From: an uncultured Butyrivibrio sp.
Lineage (GTDB): Bacteria; Bacillota; Clostridia; Lachnospirales; Lachnospiraceae
DNA: 54,310 nt
Assembly: GCA_946623755.1 (NCBI GenBank)
Contig: CAMORK010000010.1
Coordinates: 1-54,310 of the forward strand
Direction: 5' to 3'
In this document: piece after piece, positions 1-54,310 of the stretch
How positions within the stretch are numbered: position 1 is the first letter of the stretch
Layout of the letters: each line of letters starts with the position of its first letter
The notes under the pieces: generated by a model
Database searches by the model: none
Seen by the model: the letters and a program-made list of their open reading frames with translations, nothing else
What the model was told of the DNA's origin: nothing
Translations under genes and position numbers: made by a program

Positions 1-423
1 CATCCTCTTTAAAACTTTTCCCTCGTGTTACAATGCTAACTTAATGACATTGGCCGATGCAGGTGGTGTTTTTTTGGGAGGAGGGGTTGTCTAGTGGGGA
101 ACCAGACAACCCGTGTATGAAAAAAAGTATTGTTGGGGGTTCAGAAGTTGTTTCCTTCTGATGAGATTATAATAACGGGTAAATTTTGCCAAATTGTGTC
201 AGAACTCTAAAAGAAATATAACGTATTATTAAAACAAAAATAAACGTATTTTCTTTTCATTTTTGAGTGTTTGAAACTGTAATAATGTTTCGTTTTGCCC
301 TAAAATAGGGCGTTTTAGGTATGGCGTTTTTATTAGCACCGGAATACTATTATGGTAGATGGGAGTATTATATTTTCGTTTCACAAGGTTTGCGAACACT
401 TAGTTTCGCAAGAAGGAGGCACC
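1..423. other. Intergenic region before the flagellin-like gene
   Basis: No gene is supported here. The region is AT-rich and holds two perfect stem-loops. One has a 9-bp stem (84-92 with 104-112, GGGTTGTCT/AGACAACCC) and an 11-nt loop. The other is GCCCTA-aaa-TAGGGC (297-311), followed by GTTTTA. Neither has a proper U-tract, so terminator function is doubtful. An in-frame start at 352 would extend the next gene upstream, but the strong ribosome site before 424 makes that unlikely. Confidence 0.5.
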
Positions 424-1194
424 ATGAGTAGTATTTCAGCAATTTCCGGTTACGGGAACTACTCAGCATATTCCGTTATTTCAAATGGTGGTCAGTATAC
501 ACAGGCTGCCCAGGGAGCATCAGAGCTTGCTATTCAGGAAAAAACCGAATCTCAGGTAAGAGGACTTGAGGTAGGTAAGGAGAATCTCGAATCCGCAAAG
601 TCTGCTCTTAATATTGAAGACGGAGCAATGGAAGGCATTACTGATTATCTTCAGAATATAAAGGAGCTTTCGGTCAAGGCTTCGAACGGTACTTTATCTG
701 ACGATGATAAGAAGTCTATTCAGTCGCAGATCAAGGAGTACCTCAAAGGTATAAATGACAGCGCCAACCAGGCAAAATACAATGAGAAAGATCTTTTAAA
801 CGGCTCAACCGGAGATCTTAAGGTCGCAACAGACAGCAACGGTTCACTGGTAAATGTGTCAACATACAACAGCACAACAAAGGCTCTTGGTATTGATGAT
901 TATGATGTGACCAAGGATGACTTTGATATGAGCAGGATTGATGAGGCTCTTGAGAAGGTTACGGCAAACAGAAGTAAAGCCGGATCCGAGACAAACGGTG
1001 TTGAGTACGCGCTCACATATAATTCACACGCAGCCATGGAGCTCAACGGATATCAGATGGATAAGGAAGAAGACAACTCCATGAGAGCTGTTATGGAAGC
1101 TAAGCAAAAAGAGCTTATGGATGTTTATCAGAACACACTTCTGGCGCAGAAGATGAGAGATGATGAGCAGAAAGCCATGAACATTTTTGCCTGA
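424..1194 (+). CDS. Flagellin-like protein, short (256 aa)
   Basis: The start is the ATG at 424, preceded at good spacing by AGAAGGAGGC (411-420). Residues of about 35-130 read like the flagellin D0/D1 N-terminal helices: a LAIQEKTESQVRGLEVG stretch, then IEDGAMEGITDYLQNIKELS and KASNGTLSDDDKKSIQ, matching the family pattern of 'SQIRGL...EGAL...ILQRMRELAVQAANGT'. A second helical stretch (SRIDEALEKVTANRSKAGS) resembles the C-terminal D1 helix. The extreme C-terminus is charged, runs about 45 residues beyond the point where flagellins normally end, and lacks the usual hydrophobic end. It could be a minor or accessory flagellin or a hook-junction-like protein. No other flagellar gene lies in the window, and a terminator follows. 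Confidence 0.65.
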   Translation: MSSISAISGYGNYSAYSVISNGGQYTQAAQGASELAIQEKTESQVRGLEVGKENLESAKSALNIEDGAMEGITDYLQNIKELSVKASNGTLSDDDKKSIQSQIKEYLKGINDSANQAKYNEKDLLNGSTGDLKVATDSNGSLVNVSTYNSTTKALGIDDYDVTKDDFDMSRIDEALEKVTANRSKAGSETNGVEYALTYNSHAAMELNGYQMDKEEDNSMRAVMEAKQKELMDVYQNTLLAQKMRDDEQKAMNIFA

Positions 1195-1223
1195 TCGCTT
1201 AACAAATAAATTATAAAAAATGT

Positions 1224-1260
1224 CCGTCCCAGAAAGACAAGTGTCTTTTGGGGCGGTTTT
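1224..1260 (+). terminator. Rho-independent terminator of the flagellin-like gene
   Basis: The stem CCGTCCCAGAAAGACA pairs with TGTCTTTTGGGGCGG, allowing wobble and one mismatch, and is followed by TTTTCTTG. It lies about 30 nt past the stop codon. Confidence 0.8.
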
Positions 1261-1304
1261 CTTGATTTATATTAATCAGTTGTAGCGATTTTATGGTCAA
1301 ATAC

Positions 1305-1333
1305 TTGACATAAAGTAATATAAATTCTACACT
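1305..1333 (+). promoter_or_regulatory. Sigma-A promoter of the opp operon
   Basis: A perfect -35 TTGACA (1305-1310), a 17-nt spacer and -10 TACACT (1328-1333). It leaves a leader of roughly 190 nt before oppB. The leader contains weak inverted repeats (for example CGTTG/CAACG near 1454-1470), but no known riboswitch was recognised. Confidence 0.7.
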
Positions 1334-1529
1334 AAACAAGGCTTGCACGTTTCGTTTTAAGAAGCGTGTGTAATAGGAGATTTATCTTCAGTGCAATGAC
1401 GTACGGGCAAGTATGTGATTGCATTTATTTTGTCATAGTTTAGCGATTTAGCACGTTGAAGTTGCAACGCTTTGTGGGGGTAAATATTTTATTGCCATTA
1501 CAATTATTTATTAACAGTTTGGAGATGCT

Positions 1530-2459
1530 ATGAATACTAAGACTTTAATGTACATCGTAAAGAGAATCCTGCTTGCAATAGTTACGGTTTGGGTAGTTAT
1601 CACAGTTACCTTCTTTGTAATGCATGCAGTTCCCGGTGGCCCATTTATCGGTGAGAAAGCCGTAAGTGAGTCGGTTATGAAGGCTATGGAAGCCAAATAC
1701 GGACTGGACAAACCGCTTGGGGTCCAGTACCTTACATACCTTTCTGATGTTGTTACCAGGTTTGATTTTGGTCCATCACTCAAGCAGAAGGGTAGAAGTG
1801 TAAATGACATTATCTTTGATGGAATGAAGACATCAGCCAAGCTCGGTCTTATCGCTGCAGTAATTGCCCTTATAAGCGGCGTTATTCTGGGATCCATTGC
1901 TGCTCTTCGCAGAAACAAGATAATCGACAGGATCATCATGATCATTACAACAGCATTCGTTTCAATGCCTTCATTTATTATGGGATCTCTTTTACTGATT
2001 GCATTTGCCATAAATCTCAAATGGTTCCCGGCAAACGGAGCTTCCAAGAACGGACTTATACTTCCTGTTCTTACTTTGTCACTGTATCCTATGGCCTACA
2101 TTACAAGGCTTACAAGATCTTCAATGCTTGAAGTACTTGGACAGGATTACATCAGAACAGCCAAGGCCAAGGGTGTATCCGGAATGAAGATCATTTTTGG
2201 GCATGCGCTTAAGAATTCACTGATTCCGGTAATAACATATTTCGGACCTATGCTTGCGGGTATTGTTACAGGTTCCCTGGTTGTTGAGCAGATTTTTGCC
2301 GTTCCCGGAATAGGAAGAGCTTTCGTAAACAGTATCACAGGTCGTGATTACCCTCTTATCATGGGTACTACGATCGTTCTTGCAACACTTATCGTTGTCA
2401 TGAATCTTGTTGGTGACATTATGTATAAGGTTGTTGACCCGAGAATTACATTAGAGTAA
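1530..2459 (+). CDS. oppB: Oligopeptide/dipeptide ABC transporter permease (OppB/DppB type)
   Basis: This 309-aa polytopic membrane protein has the usual length for the family. It opens with a membrane helix (VKRILLAIVTVWVVITVTFF). In the C-terminal half it carries the cytoplasmic EAA loop that docks on the ATPases (YIRTAKAKGV...HALKNSLIPV), followed by the VVEQIFAVPGIGR block typical of DppB/OppB. GGAG (1521-1524) sets the ATG. It is the first gene of a five-gene operon oppBCDFA and pairs with OppC to form the membrane channel. The exact peptide specificity cannot be read from the sequence. Confidence 0.93.
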   Translation: MNTKTLMYIVKRILLAIVTVWVVITVTFFVMHAVPGGPFIGEKAVSESVMKAMEAKYGLDKPLGVQYLTYLSDVVTRFDFGPSLKQKGRSVNDIIFDGMKTSAKLGLIAAVIALISGVILGSIAALRRNKIIDRIIMIITTAFVSMPSFIMGSLLLIAFAINLKWFPANGASKNGLILPVLTLSLYPMAYITRLTRSSMLEVLGQDYIRTAKAKGVSGMKIIFGHALKNSLIPVITYFGPMLAGIVTGSLVVEQIFAVPGIGRAFVNSITGRDYPLIMGTTIVLATLIVVMNLVGDIMYKVVDPRITLE

Positions 2460-2491
2460 CTTCCGCAGAATATAGATTAGGAGAGATTAAA

Positions 2492-3550
2492 ATGGATATC
2501 AGCAAGTTAAGTGCACAGGTTAATATGGATGATTTCATTCCTGCAACCGATGAAGAAAAAGAATATATGGTGCAGATGCGTCCTTCATCTACATTCTTTA
2601 AGGACTCTGTAAAGAGACTCCTTAAGAATAAGGTTGCGACGGTTTGTTTCTTTGTAATAGTAATAATAGCTCTTGGAGCTATATTTATCCCGATGTTTTG
2701 GCCCTATTCATATGACAGTATGCTGGGCATGACACCCGGTAAGCCTGTAGACAACAGCTTCAAGGACCTTCGCCCTTTTGAGTATGGTAAGTCAGAGCTT
2801 AAGAGGATTGAGGCCGGTGAGTCGGTTGTACCTCATATCTTTGGTACAGATTCTCAGGGCCGTGATTACTTTATCCGTGTTGTATACGGAACACGTATTT
2901 CACTGGCAGTTGGCTTCTTTGCCAGTCTTATTGTACTTATTATCGGTATGACCATCGGATCTGTAGCCGGTTATGCCGGAGGAGCCGTGGATCTGGTCAT
3001 AATGCGAGTGGTTGATATTATATATTCGCTGCCCGACATGTTGATGGTAATTCTTTTGTCATCAGTGCTAAAGGTTGTTATGGAAGGAGCCCTGGACGGA
3101 ACCGTCCTGGCCAAGATCGGTTCCAACATTATAAGTTTGTTTATAGTCTTTGGTGTACTGTACTGGGTATCCATGGCAAGACTTATAAGAGGACAGATCT
3201 TATCACTGCGTGAGCAGGAATATGTACTTGCAGCTGAGGCTGCCGGCGCTAAGGGAAAGTGGATCATATTAAAGCATCTTATCCCTAACTGCTTCTCAGT
3301 TATCATTATTTCTACAGCACTTCAGATCCCCAGCGCGATCTTTACCGAGAGTTACCTTTCATTCCTTGGACTTGGTGTAAATGCGCCTATGCCTTCACTT
3401 GGTTCACTTGCTTCTGATGCGCTCAACGGAATTTCATCTTATCCTTACAGACTGATCATTCCGGCAATTGTTATTTCACTGATTGTTCTTTCACTGAATC
3501 TGTTCGGTGACGGACTTCGCGACGCATTTGATCCTAAGTTAGATACATAA
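2492..3550 (+). CDS. oppC: Oligopeptide/dipeptide ABC transporter permease (OppC/DppC type)
   Basis: A 352-aa permease. About 40 cytoplasmic residues precede the first membrane helix (VATVCFFVIVIIALGAIFI). An extracytoplasmic segment ending in the HIFGTDSQGRDYFIRVVYG signature of OppC/DppC proteins follows. The EAA loop (YVLAAEAAGAKG...HLIPNC) is in the last third, and the ESYLSFLGLGV motif follows it. AGGAGAG precedes the ATG by about 7 nt. It forms the heterodimeric channel with OppB, 32 nt upstream. Confidence 0.93.
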   Translation: MDISKLSAQVNMDDFIPATDEEKEYMVQMRPSSTFFKDSVKRLLKNKVATVCFFVIVIIALGAIFIPMFWPYSYDSMLGMTPGKPVDNSFKDLRPFEYGKSELKRIEAGESVVPHIFGTDSQGRDYFIRVVYGTRISLAVGFFASLIVLIIGMTIGSVAGYAGGAVDLVIMRVVDIIYSLPDMLMVILLSSVLKVVMEGALDGTVLAKIGSNIISLFIVFGVLYWVSMARLIRGQILSLREQEYVLAAEAAGAKGKWIILKHLIPNCFSVIIISTALQIPSAIFTESYLSFLGLGVNAPMPSLGSLASDALNGISSYPYRLIIPAIVISLIVLSLNLFGDGLRDAFDPKLDT

Positions 3551-3568
3551 TTCGGAGGCAACATAAAA

Positions 3569-4558
3569 ATGAGATTATTAGAAGTAAGAGATCTGCATAC
3601 CTCATTCTTCACTGATGCCGGTGAGGTAAAGGCAGTTAACGGAATATCCTTTAACCTGGACAGGGGCAAGGTACTCGGCATCGTTGGAGAGTCCGGAAGC
3701 GGCAAGTCAGTTACCGCATATTCGATCATGCAGATCCTGGCAGGAACAGGTAAGATCGTTTCGGGATCCATCAAACTGGACGGACAGGAGCTTGTAGGCG
3801 CCGGTGAGAAGGTCATGAAGACAGTTCGTGGAAATAAGGTTTCCATAATTTTCCAGGATCCCATGACATCGCTTAACCCTACATATACAATCGGACATCA
3901 GCTTATGGAGGCAATTCTTCTCCATACAGACAGAAATAAAGAGCAGGCCAGAGAAAGAGCTATCGAGATGCTCAGGCTCGTTAATGTAAATGAACCTGAA
4001 AAGCGAATGAATCAGTATCCGCATGAGTTCTCAGGTGGAATGAGACAGCGTGTTATGATCGCCATGGCTCTTGCCTGTGAACCCGATATCCTCATTGCTG
4101 ATGAGCCTACAACAGCGCTTGATGTTACTATTCAGGCTCAGATCCTTGACCTTATGAAATCACTTCAGAAGGAACTTGGGATGGCTATCATCATGATCAC
4201 TCATGACCTTGGCGTTGTGGCACAGATGTGTGATGAGGTTATTGTAATGTATGCAGGTTCTATCTGTGAGCAGGGAACTGCAGATGAGATTTTTTACAAT
4301 CCATGTCATGAATACACAAAGGGACTGCTTCGTTCAATTCCTACTGAGGGGAATGACGGTCAGAAGCTTGAGCCTATTTCCGGAACACCTATTGACCTTC
4401 TTAATATGCCAAAGGGATGTCCTTTTGCACCAAGGTGTGATAATGCAATGAAGATCTGTCTTCGCGAGAGAGCAGAGCGTATGCAGATCAATGACGATCA
4501 TGCGGCAGGCTGCTGGATGAATGTTAAAAAGCAGATGGAAGGCGGTGAAAAAGCATGA
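3569..4558 (+). CDS. oppD: Oligopeptide ABC transporter ATP-binding protein (OppD type)
   Basis: A 329-aa ABC ATPase. Walker A GESGSGKS lies at residues 40-47, the Q-loop at [10 protein letters not shown], the signature at EFSGGMRQR, Walker B at [12 protein letters not shown] and the H-loop at ITHD. The C-terminal oligopeptide-type domain contains a Cys pattern (CPFAPRC...C...GCW) like the one that binds an Fe-S cluster in some OppD/DppD proteins. Its last codons overlap the start of oppF by 4 nt, indicating translational coupling. Confidence 0.94.
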
Positions 4559-5562
4559 GCGAAAATAAGAACCTTGTTGAGATCAAACACCTCAAAGAAT
4601 ACTTTAACGTAAACGTTGGCTTTTTTAAGAGCAAACCACTTAAGGCTGTTGATGATGTCTCTTTTACAATTAAAAAAGGTGAGACACTGGGACTTGTAGG
4701 TGAGTCAGGTTGTGGCAAGACTACAGTAGGACGTACTATCCTTAATCTCTATAAGCCTACAGCGGGTGAGATCTGGTATGATGGCAAGCTCATCAAGACC
4801 AAAGAGGATATTCATGAGTTCAGAAAGAAAGCCACAATGGTTTTCCAGGATCCATATTCATCATTGAACCCCAGAATGACTGTGTCCGATATCATCGGAG
4901 AACCGTTGGATGTACATAACCTCTGTAGTTCCAAGGAGGAGAGAAGAGAGAGAATCCTTGAGCTTATGAGCTATGTAGGCCTTAACTCAGAGCACGCTTC
5001 AAGATATGCCCATGAGTTCTCAGGCGGACAGAGGCAGAGGATTGGTATTGCGAGAGCTCTTGCTGTCAATCCTGAATTCATCGTATGTGATGAACCTGTA
5101 TCAGCTCTGGATGTTTCAATTCAGGCACAGGTAATCAATATGTTTGACGAACTCCAGGACAAGCTTGGACTTACATATTTGTTTATAGCACATGATCTTC
5201 TTGTTGTAAGACATATCAGTGACAGAATTGCTGTTATGTATCTTGGTAAGATGGTTGAACTTGCCGATGCAAATGAGATTTATGACAACCCAATGCATCC
5301 ATACAGCAAGTCGCTTATATCATCGGTTCCGATTCCGGATCCCAAGATTGCCAGGGCCAATAAGCGTATCGTTCTTTCGGGAGATATACCAAGTCCCTTG
5401 AATGCTCCTTCAGGATGTCCATTCAGAACCAGATGTCCTTATGCCGATGAGCAGTGTGCAGCTTCAATGCCTGAGTTTAAGGACGTTAGCAAAGGACATT
5501 TCGTTGCCTGTCATCACGTAGAGGATGTTGCTAAGATCCAGAACAAGATTGTGCTAAATTAA
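4555..5562 (+). CDS. oppF: Oligopeptide ABC transporter ATP-binding protein (OppF type)
   Basis: A 335-aa ABC ATPase, the partner of OppD. Walker A GESGCGKT lies at residues 49-56, then [12 protein letters not shown], signature EFSGGQRQR, Walker [13 protein letters not shown] and H-loop IAHD. The C-terminal domain has the [14 protein letters not shown] pattern of the family. Its start codon sits inside the end of oppD. A weak hairpin lies between this gene and oppA. Confidence 0.94.
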
Positions 5563-5605
5563 ATTTCATTACTGAAAGTGCACAATATATGTTAAAATGT
5601 TAAAG

Positions 5606-5630
5606 AATATGGTAATAGCCGTATTTTTTA
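5606..5630 (+). terminator. Weak intercistronic terminator/attenuator between oppF and oppA
   Basis: A 7-bp stem AATATGG/CCGTATT (one wobble) with loop TAATAG is followed by a run of T. A weak stem here fits partial read-through or processing that lets oppA reach a different level from oppBCDF. This is inference. Confidence 0.35.
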
Positions 5631-5660
5631 TAAAAACCATTCATAATAAGGAGGAAAATT

Positions 5661-7529
5661 ATGAAAAAGAAGTTAGTTTCTCTTGTGCTTGCATCAAGCA
5701 TGGTTCTTAGTCTTGCAGCATGTGGCGCACAGAGCACAGAAACAGCACCTGCTGACACTCAGACATCTGAGACAGCTCAGACAACAGATGCAACAACAGA
5801 GACACCGGCAGACACAACTGCAGAAGCACCTGCTGAGCCTGTCGGAGAGCAGACAATCAATGTATGTCTTGCTTCAGAGCCTGCATCACTTGATCCTGCG
5901 CTTAACTCTGCAGTAGACGGTGCTACACTTATCAACCACCTCTTCTCAGGTCTTGCTAAATGGGGACTTGATGCAAGCGGAAATCTTGAGCTTCAGCCTG
6001 ATTGTGCTGAGGAACTTGTTGAAGGTGTAACAAACGAAGACGGAACAGTAACTTATACTTACACATTAAGAGATGGTCTTACATGGTCAGACGGACAGCC
6101 TGTAACAGCAAATGACTTCGTATTTGCATGGAACAGAGCAATCGCTCCTGAGACAGCAGCCGACTATGGTTACATGTTCGAAGTTGTTGACGGATATGCT
6201 GATGGTAAGCTTAATGTTAACGCTGTAGATGACAAGACTCTTGAAGTTACTCTTGCAAACACAGTTGCTTACTGGGATGAGCTTCTTGCATTCCCTACAT
6301 ACATGCCTGTTCGTGAGGATGTAGTTGCTAACGAGGCATGGGCTACAGATCCTTCTACATATGTATGTAACGGTGCATACACAATGACAAGCTGGGATCA
6401 CAACTCACTTATCACACTCACAAAGAACGAGAACTTCTATGATGCTGATAAGATCACAATGAATGAGATCAATTTCTACCTTTCAGATGATGCTAACAAC
6501 CAGCTCGCAAACTTCGAGAACGGTGACTGGCAGATGATCGATGACGTTCCTACAAACGAGATCGCTAACCTTAAGGAGACATATCCTGATGAGTTCGTAA
6601 CAGCAGGTCAGCTTGGAACATACTATGTATGCTGGAACATCAACGAGAACATCCTTCCTTCTTCAAGCACACTTACAGGTGCTGACAAGGCAGCTGCTGA
6701 GAACGAGATTCGTAACGCACTTGCACTTCTTATCGACAGAAACTACATTGTAAACGACGTAGCACAGGGAGGACAGGTTCCTGCTTCTTCATTCGTAGCT
6801 ATGGGTCTTACAGATGCTGATGGTTCACAGTTCTATGAGAATGCCGGCGGAAACAGCTTTGCAGGATACTATGATGTATCTGAGGATGCTTACGAGGCAA
6901 ACTGGAGCGCAGCTCTTGAGACACTCAAGAAGTACTACACATTTGACGAGGCTACACAGCAGTTCACAGACTTCCCTACACTTACATACCTCTACAACAC
7001 TTCAGAGGGACACAAGGCTATTGCTGAGGCTATTCAGGCTACATTCGCAGGAATCGGTATCACAATGAACCTTGAGAACCAGGAGTGGGCTACATTCCTT
7101 GATACACGTAAGGCAGGTAATTACTCAATCGCACGTAACGGTTGGCTCGGTGATTACAACGATCCTATTTCATTCCTTGATATGTGGACAACACAGTCTG
7201 GTAACAACGATGTTCAGTTTGGTAAGGGCGACAACGCAAGTGTTCAGGCTTACTCACTTGACATCACAGATCTTGGATATGAGACAAAGGTTGAGAACGG
7301 AACATGGGCTGAGACATATGATGTTCTTATAAGCGACATCAAGACCTGCACAGATCCTAACACTCGTTATGAGCTTATGCACAGAGCTGAGGATCTTCTT
7401 ATGTCAACAGGTTGCATCTGCCCTATTTACTTCTACACAGATCTTTACATGATCAGCAGTAACGTAAAGGGATTCTTCTCAAGTCCTCTTGGATACAAGT
7501 ACTTCATGTACTGCACTATCACAGGCTGA
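5661..7529 (+). CDS. oppA: Oligopeptide-binding lipoprotein (SBP family 5, OppA type)
   Basis: A 622-aa extracellular solute-binding protein. The signal peptide ends in lipobox LAAC, so Cys21 should carry the lipid anchor. A Thr/Ala/Pro/Glu-rich linker (about residues 24-60) leads to the family-5 domain, which starts with EQTINVCLASEPASLDPALN. TWSDGQPVTANDFVFAWNRA is the diagnostic block. AAGGAGG lies 8 nt before the ATG. It captures peptides for OppBCDF. Its codon choice is more biased than that of its neighbours (for example repeated ACA, CTT and GCT), which fits high expression. Confidence 0.93.
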   Translation: MKKKLVSLVLASSMVLSLAACGAQSTETAPADTQTSETAQTTDATTETPADTTAEAPAEPVGEQTINVCLASEPASLDPALNSAVDGATLINHLFSGLAKWGLDASGNLELQPDCAEELVEGVTNEDGTVTYTYTLRDGLTWSDGQPVTANDFVFAWNRAIAPETAADYGYMFEVVDGYADGKLNVNAVDDKTLEVTLANTVAYWDELLAFPTYMPVREDVVANEAWATDPSTYVCNGAYTMTSWDHNSLITLTKNENFYDADKITMNEINFYLSDDANNQLANFENGDWQMIDDVPTNEIANLKETYPDEFVTAGQLGTYYVCWNINENILPSSSTLTGADKAAAENEIRNALALLIDRNYIVNDVAQGGQVPASSFVAMGLTDADGSQFYENAGGNSFAGYYDVSEDAYEANWSAALETLKKYYTFDEATQQFTDFPTLTYLYNTSEGHKAIAEAIQATFAGIGITMNLENQEWATFLDTRKAGNYSIARNGWLGDYNDPISFLDMWTTQSGNNDVQFGKGDNASVQAYSLDITDLGYETKVENGTWAETYDVLISDIKTCTDPNTRYELMHRAEDLLMSTGCICPIYFYTDLYMISSNVKGFFSSPLGYKYFMYCTITG

Positions 7530-7536
7530 AAGTAAT

Positions 7537-7606
7537 CACTTGGCGAGGTCCTTTCGAGCCTAGTGTACTACTTTGTTCTGGCGAGCACGCAGTGCGAGAG
7601 CAGAAC
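7537..7606 (+). other. Two structured hairpins in the oppA 3' UTR
   Basis: Hairpin 1 (7537-7565): CACT-t-GGC pairs with GCC-t-AGTG. Hairpin 2 (7575-7606): GTTCTG pairs with CAGAAC, then a near-symmetric purine-rich internal loop (gcga/gagag), then GCAC pairs with GTGC around a gca loop. Both lie between the stop codon and the terminator. A role in mRNA stability or as a repeat-type element is inference; no second copy was seen in the window. Confidence 0.35.
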
Positions 7607-7636
7607 TACCTTGTGACAATAAGCTGCAAAAAACAA

Positions 7637-7670
7637 GAGCCGATACCATTTGGTATCGGCTCTTTTATTA
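7637..7670. terminator. Bidirectional rho-independent terminator
   Basis: A perfect 12-bp stem GAGCCGATACCA/TGGTATCGGCTC (7637-7662) with a 2-nt tip. It is flanked by TTTTATTA on the right and AAAAAAC on the left, so it can end both oppA (plus) and the convergent STAS operon (minus). Confidence 0.9.
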
Positions 7671-7696
7671 GTTTGTATATTTAAAGATTTCCGGTT

Positions 7697-8227
7697 TCAG
7701 AAAGCCTTCTTAACGATCATATGAACCTTGCCACCGATGATAGAGATCTTTACATCATCAGCAAGCTTCTTAAGAACAGATGCCTCGTACTGATCATACT
7801 CAGGATCATCTACAAAGTGTCCAACGACATCTGATGCGATATCATCGGGAAGTTCATAATAAACCTTATCAGAATCTGCTGTCATAGCCTGCTCGAAAGC
7901 ATCTCTTAGCATTCCGAGGAAGCTTCCTGCAGCTTCATTTTTTCTGGAACTGGATGCGGAGATGAGAGTAGCTCTTTTATCCTTATCCATAACTGTCTCT
8001 GTAGTAAGGTTGAGTTCATATGTGTTACCATCATTGTCAACCCAGAAGGATGCAGTCATTTCACCTGTAACGATCCTTGCCATACTGAGCATTTCTTCTG
8101 CAAAAAGCTGAAGATGGAGTGAATCTGTGGCATTAAGACCATTGAAGTCAGCAAGTTTCTTAGTGGCTTCAACTGCCTCTTTGAAGCCGGTTCCCTTATT
8201 ATCGATAGCGATTACGTCTGATTTCAT
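7697..8227 (-). CDS. Degenerate HATPase-like (anti-sigma-kinase type) protein
   Basis: A 176-aa protein. I chose the ATG at 8227, which follows AAAGGAG at normal spacing; a TTG at 8245 would add six residues. It is the second gene of a two-gene minus-strand operon with a STAS protein, an arrangement typical of anti-sigma factor/antagonist pairs. The segment LHLQLFAEEMLSMARIVTG occupies the place of the N-box helix of RsbW/SpoIIAB-type ATPases, but the usual Asn/Asp metal residues and a clear G-box are not visible. It may bind its partner without being an active kinase. No membrane segment is seen. The family assignment rests mainly on context. Confidence 0.5.
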   Translation of the reverse strand: MKSDVIAIDNKGTGFKEAVEATKKLADFNGLNATDSLHLQLFAEEMLSMARIVTGEMTASFWVDNDGNTYELNLTTETVMDKDKRATLISASSSRKNEAAGSFLGMLRDAFEQAMTADSDKVYYELPDDIASDVVGHFVDDPEYDQYEASVLKKLADDVKISIIGGKVHMIVKKAF

Positions 8228-8241
8228 ACCTTCTGCTCCTT

Positions 8242-8541
8242 TCAACCTTCGATTTCAAAAATATTACTGAATCCGGTTACAGCGAAAACTTCTTTTACGA
8301 TTTCGTTGGGCTTTACGATCTTGATCGTACCCTTGTTGTAAAGAGCTTTCTTGGCAGATAACAGAGTTCTAAGTCCTGCAGAAGAGATGTACTCAAGACT
8401 TGACATATCAATTGTGAGCATTTTAACCTGATCAAGAGACTCGTTAAGTACCTTCTCAAGTTCAGGAGCTGTTCCTGTATCAAGTCTTCCCTCCAACGCG
8501 ATGTTAAGCTGATCTCCATTAACGGTTTTTGTGATATTCAT
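8242..8541 (-). CDS. STAS-domain anti-sigma factor antagonist (SpoIIAA/RsbV type)
   Basis: A 99-aa single STAS domain. It contains MLTIDMSSLEYISSAGLRTLL, which has the conserved strand followed by the Ser-Ser-Ala-Gly-Leu-Arg loop whose serine is phosphorylated by the partner kinase in RsbV/SpoIIAA. AGGAGG precedes the ATG. Its stop overlaps the region carrying the ribosome site of the downstream ATPase-like gene, so the two are co-translated. The target sigma factor, if any, is not in the window. Confidence 0.85.
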   Translation of the reverse strand: MNITKTVNGDQLNIALEGRLDTGTAPELEKVLNESLDQVKMLTIDMSSLEYISSAGLRTLLSAKKALYNKGTIKIVKPNEIVKEVFAVTGFSNIFEIEG

Positions 8542-8861
8542 AGCATTCCTCCTAAATAATGTGTAGGTGAAACAATAATATGATTTATTGTTTACATTTT
8601 ACCATAATCATGCACATTTTTGTGCATATATATTGCTTTATAAATCTGAAAATTCAGTTAATTCAGTCCCATATCCGGAGAGGTTTTGTTAATTGATAAT
8701 AAAAGAATATCATTGACTTTATCACACTAATGTCACACTAGCCTCAGAAATACAGGCACATCACGAAAAATTAACTTAAAAATAATAATTTAATAATCGA
8801 AAAATTGATATAATATGATAGAGAAACACTAAGCTTATTTAAAGGAAGCAGGTCAGATTAT
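8542..8861. promoter_or_regulatory. Divergent intergenic region between the STAS operon and the hybrid kinase
   Basis: No gene is seen. A perfect 8-bp inverted repeat AACAATAA-tatgat-TTATTGTT (8571-8592) lies just upstream of the STAS start and could be an operator or a hairpin. A TATAAT (8809-8814) lies 48 nt before the kinase start and is a candidate -10 box without a convincing -35. Confidence 0.4.
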
Positions 8862-11819
8862 ATGGATGATAGCAGTGTTGGCAAGAAATGTCTTAAAGTT
8901 TTGACAGCTGTCGCTTTTATTATTGTGTGGTTGGCTTTAACGGGAGTTTGCGTATTTACGTCATTGAATGCCGGGAATATGCGTGTTGAGGTCAACGGTA
9001 TCATTCTGATGTCTTTTTCTATAGTTCCTTTTCTATTGATCGGAGCGCTTTACGGATATTTCATTTCGCTGATTTCTTTTACGGCTTCGTTCATTGTTTC
9101 CCTTATTTACAACACGAATAATGCATATATGATGTCCATCTATCTGGTACCTGTAATATGCTTCTCAATCTTTTCACAATATTATTATTTCAAAACCAGG
9201 AAAAAGACGTTTGTTGCAGCACTCATTACTCTTTTGCTTACATCTTTTATTGAAGTGCTCTGTATTTCAATTTTAAAAGCCAGTGAATACACATTTGTTA
9301 AGATCCTGGATCTGGGAGTGTATCTGCTGAGGGACATTGTGGCTATTTTTGCGATAGCTTTCCTGCTGCATTACTTCTTTTTGAAGGCACCGGATACGTG
9401 CAAGATCCTTTTTCCGCTGGGGCTTCTTTATACAAAGAAGTTTAGTGATAATTCAGATCTGGCCAGGGGTATCAGAAAAACAAAAGTGAGTATGAAGCTT
9501 ACTGTGATCATCATAGCTGTGGAGTTTCTCCTTGGCCTGTTTGTTGCAATCTTTTTGATAGTCTTGTTTCCCGATATAAAAAGCATGTTTGTGGAAGCAA
9601 TACATAACAATGACCTTACACTTGGGGTTGAAACTTCGATCGATCCTGAGAAAATAGCGGAGAATGTCTCCAAATTCGAGTTCAGGCTGACATCGGGAGT
9701 GATCGGCTATGATATTAAGATGATGCTTCTCATGCTTTGTGCCGGTGTTCCCATGACGGGCTTTGCCAATTTTTATGCCACCTATAATATTGGTGCTCCT
9801 CTCGGCGCCATGTCAGACTTTATGAAAGAGTATGCTGAGGCTGATGATGAAAAGAAGCTTGAAGTGGGACATAAGGTGGATTCAATACCCATAAAGACCA
9901 ATGATGAGATACAGGTTGTGCATGAAGCCATAAGGGAGACTGTTCATGCCATTGAGGACTATATTGGCCATATCAACGAGGAGCATGAGCTGGAAAAAGA
10001 GCTTGAGGTTGCCCAGAAGGCATCAGAGGCAAAATCGTCGTTTCTATCAAGTATGTCACATGAGATAAGAACTCCGATAAACGCTGTTCTCGGCCTCAAT
10101 GAAATGATCCTTAGGGAGAGCAGTGACACTCAGATACTGGAATATGCAAACGGTGTAAAGAGTGCAGGAAATTCGCTTCTTAGTATTATCAACGATATTT
10201 TGGATTTCTCAAAGATCGAAGCCGGCAAGATGGATATCATTCCGGTACCCTATAATCTCAGCTCGACTATAAATGATCTGATCAATATGGTGCAGCAAAG
10301 AGCAGAGAATAAGGGACTTACCTTTAAGCTGAATGTTGACAGCACCACGCCTGCAAGTCTCATAGGAGACGAGATAAGGGTAAAGCAATGTGTCACAAAT
10401 ATTCTTACAAATGCTGTCAAGTATACAGAAGAAGGCAACGTGACATTTAGTATTACCTACAGAAAAATAGATGACGAAAGTATCGCGCTTAGATTCACAG
10501 TAGCTGATACCGGAATTGGTATCAGAAAAGAAGATCTTGATAAACTCTACTCACCTTTCGAGAGAATCGATGAAGTCAGAAACCGCTCAATTGAAGGAAC
10601 CGGACTTGGAATGAGCATCGTGAAAAAACTGCTGGCTCTTATGGATACCAGATTACAAGTAGAGAGTGAGTACGGGAAGGGTTCTGTTTTTTCTTTTGAG
10701 GTGGTTCAGAAGGTACTGATATGGGAGGAAATCGGGGACTATAACCTTAAGTACAAAGAATTTCTGGAGAGCCGTCAGGAATACCATGAGAAGTTTTGGG
10801 CACCGGATGCTCAGATATTGGTGGTAGATGATACTCCCATTAACCTGACGGTTGTAAGAGGTCTTTTGAAATATACCAGGATCAGGATTGATACGGCTGA
10901 GAGCGGCAGGGATACTCTTGCCATGGTCAAGGAAAAGAAGTACGACATGATCTTCATAGATCATAGAATGCCTGATATTGACGGCCTTGAGACTTTAGCT
11001 GCTTTAAAGAAACTGGAAGGTAATCTTTCAATAGATGCGCCCTGTATTGCACTTACTGCCAATGCCGGTGCCGGTGCAAGAGATGAATATATTGCAGCCG
11101 GATTTAATGACTATTTGTCGAAGCCTGTTAACGGAGAACTTCTGGAAGACATGATAAAGAAATATCTTCCTAAGGAAAAGGTTTTGGAAGTCACAGAGGA
11201 CGATAATGATCCTGAGACGAAGGGAAAAGATTCCGGTGATGACAGCGATGTCCTTGAAATGCTTAAGGGAATAGATATTACCGAGGCGGAAAAGAACTGT
11301 GGTAGCAGGGAACTTCTGAAGGATGTGGTAAAAGAGTTTTTGACAACTATCGATCCAAAGGCAGATAGCATTGAGAAATTTGCTGCCGAAGGGGATTTAA
11401 GAAACTACACTGTGGCAGTACATGCCTTAAAGAGCAGTGCAAGACTTATCGGGGCAATGGAGCTCTCACAGCTGGCTGCGCATCTTGAGGAATGCGGCAA
11501 TAAGGAAGACAAGAAGGAAATTGATGAGAAGACTTCGGAGCGTTTAGAGCTCTTTAGAAGCTATAAGGATAAGCTTTCAGCCATTGATGACAGCCGGGAA
11601 AATGAGAATCTTCCGGAGATAGGAGAAGATGAGCTAAAAGGAGCTTTTTCCGATATGAAAGAGCTTTTGGATGCCTATGACTTTGATACTGCCGACGGAA
11701 TAATGGATATGCTCAAAGAGTATAGGATTCCCGAAAAATATACAGAGAAGTACGAAAAGATCAAACAGCTGATGTCTGCAGTCGACAGAGATGCGCTTCT
11801 TGAGATACTGGAGGATTGA
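8862..11819 (+). CDS. Membrane hybrid histidine kinase with receiver and Hpt domains
   Basis: A 985-aa multi-step phosphorelay protein. Residues of about 10-215 contain several hydrophobic helices, then comes an extracytoplasmic loop and a last helix near 285-300. The HisKA domain has the phospho-acceptor His400 in SSMSHEIRTPINAV. The HATPase has an N-box (CVTNILTNAVKYTEEG) and G-boxes (ADTGIGI, EGTGLGMSI). The receiver starts at ILVVDDTPIN, with Asp700 in FIDHRMPDIDG. The Hpt domain has His854 in AVHALKSSARLIGA. All catalytic residues are present. It abuts a two-receiver regulator that probably takes part in the same relay. The input signal is unknown. Confidence 0.93.
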   Translation: MDDSSVGKKCLKVLTAVAFIIVWLALTGVCVFTSLNAGNMRVEVNGIILMSFSIVPFLLIGALYGYFISLISFTASFIVSLIYNTNNAYMMSIYLVPVICFSIFSQYYYFKTRKKTFVAALITLLLTSFIEVLCISILKASEYTFVKILDLGVYLLRDIVAIFAIAFLLHYFFLKAPDTCKILFPLGLLYTKKFSDNSDLARGIRKTKVSMKLTVIIIAVEFLLGLFVAIFLIVLFPDIKSMFVEAIHNNDLTLGVETSIDPEKIAENVSKFEFRLTSGVIGYDIKMMLLMLCAGVPMTGFANFYATYNIGAPLGAMSDFMKEYAEADDEKKLEVGHKVDSIPIKTNDEIQVVHEAIRETVHAIEDYIGHINEEHELEKELEVAQKASEAKSSFLSSMSHEIRTPINAVLGLNEMILRESSDTQILEYANGVKSAGNSLLSIINDILDFSKIEAGKMDIIPVPYNLSSTINDLINMVQQRAENKGLTFKLNVDSTTPASLIGDEIRVKQCVTNILTNAVKYTEEGNVTFSITYRKIDDESIALRFTVADTGIGIRKEDLDKLYSPFERIDEVRNRSIEGTGLGMSIVKKLLALMDTRLQVESEYGKGSVFSFEVVQKVLIWEEIGDYNLKYKEFLESRQEYHEKFWAPDAQILVVDDTPINLTVVRGLLKYTRIRIDTAESGRDTLAMVKEKKYDMIFIDHRMPDIDGLETLAALKKLEGNLSIDAPCIALTANAGAGARDEYIAAGFNDYLSKPVNGELLEDMIKKYLPKEKVLEVTEDDNDPETKGKDSGDDSDVLEMLKGIDITEAEKNCGSRELLKDVVKEFLTTIDPKADSIEKFAAEGDLRNYTVAVHALKSSARLIGAMELSQLAAHLEECGNKEDKKEIDEKTSERLELFRSYKDKLSAIDDSRENENLPEIGEDELKGAFSDMKELLDAYDFDTADGIMDMLKEYRIPEKYTEKYEKIKQLMSAVDRDALLEILED

Positions 11820-11821
11820 AT

Positions 11822-12589
11822 ATGGAAAAGAGAGTACTGCTTATAGGCGGCGGAAAGAGCTTTATGGTGACATCAATTGCCAAGGAACTTAAAGAGGAGG
11901 GATTTGAAGTTATTCAGTCATCCCCGGATGTTACCGAGATTGAACACATTGAGAATAAGCCAAGTGTATATCTGATCTATGTGGATGATGTGGATGAGAT
12001 GATGGAGTTCTTCGTATATTTAAGGGACAGAGTAGTTGAGCATGATCTCTCCATAAGCCTTATAGGGTCTCATGATGAGATTGAAAAAATATTTACAGCT
12101 ACCACAAGGGATAAGATAGCTGCTGTGTTTGAACGTCCTGTAAATGTCAAAGAACTGGCCAGGGAAATGCACAGGGTGGTTGAAAAAGAGGAGGAGAGAC
12201 TCCAAAAGAAGAGGATCCTTGTGGTTGATGATGACGGAACCATGCTAAGGACCATCAAATCCTGGCTTTCCGATAAATACCAGGTATTTATGGTCAATTC
12301 CGGAATGGCAGCCATAACCTTTCTGGCCAAGAACCAGGTTGATCTTATCCTGCTTGACTATGAGATGCCTGTTACAACCGGGCCTCAGGTCCTTAAGATG
12401 CTCAGGAGTGAGCCTTCAACCAGTGAACTTCCGGTAATGTTCCTTACGGTAAAGAGCGATAAAGAAAGCGTCATGCAGGTAATTGACCTTAAACCCGAAA
12501 AATATCTTTTAAAGACAATGCCCCCTGCTGAGCTTATAGCCAACATCGATGAATTCTTTGAAAAACAGAGGGTGAAATCTTATATGTAA
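11822..12589 (+). CDS. Response regulator with a pseudo-receiver and a true receiver domain
   Basis: A 255-aa protein. The ATG at 11822 is preferred because GGAGG lies 8 nt upstream; a TTG at 11816 overlaps the kinase stop. Residues 1-125 look like a receiver fold (KRVLLIGGGKSFMVTSIAKEL) in which the acidic pocket and phospho-Asp are not conserved. Residues of about 133-252 are a complete receiver: RILVVDDDGTM, phospho-Asp in LILLDYEMPVTTG, Thr in FLTVKS and Lys in YLLKTMPP. There is no output domain, so it acts through protein contacts or as a phosphorelay intermediate. Confidence 0.88.
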   Translation: MEKRVLLIGGGKSFMVTSIAKELKEEGFEVIQSSPDVTEIEHIENKPSVYLIYVDDVDEMMEFFVYLRDRVVEHDLSISLIGSHDEIEKIFTATTRDKIAAVFERPVNVKELAREMHRVVEKEEERLQKKRILVVDDDGTMLRTIKSWLSDKYQVFMVNSGMAAITFLAKNQVDLILLDYEMPVTTGPQVLKMLRSEPSTSELPVMFLTVKSDKESVMQVIDLKPEKYLLKTMPPAELIANIDEFFEKQRVKSYM

Positions 12590-12607
12590 ATTAATGCCAC
12601 GTGAATA

Positions 12608-12635
12608 TTTACTTTTGGGGAGATAGTAATATAAT
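12608..12635 (+). promoter_or_regulatory. Candidate promoter of the SulP gene
   Basis: -35-like TTTACT (12608-12613), a 16-nt spacer and a perfect -10 TATAAT (12630-12635), 60 nt before the start codon. The -35 match is weak. Confidence 0.4.
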
Positions 12636-12694
12636 AAAAAACTGTGTGTTTATTTATAAGATGATTTATCGTATTAGGGGAGGATGTTGGTAAC

Positions 12695-14341
12695 ATGCAA
12701 TCAAAAGACAAATTAAAGCCCATGCTGTTTTCTAATCTTAAGAATTACAGCGTTAAGCAGTTTGGAAGCGATGTGGTATCGGGTATCATCGTTGCGATCA
12801 TAGCGCTTCCCCTTTCAATCGCCCTGGCTCTTGCTTCGGGTGTCGGACCTGAGGAAGGCCTTTATACTGCTATTGTAGCCGGCTTTATCATTTCATTTTT
12901 AGGCGGATCAAGAGTTCAGATTGCAGGGCCTACAGCGGCCTTTGCAACAATCGTTGCCGGGATCGTGGCAACAAAGGGTATGGAAGGACTGGCACTTGCC
13001 ACGATCTTCGCAGGTATCCTACTTATATTGATGGGAGTGTTCAGACTGGGATCTCTCATTAAGTTCATTCCATATACGATCACTACAGGATTTACCGCAG
13101 GTATCGCTGTGACGATCCTTGTGGGACAGATCAAGGATTTCCTCGGACTTACATATCCCGCAGGGACCAAGACTGTTGAGACCATGGAGAAGGTAAGGGC
13201 CATTGGAGCAAATGTTGGTACTGTAAATGTATGGGCAGTGGTAGTTGGTGTTGTTTGCCTTCTTATACAGATCGTATGGCCCAAGGTCAGCAAGAAGATC
13301 CCCGGATCTTTGGTCGCTGTAATTGTCGGAATCCTTATGGTGAAGCTCCTTAACCTCAATGTGAATACAATAGGTGATCTCTATGAGATAAAGGGAGCGC
13401 TGCCTACGCTTAAAGTTCCTGCCTTTGATTTTGAGATGATCCGTTCTGTAGCAGGAGACGGTTTTACCATTGCAATCCTTGCAGCAATTGAGTCGCTTCT
13501 TTCCTGCGTTGTTGCAGACTCTATGATCAACTCACATCACAGATCAAATATGGAGCTTATAGCACAGGGAGCAGGTAATATCGGATCAGCTCTTTTTGGC
13601 GGTATTCCTGCAACAGGGGCTATAGCCAGAACTGCGGCTAACATCAAGAACGGAGGCAGAACACCTGTAGCCGGAATGGTACATTCGCTTTGCCTTGTTC
13701 TGGTTCTTCTGGTACTCATGCCATATGCAGCACTTATTCCAATGCCGACAATCGCAGCGATACTGTTCATGGTTGCTTATAATATGTGCCAGTGGAGAAC
13801 TTTTGTGCACCTTTGCAAGACAGCTCCAAAGAGCGATATATTTGTTCTTGTCATCACATTTGTACTTACTGTCGTATTTGACCTTGTAGTGGCGATTGAG
13901 ATCGGTATGATCCTTGCATGCCTGTTGTTCATGAAGAGAATGAGCGACGAGTCAGGTATTAAAGGCTGGAAATACTATGATCCCGATGAAGATCCTGACG
14001 GCCCTGAACTTAAAGAGATTCCCAAGCATGTAAGAGTTTATGAGATAAGCGGTCCTATGTTCTTTGGCGATGCCGACATGATTGCTGGGATTGGTTTTAA
14101 GGACTTTACGAGAGCTCTTGTAATCCGTATGCGTGGAGTTCCTGCTATCGACGCAACAGCGATGCACTCATTTGAACAGCTCTATGAAAGATGCAAAGAA
14201 AATGGCGTTCAGCTTGTCTTTTCACATGTTAATGAGCAGCCCATGGCCACAATGGAAAAGGATGGATTTATAGAACTTGTCGGAAGAGAGAACTTCAAAC
14301 CTCATATCGATGAGGCCCTTAAGCGCGCTGCAGAGATATAA
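12695..14341 (+). CDS. SulP/SLC26-family anion transporter with C-terminal STAS domain
   Basis: A 548-aa protein. Residues of about 20-420 form a membrane domain with the SulP hallmarks: VVSGIIVAIIALPLSIALALASGVGPEEGLYTA at the first helices, and IAGPTAAFATIVAGIVA. The STAS domain occupies about 440-545 (VRVYEISGPMFFGDADMI...ALVIRMRGVPAIDATAMHSFEQL). Such proteins import sulfate, bicarbonate or other anions. The substrate cannot be decided here, and no sulfate assimilation genes are near. A strong hairpin terminator follows. Confidence 0.92.
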   Translation: MQSKDKLKPMLFSNLKNYSVKQFGSDVVSGIIVAIIALPLSIALALASGVGPEEGLYTAIVAGFIISFLGGSRVQIAGPTAAFATIVAGIVATKGMEGLALATIFAGILLILMGVFRLGSLIKFIPYTITTGFTAGIAVTILVGQIKDFLGLTYPAGTKTVETMEKVRAIGANVGTVNVWAVVVGVVCLLIQIVWPKVSKKIPGSLVAVIVGILMVKLLNLNVNTIGDLYEIKGALPTLKVPAFDFEMIRSVAGDGFTIAILAAIESLLSCVVADSMINSHHRSNMELIAQGAGNIGSALFGGIPATGAIARTAANIKNGGRTPVAGMVHSLCLVLVLLVLMPYAALIPMPTIAAILFMVAYNMCQWRTFVHLCKTAPKSDIFVLVITFVLTVVFDLVVAIEIGMILACLLFMKRMSDESGIKGWKYYDPDEDPDGPELKEIPKHVRVYEISGPMFFGDADMIAGIGFKDFTRALVIRMRGVPAIDATAMHSFEQLYERCKENGVQLVFSHVNEQPMATMEKDGFIELVGRENFKPHIDEALKRAAEI

Positions 14342-14359
14342 TAAATACAGCTTAACCAA

Positions 14360-14400
14360 AATGCAATCACTCCGCCACCTTGGAGTGATTGCATTTTTCT
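14360..14400 (+). terminator. Rho-independent terminator after the SulP gene
   Basis: A perfect 14-bp stem AATGCAATCACTCC/GGAGTGATTGCATT (14360-14373 with 14382-14395) with an 8-nt loop, followed by TTTCTTG. Confidence 0.88.
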
Positions 14401-14505
14401 TGCATAAAAAATATAACATAATGGTAAAATATTTATAAAAAGACGTTATACAGAAGAAAAATATATTAAACTATATATACACGATTAAAATGCGAGGATT
14501 GGCGA

Positions 14506-17043
14506 TTGGATAAAAGCTATTTTATTGACAACCTGGATAAGGCCATTAAAGAGGAATGGATAAAGGCTTATCATCAGCCTTTGATCCGTGCCGCGAGTGG
14601 ACAGGTTTCCGATGAGGAAGCTTTTTCGAGATGGGATGATCCGGAAAAAGGTGTTTTCAGCGCGTCTGAATTTGTGCCAATCCTGGAAGAAGCAGGTCTT
14701 ACCTATAAGCTTGATCTGTACATGGTGGAAAGAGTCCTTAAAAAATTAAAGGTACAGACAGAGAGAGGTTATTTTCTGGTGCCTGAATCCGTAAATATTT
14801 CCGGATCGGATTTTAGATGCTGCGATATGGTTTCAGAGATCATAAAGCTTGTAGATGCCTATGGATTTACGAAAGACAAGCTTTGCATAGAGATATCCGA
14901 AAGGGACATGGATTCTGACCTTGGTTTTATGAAGGAACAGGTTAAACGCCTGAGGTCAGAAGGCTTTAAAGTGTGGATGGATAACTATGGAAGCGGATAT
15001 GCATCCATGCTTATTCTTATGGAGGTTAACTTTGATCTGCTTAAGATCGATCAGGCCTTTGTGAAGCAGATAGATAAGTCAGATGCCGGAAGGATCATCA
15101 TTACTGAGCTTATAAAGACTGCTCTTGCCCTGGGAATGGATACTGTGGCCGAGGGTGTTGAAACAAAGAGTCAGGTTAATTTCCTTAAGGAAATAGGCTG
15201 TACCAAGCTTCAGGGCTATTACTATTCCAAGCCAAATTCCTGGGCAGATATTCTCTCTCACAGGTTGGATGGCCTGCATATGGATTTCGAAAACCCCGAT
15301 GAATCGGAGTATTATGAGGCCCTTGGCAGAGTTAATCTGTATGATCTGGCAATTTCACGAAATGACGAGAAAGATTTAAGCAAATACTTTGATACGATTC
15401 CGATGGTGGTCTTTGAGCTGGATAATGAGAAGGCAACCTTTGTAAGATGTAACAAGAGCTATCGTGATTTTGCCTCGGAATTCTTTCCGAATAGCAAAAA
15501 CAGGAAGGTTATACGCTATAATGACGTAAAACCCGGAGTTGGCTACTATTCTTTTAATGCTGTAAGGCAATGTGCAAAAAATGGTGAAAGAACAATAATA
15601 GATGATAGAACAGCCGCAGGTCTTTCAATCCAGATGTTCCTTCGAAGAGTTGCGGTAAACTCAGTTACAGGTGTTGCAGCAGTTGCTGTTGCTGTACTTT
15701 CTACCAGCGATATGGCAAGCAATGAGAGCCTTACTTATAACTATGTGGCCAGGACCCTTTCTGCGGACTATATCAGGCTGTATTTTGTTGATATGGATTC
15801 TGATACCTTTGCTGAATATGCAGCTGATGGTGACACTAGAGATATTACATTTGAAAAGCTTGGATATGACTTTTTTAATCTGGAGAAGGATGATTTTGAT
15901 CTTGAGGTTTATCCTGATGATTTTCCTGCATTAAAAAAAGCTTTAACCAAAAAGAACTTCATTGAACAGATTGAAAAAAACGGGATATTTTCAGTATTTA
16001 CCAGGATAATGATGGGAGGCGTTCCGACCTATGTGAGCATTAAGGCAGTAAAAACAAAGGATAAATCCAATCATGTGATCGTTGGTATAAATAACGTTGA
16101 CAGTCAGATTAAATCCAGGGAGATTGTTGAGAGAGCAAAAGAAGAAAGAATGATCTATTCAAGAATCGGAGCTCTGATCGGTAATTTCTTATTTGTGTTT
16201 ACAATAGATACTGATACTCAGGCTTACACCATGTATAACCCTAAAGGGAATACTTCAGACATGAATCTGGCCGTTGAGGGAAAAGACTATTTTGCTGAAG
16301 TAGCTAATAATGCTTCCCATGGAATCTATTATGAGGATTTGGATCAGTTTTTGGAAGTGTTCACTAAAGAGAACGTTTATGAACAGATCAGAAAGACAGG
16401 AATGTTTGAAACCAGACACAGGGCCATGGTCAACGGAAAACTCAGGTATGTGGCAATTAAGGCTACTATCATGGTAGAGAATGATAAGGAAAAGCTTATT
16501 GTCGGAGTACTTGATATAGATGATCAGATAAGGCGTGAACAGGAATATGCCAGAAACCTTAACGCTGCAGAAGTTAAAGCTAATATTGATGAACTTACGG
16601 GAATCAGGAATAAGCATGCTTATGCCGAGATGGAAAAGCAAATTAACGAAATTATAAGGCAGGATGATAGTGTTGAATTTGCGGTTTGCGTATTCGATCT
16701 TAACGGACTCAAGCATATAAATGATACGCTTGGGCATCAGGAAGGAGATAAGTTCATTAAGCGCGGGTGTGACATCATTTGCCGGATCTTTAAACATAGC
16801 CCGGTTTACAGAGTCGGCGGCGATGAATTTGCAACAATTGTGAGGGGGTATGATTATATCAACATAAACTCTCTCATGGGCAGGCTGCGCAAGCATAATA
16901 TGAAGAATCGGCGCAACGGAGGTGTTGTCATTGCCGGCGGAATGAGCAAATACAATGGCGATAAAGAGGTAGCTCTGGTATATAAACGTGCAGATGAAGA
17001 AATGTACAATAATAAAAGGGAGTTAAAGATGGCTTCCTTGTAA
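14506..17043 (+). CDS. EAL-PAS-GGDEF protein (cyclic-di-GMP signalling), EAL motif degenerate
   Basis: An 845-aa soluble protein. The start is the TTG at 14506, with GAGG 8 nt upstream; the nearer ATG at 14490 runs into a stop. Domain order is EAL (about 15-255), a PAS-like sensor region (about 285-680), then GGDEF (about 690-840). In the EAL domain the signature reads EAF and the metal-binding DD pair reads DN (MDNYGSGY). The ExxE, Lys (LLKIDQAFV), EGVET and Gln (LQGYYYSKP) positions remain. The GGDEF signature is intact (residues 771-775) with no RxxD inhibitory site before it. It is therefore probably a diguanylate cyclase with an impaired phosphodiesterase domain that may bind c-di-GMP. 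The stop is close to the next gene. Confidence 0.88.
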   Translation: MDKSYFIDNLDKAIKEEWIKAYHQPLIRAASGQVSDEEAFSRWDDPEKGVFSASEFVPILEEAGLTYKLDLYMVERVLKKLKVQTERGYFLVPESVNISGSDFRCCDMVSEIIKLVDAYGFTKDKLCIEISERDMDSDLGFMKEQVKRLRSEGFKVWMDNYGSGYASMLILMEVNFDLLKIDQAFVKQIDKSDAGRIIITELIKTALALGMDTVAEGVETKSQVNFLKEIGCTKLQGYYYSKPNSWADILSHRLDGLHMDFENPDESEYYEALGRVNLYDLAISRNDEKDLSKYFDTIPMVVFELDNEKATFVRCNKSYRDFASEFFPNSKNRKVIRYNDVKPGVGYYSFNAVRQCAKNGERTIIDDRTAAGLSIQMFLRRVAVNSVTGVAAVAVAVLSTSDMASNESLTYNYVARTLSADYIRLYFVDMDSDTFAEYAADGDTRDITFEKLGYDFFNLEKDDFDLEVYPDDFPALKKALTKKNFIEQIEKNGIFSVFTRIMMGGVPTYVSIKAVKTKDKSNHVIVGINNVDSQIKSREIVERAKEERMIYSRIGALIGNFLFVFTIDTDTQAYTMYNPKGNTSDMNLAVEGKDYFAEVANNASHGIYYEDLDQFLEVFTKENVYEQIRKTGMFETRHRAMVNGKLRYVAIKATIMVENDKEKLIVGVLDIDDQIRREQEYARNLNAAEVKANIDELTGIRNKHAYAEMEKQINEIIRQDDSVEFAVCVFDLNGLKHINDTLGHQEGDKFIKRGCDIICRIFKHSPVYRVGGDEFATIVRGYDYININSLMGRLRKHNMKNRRNGGVVIAGGMSKYNGDKEVALVYKRADEEMYNNKRELKMASL

Positions 17044-17057
17044 GGGAGATGACCGAA

Positions 17058-19970
17058 GTGGCTATGGCTGAAAGAAAAGAAGATAGCAAGACTGTATTTG
17101 ACCGTTATCTTACTCCTGTCCATATATGGGCGCTGTCATTTGGGTGTGCAGTCGGATGGGGGGCATTTGTTATGCCCGGAACAACTTTTTTGCCCAAAGC
17201 AGGACCACTTGGTACTACTCTCGGGATCATCCTGGGAGCTATTGTCATGTTCATTATAGGGGTGAACTATCACTATCTGATGAACAAGTTTCCTTCCGGA
17301 GGTGGAACCCTTACATATACCATCAAAACCTTTGGCTATGATCATGGCTTTATGAGCGCCTGGTTTTTGATCCTGGTGTATGTGGCCATAATATGGGCCA
17401 ATGCATCGGCACTGGGGCTTATCAGTAAATATCTTTTTGGAAGTACCTTTCAATTTGGCTTTCACTATGTGATACTCGGCTATGACGTGTACATGGGAGA
17501 GGTACTCCTTTCTATGCTGGCAATCCTCATCTGCGGGATATGCTGCATCAACGGCAAAAAGCTTGCTTTCTCTTTGCAGGTATTGTTTGCATTTATCCTT
17601 ATCGGAGGGATCTTTATCTGTGCTGTGCTGGTAGGAGCAAAGGGTGATGGATTCAGTATTCAGGGGCCGATGTTTTCATCCAAAGGAGGAAATGTGTTAA
17701 AGCAGGTATTCGCTATAACTGCGTTGTCACCCTGGGCCTTTGTGGGCTTTGAATCCATATCCAATTCAGCGGCCGGATTTAAGTTTGATGTAAAAAAGAG
17801 TCTGCTCATCATGGGGATAGCTCTTTTTACAGCGGCGTTTTCATATGTTTTCCTTGTGCAGATTTCAGCTGCAGATGTTCATAGTATGTATCCGTCCTGG
17901 CAGGATTATATTGCCGATCTTGATAATCTCTCGGGAATAGAAGGTCTTCCTACTTTTCATGTTGTAAATGACGTACTTGGAATGGGCGGTGTAGTAGTGC
18001 TTTCGTGTGCGGCGCTGGCAGGCATTATCACAGGAATTATCGGCAATTCCATAGCAGCCAGCAGACTTTTGTTTTACATGTCAGAAAATGGTATGCTCCC
18101 TGACTGGTTTGGGGAAGTCAATAAAGAGAAGAACCCAAGGAATGCACTTGTGTTCATAATCGGAATATCTCTTTTCGTACCGCTTCTTGGAAGGACAGCG
18201 ATAGGATGGATTGTTGATGTCACCACCATAGGAGCTTCTTTTGCGTATGCGTATACGTCAGCTGCTGCTTTATCCAATGCGCGAAAAGAAAATAATACTC
18301 TTGTAAGCATAACCGGTTTGCTGGGCCTTGTCATGAGCGGACTGTTCTTCTTATTCTTTATGATGTGGTCTGCGGAGGCCATGTCCACAGAATCCTATCT
18401 CATACTGGCTACATGGAGCATTCTGGGATTTTTATGGTTCAGGTTTGTTTTTGAAAATGACAGGGAAAAGAAATACGGTAATTCTACCATAGTCTGGCTT
18501 TGCCTTTTGTTTTTGATATTCTTTACTTCTTTAGTCTGGGTAAAAAGAGCTACCGATGACATAATGATACTTGTAGTTGACAATATAAAAAACTACTACG
18601 AGGGTCAGAATATAGGGAAAGATCTGGATGCAATTGAGAGGACAGAGATATATATTCAGAATCAGTTAAGAAGTGTGGATCTGAGCCTTAACAGAAACAG
18701 CATGATACAGATGGGCCTGAATATCATATCCCTCGTGATAATGTTCAGTATATATCGCATCATGTCAAGAAGAGAAAAGGCTGCTTCAATAGAAACCACT
18801 AAGGCAAATGAGAGGAGCCGCGCAAAGACAGTCTTTTTATCTAATATGTCTCATGATATCAGAACGCCTATGAATGCCATCATTGGATACATAAATCTGG
18901 CTGAAGATGAAAATGTTACATTTGATGAGCTTAAGGACTACCTGCAAAAGATAAAGGGGTCCAGTCATCATCTGCTGGCGCTTATCAATGATGTCCTTGA
19001 AATGAGCCGTATTGAGAGTGGAAAAATGCAGCTTGAACCTGTCCCGGTGGACCTTAATGTAGTCTTTGATGAAATAAGGGATATGTTCAGGCTTCAGATG
19101 TCTGAAAAGAAGATAGAATACACGGTTGAGTGTGTTGATCTGGATGATCCGTATGTTTACTGCGACAATAACAGACTTAACAGAGTACTGCTTAATCTGG
19201 TCAGCAATGCCTATAAATTTACTCCGGAAGGCGGAAAAGTTGAGGTCTGCCTTCGCCAGATCACGGCGGTGGTCGATGGCAGTGCCGACTACTCCATAAG
19301 CGTCAGGGACAGTGGTATCGGAATGTCTGAGGAGTTCTCAAAGAAAGTCTTTGAAGCCTTTGAAAGAGAAAAAACATCTACTGTAAGCGGCATCCAGGGC
19401 ACCGGACTTGGTATGAGCATTGTAAAGAGCATAGTTGATCTTATGGGAGGAACGATTACCGTAAATACGGCCCCGGGAAAGGGTACTGAGTTTGTTGTAA
19501 AGCTTTCCCTCGATCGCCAGAGCAATGAAGACATTGAGAAGATTGCGCGTCGTATTGAGAATAAGGCAGCTGCGGAAAAGGCTGATTTTAGCAATATGAG
19601 ACTGCTTCTTACTGATGATATGCTGATCAACAGACAAATAGCCGTTAAGCTTTTGGAAAAGCAGGGCTTTATGGTTGAGACAGCCGAGGACGGCAAGGAT
19701 GCAGTTGAGAAAGTCATGAATTCTAAGGCGGGCTATTATGATGCCGTGCTCATGGATATTCAGATGCCTGTAATGGATGGCTACGAAGCAGCCGGGCTTA
19801 TCAGGGCGCTTGATGATGAGGATAAGAAAAATATCCCGATCATAGCCATGACCGCCAATGCTTTTGCCGAAGATGTAAAGAGAGCAAAGGAAGCCGGAAT
19901 GAATGCCCATATAGCCAAACCTATAGATGTCAAGAAGATGATCGAAGTTCTTACCGAGGTTTTGACATAG
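17058..19970 (+). CDS. Amino-acid permease (APC) fused to histidine kinase and receiver
   Basis: About 970 aa. I chose the GTG at 17058, which sits 9 nt after GGGAG; ATGs at 17049 and 17064 are in frame but badly spaced. Residues of about 15-460 form an APC-superfamily transporter with many helices (LSFGCAVGWGAFVMPGTTFLPKAGP resembles the APC helix-1 glycine motif). An extracytoplasmic segment and one more helix follow, then HisKA with the His in SNMSHDIRTPMNAI (about residue 599). The HATPase comes next (NRVLLNLVSNAYKFTPEGG, DSGIGM, GTGLGMSI), then a complete receiver (LLLTDDMLINRQ, Asp about 900 in VLMDIQMPVMDG, Thr in AMTAN, Lys in AKP). It may sense or transport an amino acid and signal directly. 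No dedicated regulator gene lies next to it. Confidence 0.9.
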   Translation: MAMAERKEDSKTVFDRYLTPVHIWALSFGCAVGWGAFVMPGTTFLPKAGPLGTTLGIILGAIVMFIIGVNYHYLMNKFPSGGGTLTYTIKTFGYDHGFMSAWFLILVYVAIIWANASALGLISKYLFGSTFQFGFHYVILGYDVYMGEVLLSMLAILICGICCINGKKLAFSLQVLFAFILIGGIFICAVLVGAKGDGFSIQGPMFSSKGGNVLKQVFAITALSPWAFVGFESISNSAAGFKFDVKKSLLIMGIALFTAAFSYVFLVQISAADVHSMYPSWQDYIADLDNLSGIEGLPTFHVVNDVLGMGGVVVLSCAALAGIITGIIGNSIAASRLLFYMSENGMLPDWFGEVNKEKNPRNALVFIIGISLFVPLLGRTAIGWIVDVTTIGASFAYAYTSAAALSNARKENNTLVSITGLLGLVMSGLFFLFFMMWSAEAMSTESYLILATWSILGFLWFRFVFENDREKKYGNSTIVWLCLLFLIFFTSLVWVKRATDDIMILVVDNIKNYYEGQNIGKDLDAIERTEIYIQNQLRSVDLSLNRNSMIQMGLNIISLVIMFSIYRIMSRREKAASIETTKANERSRAKTVFLSNMSHDIRTPMNAIIGYINLAEDENVTFDELKDYLQKIKGSSHHLLALINDVLEMSRIESGKMQLEPVPVDLNVVFDEIRDMFRLQMSEKKIEYTVECVDLDDPYVYCDNNRLNRVLLNLVSNAYKFTPEGGKVEVCLRQITAVVDGSADYSISVRDSGIGMSEEFSKKVFEAFEREKTSTVSGIQGTGLGMSIVKSIVDLMGGTITVNTAPGKGTEFVVKLSLDRQSNEDIEKIARRIENKAAAEKADFSNMRLLLTDDMLINRQIAVKLLEKQGFMVETAEDGKDAVEKVMNSKAGYYDAVLMDIQMPVMDGYEAAGLIRALDDEDKKNIPIIAMTANAFAEDVKRAKEAGMNAHIAKPIDVKKMIEVLTEVLT

Positions 19971-20019
19971 GGAACAGTTCCTGTTCTCTTGACAGATGTG
20001 TTATTATATCAAAGTAAAT

Positions 20020-20325
20020 AAAGCGGATGGTGTCTGCAGGCTATTTAGCCGTGCAGGTGAAAAGGGAAGCAGGTGCAAGTCCTGCGCGATCTCGTCACCG
20101 TGATTCGAGAGCTTTTCTTATATACCACTGGAGAAGTCCGGGAAGGTTAGAAATGCGGAGCTTATAAGCTGTATCGATAAGTCGGGAGACCTGCCAGTCG
20201 CTGTACGTAGGGCAAAGCCCTAAGTCACGAGGAATTGACTGTACGAAGAAACTATGGCAGGATTTATCTTGCTTTGTTTTGTTGTGCATTTTGAGATCCC
20301 TTACGTGACTGTAAGGGATTTTTTA
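20020..20325 (+). ncRNA. Cobalamin (B12) riboswitch with terminator platform
   Basis: The aptamer carries the family's conserved blocks in order: GAAAAGGGAA (about 20056-20065), GGTGCAAGTCCTGC, a CACCGTGA segment, CCACTGG (about 20128), CGGGAAGG and the B12 box AGTCGGGAGACCTGCC (about 20180-20195). Downstream is a hairpin TAGGGC-aaa-GCCCTA (20208-20222), then the terminator ATCCCTTAC/GTAAGGGAT (20296-20319) with a T-run. It should lower transcription of the whole cobalamin operon when adenosylcobalamin or a related corrinoid binds. A TTGACA at 19989-19994 may be the -35 box, but no good -10 was found. Confidence 0.93.
20296..20325 (+). terminator. Riboswitch-controlled terminator
   Basis: A 9-bp stem ATCCCTTAC/GTAAGGGAT with 6-nt loop GTGACT, then T6. 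It lies 31 nt before the cbiK start. The loop side CGTGACT (20304-20310) is perfectly complementary to AGTCACG (20223-20229), a possible competing or tertiary pairing. Confidence 0.85.
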
Positions 20326-20355
20326 ATGCCCCAAATAAAAAAGCAGGAGGCTATT

Positions 20356-21990
20356 ATGAAAAAGAAATTACTTGGAATGGTCATGGCAGCAACTCTGTCT
20401 ATGACAATGCTGGCAGGATGCACAGGCTCTCAGGAGCAGGCAGCACCGGAAAGCACAGAAACAGAAGCTGTATCAGAGGCTGCTGCAGAAGAGACCACTG
20501 AAGCAGCTGATGAGGAAGTAGTTGAGGAGACAGCAAGTGAGGCGGCTCTTGCTGATGGAAAGTACAGTGCCAAGTTTACAACAGACGGAAGTATGTTCCA
20601 TGTAAATGAGGTTTACAAAGACAGAGGAACACTTACGGTTAAGGATGGCCAGATGACGATCCATATCACACTCCCCTCCAAAAATACAGTAAATCTCTTT
20701 ATGGGGTCTGCTGAGGATGCACAAAAGGACGGAGCGCAGCTTCTTCAACCTACGACAGATACCGTCACCTATGATGACGGAACAACGGAGGAAGTTAACG
20801 GCTTTGATATTCCCGTTCCTTATCTGGATGAGGAGTTTGATGTAGCCCTTGTCGGCACAAAGGGAAAGTGGTATGACCACAAGGTTGTTGTTTCAGACGT
20901 TCAGGAAAATGGCGGAGATGAGGATCAGGTGAAGGCAGATAACGTAGCTGCACTGATTGATGCAATTTATGTACAGAACTACACAGATGATACCTATGCA
21001 AACTGCGAAGCAGCAAAGAAAGCATGGGATGAGCTTACAGATGCTCAGAAGGAGCTGGTGGAAGGCGAGTTTGCAGATCCTGATTACTTTGATAATGACA
21101 CAGGAGATGCTTCAAAGGATGATCCGCTAAACGGTGATGAGATCGGAGAAAAAGAACTCCTTGTAGTAAGCTTTGGTACAAGCTTTAATGAAAGCAGAGC
21201 AGAGGATATCGGTGGTATAGAGAAGGCCCTTGCAGCTGCTTACCCTGATTACAGTGTAAGAAGAGCTTTCACAGCCCAGATCATCATCAACCATGTATAT
21301 GCAAGAGATGGCGAAAAGATCGATAACGTTGAGCAGGCTCTTGAGCGTGCGGTTTCAAGCGGGGTAAAAGAGCTTGTGGTACAGCCTACACATCTTATGC
21401 ACGGCGCTGAGTACGATGAGCTCATTGAGGCTCTTGATAAGTATAAGGACAAGTTTGATAAGGTTGTAGTATCAGAGCCGCTTCTTGGAGAAGTCGGAAA
21501 GGATTCAACTGTTGTAAATGCTGACAAGGAAACCGTTGCAAAGGCTGTAACAGCAGCTGCAGTCAAGGATGCCGGTTTTGCTGATCTTGATGCGGCCGAA
21601 AAGGACGGCGTTGCCTTTGTATTTATGGGACACGGAACTTCTCATACAGCAAAGGTTACATATTCACAGATGCAGACACAGATGGATACTCTTGGCTATA
21701 AGAATGTATTTGTCGGAACTGTAGAGGGAGAGCCTGAGGAGACAGAGCTTTCAAACGTGATCGCAAAAGTTAAGGAGGCCGGCTACAAGAAGGTAGTTCT
21801 TCGTCCTCTTATGGTAGTTGCAGGTGATCACGCCAACAACGATATGGCAGGAGATGACGAGGATTCCTGGAAGAGCGGATTTGAGGCTGATGGTGCTTTT
21901 GACGAAGTTACATGTCAGATCTCAGGTCTTGGAAGAATCGATGAAGTACAGAAGATCTATGTGGAGCATGTAAAGAGTGCACTTAAATAA
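20356..21990 (+). CDS. cbiK: Exported lipoprotein sirohydrochlorin cobaltochelatase (CbiK type)
   Basis: A 544-aa protein starting at the ATG at 20356, which follows GCAGGAGG. A signal peptide with lipobox LAGC is followed by an acidic Ala/Glu/Thr linker. Next is a module of about 110 residues, beginning DGKYSAKFTTDGSMFHV and ending FDVALVGTKGKWYDH, that is not part of classical CbiK. After a linker, the CbiK domain (266-544) starts ELLVVSFGTSFNESRAEDIGGIE. His346 (QPTHLMHG) and His426 (MGHGTSHTA) are the likely metal-binding histidines. CbiK inserts Co(II) into sirohydrochlorin, the entry step of anaerobic corrin synthesis. Placement outside the membrane recalls the periplasmic CbiK of Desulfovibrio, but it is odd for a biosynthetic step. 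First gene after the riboswitch. Confidence 0.9.
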   Translation: MKKKLLGMVMAATLSMTMLAGCTGSQEQAAPESTETEAVSEAAAEETTEAADEEVVEETASEAALADGKYSAKFTTDGSMFHVNEVYKDRGTLTVKDGQMTIHITLPSKNTVNLFMGSAEDAQKDGAQLLQPTTDTVTYDDGTTEEVNGFDIPVPYLDEEFDVALVGTKGKWYDHKVVVSDVQENGGDEDQVKADNVAALIDAIYVQNYTDDTYANCEAAKKAWDELTDAQKELVEGEFADPDYFDNDTGDASKDDPLNGDEIGEKELLVVSFGTSFNESRAEDIGGIEKALAAAYPDYSVRRAFTAQIIINHVYARDGEKIDNVEQALERAVSSGVKELVVQPTHLMHGAEYDELIEALDKYKDKFDKVVVSEPLLGEVGKDSTVVNADKETVAKAVTAAAVKDAGFADLDAAEKDGVAFVFMGHGTSHTAKVTYSQMQTQMDTLGYKNVFVGTVEGEPEETELSNVIAKVKEAGYKKVVLRPLMVVAGDHANNDMAGDDEDSWKSGFEADGAFDEVTCQISGLGRIDEVQKIYVEHVKSALK

Positions 21991-23464
21991 GACATTACAT
22001 ATCAGGAATTGTTTGCTGATCCTTTTAATGCTCTTGTTATTGCAAGGATGCGGTATGATCCCTGACGGGGATTATGCCGCTTCCGTATCTTTGACAGGTG
22101 GCAGCGGAAAGGCATATATTAAGAGCCCGTGTAAGGTAAGCATCACGGGAGGCAATGCTGTTGCAGATATTATCTGGAGCAGCTCAAACTATGATTATAT
22201 GATAGTAGGAGGAAAGACCTATTATCCCGTAAGTACAGATGGCGGATCTGAATTTGAGATCCCCGTAAGAATCGGAAAAGAGATGAAGGTACAGGCAGAT
22301 ACCACAGCCATGGGCAGCCCACATCTTATTGATTACACACTTATATTTAATATCGGAGATGAAGAAAAGACCCTTACAGATACTGAGGATGAAGTGATGG
22401 GGCGATCAGACATGGCGCCCATAGATCTTAAGGGCATCACATATATTTCGACAGACGAAAGCTCTTTTGCAAAAGAATACAAGATCCACAGGTATGACAA
22501 GGATATTGCTGTGCTGGCAGTAAGTGACGGCAGGAACTACGTGATCGTACCGGAAGGGGGAGATGTACCGCAAATCGAAGCGCCTGACACCTTCGTGATC
22601 AGAAAGCCTCTGACAAGCATATATCTGGCTGCGTCAGCTGTCATGTGCCAGTTTGATTCTATAGGTGCGGTGGATAAGGTATCCCTCTCGGGAACAAAGC
22701 AGGAGGACTGGTATATCGAGTCCGCCTCTGATGCAATGAAGGCAGGAACCATGAAATACGGCGGCAAATACAGTTCTCCGGACTATGAGATGATGATGGA
22801 GACGGGAACGGACCTTGCCATAGAAAATACAATGATCCTGCATACGCCGAAGGTTTTGGAAAAGCTTGAAAAACTGGGGATAACGGTGCTTATAGACAGA
22901 TCAAGCTATGAAGAGGACCCTCTTGGGAGACTTGAGTGGATAAAGGTGTACGGTCTTTTGTGTGACAGGCAGGATGCTGCAGACAGAGCCTACAATGAGC
23001 AGAAAAAGAAGGTTGAAGACATAGACCTTGCAGATACACAAGGAAAGACCGTAGCGGTTTTTGCGCTCAATTCAAGCCACCAGATAGTTACCAAAAAGAG
23101 GAGCGATTACTTTGTTAAGATGATAGAAAAGGCGGGCGGATCCTACGCTGCACCTGTTGCAGAGAACGATGAGAGCGCAGCCTCTTCGGTAACGGTCAGC
23201 ATAGAAGCATTCTACGACTATGCAAAGGATGCCGATATCCTGATCTATAACGGAACTATACAGGATGCACCGGAAAGCATTTCTCAGATCCTTGATATGG
23301 ATCCGACTTTTAAGAATTTTAAGGCGATCCAAAGCGGTGACGTGTGGACATGCGATAAGTCCCTGTACCAGTTTGCTGATAAGGCCGGTTCCATAATCTC
23401 AGACCTGCATGAGATTATTTCGCATAATAAAGAGACTACGGAGTTTTTCTATAAACTTAAATGA
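21977..23464 (+). CDS. Corrinoid/metal ABC transporter substrate-binding lipoprotein with extra N-terminal domain
   Basis: A 495-aa protein starting at a GTG that overlaps cbiK by 14 nt; GGAG lies 10 nt upstream. The signal peptide ends LLLLQGC (lipobox). Residues of about 30-145 form a separate module beginning DGDYAASVSLTGGSGKAYI, likely a beta-sandwich. A BtuF/FepB-type periplasmic-binding fold follows (RKPLTSIYLAASAVMCQFDSIGAVDKVSLSG ... ETGTDLAIENTMI ... LEKLGITVLID). With the BtuC-like permease and BtuD-like ATPase about 4 kb downstream it makes a complete importer. A corrinoid substrate is inferred from the operon; cobalt or another tetrapyrrole is possible. Confidence 0.82.
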   Translation: MHLNKTLHIRNCLLILLMLLLLQGCGMIPDGDYAASVSLTGGSGKAYIKSPCKVSITGGNAVADIIWSSSNYDYMIVGGKTYYPVSTDGGSEFEIPVRIGKEMKVQADTTAMGSPHLIDYTLIFNIGDEEKTLTDTEDEVMGRSDMAPIDLKGITYISTDESSFAKEYKIHRYDKDIAVLAVSDGRNYVIVPEGGDVPQIEAPDTFVIRKPLTSIYLAASAVMCQFDSIGAVDKVSLSGTKQEDWYIESASDAMKAGTMKYGGKYSSPDYEMMMETGTDLAIENTMILHTPKVLEKLEKLGITVLIDRSSYEEDPLGRLEWIKVYGLLCDRQDAADRAYNEQKKKVEDIDLADTQGKTVAVFALNSSHQIVTKKRSDYFVKMIEKAGGSYAAPVAENDESAASSVTVSIEAFYDYAKDADILIYNGTIQDAPESISQILDMDPTFKNFKAIQSGDVWTCDKSLYQFADKAGSIISDLHEIISHNKETTEFFYKLK

Positions 23465-23472
23465 GGTAAAAG

Positions 23473-24909
23473 TTGGCTAAAAATCTGATGATACAGGGCA
23501 CTATGAGCGGTGCCGGAAAAAGTATACTGACGGCAGGACTCCTTCGCCTTTTAAGGCAGGAGGGCTTTAGGGTGGCGCCCTTTAAGTCTCAGAACATGGC
23601 CCTCAATTCATATGTGACCCTTGACGGAAAAGAGGTAGGAAGAGCTCAGGCTCTGCAGGCTTTGGCTGCCGGAAGGGCTGTGTCCGGTGATATGAACCCG
23701 ATCCTTTTAAAACCCACGGGAGAGAGGTCATCTCAGGTTATCGTAAATGGTCTTCCGATAGGGGATATGGATGCCGCGGAATATTTTAGAAATAAGAAAA
23801 AATATGTGCCCGACATTCTGAATGCTTATGACAGACTCTCAAAAGATACCGACATCATAGTGATAGAGGGGGCAGGAAGTCCTGTGGAGATCAATCTTCG
23901 CTCGGAAGACATAGTAAATATGGGGCTTGCTGAGCTCGTTGATGCAAATGTCCTGCTTGTTGGAAACATAGATCCCGGCGGAGTATTTGCCCAGCTTCTT
24001 GGCACCGTGAACCTGATGCCTGAGAAGGAGAGGGAGAGAGTCAAAGGCCTTATCATCAATAAATTCAGAGGGGATGTATCCCTTCTTACTCCAGGACTAT
24101 CCATGTTTAAGGAGTATTGTGACATACCTTTTGCAGGAGTTATTCCATATATGGATCTTGATCTTGATGAGGAGGACTCACTCTCTGATAAATTAAGAGA
24201 GAGGGATGGATTTTTATACCCGGACAAGGTAAAGATCGCAGTCATAAGACTTCCCTATATCAGTAATTACACGGACTATTCTGTATTTGAGAAAACAGAA
24301 GACGTCGAGCTCATCTATACGCAGGATAAAGGAGCTATAGCTGAAGCCGATCTTGTAATAATACCCGGGACAAAAAACACTTTATCAGATCTTACCTGGA
24401 TGAGAAAAAAAGGCCTGGATACGGCAGTCAGAGCGGCGGCAGAGAAAAGAACTCTGGTTATTGGTATCTGCGGAGGCTTTCAGATCCTGGGAAGAAGTAT
24501 TGACGATGAAAAGGGGCTTTCTCTTTTGCCTGTGGACACCACCTTTGTGGATGAAAAAGACTTAAAACAGGTCGAGGGAGAACTTCCGGCTATTGATGGC
24601 GTCTATGAGTGTCTTGCCGGCAGGAAATTCATCGGATACGAGATCCATATGGGAAGGACCCATGCGGGATGCGGTACATATCGCGTTGTTACAAAGGAAA
24701 GCGTTCTCGGGACATATATCCACGGATTCTTCGACGGCCCGGAGATCGTCGGAGGATTGCTGCGGATGCTGTACAAGAGATGCGGCATAAATAAAGCTGT
24801 TCCGCAGATAGAGAGCCGTCTGCTGACCCAGGAAAAAGAGCTGGACAGACTCGCCGGATGCCTTAGAGAAAATCTTGATATGGACCTTGTTTACAGGGCA
24901 ATTGGATAG
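23473..24909 (+). CDS. cobQ: Cobyric acid synthase (CobQ/CbiP)
   Basis: A 478-aa protein starting at a TTG, with GAGGT 4-8 nt upstream. The N-terminal dethiobiotin-synthetase-like ATP domain starts LMIQGTMSGAGKSILTAGLLRLL and continues with FKSQNMALNSYVT, the CobQ/CbiP signature. The C-terminal glutamine amidotransferase has its nucleophile Cys333 in VIGICGGFQILG and a later His in GYEIHMGRT. It amidates four side chains (b, d, e, g) of adenosylcobyrinic acid a,c-diamide, using glutamine and ATP. Confidence 0.95.
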   Translation: MAKNLMIQGTMSGAGKSILTAGLLRLLRQEGFRVAPFKSQNMALNSYVTLDGKEVGRAQALQALAAGRAVSGDMNPILLKPTGERSSQVIVNGLPIGDMDAAEYFRNKKKYVPDILNAYDRLSKDTDIIVIEGAGSPVEINLRSEDIVNMGLAELVDANVLLVGNIDPGGVFAQLLGTVNLMPEKERERVKGLIINKFRGDVSLLTPGLSMFKEYCDIPFAGVIPYMDLDLDEEDSLSDKLRERDGFLYPDKVKIAVIRLPYISNYTDYSVFEKTEDVELIYTQDKGAIAEADLVIIPGTKNTLSDLTWMRKKGLDTAVRAAAEKRTLVIGICGGFQILGRSIDDEKGLSLLPVDTTFVDEKDLKQVEGELPAIDGVYECLAGRKFIGYEIHMGRTHAGCGTYRVVTKESVLGTYIHGFFDGPEIVGGLLRMLYKRCGINKAVPQIESRLLTQEKELDRLAGCLRENLDMDLVYRAIG

Positions 24910-24919
24910 GAAAAGTAAA

Positions 24920-25567
24920 ATGGGATTTAAGGAAATACTGCCATCGGAAATAGAAAAAGAAAGCTTTCGCATCATCAGAAAAGAGCTTTTAGAAGCAGGA
25001 AAGGACTTTTCGCCTGAAGTTGAGCCCACTGTAGTTCGGGTTATCCACACCACGGCCGATTTTGAATATGCAGATACCCTGGAGTTTTCAGAAGGTGTTA
25101 TTGAAAAGGCAAGGGATGCCATAAGAAGGGGCGCACACATCGTAACTGACACAAACATGGCGCTCTCCGGCATAAACAAAAAGACCCTCTCAAAGTATGG
25201 CGGAGAAGTGCATTGTTTCATGGCTGATGAAGAGGTGGCTGTTAAGGCAAAGGAAAGAGGTGTCACCAGGGCCTATGTCAGCATGGAGATGGCTGCCGGT
25301 ATAGATTCGCCGCTTATCTTTGCCATAGGAAATGCCCCGACTGCACTGGCAAGCCTTCACAGACTGTGGAAGGAGAAGAGCTTCAGGCCTGAACTTATTA
25401 TCGCAGTCCCTGTGGGCTTTGTGAATGTGGTTGAGGGAAAAGAACTGATAAGGAGCATGGATGTTCCATACATCATAAACGCGGGACGAAAGGGCGGAAG
25501 CGGCGTTGCAGCTGCAATCTGCAATTCGATCCTCTACAACATGAATGAAAGCAATATACACTATTAA
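24920..25567 (+). CDS. cbiC: Cobalt-precorrin-8 methylmutase (CbiC)
   Basis: A 215-aa protein starting at the ATG at 24920 after AGGAAAAG. It carries the CbiC/CobH core: RVIHTTADFEYADTL with His43, the residue known to be catalytic in CobH, then DTNMALSGI and the C-terminal GNAPTAL and NAGRKGGSGVAAA segments. It moves the C11 methyl group to C12, producing cobyrinic acid. It overlaps cbiD by 23 nt. Confidence 0.95.
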   Translation: MGFKEILPSEIEKESFRIIRKELLEAGKDFSPEVEPTVVRVIHTTADFEYADTLEFSEGVIEKARDAIRRGAHIVTDTNMALSGINKKTLSKYGGEVHCFMADEEVAVKAKERGVTRAYVSMEMAAGIDSPLIFAIGNAPTALASLHRLWKEKSFRPELIIAVPVGFVNVVEGKELIRSMDVPYIINAGRKGGSGVAAAICNSILYNMNESNIHY

Positions 25568-26693
25568 GGATGACAAAAAGTTAAGATGCGGGTACACCAC
25601 GGGAAGCTGTGCTGCGGCTGCGGCAAAAGCTGCTCTTATGATGCTCCTTGAAGACAGGGATATAGGTCAGGTAAGTATTGTAACTCCAAAGGGTGTTACC
25701 TACATCGCAGAAATTGTTGATACTAAAAGAAATCCCCAAAGCGTATCATGCTCAGTCATTAAGGATGGCGGCGATGATATTGATGCCACCGACGGCATGA
25801 AAATAAGGGCAACAGTTACTCTAAGGGACGACGGAGAGATTGTGACAGACGGCGGAGAAGGGATAGGAAGGGTTACCAAACCCGGACTTGATCAGCCCAT
25901 CGGCAAAGCGGCCATCAACTCAGTGCCAAGGAAGATGATACGGGAAAATATCGTAGAGGTGCTTTCGGCAAATGGTGCTTTGGAGAGAGGTGCCACTGTC
26001 ATTATCAGTGCCCCGTTGGGAGAAGAAATTGCAAAAAAGACCTTTAACCCCAAGCTTGGGATTGTAGGCGGGATCTCTATCCTTGGAACCACAGGTATTG
26101 TGGAGCCCATGAGTGATGAGGGAATCCTTGGCACCATAAAGGTTCAGATAGCCATGCAAAAGGCTCTTGGGAAAAAAGTGCTCCTGATGGCCCCGGGAAA
26201 TTACGGCCTTAAGTTTCTTCATGACGAATATGGGATTGACGAAGACAGAGCAGTCCTTTGTTCGAACTTTGTATATGACACTCTTAAGATGGCAGAAGAT
26301 GCAGGCTTTAAAGAGATCCTCTTTGTGGGGCACCTGGGAAAGCTGGTCAAGGTTGCAGGAGGTATAAAAAACACCCACTCAAAATACGGGGATCACAGGA
26401 TGGAGATCCTGATGGATACTGTGTCAGAGTATGCAGCAGATGAAGAGTGTAAGGATATTGAGTCGCAGCTGTCCGAATGCGTCATGACAGATGAAGCCCT
26501 GAGGATCATAGACAGCTTTGGCTATAAGGAAAAGGTCGCCTGCCGGCTGGTTGAGAAGATAAAGGAGAACATGGAGATCTGGACAGCGCATAGCATCAGG
26601 TCAGAGGTTGTCATATTTGCAGACGGATACAGCCGTCTTTGTGAGAGCATGGGGGCAAAAGACGAGCTGCTTAAGATAAAAGGAGAGGACTGA
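25545..26693 (+). CDS. cbiD: Cobalt-precorrin-5B C1-methyltransferase (CbiD)
   Basis: A 382-aa protein opening with the CbiD signature LRCGYTTGSCAAAAAKAAL. Later family blocks include DGGDDIDATDGM, GEGIGRVTKPGL and FVGHLGKLVKVAGGI (HxGK...N). It uses S-adenosylmethionine to methylate C1 of the contracted ring. No clear ribosome site precedes its ATG, and the 23-nt overlap with cbiC points to translational coupling. Its TGA overlaps the next ATG. Confidence 0.95.
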   Translation: MKAIYTIKDDKKLRCGYTTGSCAAAAAKAALMMLLEDRDIGQVSIVTPKGVTYIAEIVDTKRNPQSVSCSVIKDGGDDIDATDGMKIRATVTLRDDGEIVTDGGEGIGRVTKPGLDQPIGKAAINSVPRKMIRENIVEVLSANGALERGATVIISAPLGEEIAKKTFNPKLGIVGGISILGTTGIVEPMSDEGILGTIKVQIAMQKALGKKVLLMAPGNYGLKFLHDEYGIDEDRAVLCSNFVYDTLKMAEDAGFKEILFVGHLGKLVKVAGGIKNTHSKYGDHRMEILMDTVSEYAADEECKDIESQLSECVMTDEALRIIDSFGYKEKVACRLVEKIKENMEIWTAHSIRSEVVIFADGYSRLCESMGAKDELLKIKGED

Positions 26694-27433
26694 TGGTACA
26701 TTTTGTCGGAGCAGGTCCCGGAGCGGTGGATCTTATCACCATACGAGGACAAAAGTTTATAGAAGAAGCAGATGTCATCATCTATGCAGGTTCACTGGTA
26801 AACCCTGAGCTGTTAAAAATGGCAAAACCGGACTGCCGTGTGCATGACAGTGCAAGACTTTGCCTCTATGAAGTGATAGATATCATAAAGGATGCGGAAA
26901 AGAGCGGAGAAATGACTGTAAGGCTTCACACGGGAGATCCTTCGATCTACGGGGCAATCCGTGAACAGATGGATGAGCTTGATAAGCTTAAGATAGAGTA
27001 TGACTACACTCCCGGGGTAAGCTCTTTTTGCGGAGCAGCATCGGCACTTAATCTGGAGTACACGCTTCCGGGTGTCAGCCAGAGCATTCTCATAACCAGA
27101 ATGCCGGGAAGGACTCCTGTCCCTGAAAAAGAACCTACGACTATCTTTTTCTTATCTGCAGGGGATATAAAGTCACTGGAGGAGAGGCTCCTTAAAGAGG
27201 GCAGGGACAAAGATACGCCCTGTGCCATAGTTTATAAAGCAACCTGGCCCGATGAGAAGAAGTTTGTGACTACACTTGATAAGCTGGCTTTGGTGGCAGA
27301 GGAGAACGGTATCACAAAGACAGCCCTTATTATTGTGGGAGACGTGGTAGCGCCGGGTAAGTACGATAAGTCAAAGCTCTACGATGCTGCATTTACAACA
27401 GGATTCAGAAAAGGTACAGATACTGATGAATAA
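26693..27433 (+). CDS. cbiF: Cobalt-precorrin-4 C11-methyltransferase (CbiF)
   Basis: A 246-aa tetrapyrrole methylase with the P-loop-like start VHFVGAGPGAVDLITIRG, the segment VIIYAGSLVNPELL typical of CbiF/CobM, LHTGDPSIYGAIREQMDEL and the SAM-site stretch YTPGVSSFCGAASAL. It methylates C11 with SAM. It shares 1 nt with cbiD and 8 nt with the next gene. Confidence 0.95.
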   Translation: MVHFVGAGPGAVDLITIRGQKFIEEADVIIYAGSLVNPELLKMAKPDCRVHDSARLCLYEVIDIIKDAEKSGEMTVRLHTGDPSIYGAIREQMDELDKLKIEYDYTPGVSSFCGAASALNLEYTLPGVSQSILITRMPGRTPVPEKEPTTIFFLSAGDIKSLEERLLKEGRDKDTPCAIVYKATWPDEKKFVTTLDKLALVAEENGITKTALIIVGDVVAPGKYDKSKLYDAAFTTGFRKGTDTDE

Positions 27434-28448
27434 AGAAAGATCCGTCAGGAGGGTTATTGTTTATATATCCCTTGCGGTGCTGATACTCATTGGCTTTTTC
27501 ATGAGCATCGGAATCGGAAATGTTCATATAGGGTTTGATCAGATATTCAGCGTTCTGACAGGCGGTGCCTGTGATGATAAGACAAGAGCCATCATCATGG
27601 AGATAAGACTGCCAAGAGCGCTCATGACCCTGATCCTGGGAGGAGGTCTTGCTGTCAGCGGATTTCTGCTTCAGACCTATTTTTCAAATCCCATAGCCGG
27701 CCCCTATATCCTTGGAATATCCTCGGGGGCCAAGATGATGGTGGCGCTTACCCTCATATTTGTAGTGGGAAGCACGGGCAGAACCTCATCTGTGTTATTG
27801 ATAACGGCGGCTTTTGCAGGAGCACTACTGACTACAGGTTTTATCATCATCATATCAAAGGCTGTGAGGAACATGATGGTACTTCTTGCTGCCGGAATAA
27901 TGGTGGGCTATATCTGCAGCGCTGTCACGGATTTTCTCATTGCATTTGCTGATGATTCGGATATCGTAAACCTCCATGGCTGGTCCCAGGGAAGCTTTTC
28001 CGGAATTGACATGGCAAGTGTTAAGTTTGCATTTGTACTGGTGACAGCTGCTTTTCTTCTGGTGATGCTTCTTAGCAAGTCCCTGGATGCCTTCAGGCTG
28101 GGTGAGAGCTATGCAGGAAGCGTCGGTGTCAATGTGAAGGTAACAAGGAGCGAAGTTATTCTGCTCTCCAGCATATTATCGGCCTGCGTCACAGCTTTTG
28201 TGGGACCGGTTTCCTTCATAGGTATAGCTGTTCCCTTTCTGATGAGAGAGGTACTAAAGACCTCCAGGCCGATAGTTCTTTTACCCGCTGCATTTATGGC
28301 AGGATCTGTGTTCTGTATGTTTTCTGACCTGCTGGCAAGAACGCTCTTTGCGCCTACGGAGCTTAACATTTCAGCTGTGACGTCACTGTTTGGGGCGCCA
28401 ATTGTTATCTTTATGATAATAAGGAGAAACTCAGGTAATGAAGCTTGA
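27426..28448 (+). CDS. Corrinoid ABC transporter permease (BtuC/FecCD family)
   Basis: A 340-aa protein starting at the ATG at 27426; an in-frame site at 27384 would lie deep inside cbiF. It has about ten hydrophobic helices and the FecCD motifs: IIMEIRLPRALMTLILGGGLAVSGFLLQTYFSNPIAGPYILGISSGA, and a late GLVSFIG-like block (FVGPVSFIGIAVPFLMRE). Placement inside the cobalamin operon, with the binding protein upstream and the ATPase overlapping by 11 nt downstream, supports B12 or cobinamide uptake. A siderophore substrate cannot be excluded from the family alone. Confidence 0.88.
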   Translation: MNKERSVRRVIVYISLAVLILIGFFMSIGIGNVHIGFDQIFSVLTGGACDDKTRAIIMEIRLPRALMTLILGGGLAVSGFLLQTYFSNPIAGPYILGISSGAKMMVALTLIFVVGSTGRTSSVLLITAAFAGALLTTGFIIIISKAVRNMMVLLAAGIMVGYICSAVTDFLIAFADDSDIVNLHGWSQGSFSGIDMASVKFAFVLVTAAFLLVMLLSKSLDAFRLGESYAGSVGVNVKVTRSEVILLSSILSACVTAFVGPVSFIGIAVPFLMREVLKTSRPIVLLPAAFMAGSVFCMFSDLLARTLFAPTELNISAVTSLFGAPIVIFMIIRRNSGNEA

Positions 28449-29448
28449 TAAGGTAGTTGCCGGATATCACAACAAAATAGTGGTAAGGGATGTGAGCTTT
28501 GAGGCACACCCGGGCGAGATCATCGGCATCATCGGGCCCAACGGCGGTGGAAAGTCCACGCTTTTAAAGAGCATAAACGGAAGCCTTTCACTGATTGGAG
28601 GAAGCATCCTTTTAGACAGCCTTGATGTATCAGGCGCTTCTGCAAAAGAGATCGCAAGATGCTTATCTATTGTTACCACCGAGAGAGTAAAGCCAATCCT
28701 TATGACCTGCAAAGATGTGGTGAGCGCCGGAAGGATACCCTTTACAGGGGGATTCGGAGCTTTAAAAGAAGAGGACAAAAGGCAGATAGACAGGGCAATG
28801 GAGCTTATGAAGATAAAAGACTTATCGGACAGAGCCTACGCAGATGTAAGCGATGGCCAGAAGCAGAGGACTCTTATTGCCAGGGCCATAGCCCAGAACC
28901 CAAAGTTTCTTGTGATGGATGAGCCCACTTCCTACATGGATATCAGACACAGATATGAACTGATGGAGCTGCTAAAAAAACTGGCGGGTGAGGGAATGAC
29001 CATAGTGGCATCTCTTCATGAGCTTGAACTTGCACTATCCTACTGTGACAGGCTTCTTCTTGTGTATGCTGACGGCTCAGTTATGTTAAAGACCCCGGAT
29101 GAGGTTTTAAAAGATGATCTGTTAAAAGAGCTCTTTGATCTTAGTGATGATATGTACACAAAGGTGCTAAGAAGTGTGGCAGGAGATAAAGAGGAGGGCT
29201 CCACAAGCTTTTTTGTCAACAGGGCATGCAGGTCTTTTCCCTGTCATGACGTGCCTGAAAATGAATTTAACTGCATGTTCTGCTATTGCCCTTTATATGA
29301 CGTAAAGGACTGCGGCGGAGAGTATTTTTACAACGATAAGGGAATAAAAAACTGTAAGGACTGTGGCTTTCCGCACTTTAGGGACAATTACCCAAAGGTT
29401 ATAAAAAAGTTAAAGGAAAAGATGTATGGATCTGGCAGAGAAGAATAA
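28438..29448 (+). CDS. Corrinoid ABC transporter ATPase (BtuD type) fused to a Cys-rich small domain
   Basis: A 336-aa fusion. Residues 1-250 form an ABC ATPase: Walker A GPNGGGKST (33-41), signature VSDGQKQR in place of LSGGQ, Walker B FLVMDEPTSYMD and H-loop SLHE. Residues of about 258-336 hold eight cysteines in the order ACR-PCH-NCMFCYC-DCGG-NCKDCG plus a conserved FFxNRxC start. This matches the 'cysteine-rich small domain' family, which is found alone beside cobalamin genes in other genomes (established knowledge, from memory). The extra domain may bind metal or an Fe-S cluster. The 3' end overlaps cbiG by 23 nt. Confidence 0.87.
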   Translation: MKLDKVVAGYHNKIVVRDVSFEAHPGEIIGIIGPNGGGKSTLLKSINGSLSLIGGSILLDSLDVSGASAKEIARCLSIVTTERVKPILMTCKDVVSAGRIPFTGGFGALKEEDKRQIDRAMELMKIKDLSDRAYADVSDGQKQRTLIARAIAQNPKFLVMDEPTSYMDIRHRYELMELLKKLAGEGMTIVASLHELELALSYCDRLLLVYADGSVMLKTPDEVLKDDLLKELFDLSDDMYTKVLRSVAGDKEEGSTSFFVNRACRSFPCHDVPENEFNCMFCYCPLYDVKDCGGEYFYNDKGIKNCKDCGFPHFRDNYPKVIKKLKEKMYGSGREE

Positions 29449-30451
29449 CTACAAGTTCATATGTTTTACCAAAGAGGGAAAAGAGCTGATGAGCAGAGTG
29501 ATTTCTCTGCTTCCGGGAGACAATCCCGGATTTAAGAAGCTGCAATCCGGTGCTTTGACTGAATGGACCGGGCATAATTTTGTTACCGGGAATGTCCTTG
29601 TATTTATAGGAGCCCTTGGAATTGCAGTAAGAGCCATAGCGCCCTTTGTATCCGATAAGACAAGGGATGCGGCGGTCATAGTTATTGACGAGAAGGGAAG
29701 GTTCGTTATTCCTGTATTATCAGGGCATCTGGGAGGTGCCATAAAGGCGGCAGAAGAGATTGCGGATCTCATTGGAGGTGCGCCGGTCATTACTACGGCA
29801 ACCGATGTAAGAGGCGAATTTGCTGTTGATGTTTTTGCAAAAGAGAATGACCTGTGCATAAGCGATATGAAAAAGGCTAAGGCTTTTTCTGCCTATCTTC
29901 TGGAAAATAAAAAGGCGTACTACCGGATAGATCCCGAATACGCCGATGTGCTGTGCGTATCAATAAAAAAGAAAAATGTGACAGAGGGTCTTGGGGATGA
30001 TGAAGGCTCTTTTACCATATCACCAAGAGTCGGGGCCTTCAAAAACCTGCAACTGATACCAAAGTGTATCGCCATAGGTATCGGATGCAGAAAGGATAAG
30101 CCGGCATCTGAACTTACGGAATTTGTCTTAAGGACATTAAAGGAGCTTGCCCTTGATGAAAGGAGCGTTACTGCAGTTACTTCCATTGACCTTAAAAAGG
30201 ATGAGAAGGGAATCTTAGAGCTATCAAAGAGACTCTCCGCAGACTTTTATACATATTCAAAAGAAGTACTGATGCGGCAGAAAGGCGATTTTACGACCTC
30301 GGACTTTGTGAAGGAAAAGGTCGGAGCAGACAATGTCTGCGAGCGGTCTCTTATGGCTTTTGGCTGTGAGAGGATCATTATGAAAAAAAGAGCTGAAAAC
30401 GGTATGACACTGGCTATAGGAGCCATCCGGAGGGAATTGGGCTATGAATAA
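29426..30451 (+). CDS. cbiG: Cobalt-precorrin-5A hydrolase (CbiG)
   Basis: A 341-aa protein. The N-terminal half carries the CbiG blocks VFIGALGIAVRAIAPFVSDKTRDAAVIVIDE and FVIPVLSGHLGGAIKAAEEIADLIGG...TTATD. The C-terminal half has the CbiG_C start CIAIGIGCRKDKPASELTEFV and IDLKKDEKGILEL. It opens the delta-lactone of cobalt-precorrin-5A and releases acetaldehyde, the step that defines the anaerobic pathway. It overlaps the ABC ATPase gene upstream and cbiH downstream. Confidence 0.94.
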   Translation: MDLAEKNNYKFICFTKEGKELMSRVISLLPGDNPGFKKLQSGALTEWTGHNFVTGNVLVFIGALGIAVRAIAPFVSDKTRDAAVIVIDEKGRFVIPVLSGHLGGAIKAAEEIADLIGGAPVITTATDVRGEFAVDVFAKENDLCISDMKKAKAFSAYLLENKKAYYRIDPEYADVLCVSIKKKNVTEGLGDDEGSFTISPRVGAFKNLQLIPKCIAIGIGCRKDKPASELTEFVLRTLKELALDERSVTAVTSIDLKKDEKGILELSKRLSADFYTYSKEVLMRQKGDFTTSDFVKEKVGADNVCERSLMAFGCERIIMKKRAENGMTLAIGAIRRELGYE

Positions 30452-31184
30452 GAAGTGTTTATATGTTGTGGGGATCGGACCGGGGAAATACTCTGACATG
30501 ACGATAAGGAGTGCCAAGATACTTAACAGCTGCGATGTGATCGCGGGATATACGGTGTACTGCGATCTGGTGCGCCCTATGTTTGAGGATAAAAAATTCA
30601 TAAGCACCCCTATGATGAAGGAAGAGGAGAGGGTGAGACTTGCGCTTACAGAGGCGGACAAGGGGCTTAAGGTCGCTCTTATCTGCAGCGGAGATGCCGG
30701 TATATACGGGCTTTTGGGACTTGCCTACGAATTGGGAGTGGATTTTCCAGAGGTTGATATCAAGGCTGCAACGGGAGTTACGGCAGCTATCAGCGGAGGC
30801 GCTGTTCTTGGAGCACCGCTGATCCATGACTTTTGCTGCATAAGTTTAAGCAACAGACTGACGCCCTTTGAACTTATAGAAAAAAGGCTCCGGGCAGCGG
30901 CTCAGACGGATATGGTCATTGTTCTTTATAATCCCGAGAGCAGGTCAAGATCCGGCTTTTTAAAGAAGGCCTGCGAGATACTGCTTGAGGAAATAGAAGA
31001 AGAGAGAGTCTGCGGAATTGCCAGGAACATAGGCAGGGACGGCGAAAACTCACAGGTTGTTACATTGGGAGAACTTAAGGATACACCTGCCGACATGTTC
31101 TCAACGGTATTTATCGGAAATTCATCCACCAGAAACATCATGGGACTGATGGTAACTGCAAGAGGATATCAAAGTGAGAGATAA
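30444..31184 (+). CDS. cbiH: Cobalt-precorrin-3B C17-methyltransferase (CbiH)
   Basis: A 246-aa tetrapyrrole methylase. It starts LYVVGIGPGKYSDMTIRSAKIL and continues with VIAGYTVYCDLVRPMF, the CbiH/CobJ-type segment. It also has ICSGDAGIYGLLGLAYEL and the SAM-site stretch ATGVTAAISGGAVLGAPL, followed by HDFCCISLSNRLTPFELIEKRL. It methylates C17 and drives ring contraction. It overlaps both neighbours by about 8-11 nt. Confidence 0.95.
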   Translation: MNKKCLYVVGIGPGKYSDMTIRSAKILNSCDVIAGYTVYCDLVRPMFEDKKFISTPMMKEEERVRLALTEADKGLKVALICSGDAGIYGLLGLAYELGVDFPEVDIKAATGVTAAISGGAVLGAPLIHDFCCISLSNRLTPFELIEKRLRAAAQTDMVIVLYNPESRSRSGFLKKACEILLEEIEEERVCGIARNIGRDGENSQVVTLGELKDTPADMFSTVFIGNSSTRNIMGLMVTARGYQSER

Positions 31185-33174
31185 GATCCTTATTTTTGGC
31201 GGGACTACTGAGGGAAGGCTCTTTGCACAAAGGCTCACTGAGCTTAACATTCCTCATGTTGTCAGCGTTGCAACAGAATATGGAAAAACTGTGGAAAATG
31301 AGAGCGGTGAAGAATCCCTGCTTGTGGGACGAATGGATTCAAACGCAATTGCAGAGCTTATAAGAAGCGGGGATTTTGCTGCAGTTGTAGATGCCACGCA
31401 CCCCTATGCGGTCAAGGCTTCCCAGGAGATAAGAAGTGCCTGCGAAAAAGAGTCCTTTATGTACTTGAGACTTATCAGAAAGGATGCAGGTCTTTTGACT
31501 GATAGTGAGAATGTAACTTATGTCGACGATGTGGCGGGGGCTGCGGAGGTACTTGAAAAGAGAGAGGGAAACATTCTGCTTCTTACCGGCAGCAGGGATC
31601 TTAAGGAGATAGCCTCAAGGATCACCGATAAGTCAAGGCTTTATGTAAGGATAATCCCGGATGCTGAAAGCCTTGAAAAGTGTCTTGAGGCAGGTCTTTC
31701 GGGAAGACAGATAATTGCCATGCAGGGACCGTTTTCTTCTGAGATGAATGAGGCACTGATAAAAGAAATTGGTGCATCAGTCATTCTTACCAAGGACAGC
31801 GGAAAGACAGGGGGCTTTGGTGAGAAGATAAAGGCCTGCGAAAGATGTGGCATAGGAACTGTTGTTATAAAGAATCCGGAAAAGACCTGTACCGGCGTGG
31901 AGGGCCTTGATGCCGGTGAGGTTCTTGAAAAGGTTTTGGATGTCCTTGGAAGCAAAGGCACCGCTCTTAGAGAGGCCGGTTCTGATAAACGGATAACTCT
32001 TGCCGGGATCGGGCCGGGTGATGAGAGATATCATACTGCAGAACTTGACAGGGCTATAAAAGAAGCTGATGTGGTTTTTGGCGCAGGGACTGTTCTTAAG
32101 AGGCTCTCTGACATAGGTGTTCCCAAATACGACTTCTATGAGGGCGAAAAAATATGGGAGTTTTTAAGAGAACATCCAAAGTTCAAAGCGCCTCTTGCGG
32201 TATTTTCAGGTGACATAAGCCTCTGCAGCGGAGCAAAGAAAGCTTCTGAGTTTTTAAAAAACAAAGGTTACAGGATCCGGAAGATAACCGGAATTTCATC
32301 CGTGGCTCTCTTTGCCGGAAGAATCGGGGCTTCACTTGAAGAGGTGAGAGTCATATCAAACCATGGCAGGGAATGCGATGTCAGAGGATACGTAAGAAGA
32401 AATGAGAAGGTAATAGTTCTTGCAAAAAGCCCTGAAAAGGCGCTTGAGATGGCTGCGAAAATGCCTTCAGGAAGCAGAGTGATCTTTGGATGCGAGCTTG
32501 GGACAGCAGGTGAAGTGATCGCAGAGTCTGGAACTGAAGGATTTACGGAAAGTGATATAAAAGGCAAGGTCCTTGTGTATATAGAAAATCCTGCAGCGGC
32601 CACAGAAAAGCTGATCCCTGCCATCAGGGACAGAGAGATCATAAGGGGCGATGTACCCATGACCAAGGAAGAAATAAGGAGCATCTCAATTCGAAAGCTT
32701 GGTCTTACAAAGGGGAGCGTACTCTTTGATGTAGGCGCAGGAACGGGCTCCATTTCCCTGGAGGCTGCCATGACCCATCCTACGGTAAAGGTCTTTTCCG
32801 TCGAAAAGAATCCCGAGGCGATAGAACTTCTTAAGAAAAACAGGGAGAAGTTTGCACTTTCAAACATGGAAATCGTTGAAGGCACTGCACCAAAGGCTCT
32901 TTTTGAACTCCCAAAGCCAAGCCACGTCTTTATCGGCGGAAGCTCGGGGAATCTTAAAGAGATCATAGAGAGCTGCACCGGCGAAAGAAAAGTAAGATTT
33001 GTTGTAAACTGCGTGACCTTAGAGACACTGGGAAGGACAATGGAAGTTATAAAAGAGCTTGGCGGTCTGGAAACAGAAGTTGTACAGATAAGCGCAACAA
33101 GGTTTAAAGAGGTGGGATCCTATCACATGGCAGATGGGATAAATCCTGTATTTGTAATAAGTTTTGAGATTTAG
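31174..33174 (+). CDS. Trifunctional fusion CbiJ-CbiE-CbiT
   Basis: A 666-aa protein starting at a GTG 7 nt after AGAGGA, overlapping cbiH by 11 nt. Residues 1-260 are the precorrin-6A reductase (CbiJ/CobK): ILIFGGTTEGRLFAQ and VVDATHPYAVKASQEI. Residues 273 to about 470 are the C5-methyltransferase CbiE: ITLAGIGPGDERYHT, VFSGDISLCSGA and ISSVALFAGRIG. Residues of about 490-666 are the decarboxylating C15-methyltransferase CbiT: VPMTKEEIRSISIRKL and SAM motif LFDVGAGTGSISLEAA. CbiE-CbiT fusions (CobL-like) are well known; a CbiJ domain in front is less usual. It covers three consecutive steps on one chain. Confidence 0.92.
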   Translation: MRDKILIFGGTTEGRLFAQRLTELNIPHVVSVATEYGKTVENESGEESLLVGRMDSNAIAELIRSGDFAAVVDATHPYAVKASQEIRSACEKESFMYLRLIRKDAGLLTDSENVTYVDDVAGAAEVLEKREGNILLLTGSRDLKEIASRITDKSRLYVRIIPDAESLEKCLEAGLSGRQIIAMQGPFSSEMNEALIKEIGASVILTKDSGKTGGFGEKIKACERCGIGTVVIKNPEKTCTGVEGLDAGEVLEKVLDVLGSKGTALREAGSDKRITLAGIGPGDERYHTAELDRAIKEADVVFGAGTVLKRLSDIGVPKYDFYEGEKIWEFLREHPKFKAPLAVFSGDISLCSGAKKASEFLKNKGYRIRKITGISSVALFAGRIGASLEEVRVISNHGRECDVRGYVRRNEKVIVLAKSPEKALEMAAKMPSGSRVIFGCELGTAGEVIAESGTEGFTESDIKGKVLVYIENPAAATEKLIPAIRDREIIRGDVPMTKEEIRSISIRKLGLTKGSVLFDVGAGTGSISLEAAMTHPTVKVFSVEKNPEAIELLKKNREKFALSNMEIVEGTAPKALFELPKPSHVFIGGSSGNLKEIIESCTGERKVRFVVNCVTLETLGRTMEVIKELGGLETEVVQISATRFKEVGSYHMADGINPVFVISFEI

Positions 33175-33184
33175 GTGAATGACT

Positions 33185-34531
33185 ATGGGAAAGATGAAGG
33201 TACTTCCAAGAGTTCTTTTGTGTGCCCCTAAAAGCGGCAGCGGAAAGACTCTCATAACCTGTGCACTACTGCGCGCTCTTGTGAAAAATGGCTTTGATCC
33301 CTGCGCCTTTAAGTGCGGACCTGACTTTATAGATCCCATGTTCCACAAAACGGTACTTGGTGTTCCCTCAAGAAATCTTGATCTTATCATGGCGGGGGAG
33401 AACGGAGTAAAGGCTTCTCTATTGGCCGGTGTAGGAAACTGTAATATTGGCGTTATTGAGGGCGTCATGGGATTTTATGACGGACTTGGCGCAGAGGAGG
33501 GACTCGGATCCTCCTATGATCTGTGTGTGAGGACCGGAACGCCTGCCATACTCATCGTAGATGCAAAGGGCATGAGCACGTCGGTAATAGCCATGATCAA
33601 GGGATATCTTGAGTACGGAAAAGAGTCTGTAATAAGGGGAGTCATCTTAAACAGGGTATCCGGCGCTTTGGCATCTGAGCTTTCTGTCCTTATAAGAAAA
33701 CAGCTGGGAATCCCGGTTATAGCAACGCTCCCGGCAGTAAAGGATGGTGCACTTGAGAGCAGGCACCTGGGACTTGTGCTTCCCTCAGAAATTCCCAAGC
33801 TCCTGTCAAAGGTAGATCGGGTTTCAGATGAGCTTTTAAAGAGCATTGATATGGATGCGCTTATGAAGATTGCAGAAAGTGCAAAAGACATCGAGGCTGA
33901 GGATGATAAGTCATATCCGCAGTTTGATGTGACCGTTGGTGTTGCAAGGGATGAAGCCTTTTGCTTTTACTATGAGGAAAACCTTGAGCTCCTTGAAAAA
34001 ATGGGAGCGCGCGTAAAGTTCTTTTCCCCGATACATGATGATAAACTTCCGGAGGTATCAAGGCTTATCATCGGCGGAGGATATCCTGAGCTCTATGCAA
34101 AAGAGCTCTCTGAAAACAAAGGGATGTTAAGAAACATAAAAGAGGCTGCAAATGCCGGAATGCCGATCCTTGCGGAGTGCGGCGGATTTTTGTACCTTCA
34201 GGAAATGCTAAAGGATAAAGAGGGTATTGAACACGAGATGGCTGGAGTGCTGAAGGGCAGTTCTCACATGACAGATAAGCTCTCACGCTTTGGATATGTG
34301 TCTGTCTATGCCAATGGGGATAATGCTTATCTTAAAGAAATCGACCGCGTAAGGGGACATGAGTTTCATTATTACGACACGACGGATAACGGAAATATCG
34401 TGACTGTAACAAAGCTCAGCAGCGGCAAGAGCTGGAGAGGATATCAGGCAAAAGGCAATGTATTTGCCGGATTTGCTCATCTCTACTATCCATCCTGTGA
34501 TAAGCTTGTTGAAAGATTTTTGGGATTGTAG
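33185..34531 (+). CDS. cbiA: Cobyrinic acid a,c-diamide synthase (CbiA)
   Basis: A 448-aa protein. The ATG at 33185 lies 6 nt after AGGTGA; the ATG at 33179 would touch that site directly. The N-terminal ATP domain contains VLLCAPKSGSGKTLITCALLRAL, FKCGPDFIDPMFH and GVMGFYDGL, all CbiA signatures. The C-terminal class I amidotransferase has its Cys in PILAECGGFLYLQE and a GGGYPEL motif. It amidates the a and c side chains. Confidence 0.95.
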   Translation: MGKMKVLPRVLLCAPKSGSGKTLITCALLRALVKNGFDPCAFKCGPDFIDPMFHKTVLGVPSRNLDLIMAGENGVKASLLAGVGNCNIGVIEGVMGFYDGLGAEEGLGSSYDLCVRTGTPAILIVDAKGMSTSVIAMIKGYLEYGKESVIRGVILNRVSGALASELSVLIRKQLGIPVIATLPAVKDGALESRHLGLVLPSEIPKLLSKVDRVSDELLKSIDMDALMKIAESAKDIEAEDDKSYPQFDVTVGVARDEAFCFYYEENLELLEKMGARVKFFSPIHDDKLPEVSRLIIGGGYPELYAKELSENKGMLRNIKEAANAGMPILAECGGFLYLQEMLKDKEGIEHEMAGVLKGSSHMTDKLSRFGYVSVYANGDNAYLKEIDRVRGHEFHYYDTTDNGNIVTVTKLSSGKSWRGYQAKGNVFAGFAHLYYPSCDKLVERFLGL

Positions 34532-34539
34532 GATTTTGT

Positions 34540-35613
34540 ATGACAGAAAATGAACTGTTTAGTTTAAGTATAGATAAGCCCGATGAGAATAGCTTTCGCC
34601 TTGTGAAGGAAAGCTGGGATAAGATCTCAAAGCCTTTGGATTCTCTTGGGGATTTTGAGGATGTGATCTGCAGGATCGGAGCTGTTCAAAAAAGCAAATC
34701 CCCGGTGGCACATAAAAAGACCCTCATCGTCATGTGCGCAGACAATGGCATTGTAAATGAGGGTGTATCCCAGAGTGGGAGCGAAATAACAAGGGCTGTC
34801 GCAGCTGCGCTCGGAAAGGGCATCAGCAGCGCCAGCACCATGGCAAGAAAGGTCGGAGCAGATGTTGTTGCAGTGGACATAGGGATCGACTGTGATGATA
34901 AGATAGAGGGTGTACTTGACAGGAAGGTAATAAGGGGAACATCAGACTTTTTAAAAGAGCCGGCCATGAGCAGAGAGGAGACGCTATCTGCTGTTTTGAC
35001 TGGTATCGATCTGGTAAAAGAGCTCTCGGACAATGGCACAGATATCCTTGCAACAGGCGAGATGGGGATTGGCAATACCACCACATCAACAGCTGTTATA
35101 TGCGCCATGCTTGAGCTTGACCCGGCGGATGTGGCAGGGCGCGGAGCGGGACTTTCCCATGAGGGGCTGTTCAGGAAGATTGAGGTAATAAGAAAAGGAC
35201 TCTCTAAATACTCCTTTGAAATGGAAAGTGACAAAGAGAGGACTTTTGAGATCCTGAGAACCCTGGGAGGGCTTGATATTGCAGGCCTTGTGGGAGTGTG
35301 CATCGGAGCTGCCATATATCATATTCCGGTTATGCTGGACGGAGTTATAAGTACCTGTGCAGCTCTTGTGGCAAATACTCTTGTTCCGGGAGTTTCGGAG
35401 TATCTGATAGCTTCACATGCAGGAAGAGAGAAGGGAAATGCATTTACCTTAAGCGCATTGGGACTTAGACCTCTTATGAACGGAAACCTTGCTCTTGGGG
35501 AGGGGACCGGTGCTTTGATGGCATTTTCCCTGCTGGATGTGGCAATGGATTTTTATTATAACGCCGCGAAGTTTGCGGACTATGAAATAGATGATTACGA
35601 GAGGTTTGACTGA
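34540..35613 (+). CDS. cobT: Nicotinate-nucleotide-dimethylbenzimidazole phosphoribosyltransferase (CobT)
   Basis: A 357-aa protein of usual length. It has LDSLGDFEDVICRIGAVQ near the start, the VMCADNGIVNEGVSQS block, TGEMGIGNTTTSTAV and the catalytic Glu in ALGEGTGALMAFSLLDVA near the C-terminus. It makes the alpha-ribazole phosphate (or an analogue from another base) for the lower ligand. No dimethylbenzimidazole synthesis gene is seen here, so the base may be imported or be a purine or phenolic analogue (inference). The stop shares 1 nt with cobU. Confidence 0.95.
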   Translation: MTENELFSLSIDKPDENSFRLVKESWDKISKPLDSLGDFEDVICRIGAVQKSKSPVAHKKTLIVMCADNGIVNEGVSQSGSEITRAVAAALGKGISSASTMARKVGADVVAVDIGIDCDDKIEGVLDRKVIRGTSDFLKEPAMSREETLSAVLTGIDLVKELSDNGTDILATGEMGIGNTTTSTAVICAMLELDPADVAGRGAGLSHEGLFRKIEVIRKGLSKYSFEMESDKERTFEILRTLGGLDIAGLVGVCIGAAIYHIPVMLDGVISTCAALVANTLVPGVSEYLIASHAGREKGNAFTLSALGLRPLMNGNLALGEGTGALMAFSLLDVAMDFYYNAAKFADYEIDDYERFD

Positions 35614-36167
35614 TGGTAGCTTTGGTGATCGGAGTGCCTGACAGCGGAAAGAGTGCACTGGCTGAAAATCTTGCCATGGAGCTTTCCGGTGACGGAAAAA
35701 GAATATATCTGGCCACCATGGAAATCCTTGACGATGCGGGAAAAGAGCGCGTGGAAAAGCACAGAAAGCTTCGGGAAGGGAAAGGCTTTTTTACCATAGA
35801 AGCCCCTGTTAAGATTAGTGAAGCCGTAGAGGATGAGCCGGATTTAAAGGATGCTACGGTGCTTGTCGAGTGCATCTCAAACCTTGTCGGGAATATGATG
35901 CATGATGATGATTCTTTGGAAAACAAAGCTGGAATCAGCAGCATAGGAGATGTTGTCAGTACAGCTGTTTTAGATGTGACAGAGATCTGCAACAAGGCTA
36001 AAAACGTGGTGATAGTTACAAACTCTTTTGCCTGTGAAGAGGGATTTGATGAGGAGACAAAAGAGTATGTGAGAAGCCTTGATGCCGTTAATGACAGGCT
36101 GAGAGAAGCCGCGGATGAAATTTATGAATTTGTCGAAGGAGAATGGCTAAGAAGTGAAAATAATTAA
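35613..36167 (+). CDS. cobU: Adenosylcobinamide kinase/guanylyltransferase-like protein (CobU)
   Basis: A 184-aa protein between cobT and cobS. P-loop GVPDSGKS (7-14) replaces the usual GGxRSGKS. The guanylylated-His region reads EKHRKLREGKGFFTIEAP, with a candidate His. LVECISNLVGNMM matches the LVDCLTLWLxNL strand. The usual NEVGxGIVP segment reads NSFACEEGF, so the protein is clearly divergent. It should phosphorylate adenosylcobinamide and attach GMP. Context is strong; whether both activities survive is uncertain. Confidence 0.82.
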   Translation: MVALVIGVPDSGKSALAENLAMELSGDGKRIYLATMEILDDAGKERVEKHRKLREGKGFFTIEAPVKISEAVEDEPDLKDATVLVECISNLVGNMMHDDDSLENKAGISSIGDVVSTAVLDVTEICNKAKNVVIVTNSFACEEGFDEETKEYVRSLDAVNDRLREAADEIYEFVEGEWLRSENN

Positions 36168-36942
36168 GAGCATACTAATTGCATTTTCCATGTATTCAAG
36201 GATCCCTGTTTTGCAGTTTAAGTGGGAGGAGGAAGAATACTCCCATGCCATAAGCTTTTTGCCTTTTGTAGGGATTGTCATCGGGGGCCTTGAGATTGGC
36301 GTATGGAGACTTTGCTGCAGCTTTGGGGTTCCTTTGTTTGTGACGGCACTTCTATTGTGCCTTGTGCCGATGGTGATAACAGGCGGGTTTCATCTGGACG
36401 GATATATGGACGTCTGTGATGCCCTCTCTTCCTATTCGGGGAGGGAGAGAAGTTTAGAGATCATGAAAGATCCTCACATAGGGGCCTTTGCAGTGATCGG
36501 CTTTGCAAGGTTTGGTCTTCTGTTTGTAATGTCAGCTTATCTGCTTGTCTTTTCCGGCGAAGGAAAGCCTGATCATATGGGAATATATCAGTTTGCGCTG
36601 CTATTTGTGTTTGTGCGTGCTCTGTGCGGAGTTTTAAGCCTGGTGCTGCCAAAGGCAAAGAGCGACGGGATGCTGAGCAGGGAAGCAGGTATGACTACAC
36701 AGGCGGATTTCATGTTCTTAACGCTCATAGCCTCTGCATCGGGACTATTTATGGTTTACGTGAATATGGTATCGGGTGGTCTTTGCTTTGCAGCACTTCT
36801 TGTTTTTTGTTTTTATTACAGCTTTATTTGTAAAAAGAGATTCGGCGGAGTAACGGGAGATACGGCAGGTATGTTTATTGCAAGAGGAGAGCTGATAGGG
36901 CTTTTGGTTCTTGCTGTTTACTTCTTTGTGGTCAGAATATGA
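36154..36942 (+). CDS. cobS: Cobalamin synthase (adenosylcobinamide-GDP ribazoletransferase, CobS)
   Basis: A 262-aa membrane protein starting at a GTG, with AAGGAG 12 nt upstream, overlapping cobU by 14 nt. It contains FSMYSRIPVLQFKWEEEEY at the N-terminus and the CobS signature GGFHLDGYMDVCDALSSY...MKDPHIGAFAVIG, with the Asp residues thought to bind metal. The GGVTGDTAGMF block near the end is also typical. It joins the activated corrinoid with the ribazole (phosphate) at the membrane. Confidence 0.95.
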   Translation: MKIIKSILIAFSMYSRIPVLQFKWEEEEYSHAISFLPFVGIVIGGLEIGVWRLCCSFGVPLFVTALLLCLVPMVITGGFHLDGYMDVCDALSSYSGRERSLEIMKDPHIGAFAVIGFARFGLLFVMSAYLLVFSGEGKPDHMGIYQFALLFVFVRALCGVLSLVLPKAKSDGMLSREAGMTTQADFMFLTLIASASGLFMVYVNMVSGGLCFAALLVFCFYYSFICKKRFGGVTGDTAGMFIARGELIGLLVLAVYFFVVRI

Positions 36943-37961
36943 TAGAACATTTTATTGCTTTTTTTATTGGAGTTTTAATAGACAGGATTGTTGGAGATCC
37001 GCATAAAATGCCGCATCCCGTAAGGCTTATGGGGAGAGTGATCGCTCTTTTGGACAAGGCTTTTATGGGAGAGAAAAAGTCTCCCGGCGATGAAGAGGTA
37101 CGCATCGCGCCTGATACGAAACGAAATGCGGGAGCTGAGTTTGTCAAAGGTCTGATACTGTGGGTGACCGTGATCACGCTTACATTTACAGTAAGCTTTG
37201 CCATATGGTTTTTTACGCATCTCTGCAGCAGCTGGCTTGGAATCGCAGTGGAGGCAATACTCACTGCATACTGTCTTGCGGCAAAGAGCCTTAAAGTCGA
37301 GAGCATGAAGGTGTATGATGCCCTTGATAAAGAAGGACTTTTGTCAGGAAGAAAGGCTGTTTCCATGATCGTCGGAAGAGATACTGACGTGCTTGATGAA
37401 TCGGGAGTCATAAAGGCAGCCGTTGAGACTGTGGCTGAGAATACTTCTGACGGAGTGATCGCCCCCATGATCTATTGTTTCCTCGGCGGATCAGTGTTTG
37501 GCCTTGTGTACAAAGCTGTGAATACCATGGATTCAATGCTGGGCTATCACAATGACAGGTATGAGTACTTCGGCAAAGCGGCAGCTAAAATGGATGATGT
37601 CTTTAACTATATCCCTGCAAGGGTAAGTGCTCTTTTGATGATAGGTGCTTCATTTATCATGGGAAAAGAGTACTCAGGAAAGGACGCAGTCAGGATTTTT
37701 AAAAGGGACAGATACAATCACAAATCACCAAATTCGGCTCAGACAGAGAGTGTTCTCTCAGGAGCGCTGCGTGTACGTCTTGCGGGAGATGCCAGCTACT
37801 TTGGAAAGGTTGTCAAAAAGCCTTTCATCGGAGATGATATAAGACCGGTTGAGAAAAGAGATATTAAAAGAGCTTGCAGGCTTATGTATACTGCGGAAAC
37901 ACTGTTTGTCATTGCTCTTATGGTGCTTGCCTTAGCCTGTTGTATTGCGTATTATAGATAA
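36939..37961 (+). CDS. cbiB: Adenosylcobinamide-phosphate synthase (CbiB)
   Basis: A 340-aa membrane protein. It contains LIDRIVGDPHKMPHPVRLMGRVI at the N-terminus, a family hallmark, then VGRDTDVLDESGVIKAAVETVAENTSDGVIAP and MDSMLGYHNDRYEYFGKAAAKMDD. It attaches (R)-1-aminopropan-2-ol phosphate, supplied by CobD, to cobyric acid. The start overlaps the cobS stop (ATGA). Confidence 0.95.
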   Translation: MIEHFIAFFIGVLIDRIVGDPHKMPHPVRLMGRVIALLDKAFMGEKKSPGDEEVRIAPDTKRNAGAEFVKGLILWVTVITLTFTVSFAIWFFTHLCSSWLGIAVEAILTAYCLAAKSLKVESMKVYDALDKEGLLSGRKAVSMIVGRDTDVLDESGVIKAAVETVAENTSDGVIAPMIYCFLGGSVFGLVYKAVNTMDSMLGYHNDRYEYFGKAAAKMDDVFNYIPARVSALLMIGASFIMGKEYSGKDAVRIFKRDRYNHKSPNSAQTESVLSGALRVRLAGDASYFGKVVKKPFIGDDIRPVEKRDIKRACRLMYTAETLFVIALMVLALACCIAYYR

Positions 37962-38014
37962 TTGAAAAAATGTCGCTTACATGTAAAGAGCGGCTGTCAG
38001 GAGGAGAAAAGATT

Positions 38015-38437
38015 ATGAAGAACAATAACAAAAAGGGTATTATCATTGGCGCTATCGCTCTGATAGCACTCATAGCTGTTTTTGCGGTGGTGTACTTTAT
38101 AAACAGGCCTGCAACCAGTAAGGGCGCCAAGAATATTACAGTAGAAGTCAAGGCAAGTACAGGTGATGTTACTGATTATGAGCTTTCAACAGATGCTGAG
38201 TACTTAAAGGATGCCATGGATGAGCTCTCTTCAAACGGCTCGGGATTTAGTTATTCGGGTACAGACAGCGAGTACGGCATCATGATCGAGTATATAAATG
38301 AAGAGCGCGCAAGCTTTGCGGAAGACGGAGCATACTGGGCTTTATATGTAAACGGTGAGTACGGCCAGTACGGCGCTGATGCTCAGCCTGTTACCGATGG
38401 AGATACATATGCGTGGGTTTACGAACTTGCACAGTAA
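38015..38437 (+). CDS. Membrane-anchored DUF4430 (transcobalamin-C-terminal-like) protein
   Basis: A 140-aa protein starting at the ATG at 38015 after AGGAGGAG. One N-terminal helix (IIIGAIALIALIAVFAVVYFI) anchors a domain of about 100 residues outside the cell. The domain pattern (TVEVKASTGDVTDYEL...YLKDAMDEL...GIMIEYINEERAS...YWALYVNGEYGQYGADAQPVTDGDTYAWVYE) fits DUF4430, which resembles the beta domain of transcobalamin/intrinsic factor and often sits next to ECF S components. A role in presenting corrinoids to the S component encoded next is inferred. Confidence 0.8.
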   Translation: MKNNNKKGIIIGAIALIALIAVFAVVYFINRPATSKGAKNITVEVKASTGDVTDYELSTDAEYLKDAMDELSSNGSGFSYSGTDSEYGIMIEYINEERASFAEDGAYWALYVNGEYGQYGADAQPVTDGDTYAWVYELAQ

Positions 38438-38963
38438 GTTTAGTGTTATCGATATTGCACAGATTGGCATTATGGTTGCCATCATCGAGGTCTCCAAGTT
38501 TGCCCTGAGCGGAATGCCGAATATAGAGCTTACAAGCTTTTGGCTTATAATGTTCACCCTCTATTTCGGCTGGAAGATCGTGGCTATTGTGCCTGCGTTT
38601 ATTCTGATCGAAGGAGCCTTTTACGGAGTACACCTGTGGTGGATCATGTATCTGTACGCATGGCCTCTGCTGGTGACCATAGCATGGATATTCAGGAAGA
38701 ACACATCTGCCATCTTTTGGGCAGTGGTTTCGGGAATTTTCGGCCTTTGTTTCGGAGCGCTGTGCTCGATCCCTTACTTTGTAATAGGAGCTATGAGCGG
38801 TGGCTTTATTGCAGGAATGAGAGCAGCTATCACCTGGTGGGTTGCCGGAATTCCCTGGGATTTCATCCACTGCTTTGGGAATTTTGTTATCATGCTGGTG
38901 CTTTTTCACCCTATCGGCAAGGCTATGAAGATGGTGGCAGATGGCAGGAGAGCAGAGATCTGA
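38409..38963 (+). CDS. ECF transporter S component, probably for cobalamin or a precursor
   Basis: A 184-aa protein. I chose the ATG at 38409, which has GGAG 6 nt upstream and overlaps the DUF4430 gene by 29 nt; the GTG at 38355 lies far inside that gene. It has about six hydrophobic helices with the usual S-component pattern (DIAQIGIMVAIIEVSKFAL, then PNIELTSFWLIMFTLYFGWKIV) and ends with a short basic tail. The energising EcfA and EcfT proteins are not encoded here and must come from a shared module elsewhere. Substrate specificity is inferred from the operon and the riboswitch. Confidence 0.78.
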   Translation: MRGFTNLHSKFSVIDIAQIGIMVAIIEVSKFALSGMPNIELTSFWLIMFTLYFGWKIVAIVPAFILIEGAFYGVHLWWIMYLYAWPLLVTIAWIFRKNTSAIFWAVVSGIFGLCFGALCSIPYFVIGAMSGGFIAGMRAAITWWVAGIPWDFIHCFGNFVIMLVLFHPIGKAMKMVADGRRAEI

Positions 38964-38975
38964 TTTGGAGCTGGT

Positions 38976-40076
38976 ATGTTGCACGGCGGAGAGATTTACG
39001 ACAAAAAAATAGAATTGGATTTCTCGGTGAACCTTAATCCCTGTCCCTGTCCGCAGGAGGTGATCGATGCGATCAAAAGTGCTGCGGAAAAAGTTTCAAA
39101 CTATCCTGACATTTCGCAGAGAAGATTCAGGGCGGCTGTGGCTGGGGCTGAGATCGGGCTTTCTGAAAGAAATACAGAGTTTAAACCGGAGAATATAGTC
39201 GGGGGCAACGGGGCATCGGAGCTTTTAATGGCTATTGCCTGCATGGTAAAACCGAAGAAAGCTCTTTTACCGATTCCAAGTTTCTATGGCTATGAACATG
39301 TGCTGAGAGCCTCCGGATGTGAAGTGGTGCGCTATAACATGGCCGGGGAAGATGAGAGAGGGAAAACGCAGTTTGAGCTCTCAGAGAGATTTACTGATGC
39401 CATCACTGATGATACAGACATGGTGATCCTTGGAAATCCCAACAACCCTACAGGCAGACTGATATCAGAGGGGCTTTTAAGAAATATCCTTGACAGATGT
39501 CGTGAAAAGGGCGCCTGTCTTGTAGTGGATGAGTGTTTTTTCAGGTTATCCGGTAAAGGTAATGGTCAGGGCATCGCAGTCAGCGCGAGGAATTTTATTC
39601 ATGAGTACCGGAATCTGTTTGTGGTAGATGCCTACACAAAGCTCTTTTCCATACCGGGGGTAAGAGTCGGATTTGTCATAACATCAGTGGAAAATGCTGA
39701 CAGGCTCAGAAAGCTTTTGCCGGAATGGAACATGTCGGTATTTGCGGAGTGCGCAGGGGCTAAGTGTGCTGAAATTACAGGAGAGAGCTCTTTTACCGGA
39801 GAATCTCTTGAAGTTATAGATACAGAAAGAGCTTATCTTTCTGCGCAGTTGTCAGGGCTGGGAATTACTGTATACCCGTCAGATACGAATTTCATCCTTG
39901 TAAAAAGTGAAGAAAACCTGTATGAGAGGCTTTTGGAAAAGGGGATACTTATCAGGGACTGCAGCAATTTCCGGGGGCTTGAAAAGGGCTTTTACCGGAT
40001 AGCCATAAAGGATCATGACTCAAATGAAAGGCTGATAACTGCCATTAAAACTCTTTGCAATAATCGCGAAAGGTGA
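38976..40076 (+). CDS. cobD: Threonine-phosphate decarboxylase (CobD), PLP-dependent
   Basis: A 366-aa protein of the HisC-like aminotransferase fold. The N-terminal MLHGGEIY and LDFSVNLNPCP are typical of CobD. Other blocks are GNGASELL, ILGNPNNPTGRL, VVDECFFRL and the PLP lysine in DAYTKLFSIPGVRVGF. It makes (R)-1-aminopropan-2-ol phosphate for CbiB. It is the last gene of the cobalamin operon; only 40 nt separate it from asnS. A weak ATAATA/TATTAT inverted repeat with a short T-run lies in that gap. Confidence 0.92.
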   Translation: MLHGGEIYDKKIELDFSVNLNPCPCPQEVIDAIKSAAEKVSNYPDISQRRFRAAVAGAEIGLSERNTEFKPENIVGGNGASELLMAIACMVKPKKALLPIPSFYGYEHVLRASGCEVVRYNMAGEDERGKTQFELSERFTDAITDDTDMVILGNPNNPTGRLISEGLLRNILDRCREKGACLVVDECFFRLSGKGNGQGIAVSARNFIHEYRNLFVVDAYTKLFSIPGVRVGFVITSVENADRLRKLLPEWNMSVFAECAGAKCAEITGESSFTGESLEVIDTERAYLSAQLSGLGITVYPSDTNFILVKSEENLYERLLEKGILIRDCSNFRGLEKGFYRIAIKDHDSNERLITAIKTLCNNRER

Positions 40077-40116
40077 TAATATTTCTTAATAGTATTATTT
40101 TGAGGAGAAAAAAGAG

Positions 40117-41502
40117 ATGAGGACTAAAATCAGGGAGTTGTTTACTAAAACATCTGAATATGCATCAAAGGAAGTGACTGTATATGCATGGGTAAGGACC
40201 AACAGGGCACAGTCAAATTTTGGATTCCTTAATTTGAACGATGGTTCTTTCTTTGAGAATTTACAGGTGGTTTACGATAAGGACCTTGCTAATTTCGGAG
40301 ATATTTCCAAAATTGGTGTGGGGGCAAGTGTTAAGGTTAACGGAACACTGGTGCTTACTCCCGAGAATAAACAGCCTTTTGAAGTAAAAGCTGCAAGCGT
40401 AGAGCTTTTGGGTGATTGTCCTGAGGACTATCCGATCCAGCCCAAGCGTCATACAAGAGAGTTCCTTAGAACCGTTGCACACCTTCGCCCGCGCACAAAC
40501 CTTTTCAGTGCCGTATTCAGAATCAGAAGTGTGGCTGCAATGGCTATCCACAGCTACTTCCAGGAGAGGGGATATGTCTATGTACATACTCCACTGATCA
40601 CCTGTGCCGACTGTGAGGGCTCGGATCAGATGTTCAAGATCACAACCCTTAACATGAATGATCTTCCGAAGACTGAGGATGGCAAGGTTGATTTCAAGAA
40701 GGATCTCTTCGGCAAGCAGGCGTTTATCACAGGTTCAGGTCAGCTTCAGGGCGAGACCTTTGCAATGGCCTTTGGTGATATCTATACCTTCGGGCCTACC
40801 TTCAGAACTGAGAATTCAAACACACAGACACATGCCAACGAGTTCTGGATGATCGAGCCTGAAATGGCATTCTGCGACCTTGACGGCCTTATGGATATCG
40901 AAGAGGAGATGCTTAAGTATGTTGTTAAGTATGTTTGCGACAAGTGTCCTGAAGAGATTGACTTCTGCGACAAGTTCGTTGCCAAGGGACTTAAGGAGAA
41001 GCTTGATAACATTGTAAATACAGAGTTTACAAGAATTAAGCACCACGATGTAATTGATATCCTTAAGAAAGCCGATGTTAAGTGGGACTTCAAGCCCGAT
41101 TATGAAGAGGATCTTGCAAAAGAGCATGAGAAATATATCGTAGATTACTTCCATGGACCTGTATTTGTTACGGACTGGCCCAAGGATATCAAGGCATACT
41201 ACATGAAGGTGAACCCTGACAACAAGACTGTTGCAGCAGTAGATCTTCTTGTACCCCAGGCAGGTGAGCTTATGGGCGGAAGCCAGAGAGAAGAGAACCT
41301 TGATAAGCTTATTGAGAGAATGGACGAGATGGGCGTTGATAAGGAAGGCATCGACTGGTACCTCGATACCAGAAGATACGGTGGATGCATCCACAGCGGC
41401 TTCGGTATGGGCTTTGAGCGACTTATCATGTACCTTACCGGCGTAGAGAACATTCGTGACGTAATACCTTATCCCAGAACACCACAGTCCTGCGAGTACT
41501 AA
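40117..41502 (+). CDS. asnS: Asparaginyl-tRNA synthetase (AsnS)
   Basis: A 461-aa class IIb synthetase. The N-terminal OB-fold anticodon-binding domain reads VTVYAWVRTNRAQSNFGFLNLNDGS. Class II motif 2 lies in FGPTFRTENSNTQTHANEFWMIEPEM, where the loop sequence is of the Asn type. Motif 3 is GFGMGFERLIMYLTG, followed by NIRDVIPYPRTPQSCEY. TGAGGAG precedes the ATG. It charges tRNA-Asn. It is a housekeeping gene with no evident link to the B12 operon, and a terminator follows. Confidence 0.96.
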   Translation: MRTKIRELFTKTSEYASKEVTVYAWVRTNRAQSNFGFLNLNDGSFFENLQVVYDKDLANFGDISKIGVGASVKVNGTLVLTPENKQPFEVKAASVELLGDCPEDYPIQPKRHTREFLRTVAHLRPRTNLFSAVFRIRSVAAMAIHSYFQERGYVYVHTPLITCADCEGSDQMFKITTLNMNDLPKTEDGKVDFKKDLFGKQAFITGSGQLQGETFAMAFGDIYTFGPTFRTENSNTQTHANEFWMIEPEMAFCDLDGLMDIEEEMLKYVVKYVCDKCPEEIDFCDKFVAKGLKEKLDNIVNTEFTRIKHHDVIDILKKADVKWDFKPDYEEDLAKEHEKYIVDYFHGPVFVTDWPKDIKAYYMKVNPDNKTVAAVDLLVPQAGELMGGSQREENLDKLIERMDEMGVDKEGIDWYLDTRRYGGCIHSGFGMGFERLIMYLTGVENIRDVIPYPRTPQSCEY

Positions 41503-41517
41503 TACCTACAAAATATT

Positions 41518-41555
41518 AAGAACCTTGTATCTTCACGGATACAGGGTTCTTTTTA
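41518..41555 (+). terminator. Rho-independent terminator of asnS
   Basis: A 14-bp stem AAGAACCTTGTATC/GATACAGGGTTCTT (one wobble) with a 6-nt loop, then TTTTAATTTT. Confidence 0.9.
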
Positions 41556-41568
41556 ATTTTATGTTGTA

Positions 41569-41590
41569 ATACCACAATATATGGTATAAT
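41569..41590 (+). promoter_or_regulatory. Extended -10 promoter of the PhoH gene, overlapped by a palindrome
   Basis: TGGTATAAT (41582-41590) is an extended -10 (TGnTATAAT). The inverted repeat ATACCA-caatata-TGGTAT (41569-41587) runs into it and could be a repressor site. The start codon is 37 nt further on. Confidence 0.5.
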
Positions 41591-41626
41591 AAATTCAAAG
41601 TCATACAAATAGAGGGGGACCTACGC

Positions 41627-43009
41627 ATGAAGAAGATCTACGTACTGGACACCAACGTTTTGATTCAAGCACCCCATGCTCTCAAGTGCTTTGATGATAA
41701 CGAGGTCGTTCTTCCGCTGGTAGTCTTGGAGGAGCTGGACACGCACAAGAGAGATGAAGGTGAGCGTGGAGCCAATGTAAGAGAAGCCATCAGGATTCTC
41801 GAGCAGATAAGAGGCCAGGGGGATCTGGTTGCGGGTGTAGAGCTCGAGAGTGGAGGACTTCTCAGAGTTGAGAAGAACTTTAAGGATGTTGAGCTTCCCA
41901 AGGACATGTCAGAGTACAAGTCTGACAACCGCATACTCAAGGTATGCAAAGGACTTAAGGAGAGCAGCAAGGAACAGGTCATTCTGGTAACTAAGGACAT
42001 TCTGATGCGTATTAAGGCTCAGCTCCTTAATATTAAGTCAGAGGATTTTACAACCGAGCAGGTTGCAGGAGGCGGCGAGCAGTATATGGGCAGGATCGAT
42101 GTCTATGCTCCCGAGGATCTCTTTAAGGATTTCAAGAAAAAGGGAATCCCTGTTGATGCCGTTTACTGTTGTGATGAGGAGGGGAAACAGTACAAGCCTG
42201 ATTTATATGAAAATGAGTTTGTTGTTGTAAGAGCTGACCAGTCTGTTGGCAAGACCCAGATGGGCCGTGTCTGCAAAGGTTTTATCAAAAAGCTTGAGTA
42301 TGAAAAGAGTCAGCCTTATGGGGTTAAACCAAGGAATGCCGGACAGTACTTCCTTCAGGAGGCGCTTATGCAGCCGGCAGATGTCGCACCGCTTGTTATC
42401 GTCAAGGGTATGGCAGGAACAGCCAAGACATTCTATTCACTGGCAGTAGGCCTTGAGAAGATGATAAATCGTCCGACAGGTGAATACCGCAGGATTCTGG
42501 TTTGCAGACCCAATTCGCAGTTTGATGATGACATCGGATTTTTGCCCGGTGATGAGCAGGAGAAGATATCACCTCTCATGAGACCAATCATCGATAATCT
42601 TGAGCAGCTCATAGACTCCAATGAAGAGGAGCGGTACAAAGATGAGAAAGAGCTGCAGGGCAAGACGGATGAGGTCTTTGAAAGAGGTATTGTTCAGTGC
42701 GAGGCACTAAACTTTATCAGAGGAAGATCGATCTTAAAGACATACCTGATCATAGACGAGGCTCAGAATATGACACCTACCCAGGCCAAGGGCATCATAA
42801 CCAGAGCAGGCAAGGATACCAAGATCATTCTTCTTGGAGATCCGAACCAGATCGACAGGCCTTTCCTCGATGAGAGGACAAATGGTCTTTCCTATGCTTC
42901 AGAGCATATGAAGGGAAGCCCGCTTGCATGGCAGATTTCTCTTTCCGCTTCGGAATGTGAGAGAAGCAGACTGGCCATGGACGCTATCGAGAGAATGCGC
43001 GATAAATAA
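41627..43009 (+). CDS. PIN-PhoH family ATPase/ribonuclease
   Basis: A 460-aa two-domain protein. The N-terminal PIN nuclease domain (about 1-140) has acidic residues in YVLDTNVLIQ, VLEELD and ILVTKDILMR. The C-terminal PhoH ATPase domain (about 230-460) has Walker A GMAGTAKTF and Walker B YLIIDEAQNMTPTQ, with LGDPNQIDRP after it. Such PhoH2-like proteins are thought to be RNA helicase-nucleases. GAGGGGG precedes the ATG. Confidence 0.92.
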   Translation: MKKIYVLDTNVLIQAPHALKCFDDNEVVLPLVVLEELDTHKRDEGERGANVREAIRILEQIRGQGDLVAGVELESGGLLRVEKNFKDVELPKDMSEYKSDNRILKVCKGLKESSKEQVILVTKDILMRIKAQLLNIKSEDFTTEQVAGGGEQYMGRIDVYAPEDLFKDFKKKGIPVDAVYCCDEEGKQYKPDLYENEFVVVRADQSVGKTQMGRVCKGFIKKLEYEKSQPYGVKPRNAGQYFLQEALMQPADVAPLVIVKGMAGTAKTFYSLAVGLEKMINRPTGEYRRILVCRPNSQFDDDIGFLPGDEQEKISPLMRPIIDNLEQLIDSNEEERYKDEKELQGKTDEVFERGIVQCEALNFIRGRSILKTYLIIDEAQNMTPTQAKGIITRAGKDTKIILLGDPNQIDRPFLDERTNGLSYASEHMKGSPLAWQISLSASECERSRLAMDAIERMRDK

Positions 43010-43056
43010 TATCAAGTGTATTAGTTAAGACTAACAAAATATAATTGCGCAAAATT

Positions 43057-43104
43057 AGTACTGATGCAGATTGTACAAAAATATCTGTATCAGTACTTTT
43101 TATT
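43057..43104 (+). terminator. Rho-independent terminator of the PhoH gene
   Basis: A 15-bp stem AGTACTGATGCAGAT/ATCTGTATCAGTACT (one wobble, 43057-43071 with 43083-43097), followed by TTTTTATT. Confidence 0.9.
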
Positions 43105-43146
43105 ATTATAAAAATGATGAAATTGATAATTATTATCTGTTAGCAA

Positions 43147-43175
43147 TTGACAACAGGTAGAACACGGAATATTCT
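43147..43175 (+). promoter_or_regulatory. Promoter of the feo operon
   Basis: Perfect -35 TTGACA (43147-43152), a 17-nt spacer and -10 TATTCT (43170-43175). The predicted transcription start falls near 43182, right at the palindrome described next. Confidence 0.65.
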
Positions 43176-43183
43176 AATAATGA

Positions 43184-43197
43184 ATTAGTTAGCTAAT
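43184..43197. promoter_or_regulatory. Candidate metal-responsive (DtxR-family) operator at the feo start site
   Basis: The palindrome ATTAG-ttag-CTAAT covers the predicted transcription start of feoA. The half-sites TTAG/CTAA match those known for DtxR/IdeR-type boxes. A related TTAG-N6-CTAA site lies before feoB and another at 43021-43034, past phoH. Binding by such a regulator is inferred. Confidence 0.45.
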
Positions 43198-43253
43198 AAC
43201 AACACACGATACCCATAGCTAACAGAAGAGTTGGTTGAGAAAGAGAGGTATTC

Positions 43254-43466
43254 ATGATGCCACTTACTTTTGCAGATAGCGGACAGCTTCTTAAGATCCG
43301 GAAGATTACAGGTAATGACGAAACCAAGCAGCATCTTGCTACTTTGGGATTTGTAACAGGAGAAGAGATTTCGATTGTAAACAAGAATGGTGGAAATCTG
43401 ATAGTGAATGTCAAGGATAGCCGAATAGCTCTTGATAAGACACTCGCAAACCGCATCTACATCTGA
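43254..43466 (+). CDS. feoA: FeoA-domain protein (first copy)
   Basis: A 70-aa SH3-like FeoA protein: MPLTFADSGQLLKIRKITGNDETKQHLATLGFVTGEEISIVNKNGGNLIVNVKDSRIALDKTLANRI is reminiscent of FeoA, with the conserved LxxLGFxxG and the VKDSRIALD strand. GAGAGG precedes the start; a second ATG at 43257 is equally possible. It is thought to bind and help the iron transporter FeoB. It is one of two tandem FeoA genes. Confidence 0.9.
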   Translation: MMPLTFADSGQLLKIRKITGNDETKQHLATLGFVTGEEISIVNKNGGNLIVNVKDSRIALDKTLANRIYI

Positions 43467-43516
43467 TGCGGGTAATTTTATGTTGGTACTAAAAATTCAA
43501 ATAGAGGGAGAAAACG

Positions 43517-43738
43517 ATGAAAACACTTAGAGATGTGGAAATTGGTCAGAATGCCAAAGTTGTAAAACTTCATGGCGAAGGCCCTACAAGGCGCAGGATC
43601 ATGGACATGGGACTGACTAAGGGAGCAGAAGTTTACGTAAGAAAGGTTGCACCACTGGGAGACCCGATTGAACTCACAGTCAGAGGTTATGAGCTTACAG
43701 TGCGCAAGGCTGATGCAGAGTTCGTAGAGGTCGAGTAA
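43517..43738 (+). CDS. feoA: FeoA-domain protein (second copy)
   Basis: A 73-aa FeoA protein with the more classical pattern RRRIMDMGLTKGAEVYVRKVAPLGDPIELTVRGYELTVRKADAEFVEVE. GAGGGAG lies 7 nt before the ATG. It lies 50 nt after the first copy; the two copies differ in sequence and may have separate roles. Confidence 0.93.
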   Translation: MKTLRDVEIGQNAKVVKLHGEGPTRRRIMDMGLTKGAEVYVRKVAPLGDPIELTVRGYELTVRKADAEFVEVE

Positions 43739-43797
43739 GACTGATACTTTCCATTTTATTCTGCATAGAGGGTATGCAGTTTATTTTTAGAAAGGCG

Positions 43798-43813
43798 GTT
43801 AGCATTTGCTAAC
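43798..43813. promoter_or_regulatory. Perfect 16-bp palindrome between feoA and feoB
   Basis: GTTAGCA-tt-TGCTAAC. Its TTAG-N6-CTAA core matches the spacing of DtxR/IdeR operators. It lies 45 nt before feoB, so it could control an internal promoter or act as an RNA hairpin; it has no U-tract. Confidence 0.45.
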
Positions 43814-43858
43814 GCAAAATATCAGATTATTAAATGATTACACATTAGGAGGCAGTAG

Positions 43859-46147
43859 ATGGAAATAAAGATCGCACTTGCGGGTAACCCCAACAGTGGT
43901 AAAACAACACTTTTTAATGACCTTACAGGAAGCAGGCAGTACGTAGGTAACTGGCCCGGTGTTACTGTAGAGAAGAAGGAAGGTAAACTTAAGGGAGATG
44001 AGTACAAGGATGTTGTCATTCAGGATCTTCCGGGTATATATTCCCTTTCACCTTATACACTTGAGGAAGTTGTATCAAGAACTTATCTTGTAACAGAGAA
44101 GCCTGATGCCATCATAAATATCGTGGATGGAACCAACATCGAGCGTAACCTGTATCTTACAACTCAGTTGCTTGAGCTGAATATCCCAACAGTTGTAGCA
44201 CTTAACATGATGGATCTCGTTCGAAAGAACGGTGACAAGATTGATATTAAGGCTCTCTCAGATGCACTCGGATGCGAAGTTGTTGAGCTCTCCGCACTTA
44301 AGAGTGAGGGTACACAGGATCTTGTTAAAAAAGCTGTTGCAGCAGCTAAGAGCGGTAAGGTATCCCATAATATGGACTTCCTTACAGGTGAAGTTAAGGA
44401 AGCTGTAGAGAAGATTGAAGAGATCATCAAGGGAAGCGGAGATCAGAAATTCCTTCGATGGAACGCTGTTAAGGCATTCGAGAGAGATGAGAAGGCTGTA
44501 AAAGAGCTTCACCTTACATCCGATAAGCTTAAGGAAATCGAAGCAGTAACCAAACAGGTTGAGGAAAGCCTTGACGACGATGCGGAATCTCTTATCACAA
44601 ACGAGAGATACACATATATTACTTCAGTAACAGATAAGGCTGTTAAGAAGGGGCTTGCAAAGGGAGAGCTTACAGTATCCGATAAGATCGACAAGATTGT
44701 TACCAACAGAATCTTAGGTCTTCCTATTTTTGCACTTATCATGTTCTTTGTATATGCCATCGCCATGGGCGGATGGAGTGTATCCATCGGAACAATGGCA
44801 ACAGACTTTACTAATGACGTGATCTTCGGTGAGTGGGTTCCCGGACTTTTTGATACTATTCTTGGTGCTCTTCATGTAGAAGAGGGTACAGTTTTATACG
44901 GACTTATCCAGGATGGTATTGTTGCAGGTGTTGGTGCTGTTATCGGTTTCGTACCTCAGATGCTGGTTCTTTTCCTGCTTCTGTCAATCCTTGAGGATGT
45001 CGGATACATGGCCCGTGTAGCTTTCGTTATGGACCGTATCTTCAGACAGTTTGGTCTTTCCGGAAAGAGCTTCATCCCTTGCCTTGTTGCTACAGGATGC
45101 GGAGTTCCCGGTGTTATGGCAAGCCGTACAATTGAGAATGAGCGTGACAGAAAGATGACCATCATGACCACAACCTTCATGCCATGTGGTGCCAAGCTTC
45201 CTATCATCGGACTCATTGCAGGAGCTATCTTCGGAGGATCGCCTCTTGTTGCAGCTTCAGCTTACTTTATCGGAATCGGATCCATAATCCTCTCAGGTAT
45301 CATTCTTAAGAAATTCAAGGTATTTGCCGGAATTCCTGCTCCTTTCGTTATGGAGCTTCCTACATACCATGTTCCTTCTGTTTCAGGTGTGCTTCGTGCC
45401 ACATGGGAGAGAGGCTGGTCCTTCATCAAGAGAGCCGGCAGCGTGATCGTTGTTTCATCAGTTATTATCTGGTTCCTGTCTGCTTTTGGATCAGTAAACG
45501 GACACTTTGGTCTTGTTGATAACCTCTTTGAGGATGAAACAGTTATTACAGATGAATATGTAGCAGAGCTTGCTGACAGGATGAATGTTCCTGAAGAAGA
45601 TGTAAACGCTATGGATGCTTCACTTCTTGCAAGTGTTGGAAATGCAGCTTCATTTGTATTTAAGCCCCTTGGATTTGGCAGCTGGAAGCCTACCGTTGCA
45701 ACTGTAACCGGACTTGTTGCCAAGGAAGAGGTTGTAGGAACATTTGGTGTACTTTATAATTATGATGATGGAGAAGAAGAACTCGGAGAAGAGGGCGAGC
45801 AGATTTGGGACAGAGTTGCAGCTGATTTCTCACCCATCGCAGCATATGCCTTCATGATATTCAACCTTCTGTGTGCACCATGCTTTGCTGCAATCGGAGC
45901 TATAAAGCGTGAGATGAACAACGCAAAGTGGACATGGGCAGCAATCGGATATATGACAGGATGGGCTTATGTACTTGCTCTTATCGTTTACAATATCGGA
46001 GGGCTTATCCTCGGACAGGTTTCATTTGGACTTGGTACAATAGTAGGCGTAGTTCTTCTTGGATGTCTTATTTACCTCCTTTTCAGAAAAGGCTATCAGG
46101 CAGCTGAGGGTGAGGGAAAAGAGATGGCTGTTAAGATGAAAGCTTAA
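43859..46147 (+). CDS. feoB: Ferrous iron transporter FeoB
   Basis: A 762-aa protein. The N-terminal G domain has G1 GNPNSGKTTLFNDLTG (8-23), a G2 Thr in GVTVEKKEG, G3 DLPGIYSL, G4 NMMD and a G5-like SALKSEG. A helical GDI-type region follows. The membrane domain holds the two Gate motifs with Cys residues (SFIPCLVATGCGVPGVMASR and TTFMPCGAKLPIIG). The last part carries long acidic extracytoplasmic insertions (for example YNYDDGEEELGEEGEQ). AGGAGG precedes the ATG. It takes up Fe(II) in anaerobes. Confidence 0.96.
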   Translation: MEIKIALAGNPNSGKTTLFNDLTGSRQYVGNWPGVTVEKKEGKLKGDEYKDVVIQDLPGIYSLSPYTLEEVVSRTYLVTEKPDAIINIVDGTNIERNLYLTTQLLELNIPTVVALNMMDLVRKNGDKIDIKALSDALGCEVVELSALKSEGTQDLVKKAVAAAKSGKVSHNMDFLTGEVKEAVEKIEEIIKGSGDQKFLRWNAVKAFERDEKAVKELHLTSDKLKEIEAVTKQVEESLDDDAESLITNERYTYITSVTDKAVKKGLAKGELTVSDKIDKIVTNRILGLPIFALIMFFVYAIAMGGWSVSIGTMATDFTNDVIFGEWVPGLFDTILGALHVEEGTVLYGLIQDGIVAGVGAVIGFVPQMLVLFLLLSILEDVGYMARVAFVMDRIFRQFGLSGKSFIPCLVATGCGVPGVMASRTIENERDRKMTIMTTTFMPCGAKLPIIGLIAGAIFGGSPLVAASAYFIGIGSIILSGIILKKFKVFAGIPAPFVMELPTYHVPSVSGVLRATWERGWSFIKRAGSVIVVSSVIIWFLSAFGSVNGHFGLVDNLFEDETVITDEYVAELADRMNVPEEDVNAMDASLLASVGNAASFVFKPLGFGSWKPTVATVTGLVAKEEVVGTFGVLYNYDDGEEELGEEGEQIWDRVAADFSPIAAYAFMIFNLLCAPCFAAIGAIKREMNNAKWTWAAIGYMTGWAYVLALIVYNIGGLILGQVSFGLGTIVGVVLLGCLIYLLFRKGYQAAEGEGKEMAVKMKA

Positions 46148-46191
46148 CGTGAAAATGGTTTTTGGCTTTTGATTTAGAAAGGAGGTGCGAT

Positions 46192-46368
46192 ATGGCATCT
46201 ATAATCGGAAATGCGGTTGTCGTAATCGCACTGGCAGTTATTATATTTTTCTCCGGAAGAGCTACCATCAGGACCTTTAAGGGAGAACTCAAGGGAGAGG
46301 GATGCAGCGGATGCGCAGGCGGAAGCTGTGCAGGCTGCAGCAGATGCTCTGCAGCAGCCAAAAAATGA
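46192..46368 (+). CDS. FeoB-associated Cys-rich membrane protein
   Basis: A 58-aa protein starting at the ATG at 46192 after AAAGGAGG. One N-terminal membrane helix (IIGNAVVVIALAVIIFFSGRA) is followed by a short basic stretch and a Cys-rich tail of CxxC pairs (CSGCAGGSCAGCSRC). This matches the small protein family found after feoB in Firmicutes, with an unproven role in iron handling. Its stop overlaps the next start. Confidence 0.9.
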   Translation: MASIIGNAVVVIALAVIIFFSGRATIRTFKGELKGEGCSGCAGGSCAGCSRCSAAAKK

Positions 46369-47297
46369 ATATTTCGAGTTTAAGAGAAATTGAAATCAAG
46401 ATAACAGAAGATGAGGCGGGGCTCAAGGTCAGGGAGATCATGTCGGGCAAACTGAAATTATCCTCCAGAGAGATAACAAGGTGCAAACAGTTTGAGGACG
46501 GAGTAATGATTAAAATTCCCGGGGATCCGCAGTACAAGATGATCTGGCTTAAGGAAACTGTAAGTGCCGGCGACATACTCAAGGTCAGGATATATGAAGA
46601 TATCGATAACTCGGGTGATGTAGTCCCTTCAGATGATCCCATAGATATCGTCTTCGAGGATGAGGACATTATTCTTCTTAATAAACCGGGGGATATGGTT
46701 GTGCATCCATCCTATGCGCATTACAGGGATTCTCTTTCGAATGCCCTTGCAGGCTATTACAAACGCACAGGGCAGAGCCACGTCATAAGAACTATCGGAA
46801 GACTCGACAGGGAGACGTCAGGTCTTTTGATATTTGCTAAGAACAGACATGCTGCTGCGATACTCTCCAATCAGAAGGAGAATATGTCAAGGCGCAAGGA
46901 GTATCTTGCACTTGTAAGCGGAATTATGGAGAATGCACAGGGGACCATCGATGCGCCAATCGGTCAGGAAGAGGGAGTACGTATGATCCGAAAGGTCACA
47001 GATAGCGGTAAACAGGCAATTACACACTATAGGCTTATCAGGCAGTTTGCGGACTATGCCCTTATAAAGCTGCATCTGGATACAGGCAGGACCCATCAGA
47101 TAAGAGTTCATATGTCTTATATCGGTCATCCGCTTTTGGGGGATAATCTATACGGAAAAGAGATTGAAGATAACCATGGGATGATGCGAGCAGCTCTTCA
47201 TGCAGCTCATCTGGAGTTTATACATCCCATAACGGGACAGTCTATGTCTTTTGATGCGGATTTACCTGATGATATGGCGGGGCTTATCAGGCAATAA
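46365..47297 (+). CDS. RluA-family RNA pseudouridine synthase
   Basis: A 310-aa protein. I chose the ATG at 46365, coupled to the preceding stop (ATGA). It has an S4-like N-terminal part (LKVREIMSGKLKLSSREITRCKQ). The catalytic block is IGRLDRETSGLLIFAKN, whose Asp is the family nucleophile. Other blocks are HQIRVHMSYIGHPLLGDNLYG and IILLNKPGDMVVHPS. It modifies uridines in rRNA or tRNA; the exact position (RluD, RluC or other) is not decided. It is probably co-transcribed with feo genes by read-through and not functionally linked. Confidence 0.92.
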   Translation: MNISSLREIEIKITEDEAGLKVREIMSGKLKLSSREITRCKQFEDGVMIKIPGDPQYKMIWLKETVSAGDILKVRIYEDIDNSGDVVPSDDPIDIVFEDEDIILLNKPGDMVVHPSYAHYRDSLSNALAGYYKRTGQSHVIRTIGRLDRETSGLLIFAKNRHAAAILSNQKENMSRRKEYLALVSGIMENAQGTIDAPIGQEEGVRMIRKVTDSGKQAITHYRLIRQFADYALIKLHLDTGRTHQIRVHMSYIGHPLLGDNLYGKEIEDNHGMMRAALHAAHLEFIHPITGQSMSFDADLPDDMAGLIRQ

Positions 47298-47310
47298 CAG
47301 TTAAACTTGA

Positions 47311-47339
47311 AAGGAAGCTCACAACGAGCTTCCTTTTTT
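47311..47339. terminator. Terminator between convergent RluA-type gene and dinB
   Basis: A perfect 10-bp stem AAGGAAGCTC/GAGCTTCCTT with loop ACAAC, followed by TTTTTG on the plus strand. The stem includes the dinB stop codon (47319-47321). Confidence 0.88.
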
Positions 47340-48626
47340 GATGATGTCTTTTCCAAATTCCGATCTTAGCTTTTCGGTCATGGCATCAAGCTTTTTTTGT
47401 CTCTCTCTGCCGGGGGAGTTACTACTGATAAAAGAACTCTCGTCGGGAGATAGAAGCCCCTGATCAAAGAGATTTAGCTGCTGGTAGGAACCATCATCAA
47501 GCTTACTTACACCAACGCCAACAAGTCTTATTACTTCACCTTTCATGAACAGCCCGTTGTCTCCAAGAAGAAGCTTGTCCGAAAGCTCTTTGGAGTACTT
47601 AAGAAGGTGATTTTCATCGTTTATGGAGCTTTCGAGCTGCATCTGAGCCGAATGCCTCTTAAAAGTCCCTGTTTTGACTGACACAGTGACAGTTCTGCCA
47701 TATACATGATCTCTTATTAGACGCTTTGATACACTGCTACAGAGATATTTAAGTACCGGGATTATGTCTTTGTCATAACTATCGGAAGTCAGGTCGGAGC
47801 GGAGAGTAGTTTCATTTGAGTAGCTTTTGGCCTCTTCATAACTGTCTGATACATTTGTGCTCCCAATGCCATTTGCAGCTGCATATATGTAAGATCCGAC
47901 ATTTTCACCGAGTATGGATATAAGCATCTGAGGGTCTGAAGCGGCTGCTTCTCCAATGGTCCTGATACCGATGTTTTGCAGCCTTCCTGCAGTTGCTTTT
48001 CCGCAGCCGTACAGCTCCCCTATATCAAGAGGCCACATCTTTTCACTGATCTCCTCGGGGAAAAGGGTGTGTATCCTGTCGGGCTTTTGAAAATCACTGG
48101 CCATCTTGGCAAGGAGCTTATTGCAGGATATGCCGACATTGACGGTAAAACCGAGAGTATCCCTGATTTCATCCTTTATCTTTGCTGCAAGGCAGATTGG
48201 AAAGGGGCAATCCGGTGTTTCAAGATGATGATACATACTGTGCATACCGGAAACATCAACATATGCTTCATCTATTGAAACCTGCTCGATAAGCGGGGAA
48301 TAGCGTTTTAATACATCAATAAATTTGTGGGAATAAAATCTGTAGGTTGTAAAGTCGGATTTTACAAGAACAAGGGAAGGGCATTTCTCCAGAGCCTTTA
48401 CCACCGGCTCACCGGTGACAATACCGTATTTTTTGGCAGGTATTGATTTGGCGGTAATAATGCCATGCCTTGTCTTGACATCTCCGCCGACAGCGGAAGG
48501 AATGGTTCTGAGGTCAACGCTGTCAGGATCCTCAGAAAGAGCCTTTAGCGCGGACCAGGACAAAAAGGCAGAATTGACATCTATATGGAATATGTATTTG
48601 TCATGATCGTAAACATGATTTTCCAT
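47319..48626 (-). CDS. dinB: DNA polymerase IV-like Y-family polymerase (DinB)
   Basis: A 435-aa protein. It starts with KYIFHIDVNSAFLSWSAL, the first acidic metal site. The second site is VSIDEAYVDVSG, and GCGKATAGRLQNIGIRTIGE forms the thumb/HhH region. A little-finger domain follows. The family member here has a longer insertion (AVGGDVKTRHGIITAKS) than classical DinB. It performs translesion or error-prone synthesis. No obvious LexA box was seen in the short upstream region. Confidence 0.92.
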   Translation of the reverse strand: MENHVYDHDKYIFHIDVNSAFLSWSALKALSEDPDSVDLRTIPSAVGGDVKTRHGIITAKSIPAKKYGIVTGEPVVKALEKCPSLVLVKSDFTTYRFYSHKFIDVLKRYSPLIEQVSIDEAYVDVSGMHSMYHHLETPDCPFPICLAAKIKDEIRDTLGFTVNVGISCNKLLAKMASDFQKPDRIHTLFPEEISEKMWPLDIGELYGCGKATAGRLQNIGIRTIGEAAASDPQMLISILGENVGSYIYAAANGIGSTNVSDSYEEAKSYSNETTLRSDLTSDSYDKDIIPVLKYLCSSVSKRLIRDHVYGRTVTVSVKTGTFKRHSAQMQLESSINDENHLLKYSKELSDKLLLGDNGLFMKGEVIRLVGVGVSKLDDGSYQQLNLFDQGLLSPDESSFISSNSPGRERQKKLDAMTEKLRSEFGKDIIKKGSSL

Positions 48627-48734
48627 CGATTTATTTTCCTCTAATTAGCCATTATACACCATATTTCTGCCAAAAAATTGTATACTGAATATAGTGAATA
48701 TTCGAAGTATCATTTGATAAAAAAGGAGAGAAAA
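48627..48734. promoter_or_regulatory. Divergent promoter region between dinB and the MEMO-AMMECR1 gene
   Basis: 108 nt, AT-rich. ATTATA at 48651-48656 is TATAAT on the minus strand and a candidate dinB -10. TATACT (about 48681-48686) is a candidate plus-strand -10. Convincing -35 boxes were not found. AAGGAGAG lies just before the start at 48735. Confidence 0.35.
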
Positions 48735-50180
48735 ATGCCGATAGTAGGAGCTTTTATGGTGCCACACCCGCCCATCATGCTTCCTGAGGTGGGGAGAGGC
48801 GAAGAAGAAAAGATAGCTGCAACAACAGCTGCGTACAGGCAGGTTGCGGACAGGATAGCAGAGCTTAAACCAAAGACAATCATTATCTCAAGTCCCCACA
48901 GCATTATGTATGCTGACTATTTTCATGTTTCGCCCGGCAAAAGAGCTGAAGGCGACATGGGGAGATTCAGGGCATCTCAGGTGAAGTTTGATGTGGAATA
49001 TGACACAGACCTTGTTGCTGAGATATGCGCGATTTCCGATTCCTACGGTCTGGAAAAGGAAGATATAAAGAGCATGGAGATACAGGGCTTTCCTGCAGGA
49101 ACCATGGGGGAAAGAGATCCTGAACTGGACCATGGCACCATGATCCCGCTCTACTATATCAGAGAGAAATATACAGATTTTAAGATCGTGAGGATTGGAT
49201 TATCAGGACTTTCTCTTCCGATGCACTACGAGATGGGGCAGATCATACAACAGGCTGTTGAGCGAACCGGCGTAAGAGCTGTTTACGTTGCCAGCGGAGA
49301 TCTTTCACACAAGATGAAGGAAGACGGACCTTACGGTTTTGCCAAGGAAGGGCCGGAGTATGATGAGAGGATAATGGAAGTCTGTGGCAGTGGTGAATTT
49401 GACAGACTCCTTGATTTTGATGAGGTGTTCTGCGACAAAGCTGCCGAGTGCGGTCACAGGTCTTTTGTCATGATGGCGGGAGCTCTGGACGGACTGTCCG
49501 TATCTGCGCATAAGCTCTCACATGAGGCGACTTTCGGGGTAGGATACGGAATCTGTACCTTCGAGGTTGGCGGTAAAGATGAGAACAGGCATTTCCTCGA
49601 GAAGTGGAGAGACAATAAGAAAGCGCAGCTTGAAAAGAGAAAACAGGATGAGGATCCGTATGTAAGGCTCGCCAGATACTCTTTAGAGAGTTATATAACC
49701 CTCGGAAAGAGGATCACCAGGAAGGATTTAAAAGGTGATAAATGGTCTGATATGGACAGAGAGATGCTTGGGAGAAGAGCCGGGACCTTTGTGTCCATTC
49801 ACAAGGACGGGGCACTAAGGGGCTGTATTGGGACCATACTTCCAACCACAGGCTGTATCGCCGATGAGATAATGCAGAATGCGATCAGTGCAGGAACAAA
49901 TGATCCGAGATTTCCGATGATCAAGGAGGATGAGCTTCCATACCTTGAGATGAGTGTCGATGTCCTGGATGAGCCGGAGCCTATTGATAGTCCCGATGAG
50001 CTGGATGTTAAGCGATACGGAGTAATTGTCACTCATGGAAGAAAGAGAGGGCTCCTCCTTCCGAATCTCGACGGTGTGGACAGTATAGAGCAGCAGATTG
50101 ATATTGCGCGCCAGAAGGCAGGGATTTATGAAGATGAGGATTACAGTCTGGAGCGCTTTGAGGTAATTCGTCACTACTAA
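48735..50180 (+). CDS. AmmeMemoRadiSam fusion protein: MEMO domain plus AMMECR1 domain
   Basis: A 481-aa protein starting at the ATG at 48735 after AAAAGGAGAG; an in-frame site at 48678 has no ribosome site. Residues 1-270 are a MEMO/LigB-type domain: GAFMVPHPPIMLPEVG, ISSPHSIMY, HGTMIPLYYI and VASGDLSHKM supply the histidines/acid of the dioxygenase-like pocket. Residues of about 305-481 are an AMMECR1 domain with GTFVSIHKDGALRGCIGTILP and NDPRFP. The following gene is the radical-SAM partner. These three parts are known to travel together (AmmeMemoRadiSam system). Its biochemical role is, as far as I know, not settled. Confidence 0.9.
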   Translation: MPIVGAFMVPHPPIMLPEVGRGEEEKIAATTAAYRQVADRIAELKPKTIIISSPHSIMYADYFHVSPGKRAEGDMGRFRASQVKFDVEYDTDLVAEICAISDSYGLEKEDIKSMEIQGFPAGTMGERDPELDHGTMIPLYYIREKYTDFKIVRIGLSGLSLPMHYEMGQIIQQAVERTGVRAVYVASGDLSHKMKEDGPYGFAKEGPEYDERIMEVCGSGEFDRLLDFDEVFCDKAAECGHRSFVMMAGALDGLSVSAHKLSHEATFGVGYGICTFEVGGKDENRHFLEKWRDNKKAQLEKRKQDEDPYVRLARYSLESYITLGKRITRKDLKGDKWSDMDREMLGRRAGTFVSIHKDGALRGCIGTILPTTGCIADEIMQNAISAGTNDPRFPMIKEDELPYLEMSVDVLDEPEPIDSPDELDVKRYGVIVTHGRKRGLLLPNLDGVDSIEQQIDIARQKAGIYEDEDYSLERFEVIRHY

Positions 50181-50198
50181 GCAGCGGGGAGGGTTAAT

Positions 50199-51044
50199 AT
50201 GCCAAAATGTAACGTCTGCCACAATCATTGTGATCTTGAAGAAGGCCGGGAAGGACTTTGCAAGGCCAGGATCTGTCGCGATGGCAAGGTGGTTCCCAAA
50301 AACTATGGCCATGTCACATCCATTGCTCTTGATCCTATAGAGAAAAAGCCTTTAAATCTCTTTTACCCGGGATCGAAGATCATTTCTGTGGGAAGCTACG
50401 GCTGTAATCTGCGTTGCCCGTTCTGCCAGAACCACGAGATTTCATATGATTTCGGAAAAGAGTATCCCTATGGCTTTCGGGAGATGTCTCCGAAGGAGGT
50501 GGCTGACATTGCACTGGAATACAAGGATGAGGGCAATATAGGTGTTGCTTTTACTTACAATGAGCCGCTTGTGGGCTATGAGTTCGTGGTGGATGCTGCC
50601 AAAAAGGTCCATGAAAATGGCATGAAGACGGTACTTGTATCAAATGGGAATGTTACTTTGGAGGTGGCGAAGCAGGTAATTCCTCATATAGATGCCATGA
50701 ACATTGATCTCAAGGGATTTACTGAAAAATATTATCAGGAAGTGCTTCGTGGCGACAGAAAGCTGGTCATGGATTTTATAAGCATGGCTGCAGAGGTCTG
50801 CCATGTGGAAGTCACAACCCTGGTGGTTCCGGGCTTTAATGACACGGAAAACGAGATAAAAGAGCTTTCTAAATGGATAGCTTCCCTGGATGAGGGCAGG
50901 GGAAAAGATAAGGTAGCTCTGCATATTAGCAGGTATTTTCCAAGGTTTAGGATGGATGCTCCTGCAACGGATGTGGACCTGATTTACAGGCTTAAGGGTG
51001 TGGCGGAAAAAGAACTGGATCATGTATTTACAGGGAATTGCTAA
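50199..51044 (+). CDS. amrS: AmmeMemoRadiSam system radical SAM enzyme
   Basis: A 281-aa protein. Radical-SAM cluster motif GCNLRCPFCQN (CxxxCxxC) lies near residues 68-75. A short N-terminal Cys motif (CNVCHNHCDL ... CKARICRDG) precedes it. Later blocks AFTYNEPLVGYEF, NGNVTLEVA and DLKGFTEKYY match PflA-like family members. It lies 18 nt after the MEMO-AMMECR1 gene, GGGGAGG precedes the ATG, and both should work together. The substrate is unknown. Confidence 0.9.
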   Translation: MPKCNVCHNHCDLEEGREGLCKARICRDGKVVPKNYGHVTSIALDPIEKKPLNLFYPGSKIISVGSYGCNLRCPFCQNHEISYDFGKEYPYGFREMSPKEVADIALEYKDEGNIGVAFTYNEPLVGYEFVVDAAKKVHENGMKTVLVSNGNVTLEVAKQVIPHIDAMNIDLKGFTEKYYQEVLRGDRKLVMDFISMAAEVCHVEVTTLVVPGFNDTENEIKELSKWIASLDEGRGKDKVALHISRYFPRFRMDAPATDVDLIYRLKGVAEKELDHVFTGNC

Positions 51045-51109
51045 GCCTTTTGACTTTTGTACCCTATCATCATATAATAATCCAATATTTGATTTGGAGG
51101 ATTATTATA

Positions 51110-51670
51110 ATGAGCAATTACGAAGATAAGGAAGAGTGCTGCTGCGGAGCAGAAGAGGGATGCGGCGACGGAGGATGCTGCGGAGGATCTGAAGGCGGCT
51201 GCGGTGGATGCGGCGGATGCCACACATATGAGCCTGATTTTGAGGGCCAGAACATAGGCAAGACCTGCAGAACTCACTATACAGGTACTTTCAATGACGG
51301 AACCAAGTTTGATTCTTCTTATGACAGAGGAGAGCCTCTTGAGTTCGTCTGCGGGACAGGAATGATGATCCACGGCTTTGATAAGGCTGTTGCAACCATG
51401 AATGTCGGGGATGTCATCGATATTCACTTAGAGCCGGGCGAAGCTTACGGGGATGTTGATCCAAACGCATTCATAACAATTAATATCTCTGATCTTCCGG
51501 GCTCTGAGGACCTTAGTGTCGATCAGAAGGTATATCTTCAGGATGTTTACGGAAGACCAATTCCTGTTAAGGTTACAGCCAAGGATGATTCACAGATCAC
51601 CTTTGATGCAAACCACGAGATGGCAGGCAAAGAGCTTAACTTTAAGATTGAACTTGTAGAAGTTGTTTGA
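51110..51670 (+). CDS. FKBP-type (SlyD-like) peptidyl-prolyl isomerase with N-terminal Cys/Gly-rich segment
   Basis: A 186-aa protein starting at the ATG at 51110 with GGAGG 10 nt upstream. Residues of about 9-37 are almost only Cys, Gly, Glu and Ser, with 11 cysteines and a final His (CGGCGGCH). The FKBP domain follows (THYTGTFNDGTKFDSSYDRGEPLEFVCGTGMMIHGFDKAV) with the IF insert (GEAYGDVDPNAFITI...), as in SlyD. SlyD from other bacteria carries a C-terminal metal-binding tail; here a Cys-rich segment is at the N-terminus, so a metallochaperone role is a fair inference. Confidence 0.9.
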   Translation: MSNYEDKEECCCGAEEGCGDGGCCGGSEGGCGGCGGCHTYEPDFEGQNIGKTCRTHYTGTFNDGTKFDSSYDRGEPLEFVCGTGMMIHGFDKAVATMNVGDVIDIHLEPGEAYGDVDPNAFITINISDLPGSEDLSVDQKVYLQDVYGRPIPVKVTAKDDSQITFDANHEMAGKELNFKIELVEVV

Positions 51671-51785
51671 TATTGGAAATGCCTTCTCCTATACGCTTAT
51701 CCGGAGGATTAAAATAAAGTTTCAAATGCGTATGTTTTTTTGTGAAATTAATGTTTATTTTCGAGAAATTTTATTGTTTTAAGTG

Positions 51786-51814
51786 TTGAATGACGTTCCC
51801 GGGTAGGTTACTAT
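51786..51814 (+). promoter_or_regulatory. Promoter of the CAP-domain lipoprotein gene
   Basis: -35 TTGAAT (51786-51791), a 17-nt spacer and -10 TACTAT (51809-51814), about 60 nt before the start codon. Confidence 0.6.
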
Positions 51815-51876
51815 TTAGTTAAGAATAAAGACAATTATGTTCAGGTTATGATTATGATTGTGTAGGAGTGAAGATT

Positions 51877-52440
51877 ATGAGGAAGTTAAATTTAAGAAGA
51901 ATCCTTGCTATGGCAATGACTGCTGTTATGACATTAACACTTCTTGCATGTGGTGCAACGAATGATGCGATTGTCGATGATCAGGCTGCTGTCAGAGGTT
52001 TAGACGAAGGTGTCGGCGAGATCTGGATCGATGACGAGGCTATTGCCCTTGCCGGATCAGCTGCTTCATCACAGGCTGCCCTTGATGCATGCACAGCTGT
52101 ATTTAACATCATGAATCAGCAGAGAGTTGCAAGAGGTCTTTCAGAACTTGCATGGAGCCAGGCACTTACAAATGCTGCTCAGGTTCGTGCTAATGAGATC
52201 ACAACATCATTCTCTCATACAAGACCTAACGGCTCAGAGTTCTGGACAGTTGATTCAAGCTGCCAGTATGGTGAGAACCTCGCTAAGCTTTATCAGTCAG
52301 CTGATGCTGTATATACAGCTTGGATGAATTCACCTACTCACGCTGCTAACATTATGGATGGCGGATACAAGACAGTTGGTATCGCTATTTGCCAGACAGG
52401 CGACGGCAGCTGGTACTGGGCACAAGAGTTTGGATATTAA
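51877..52440 (+). CDS. CAP (SCP/PR-1) domain lipoprotein
   Basis: A 187-aa protein starting at the ATG at 51877, 8 nt after GGAG; a GTG at 51868 would overlap that site. The signal peptide has lipobox LLAC. After a linker of about 45 residues the CAP domain has FNIMNQQRVARGLSELAWSQALTNAAQVRANEI, then SHTRPNGSEF, YGENLA, AWMNSPTHAANIMD and YWAQEFGY, the standard motifs of YkwD-like bacterial CAP proteins. It should be anchored outside the cell; its role is unknown. A strong terminator follows. Confidence 0.9.
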   Translation: MRKLNLRRILAMAMTAVMTLTLLACGATNDAIVDDQAAVRGLDEGVGEIWIDDEAIALAGSAASSQAALDACTAVFNIMNQQRVARGLSELAWSQALTNAAQVRANEITTSFSHTRPNGSEFWTVDSSCQYGENLAKLYQSADAVYTAWMNSPTHAANIMDGGYKTVGIAICQTGDGSWYWAQEFGY

Positions 52441-52454
52441 ATGAGTAAAGTAGA

Positions 52455-52495
52455 AAAGACCTGATATCTTGCTTGCAAGATTATCAGGTCTTTTT
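52455..52495 (+). terminator. Rho-independent terminator of the CAP gene
   Basis: An 18-bp stem with one bulged T: AAAGACCTGATA + TCTTGC pair with GCAAGA + TATCAGGTCTTT (52455-52493), followed by TTAG within a T5 run. Confidence 0.9.
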
Positions 52496-52581
52496 AGACT
52501 GTAGACAAAGTATATTGTGATATCTTTACTTTATGGGGTATCATTGAAATCTATTAACAGCATTGAATTTCACGGACCATC

Positions 52582-52869
52582 ATCGGCCTGAGACTCTCAA
52601 AATCTTATTTAGTCCGACTTTTTTGTAAAAAAATGGTTTTTCACATTGATCAGATACATAATTATCGGACTAACTTTACACTAAATAATCACACGTCCGA
52701 TAAGAAAGCTGTTTTTATTACGTTTTTATTAATATTTTATTCAAAGAATCGGACTAAGCGACAACTATAATTATCATAGTCCGATTTTCCATTATTCGTC
52801 ATTGCAAATTTTCCGAAATTGATAAAAAAACATCGGATTAAACACTTTAATTATCACATCCAGTCCGAT
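52582..52869. repeat. Array of 38-bp interrupted palindromes with 84-bp period
   Basis: Three units of exactly 38 bp lie at 52664-52701, 52748-52785 and 52832-52869. The start-to-start distance is 84 bp both times, so the spacers are 46 bp. Each unit begins ATCGGAC or ATCGGAT followed by TAA and ends GTCCGAT. Units 1 and 2 pair perfectly over at least 7 and 9 bp; unit 3 has one G-T wobble. A box like ACTNTAATTATCA lies inside each, though shifted by 4 bp in unit 3. A degenerate fourth copy (ATCGG...AGTCCGAC, 52582-52618) precedes them at 82-83 bp. The spacers are AT-rich and unrelated to one another. No gene is seen in 52496-53039. Confidence 0.75.
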
Positions 52870-52970
52870 AATAGGTAAAAGCAAGTCTGGGTTAATCCTT
52901 TAGTCTGGCAAGATAAAGAAGGGAAACCATAAGGTATGTATATTGATCAATCACTTTGTCTACACTCTTA

Positions 52971-52998
52971 CTCACGGACAGTGATCCGTGAGCTTTTT
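52971..52998 (+). terminator. Plus-strand terminator after the palindrome array
   Basis: A perfect 8-bp stem CTCACGGA/TCCGTGAG (52971-52978 with 52985-52992) with loop CAGTGA, followed by C and T5. No coding gene ends before it, so it may end an untranslated transcript that includes the array. Confidence 0.65.
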
Positions 52999-53039
52999 GT
53001 GTGTGGGCTTTTAAGTACTGTGCAGACTATTTGGTTTTA

Positions 53040-53213
53040 TTACTTATCATCTCTGTAATGGGCGATGTTTCCCTCTCTGAATTTATCCCTTCTTCTATGC
53101 TTTCTTATAAGACCATCTTCAAACTGAATGGTGATGTCATTACATCCAAAATCTTCTATTACAGTTGCTTTCGTCAGACCAGAGATTTGCCCATGAGTTA
53201 GTATGTTCCTCAT
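53040..53213 (-). CDS. Small chimeric ORF: remnant of a 'QFEDG' repeat-family protein
   Basis: A 57-aa reading frame from the ATG at 53213 to the TAA at 53040. Its last 43 residues (KATVIEDFGCNDITIQFEDG, then LIRKHRRRDKFREGNIAH) match a short repeat domain that I recall as frequent in Lachnospiraceae proteins (usually '..GMKATVI...DI.VQFEDG...H..R..F..G.IA'). The first 15 codons fall within sequence resembling a group II intron, so this is more likely the 3' end of a larger gene cut by the intron or a deletion than a native small gene. Confidence 0.4.
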   Translation of the reverse strand: MRNILTHGQISGLTKATVIEDFGCNDITIQFEDGLIRKHRRRDKFREGNIAHYRDDK

Positions 53214-53331
53214 ATCCAGCTTCCTTCAGATTCCGCCTCACGACGGACACCCTTGCTTTCGGCTATATCCTTCCCACTACCGGGCGGATTCGGGACTTTA
53301 ACCCGTTAGAAACGTGCGCCGCTAGGCGCAC
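53165..53331 (-). mobile_element. Group II intron fragment (5' end), probably class C
   Basis: Read on the minus strand, it starts at 53331 with GTGCGCC, a typical group II 5' end. It continues with GGGTTAAAGTCCCG, then AAGCAAGGGTGTCCG, GTGAGGCGGAATCTGAAGG, AAGCTGGA and GGTCTGACGAA. These blocks occur in this order in domain I of bacterial group II introns (from memory). The 5' end lies 5 nt after the stem of the hicAB terminator, the usual target of class C introns. No reverse transcriptase, domain V or 3' end was found, so it is truncated; the end near 53165 is approximate. Confidence 0.62.
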
Positions 53332-53372
53332 TTAAAAAATCAGATGAAGTCCACTTGGATTTCATCTGATTT
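53332..53372 (-). terminator. Rho-independent terminator of the hicAB genes
   Basis: A 16-bp stem (53337-53352 with 53357-53372, one G-T wobble) with loop ACTT/AAGT. On the minus strand it is followed by a T-run (TTTTTT AAG counting the stem end) just before the intron start. Confidence 0.85.
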
Positions 53373-53399
53373 CCGTTTGTCCTAGATGATCTATCTTGA

Positions 53400-53798
53400 T
53401 CACAAAAGATGTAATTGTATCTTTAGCGCCTCCTGCAATGTCTGAGAAAAATTAATACCTGCAGCTATTGCAGCGTCATTAAGCCATGCTGGAATCGATA
53501 ATGTTTTCTTTACCGCTGTATTATTCATAGTATGTCTGTATTTTATTGTGTCGGCACTAATCAGAGTAGAAAACTCTCCCTTTTTAAGCTTTAAATCATT
53601 AATATGTGTTGGATTTGGAATTGCAACCTTGTCATCCTCCATATCTACCAGCATTAAAGAAAGAGCATCATTAGCCATATACAGCCCTTCATCCAAATCT
53701 TTTCCTGATGTAAAACATCCTTCAATGTCAGGAAACCTGATTGAAAATCCTCCATCCTTTTCCGATGTAAATATCGCAGGAAAAATATATTTTGCCAT
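53400..53798 (-). CDS. hicB: HicB-type antitoxin
   Basis: A 132-aa protein. The N-terminal HicB partial RNase-H-like fold reads YIFPAIFTSEKDGGFSIRFPDIEGCFTSGKDLDEGLYMANDALSLML. The C-terminal part (KKTLSIPAWLNDAAIAAGINFSQTLQEALKIQL) is a ribbon-helix-helix type DNA-binding segment. AAGGAGG overlaps the hicA stop just upstream. It normally neutralises HicA and represses the operon. Since hicA here lacks its 5' end, hicB is probably an orphan and has probably lost its native promoter. Confidence 0.9.
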   Translation of the reverse strand: MAKYIFPAIFTSEKDGGFSIRFPDIEGCFTSGKDLDEGLYMANDALSLMLVDMEDDKVAIPNPTHINDLKLKKGEFSTLISADTIKYRHTMNNTAVKKTLSIPAWLNDAAIAAGINFSQTLQEALKIQLHLL

Positions 53799-53808
53799 AT
53801 TGTCCTCC

Positions 53809-53947
53809 TTACTTAAGACCAGCAGCCTTATATATACTGTTGGCAGTTCCTGTTTTTACTTCCTGACTTGGATGCCTTGGTATTGTAAATTTGCATCCGG
53901 TGACTGGATTAATCCATATTTCATGATTGCTGCCTTCTGCCACTTTA
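53809..53947 (-). pseudogene. hicA: hicA toxin remnant, 5' end lost to an IS element
   Basis: The last 45 residues of a HicA mRNA interferase remain: KVAEGSNHEIWINPVTGCKF then TIPRHPSQEVKTGTANSIYKAAGLK, including the His of the SNHEIW segment that corresponds to the catalytic His region. HicA proteins are about 60-65 residues long, so roughly the first 17 are missing. The open frame continues upstream to 54030, but that part is read from the IS200/IS605 end and does not resemble HicA. It could make a hybrid protein; toxicity is doubtful. Confidence 0.75.
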
Positions 53948-54110
53948 TGAACCACCCTCACCGACTCCACGTCGGAAAGGGTTTCTGTTATGCCGCGAAA
54001 CGGCATGAACCCGCACGATGCTCTATGCATCCTGCAGAACAGGGCATGTCCACTATGCCTCTATCCCATTGGCTTACCTTTGGGAATACTTTCCTCAAGA
54101 TATTTGCAGC
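53948..54110 (-). ncRNA. Probable omega (right-end) RNA of TnpB
   Basis: In IS200/IS605 elements the TnpB guide RNA spans the 3' end of tnpB and the right end, with its guide supplied by flanking DNA (established knowledge). Here the 3' part of tnpB plus the downstream hairpins fit that design and stop at GGTTCA. The 5' limit is a guess. The guide would start TAAAGTGGCAGAAGG, which is hicA sequence. Confidence 0.42.
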
Positions 54111-54310
54111 TCCATTTATGTCTGCATTTGTTATTGTACCATCGTAGTGCCTGTAAAGTCCTCTCTGTATCCGTTTTCCTGAAAAAGAGTAGCTTTCCGG
54201 GCTATTCCTTTTATACACAGGGATATAGTCTTTTGCAAGAAAGTCTGCCTTTGACGTGTAGCTTTCTTCCGTGAGAACAAACTTTATACCATATTCAGCA
54301 AGTTTGTATC
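53988..54310 (-). CDS. tnpB: TnpB (RNA-guided nuclease/IS605 OrfB), C-terminal part
   Basis: This is partial: the frame is open from the window edge (first full codon at 54308) to TAA at 53988, 106 residues. It shows YGIKFVLTEESYTSKADFLA, FSGKRIQRGLYR and NADINGAANILRKVFP. The last is the RuvC-III block with the catalytic Asp, and EES carries the RuvC-II Glu. No CxxC zinc-ribbon pairs lie between them, as in the TnpB subgroup with 'EESYTSKA'. About 30 residues follow RuvC-III and include several Cys. Confidence 0.82.
   Translation of the reverse strand, partial: YKLAEYGIKFVLTEESYTSKADFLAKDYIPVYKRNSPESYSFSGKRIQRGLYRHYDGTITNADINGAANILRKVFPKVSQWDRGIVDMPCSAGCIEHRAGSCRFAA

Follow-up and report, generated by a model that had tools for sequence, protein, structure and literature searches.

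The window analysed here is the whole stretch of 54,310 nucleotides of contig CAMORK010000010.1, from an uncultured Butyrivibrio sp. Towards its right end, the gene of a CAP-domain protein is followed by a terminator-like hairpin (52454..52494, +), after which begins a MITE-like element of 473 bp (52496..52968, +). The element opens with a 16-bp terminal inverted repeat, AGACTGTAGACAAAGT (52496..52511, +), identical to the end of an IS1182-family insertion sequence (IS), and closes with a second 16-bp repeat (52953..52968), which reads AGAGTGTAGACAAAGT on the - strand; another terminator-like hairpin stands at its right end (52971..52992, +). No ORF of 60 aa or more lies inside the 473 bp, which hold an array of interrupted palindromes (52582..52869). 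Farther to the right lies the 5' part of a group II intron (53073-53321, -; RF02001 match at 53073-53247, 37.9 bits), which by eye begins GTGCG at about 53321, right after a hairpin at 53337-53372, much as group IIC introns insert at terminators. Then follow, at 53400-54308 (-), a HicB-like ORF, a HicA-like ORF and a TnpB C-terminal remnant overlapping the latter. A cobalamin riboswitch (RF00174, 100 bits) occupies positions 20011-20212 (+) of the window.

A scan of the window with the pattern ATCGGAYTAA-N(15-25)-GTCCGAT returned three matches, namely units 1, 2 and 3 (52664-52701, 52748-52785 and 52832-52869, all +; the left arm of unit 3 is ATCGGAT), each of 38 bp and with start-to-start distances of 84 bp, against 0.00 expected from 100 dinucleotide shuffles. 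The array itself is confirmed as real, and the three 38-bp units at an exact 84-bp period stand as the sequence-only reading had described them, as does its remark that the 46-bp spacers share no sequence: none is obvious by eye, and a repeat search of the window found no direct repeat joining any two of them. Unit 0 (52582-52618, +) measures 37 bp, its arms ATCGGCC and GTCCGAC lying 30 bp apart, and starts 82 bp before unit 1, the consecutive arm distances of the array being 30, 52, 31, 53, 31, 53 and 31 bp. In three further copies (C6a, C44 and C6b, see below) the same unit has 38 bp, arms 31 bp apart and a first step of 84, so that the window copy has small deletions. The degenerate fourth unit noticed earlier is therefore a unit indeed, yet, being full-length in these relatives, it does not require that the array was once longer. 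A coding repeat of 28 codons was ruled out by stops and a 1-bp drift.

The window array belongs to a family of interspersed non-coding repeats, a fact that the sequence-only reading had missed together with the IS1182-family ends. The genome to which it belongs (2.30 Mb, 106 contigs, 60% complete), where it is copy C10, contains at least seven further copies or part copies: C8 (98% identity), C41 (95%), C6:5829 (hereafter C6a, 82%), C44 (78%), C6:55489 (C6b, 69%), C12:24578, found with C6b as query and 70% identical to it, and C4 (94%). C72 holds only the left end of the MITE; it and C4, which has the right end, are both cut by contig ends and may be halves of one copy. Isolated palindromes at C7, C12:35089, C14 and C24 were put down to chance, since they lie inside ORFs. 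The genus searches scored the best 8 candidates per genome (in one search the best 38, with strict filters), so that weak copies may be missed; they revealed copies of this kind (type 1) in at least two others, G013 and G053, of 79 genus genomes. G013 has one copy beside clpX and one between metK and dnaE, while G053 has a single unit at C128 and a copy beside clpX that is split between units 1 and 2 by an ISL3-family IS (L014, L015), the matches flanking the IS overlapping by 8 bp. The copies at clpX share their neighbours across three species, and those between metK and dnaE across two (own genome and G013). The consensus search in relatives proposed earlier thus yielded orthologues with conserved neighbours, and the fear that no homologous array exists elsewhere is dispelled by the copies in the own genome, G013 and G053. 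Family searches bear out the names clpX, metK, dnaE and groEL, the last of these lying beside C41; the orientation of the arrays relative to flanking genes is mixed.

Type-1 copies hold 1, 3 or 4 units, and one 84-bp unit has been lost exactly from the clpX array of G013. To the right of unit 3, several copies agree as far as a closing AATAGGTAAAAGC (52870..52882, +), which is kept also in copies that diverge beyond it, and the left ends are ragged. The candidates scored from 397 family genomes include no convincing further copy, the two weak matches outside the genus (E ~4e-4) being judged chance; so were five weak matches of the genus search with C6b (G015, G023, G046, G051 and G069; E 3e-4 to 0.009), two of which were looked at. 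Plasmid and phage records gave no match. The sole match of a first viral contig scan was read and, by eye, taken for a lone unit that arose by chance in a contig of no relation; another such scan matched 40 stretches, a number of the order expected by chance on a rough estimate. A scan of genome contigs, from which records near the window's genome may be absent, matched 34 stretches, which by eye are tandem repeats or GC-rich chance matches, no homologue being recognised in the matches and their 60-base flanks. A precise empty site of C6b in G013 was sought and dropped, the region being rearranged and offering no exact boundary.

A one-unit pattern allowing 34-42 bp matched an intergenic unit in contig C16 of G013, and reading around it showed five units. 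A two-unit pattern (38-bp units, step 54-84) found matches in 4 of 394 relatives (G000, G013, G052 and G053), its reversed control in 1 of 394 (G557), which is none of these four. G000, G013 and G052 share this five-unit array, here called type 2 (L210 5067-6987, L211 and L212, three species), with common flanks, steps of 74, 54, 73 and 74 bp and no indels. Its arms lie 31 bp apart in four units and 32 in the fifth, and beyond them no similarity to type 1 was recognised. Downstream of it stands a nuclease-like gene, similar in its C-terminal part to PADLOC PDC-S68 (E 4.5e-25) and weakly to a PD-DEXK model (1e-4); Pfam has no match for it, and a DEDDh-like gene follows.

For the geometry, 56 units from 16 whole or partial array copies were scored, each orthologue and close paralogue counting separately and only offsets of 29-33 bp being admitted. 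Of these units, 47 have their arms offset by 31 bp, 6 by 32 and 3 by 30. Every step is 84 in C6a, C44 and C6b; the exceptions are 85 in the metK-locus copies (once in C12, twice in its G013 orthologue) and, in recent copies, 82 (once in C10 and C8) and 83 (twice in C41). Since the second array keeps the unit with steps of 74, 54, 73 and 74, the conserved quantity is the 38-bp unit and not the 84-bp period. The module is a 38-bp directional site, approximately RTCGGMY-N24-GTCCGMY; an array holds 1 to 5 of them, their steps being close to 5, 7 or 8 turns of the helix. The steps 84, 74, 54, 73 and 74 align to multiples of 10.5 bp (P ~0.0008 against random steps of 45-95 if independent, an optimistic value because the steps 74, 73 and 74 may not be independent). 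The helical phasing claimed from the window is thus borne out in two arrays, whose steps fall near whole turns. The strict geometry claimed with it, and the spacing check meant to probe it, come out divided: unit length is nearly fixed, but the period varies between arrays (74, 54, 73, 74) and between copies (82, 83, 85), though near whole turns.

The arms are much more conserved than the interiors and spacers. The columns of alignment A5 served to separate arms from the rest, and the tests are raw column counts in which the arms are richer in G+C than the AT-rich remainder. Among the window copy, C6a, C44 and C6b, variable columns amount to 7/56 in the arms versus 129/239 in the rest (p=6e-9). 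Between the metK-dnaE orthologues of the own genome and G013 the arms differ at 2/56 and the rest at 44/239 (p=0.004), and this 18% non-arm difference is close to that of metK four-fold sites (35/192 differing, 157/192 identical). In type 2 the arms vary at 4 of 70 columns versus 33 of 243 in the rest, a trend only (p=0.09); pooled with the metK-locus orthologues, the figures are 6/126 versus 77/482 (p=0.0007). The arms accordingly appear protected by selection, a point in favour of the sequence-only reading, the contrast holding among paralogues as well as metK-locus orthologues. Left and right arms tolerate different changes (position 6 of the left arm is A in 35 units and C in 21, the position opposite it in the right arm is T in 55 of 56), as expected of sequence recognition rather than pairing alone.

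The window array is enclosed by AGACTGTAGACAAAGT ... ACTTTGTCTACACTCT, the former being exact at the left end and present with one mismatch at the right. Such ends occur in 25 of the 79 genus genomes. Six end pairs lie ~1.63 kb apart; the five that were read (all but that of G005) each flank a 488-codon open frame, and the two frames scanned belong to the IS1182 family (NF033551, 460 and 461 bits). In the own genome, C68 carries an IS end and the start of an IS1182-family transposase at a contig end. By eye, four of the five full-length IS copies read (L097, L098, L100 and L101) have the hairpin that precedes them repeated on their far side, and hairpins directly adjoin the MITE ends in the window copy, C8, C4 and C72. 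Both terminal repeats are present in the window copy only, which slightly lowers confidence in the reading preferred below; C8 has the left one. Older copies have no clear terminal repeats, hence either the array existed before it was captured or their ends have been lost to decay; a supposed remnant of the left repeat in C44 was not supported. It is well supported by these comparisons that the window copy has probably become the cargo of a MITE with 16-bp ends matching an IS1182-family element, and on account of this match such an element could mobilise it in trans and insert it at terminator hairpins. The hairpins left and right of the window MITE differ, so that no target duplication is visible there. 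The same 22-bp hairpin, CTCACGGACAGTGATCCGTGAG, abuts the left MITE flank of C8 and the right one of the window copy, hinting at recombination between copies.

My preferred, if tentative, reading, to which I would grant not quite an even chance, is that the array is a BOX/BrickBuilt-like mobile repeat carrying helically phased bipartite candidate protein-binding sites. Each unit would offer two inverted half-sites, on the same face of the helix, to a sequence-specific DNA-binding protein, and where several units combine, a multi-site nucleoprotein complex might form, be it a mobile operator or an anchoring site; the unit arrays would then be binding sites rather than a coding or CRISPR array. 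Of the options listed by the sequence-only reading, operator or wrapping site leads and an RNA role comes behind it: since the arms show little compensation and the second array has no significant fold, the units are preferably read as sites of DNA binding.

The RNA alternative, somewhat unlikely, holds that the + strand of type 1 is transcribed and folds through a helix between spacers 0 and 1 plus arm-arm pairs, as a small RNA or UTR module of the sort suggested for BOX elements. Counting a 3-bp extension, that helix, helix B (52629..52638 with 52707..52716, both +), comprises 13 pairs, and over 7 sequences 88 of the 91 cells are paired; the mismatches are two in C6b and one in the metK copy of G013. 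It moves between G-C, G-U and A-U states with a ratio of G.U to A.C of 21 to 0 on the + strand, and is the only + strand helix to pass the scan. It has 9 extra pair types, versus 3 in the best - strand helix; a best helix with as many or more arose in 1 of 1500 shuffles of single columns and in 4 of 1500 shuffles of 3-column blocks. Three models of the whole structure outdid 3'-letter shuffles by most measures, though not by all, and the window copy folds with z of -2.8 (+) and -3.3 (-). Yet only about five independent lineages stand behind the covariation, compensatory changes in the arms are few, several mismatches occur within units, and neither strand of the second array (one sequence tested) folds better than its shuffles (z -1.5 and -0.1). 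Within the element no Rfam match reaches gathering score, seven sub-threshold ones all falling far below, and the mixed orientation to neighbouring genes counts against this alternative too. The covariation of helix B keeps a possible RNA role open for type 1.

It is less probable, indeed unlikely, that the family is a purely selfish MITE- or BOX-like repeat whose arms serve its own mobility only and whose copies do nothing for the cell. Its confinement to few genomes of one genus, the recent near-identical copies, the IS1182-type ends with hairpin targeting, the changes in unit number (1, 3 or 4 in type 1) and the copy interrupted by an ISL3-family IS would all suit such an element. Relics of it, however, should decay evenly, and between in-place metK-locus orthologues the arms differ less than the rest. 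The clpX array tells the same way: own genome and G013 differ at 3/206 sites (units 0-2, ungapped count), all in unit interiors and none in an arm, and own genome and G053 at 2/122, versus 30/178 four-fold clpX sites (148/178 identical), although a local recombination tract could explain this conservation, because the neighbouring 100-bp windows are conserved at 95-97% too. A decayed integron- or CRISPR-like cassette array with free interiors, which the regular units and the exact loss of one unit in G013 might recall, is highly improbable, for the interiors are common to copies and orthologues rather than hypervariable, and no integrase or cas gene was noticed among the ORFs beside the copies, not all of them family-searched. 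In place of the near-identical direct repeats and unique spacers of a CRISPR, the conserved parts are 7-bp inverted arms, and interiors and spacers are shared; the earlier statement that the array is unlike CRISPR is upheld.

The family shares traits with several known systems. BrickBuilt of Porphyromonas gingivalis is likewise MITE-like, intergenic, multi-copy and species-limited, and traps an internal repeat of varying number (PMC4596501); its 23-nt repeats, however, run head to tail without spacers, unlike the 38-bp interrupted palindromes set 16-46 bp apart, with constrained arms, described here. BOX of Streptococcus pneumoniae is likewise interspersed and built of internal modules that vary in number; it can fold and belongs mostly to one lineage (PMC3049150), but its boxB modules are tandem, whereas the present units are spaced and the second array has no fold signal. 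The likeness to BOX is one of design only. The transposase family and the insertion at terminator hairpins recall IS1272/TnSha1 of the IS1182 family (PMC4923244). TnSha1 is reported there to delete part of the hairpin without duplication, target duplication being absent also for IS1272; here, by contrast, four of five full-length IS copies have by eye a complete hairpin on both sides. REP/BIME elements too are palindromic units in regular arrays, and REPs are reported as protein-binding sites (PMC2817692), but their orientation alternates within BIMEs and a genome usually has more than 100 of them, while all units of an array here share one polarity and copies are few. Literature searches found, among the papers covered, none on miniature inverted-repeat or interspersed repeats of Butyrivibrio, and nothing on such an element among the matches listed for Lachnospiraceae, MITE and IS1182.

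Interspersed bacterial repeats are often treated as junk or hairpins. Here, spacers drift while arms of fixed geometry stay constrained, and the two can be separated in orthologous copies; whether a bacterial MITE carries functional protein-binding sites becomes directly testable, and the array would offer a case of a hairpin-seeking IS family spreading such cargo. Carrying the protein-binding reading further, one may speculate, doubtful as this extension is, that a transposon-carried phased array seeds multi-site protein complexes at gene ends across the genome, thereby building a lineage-specific regulon or a chromosome-anchoring map, and that the second array would be a native target of the same putative protein.

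Other repeats occur in the vicinity of two copies. Beside the metK-locus array (L122, ~1390-1495) there are three tandem copies of a repeat of ~36 bp, with a related repeat beside the G013 orthologue (L134), and next to the C41 copy (L003, ~700-840) lies a repeated palindrome around TTGCGCAGCAA.
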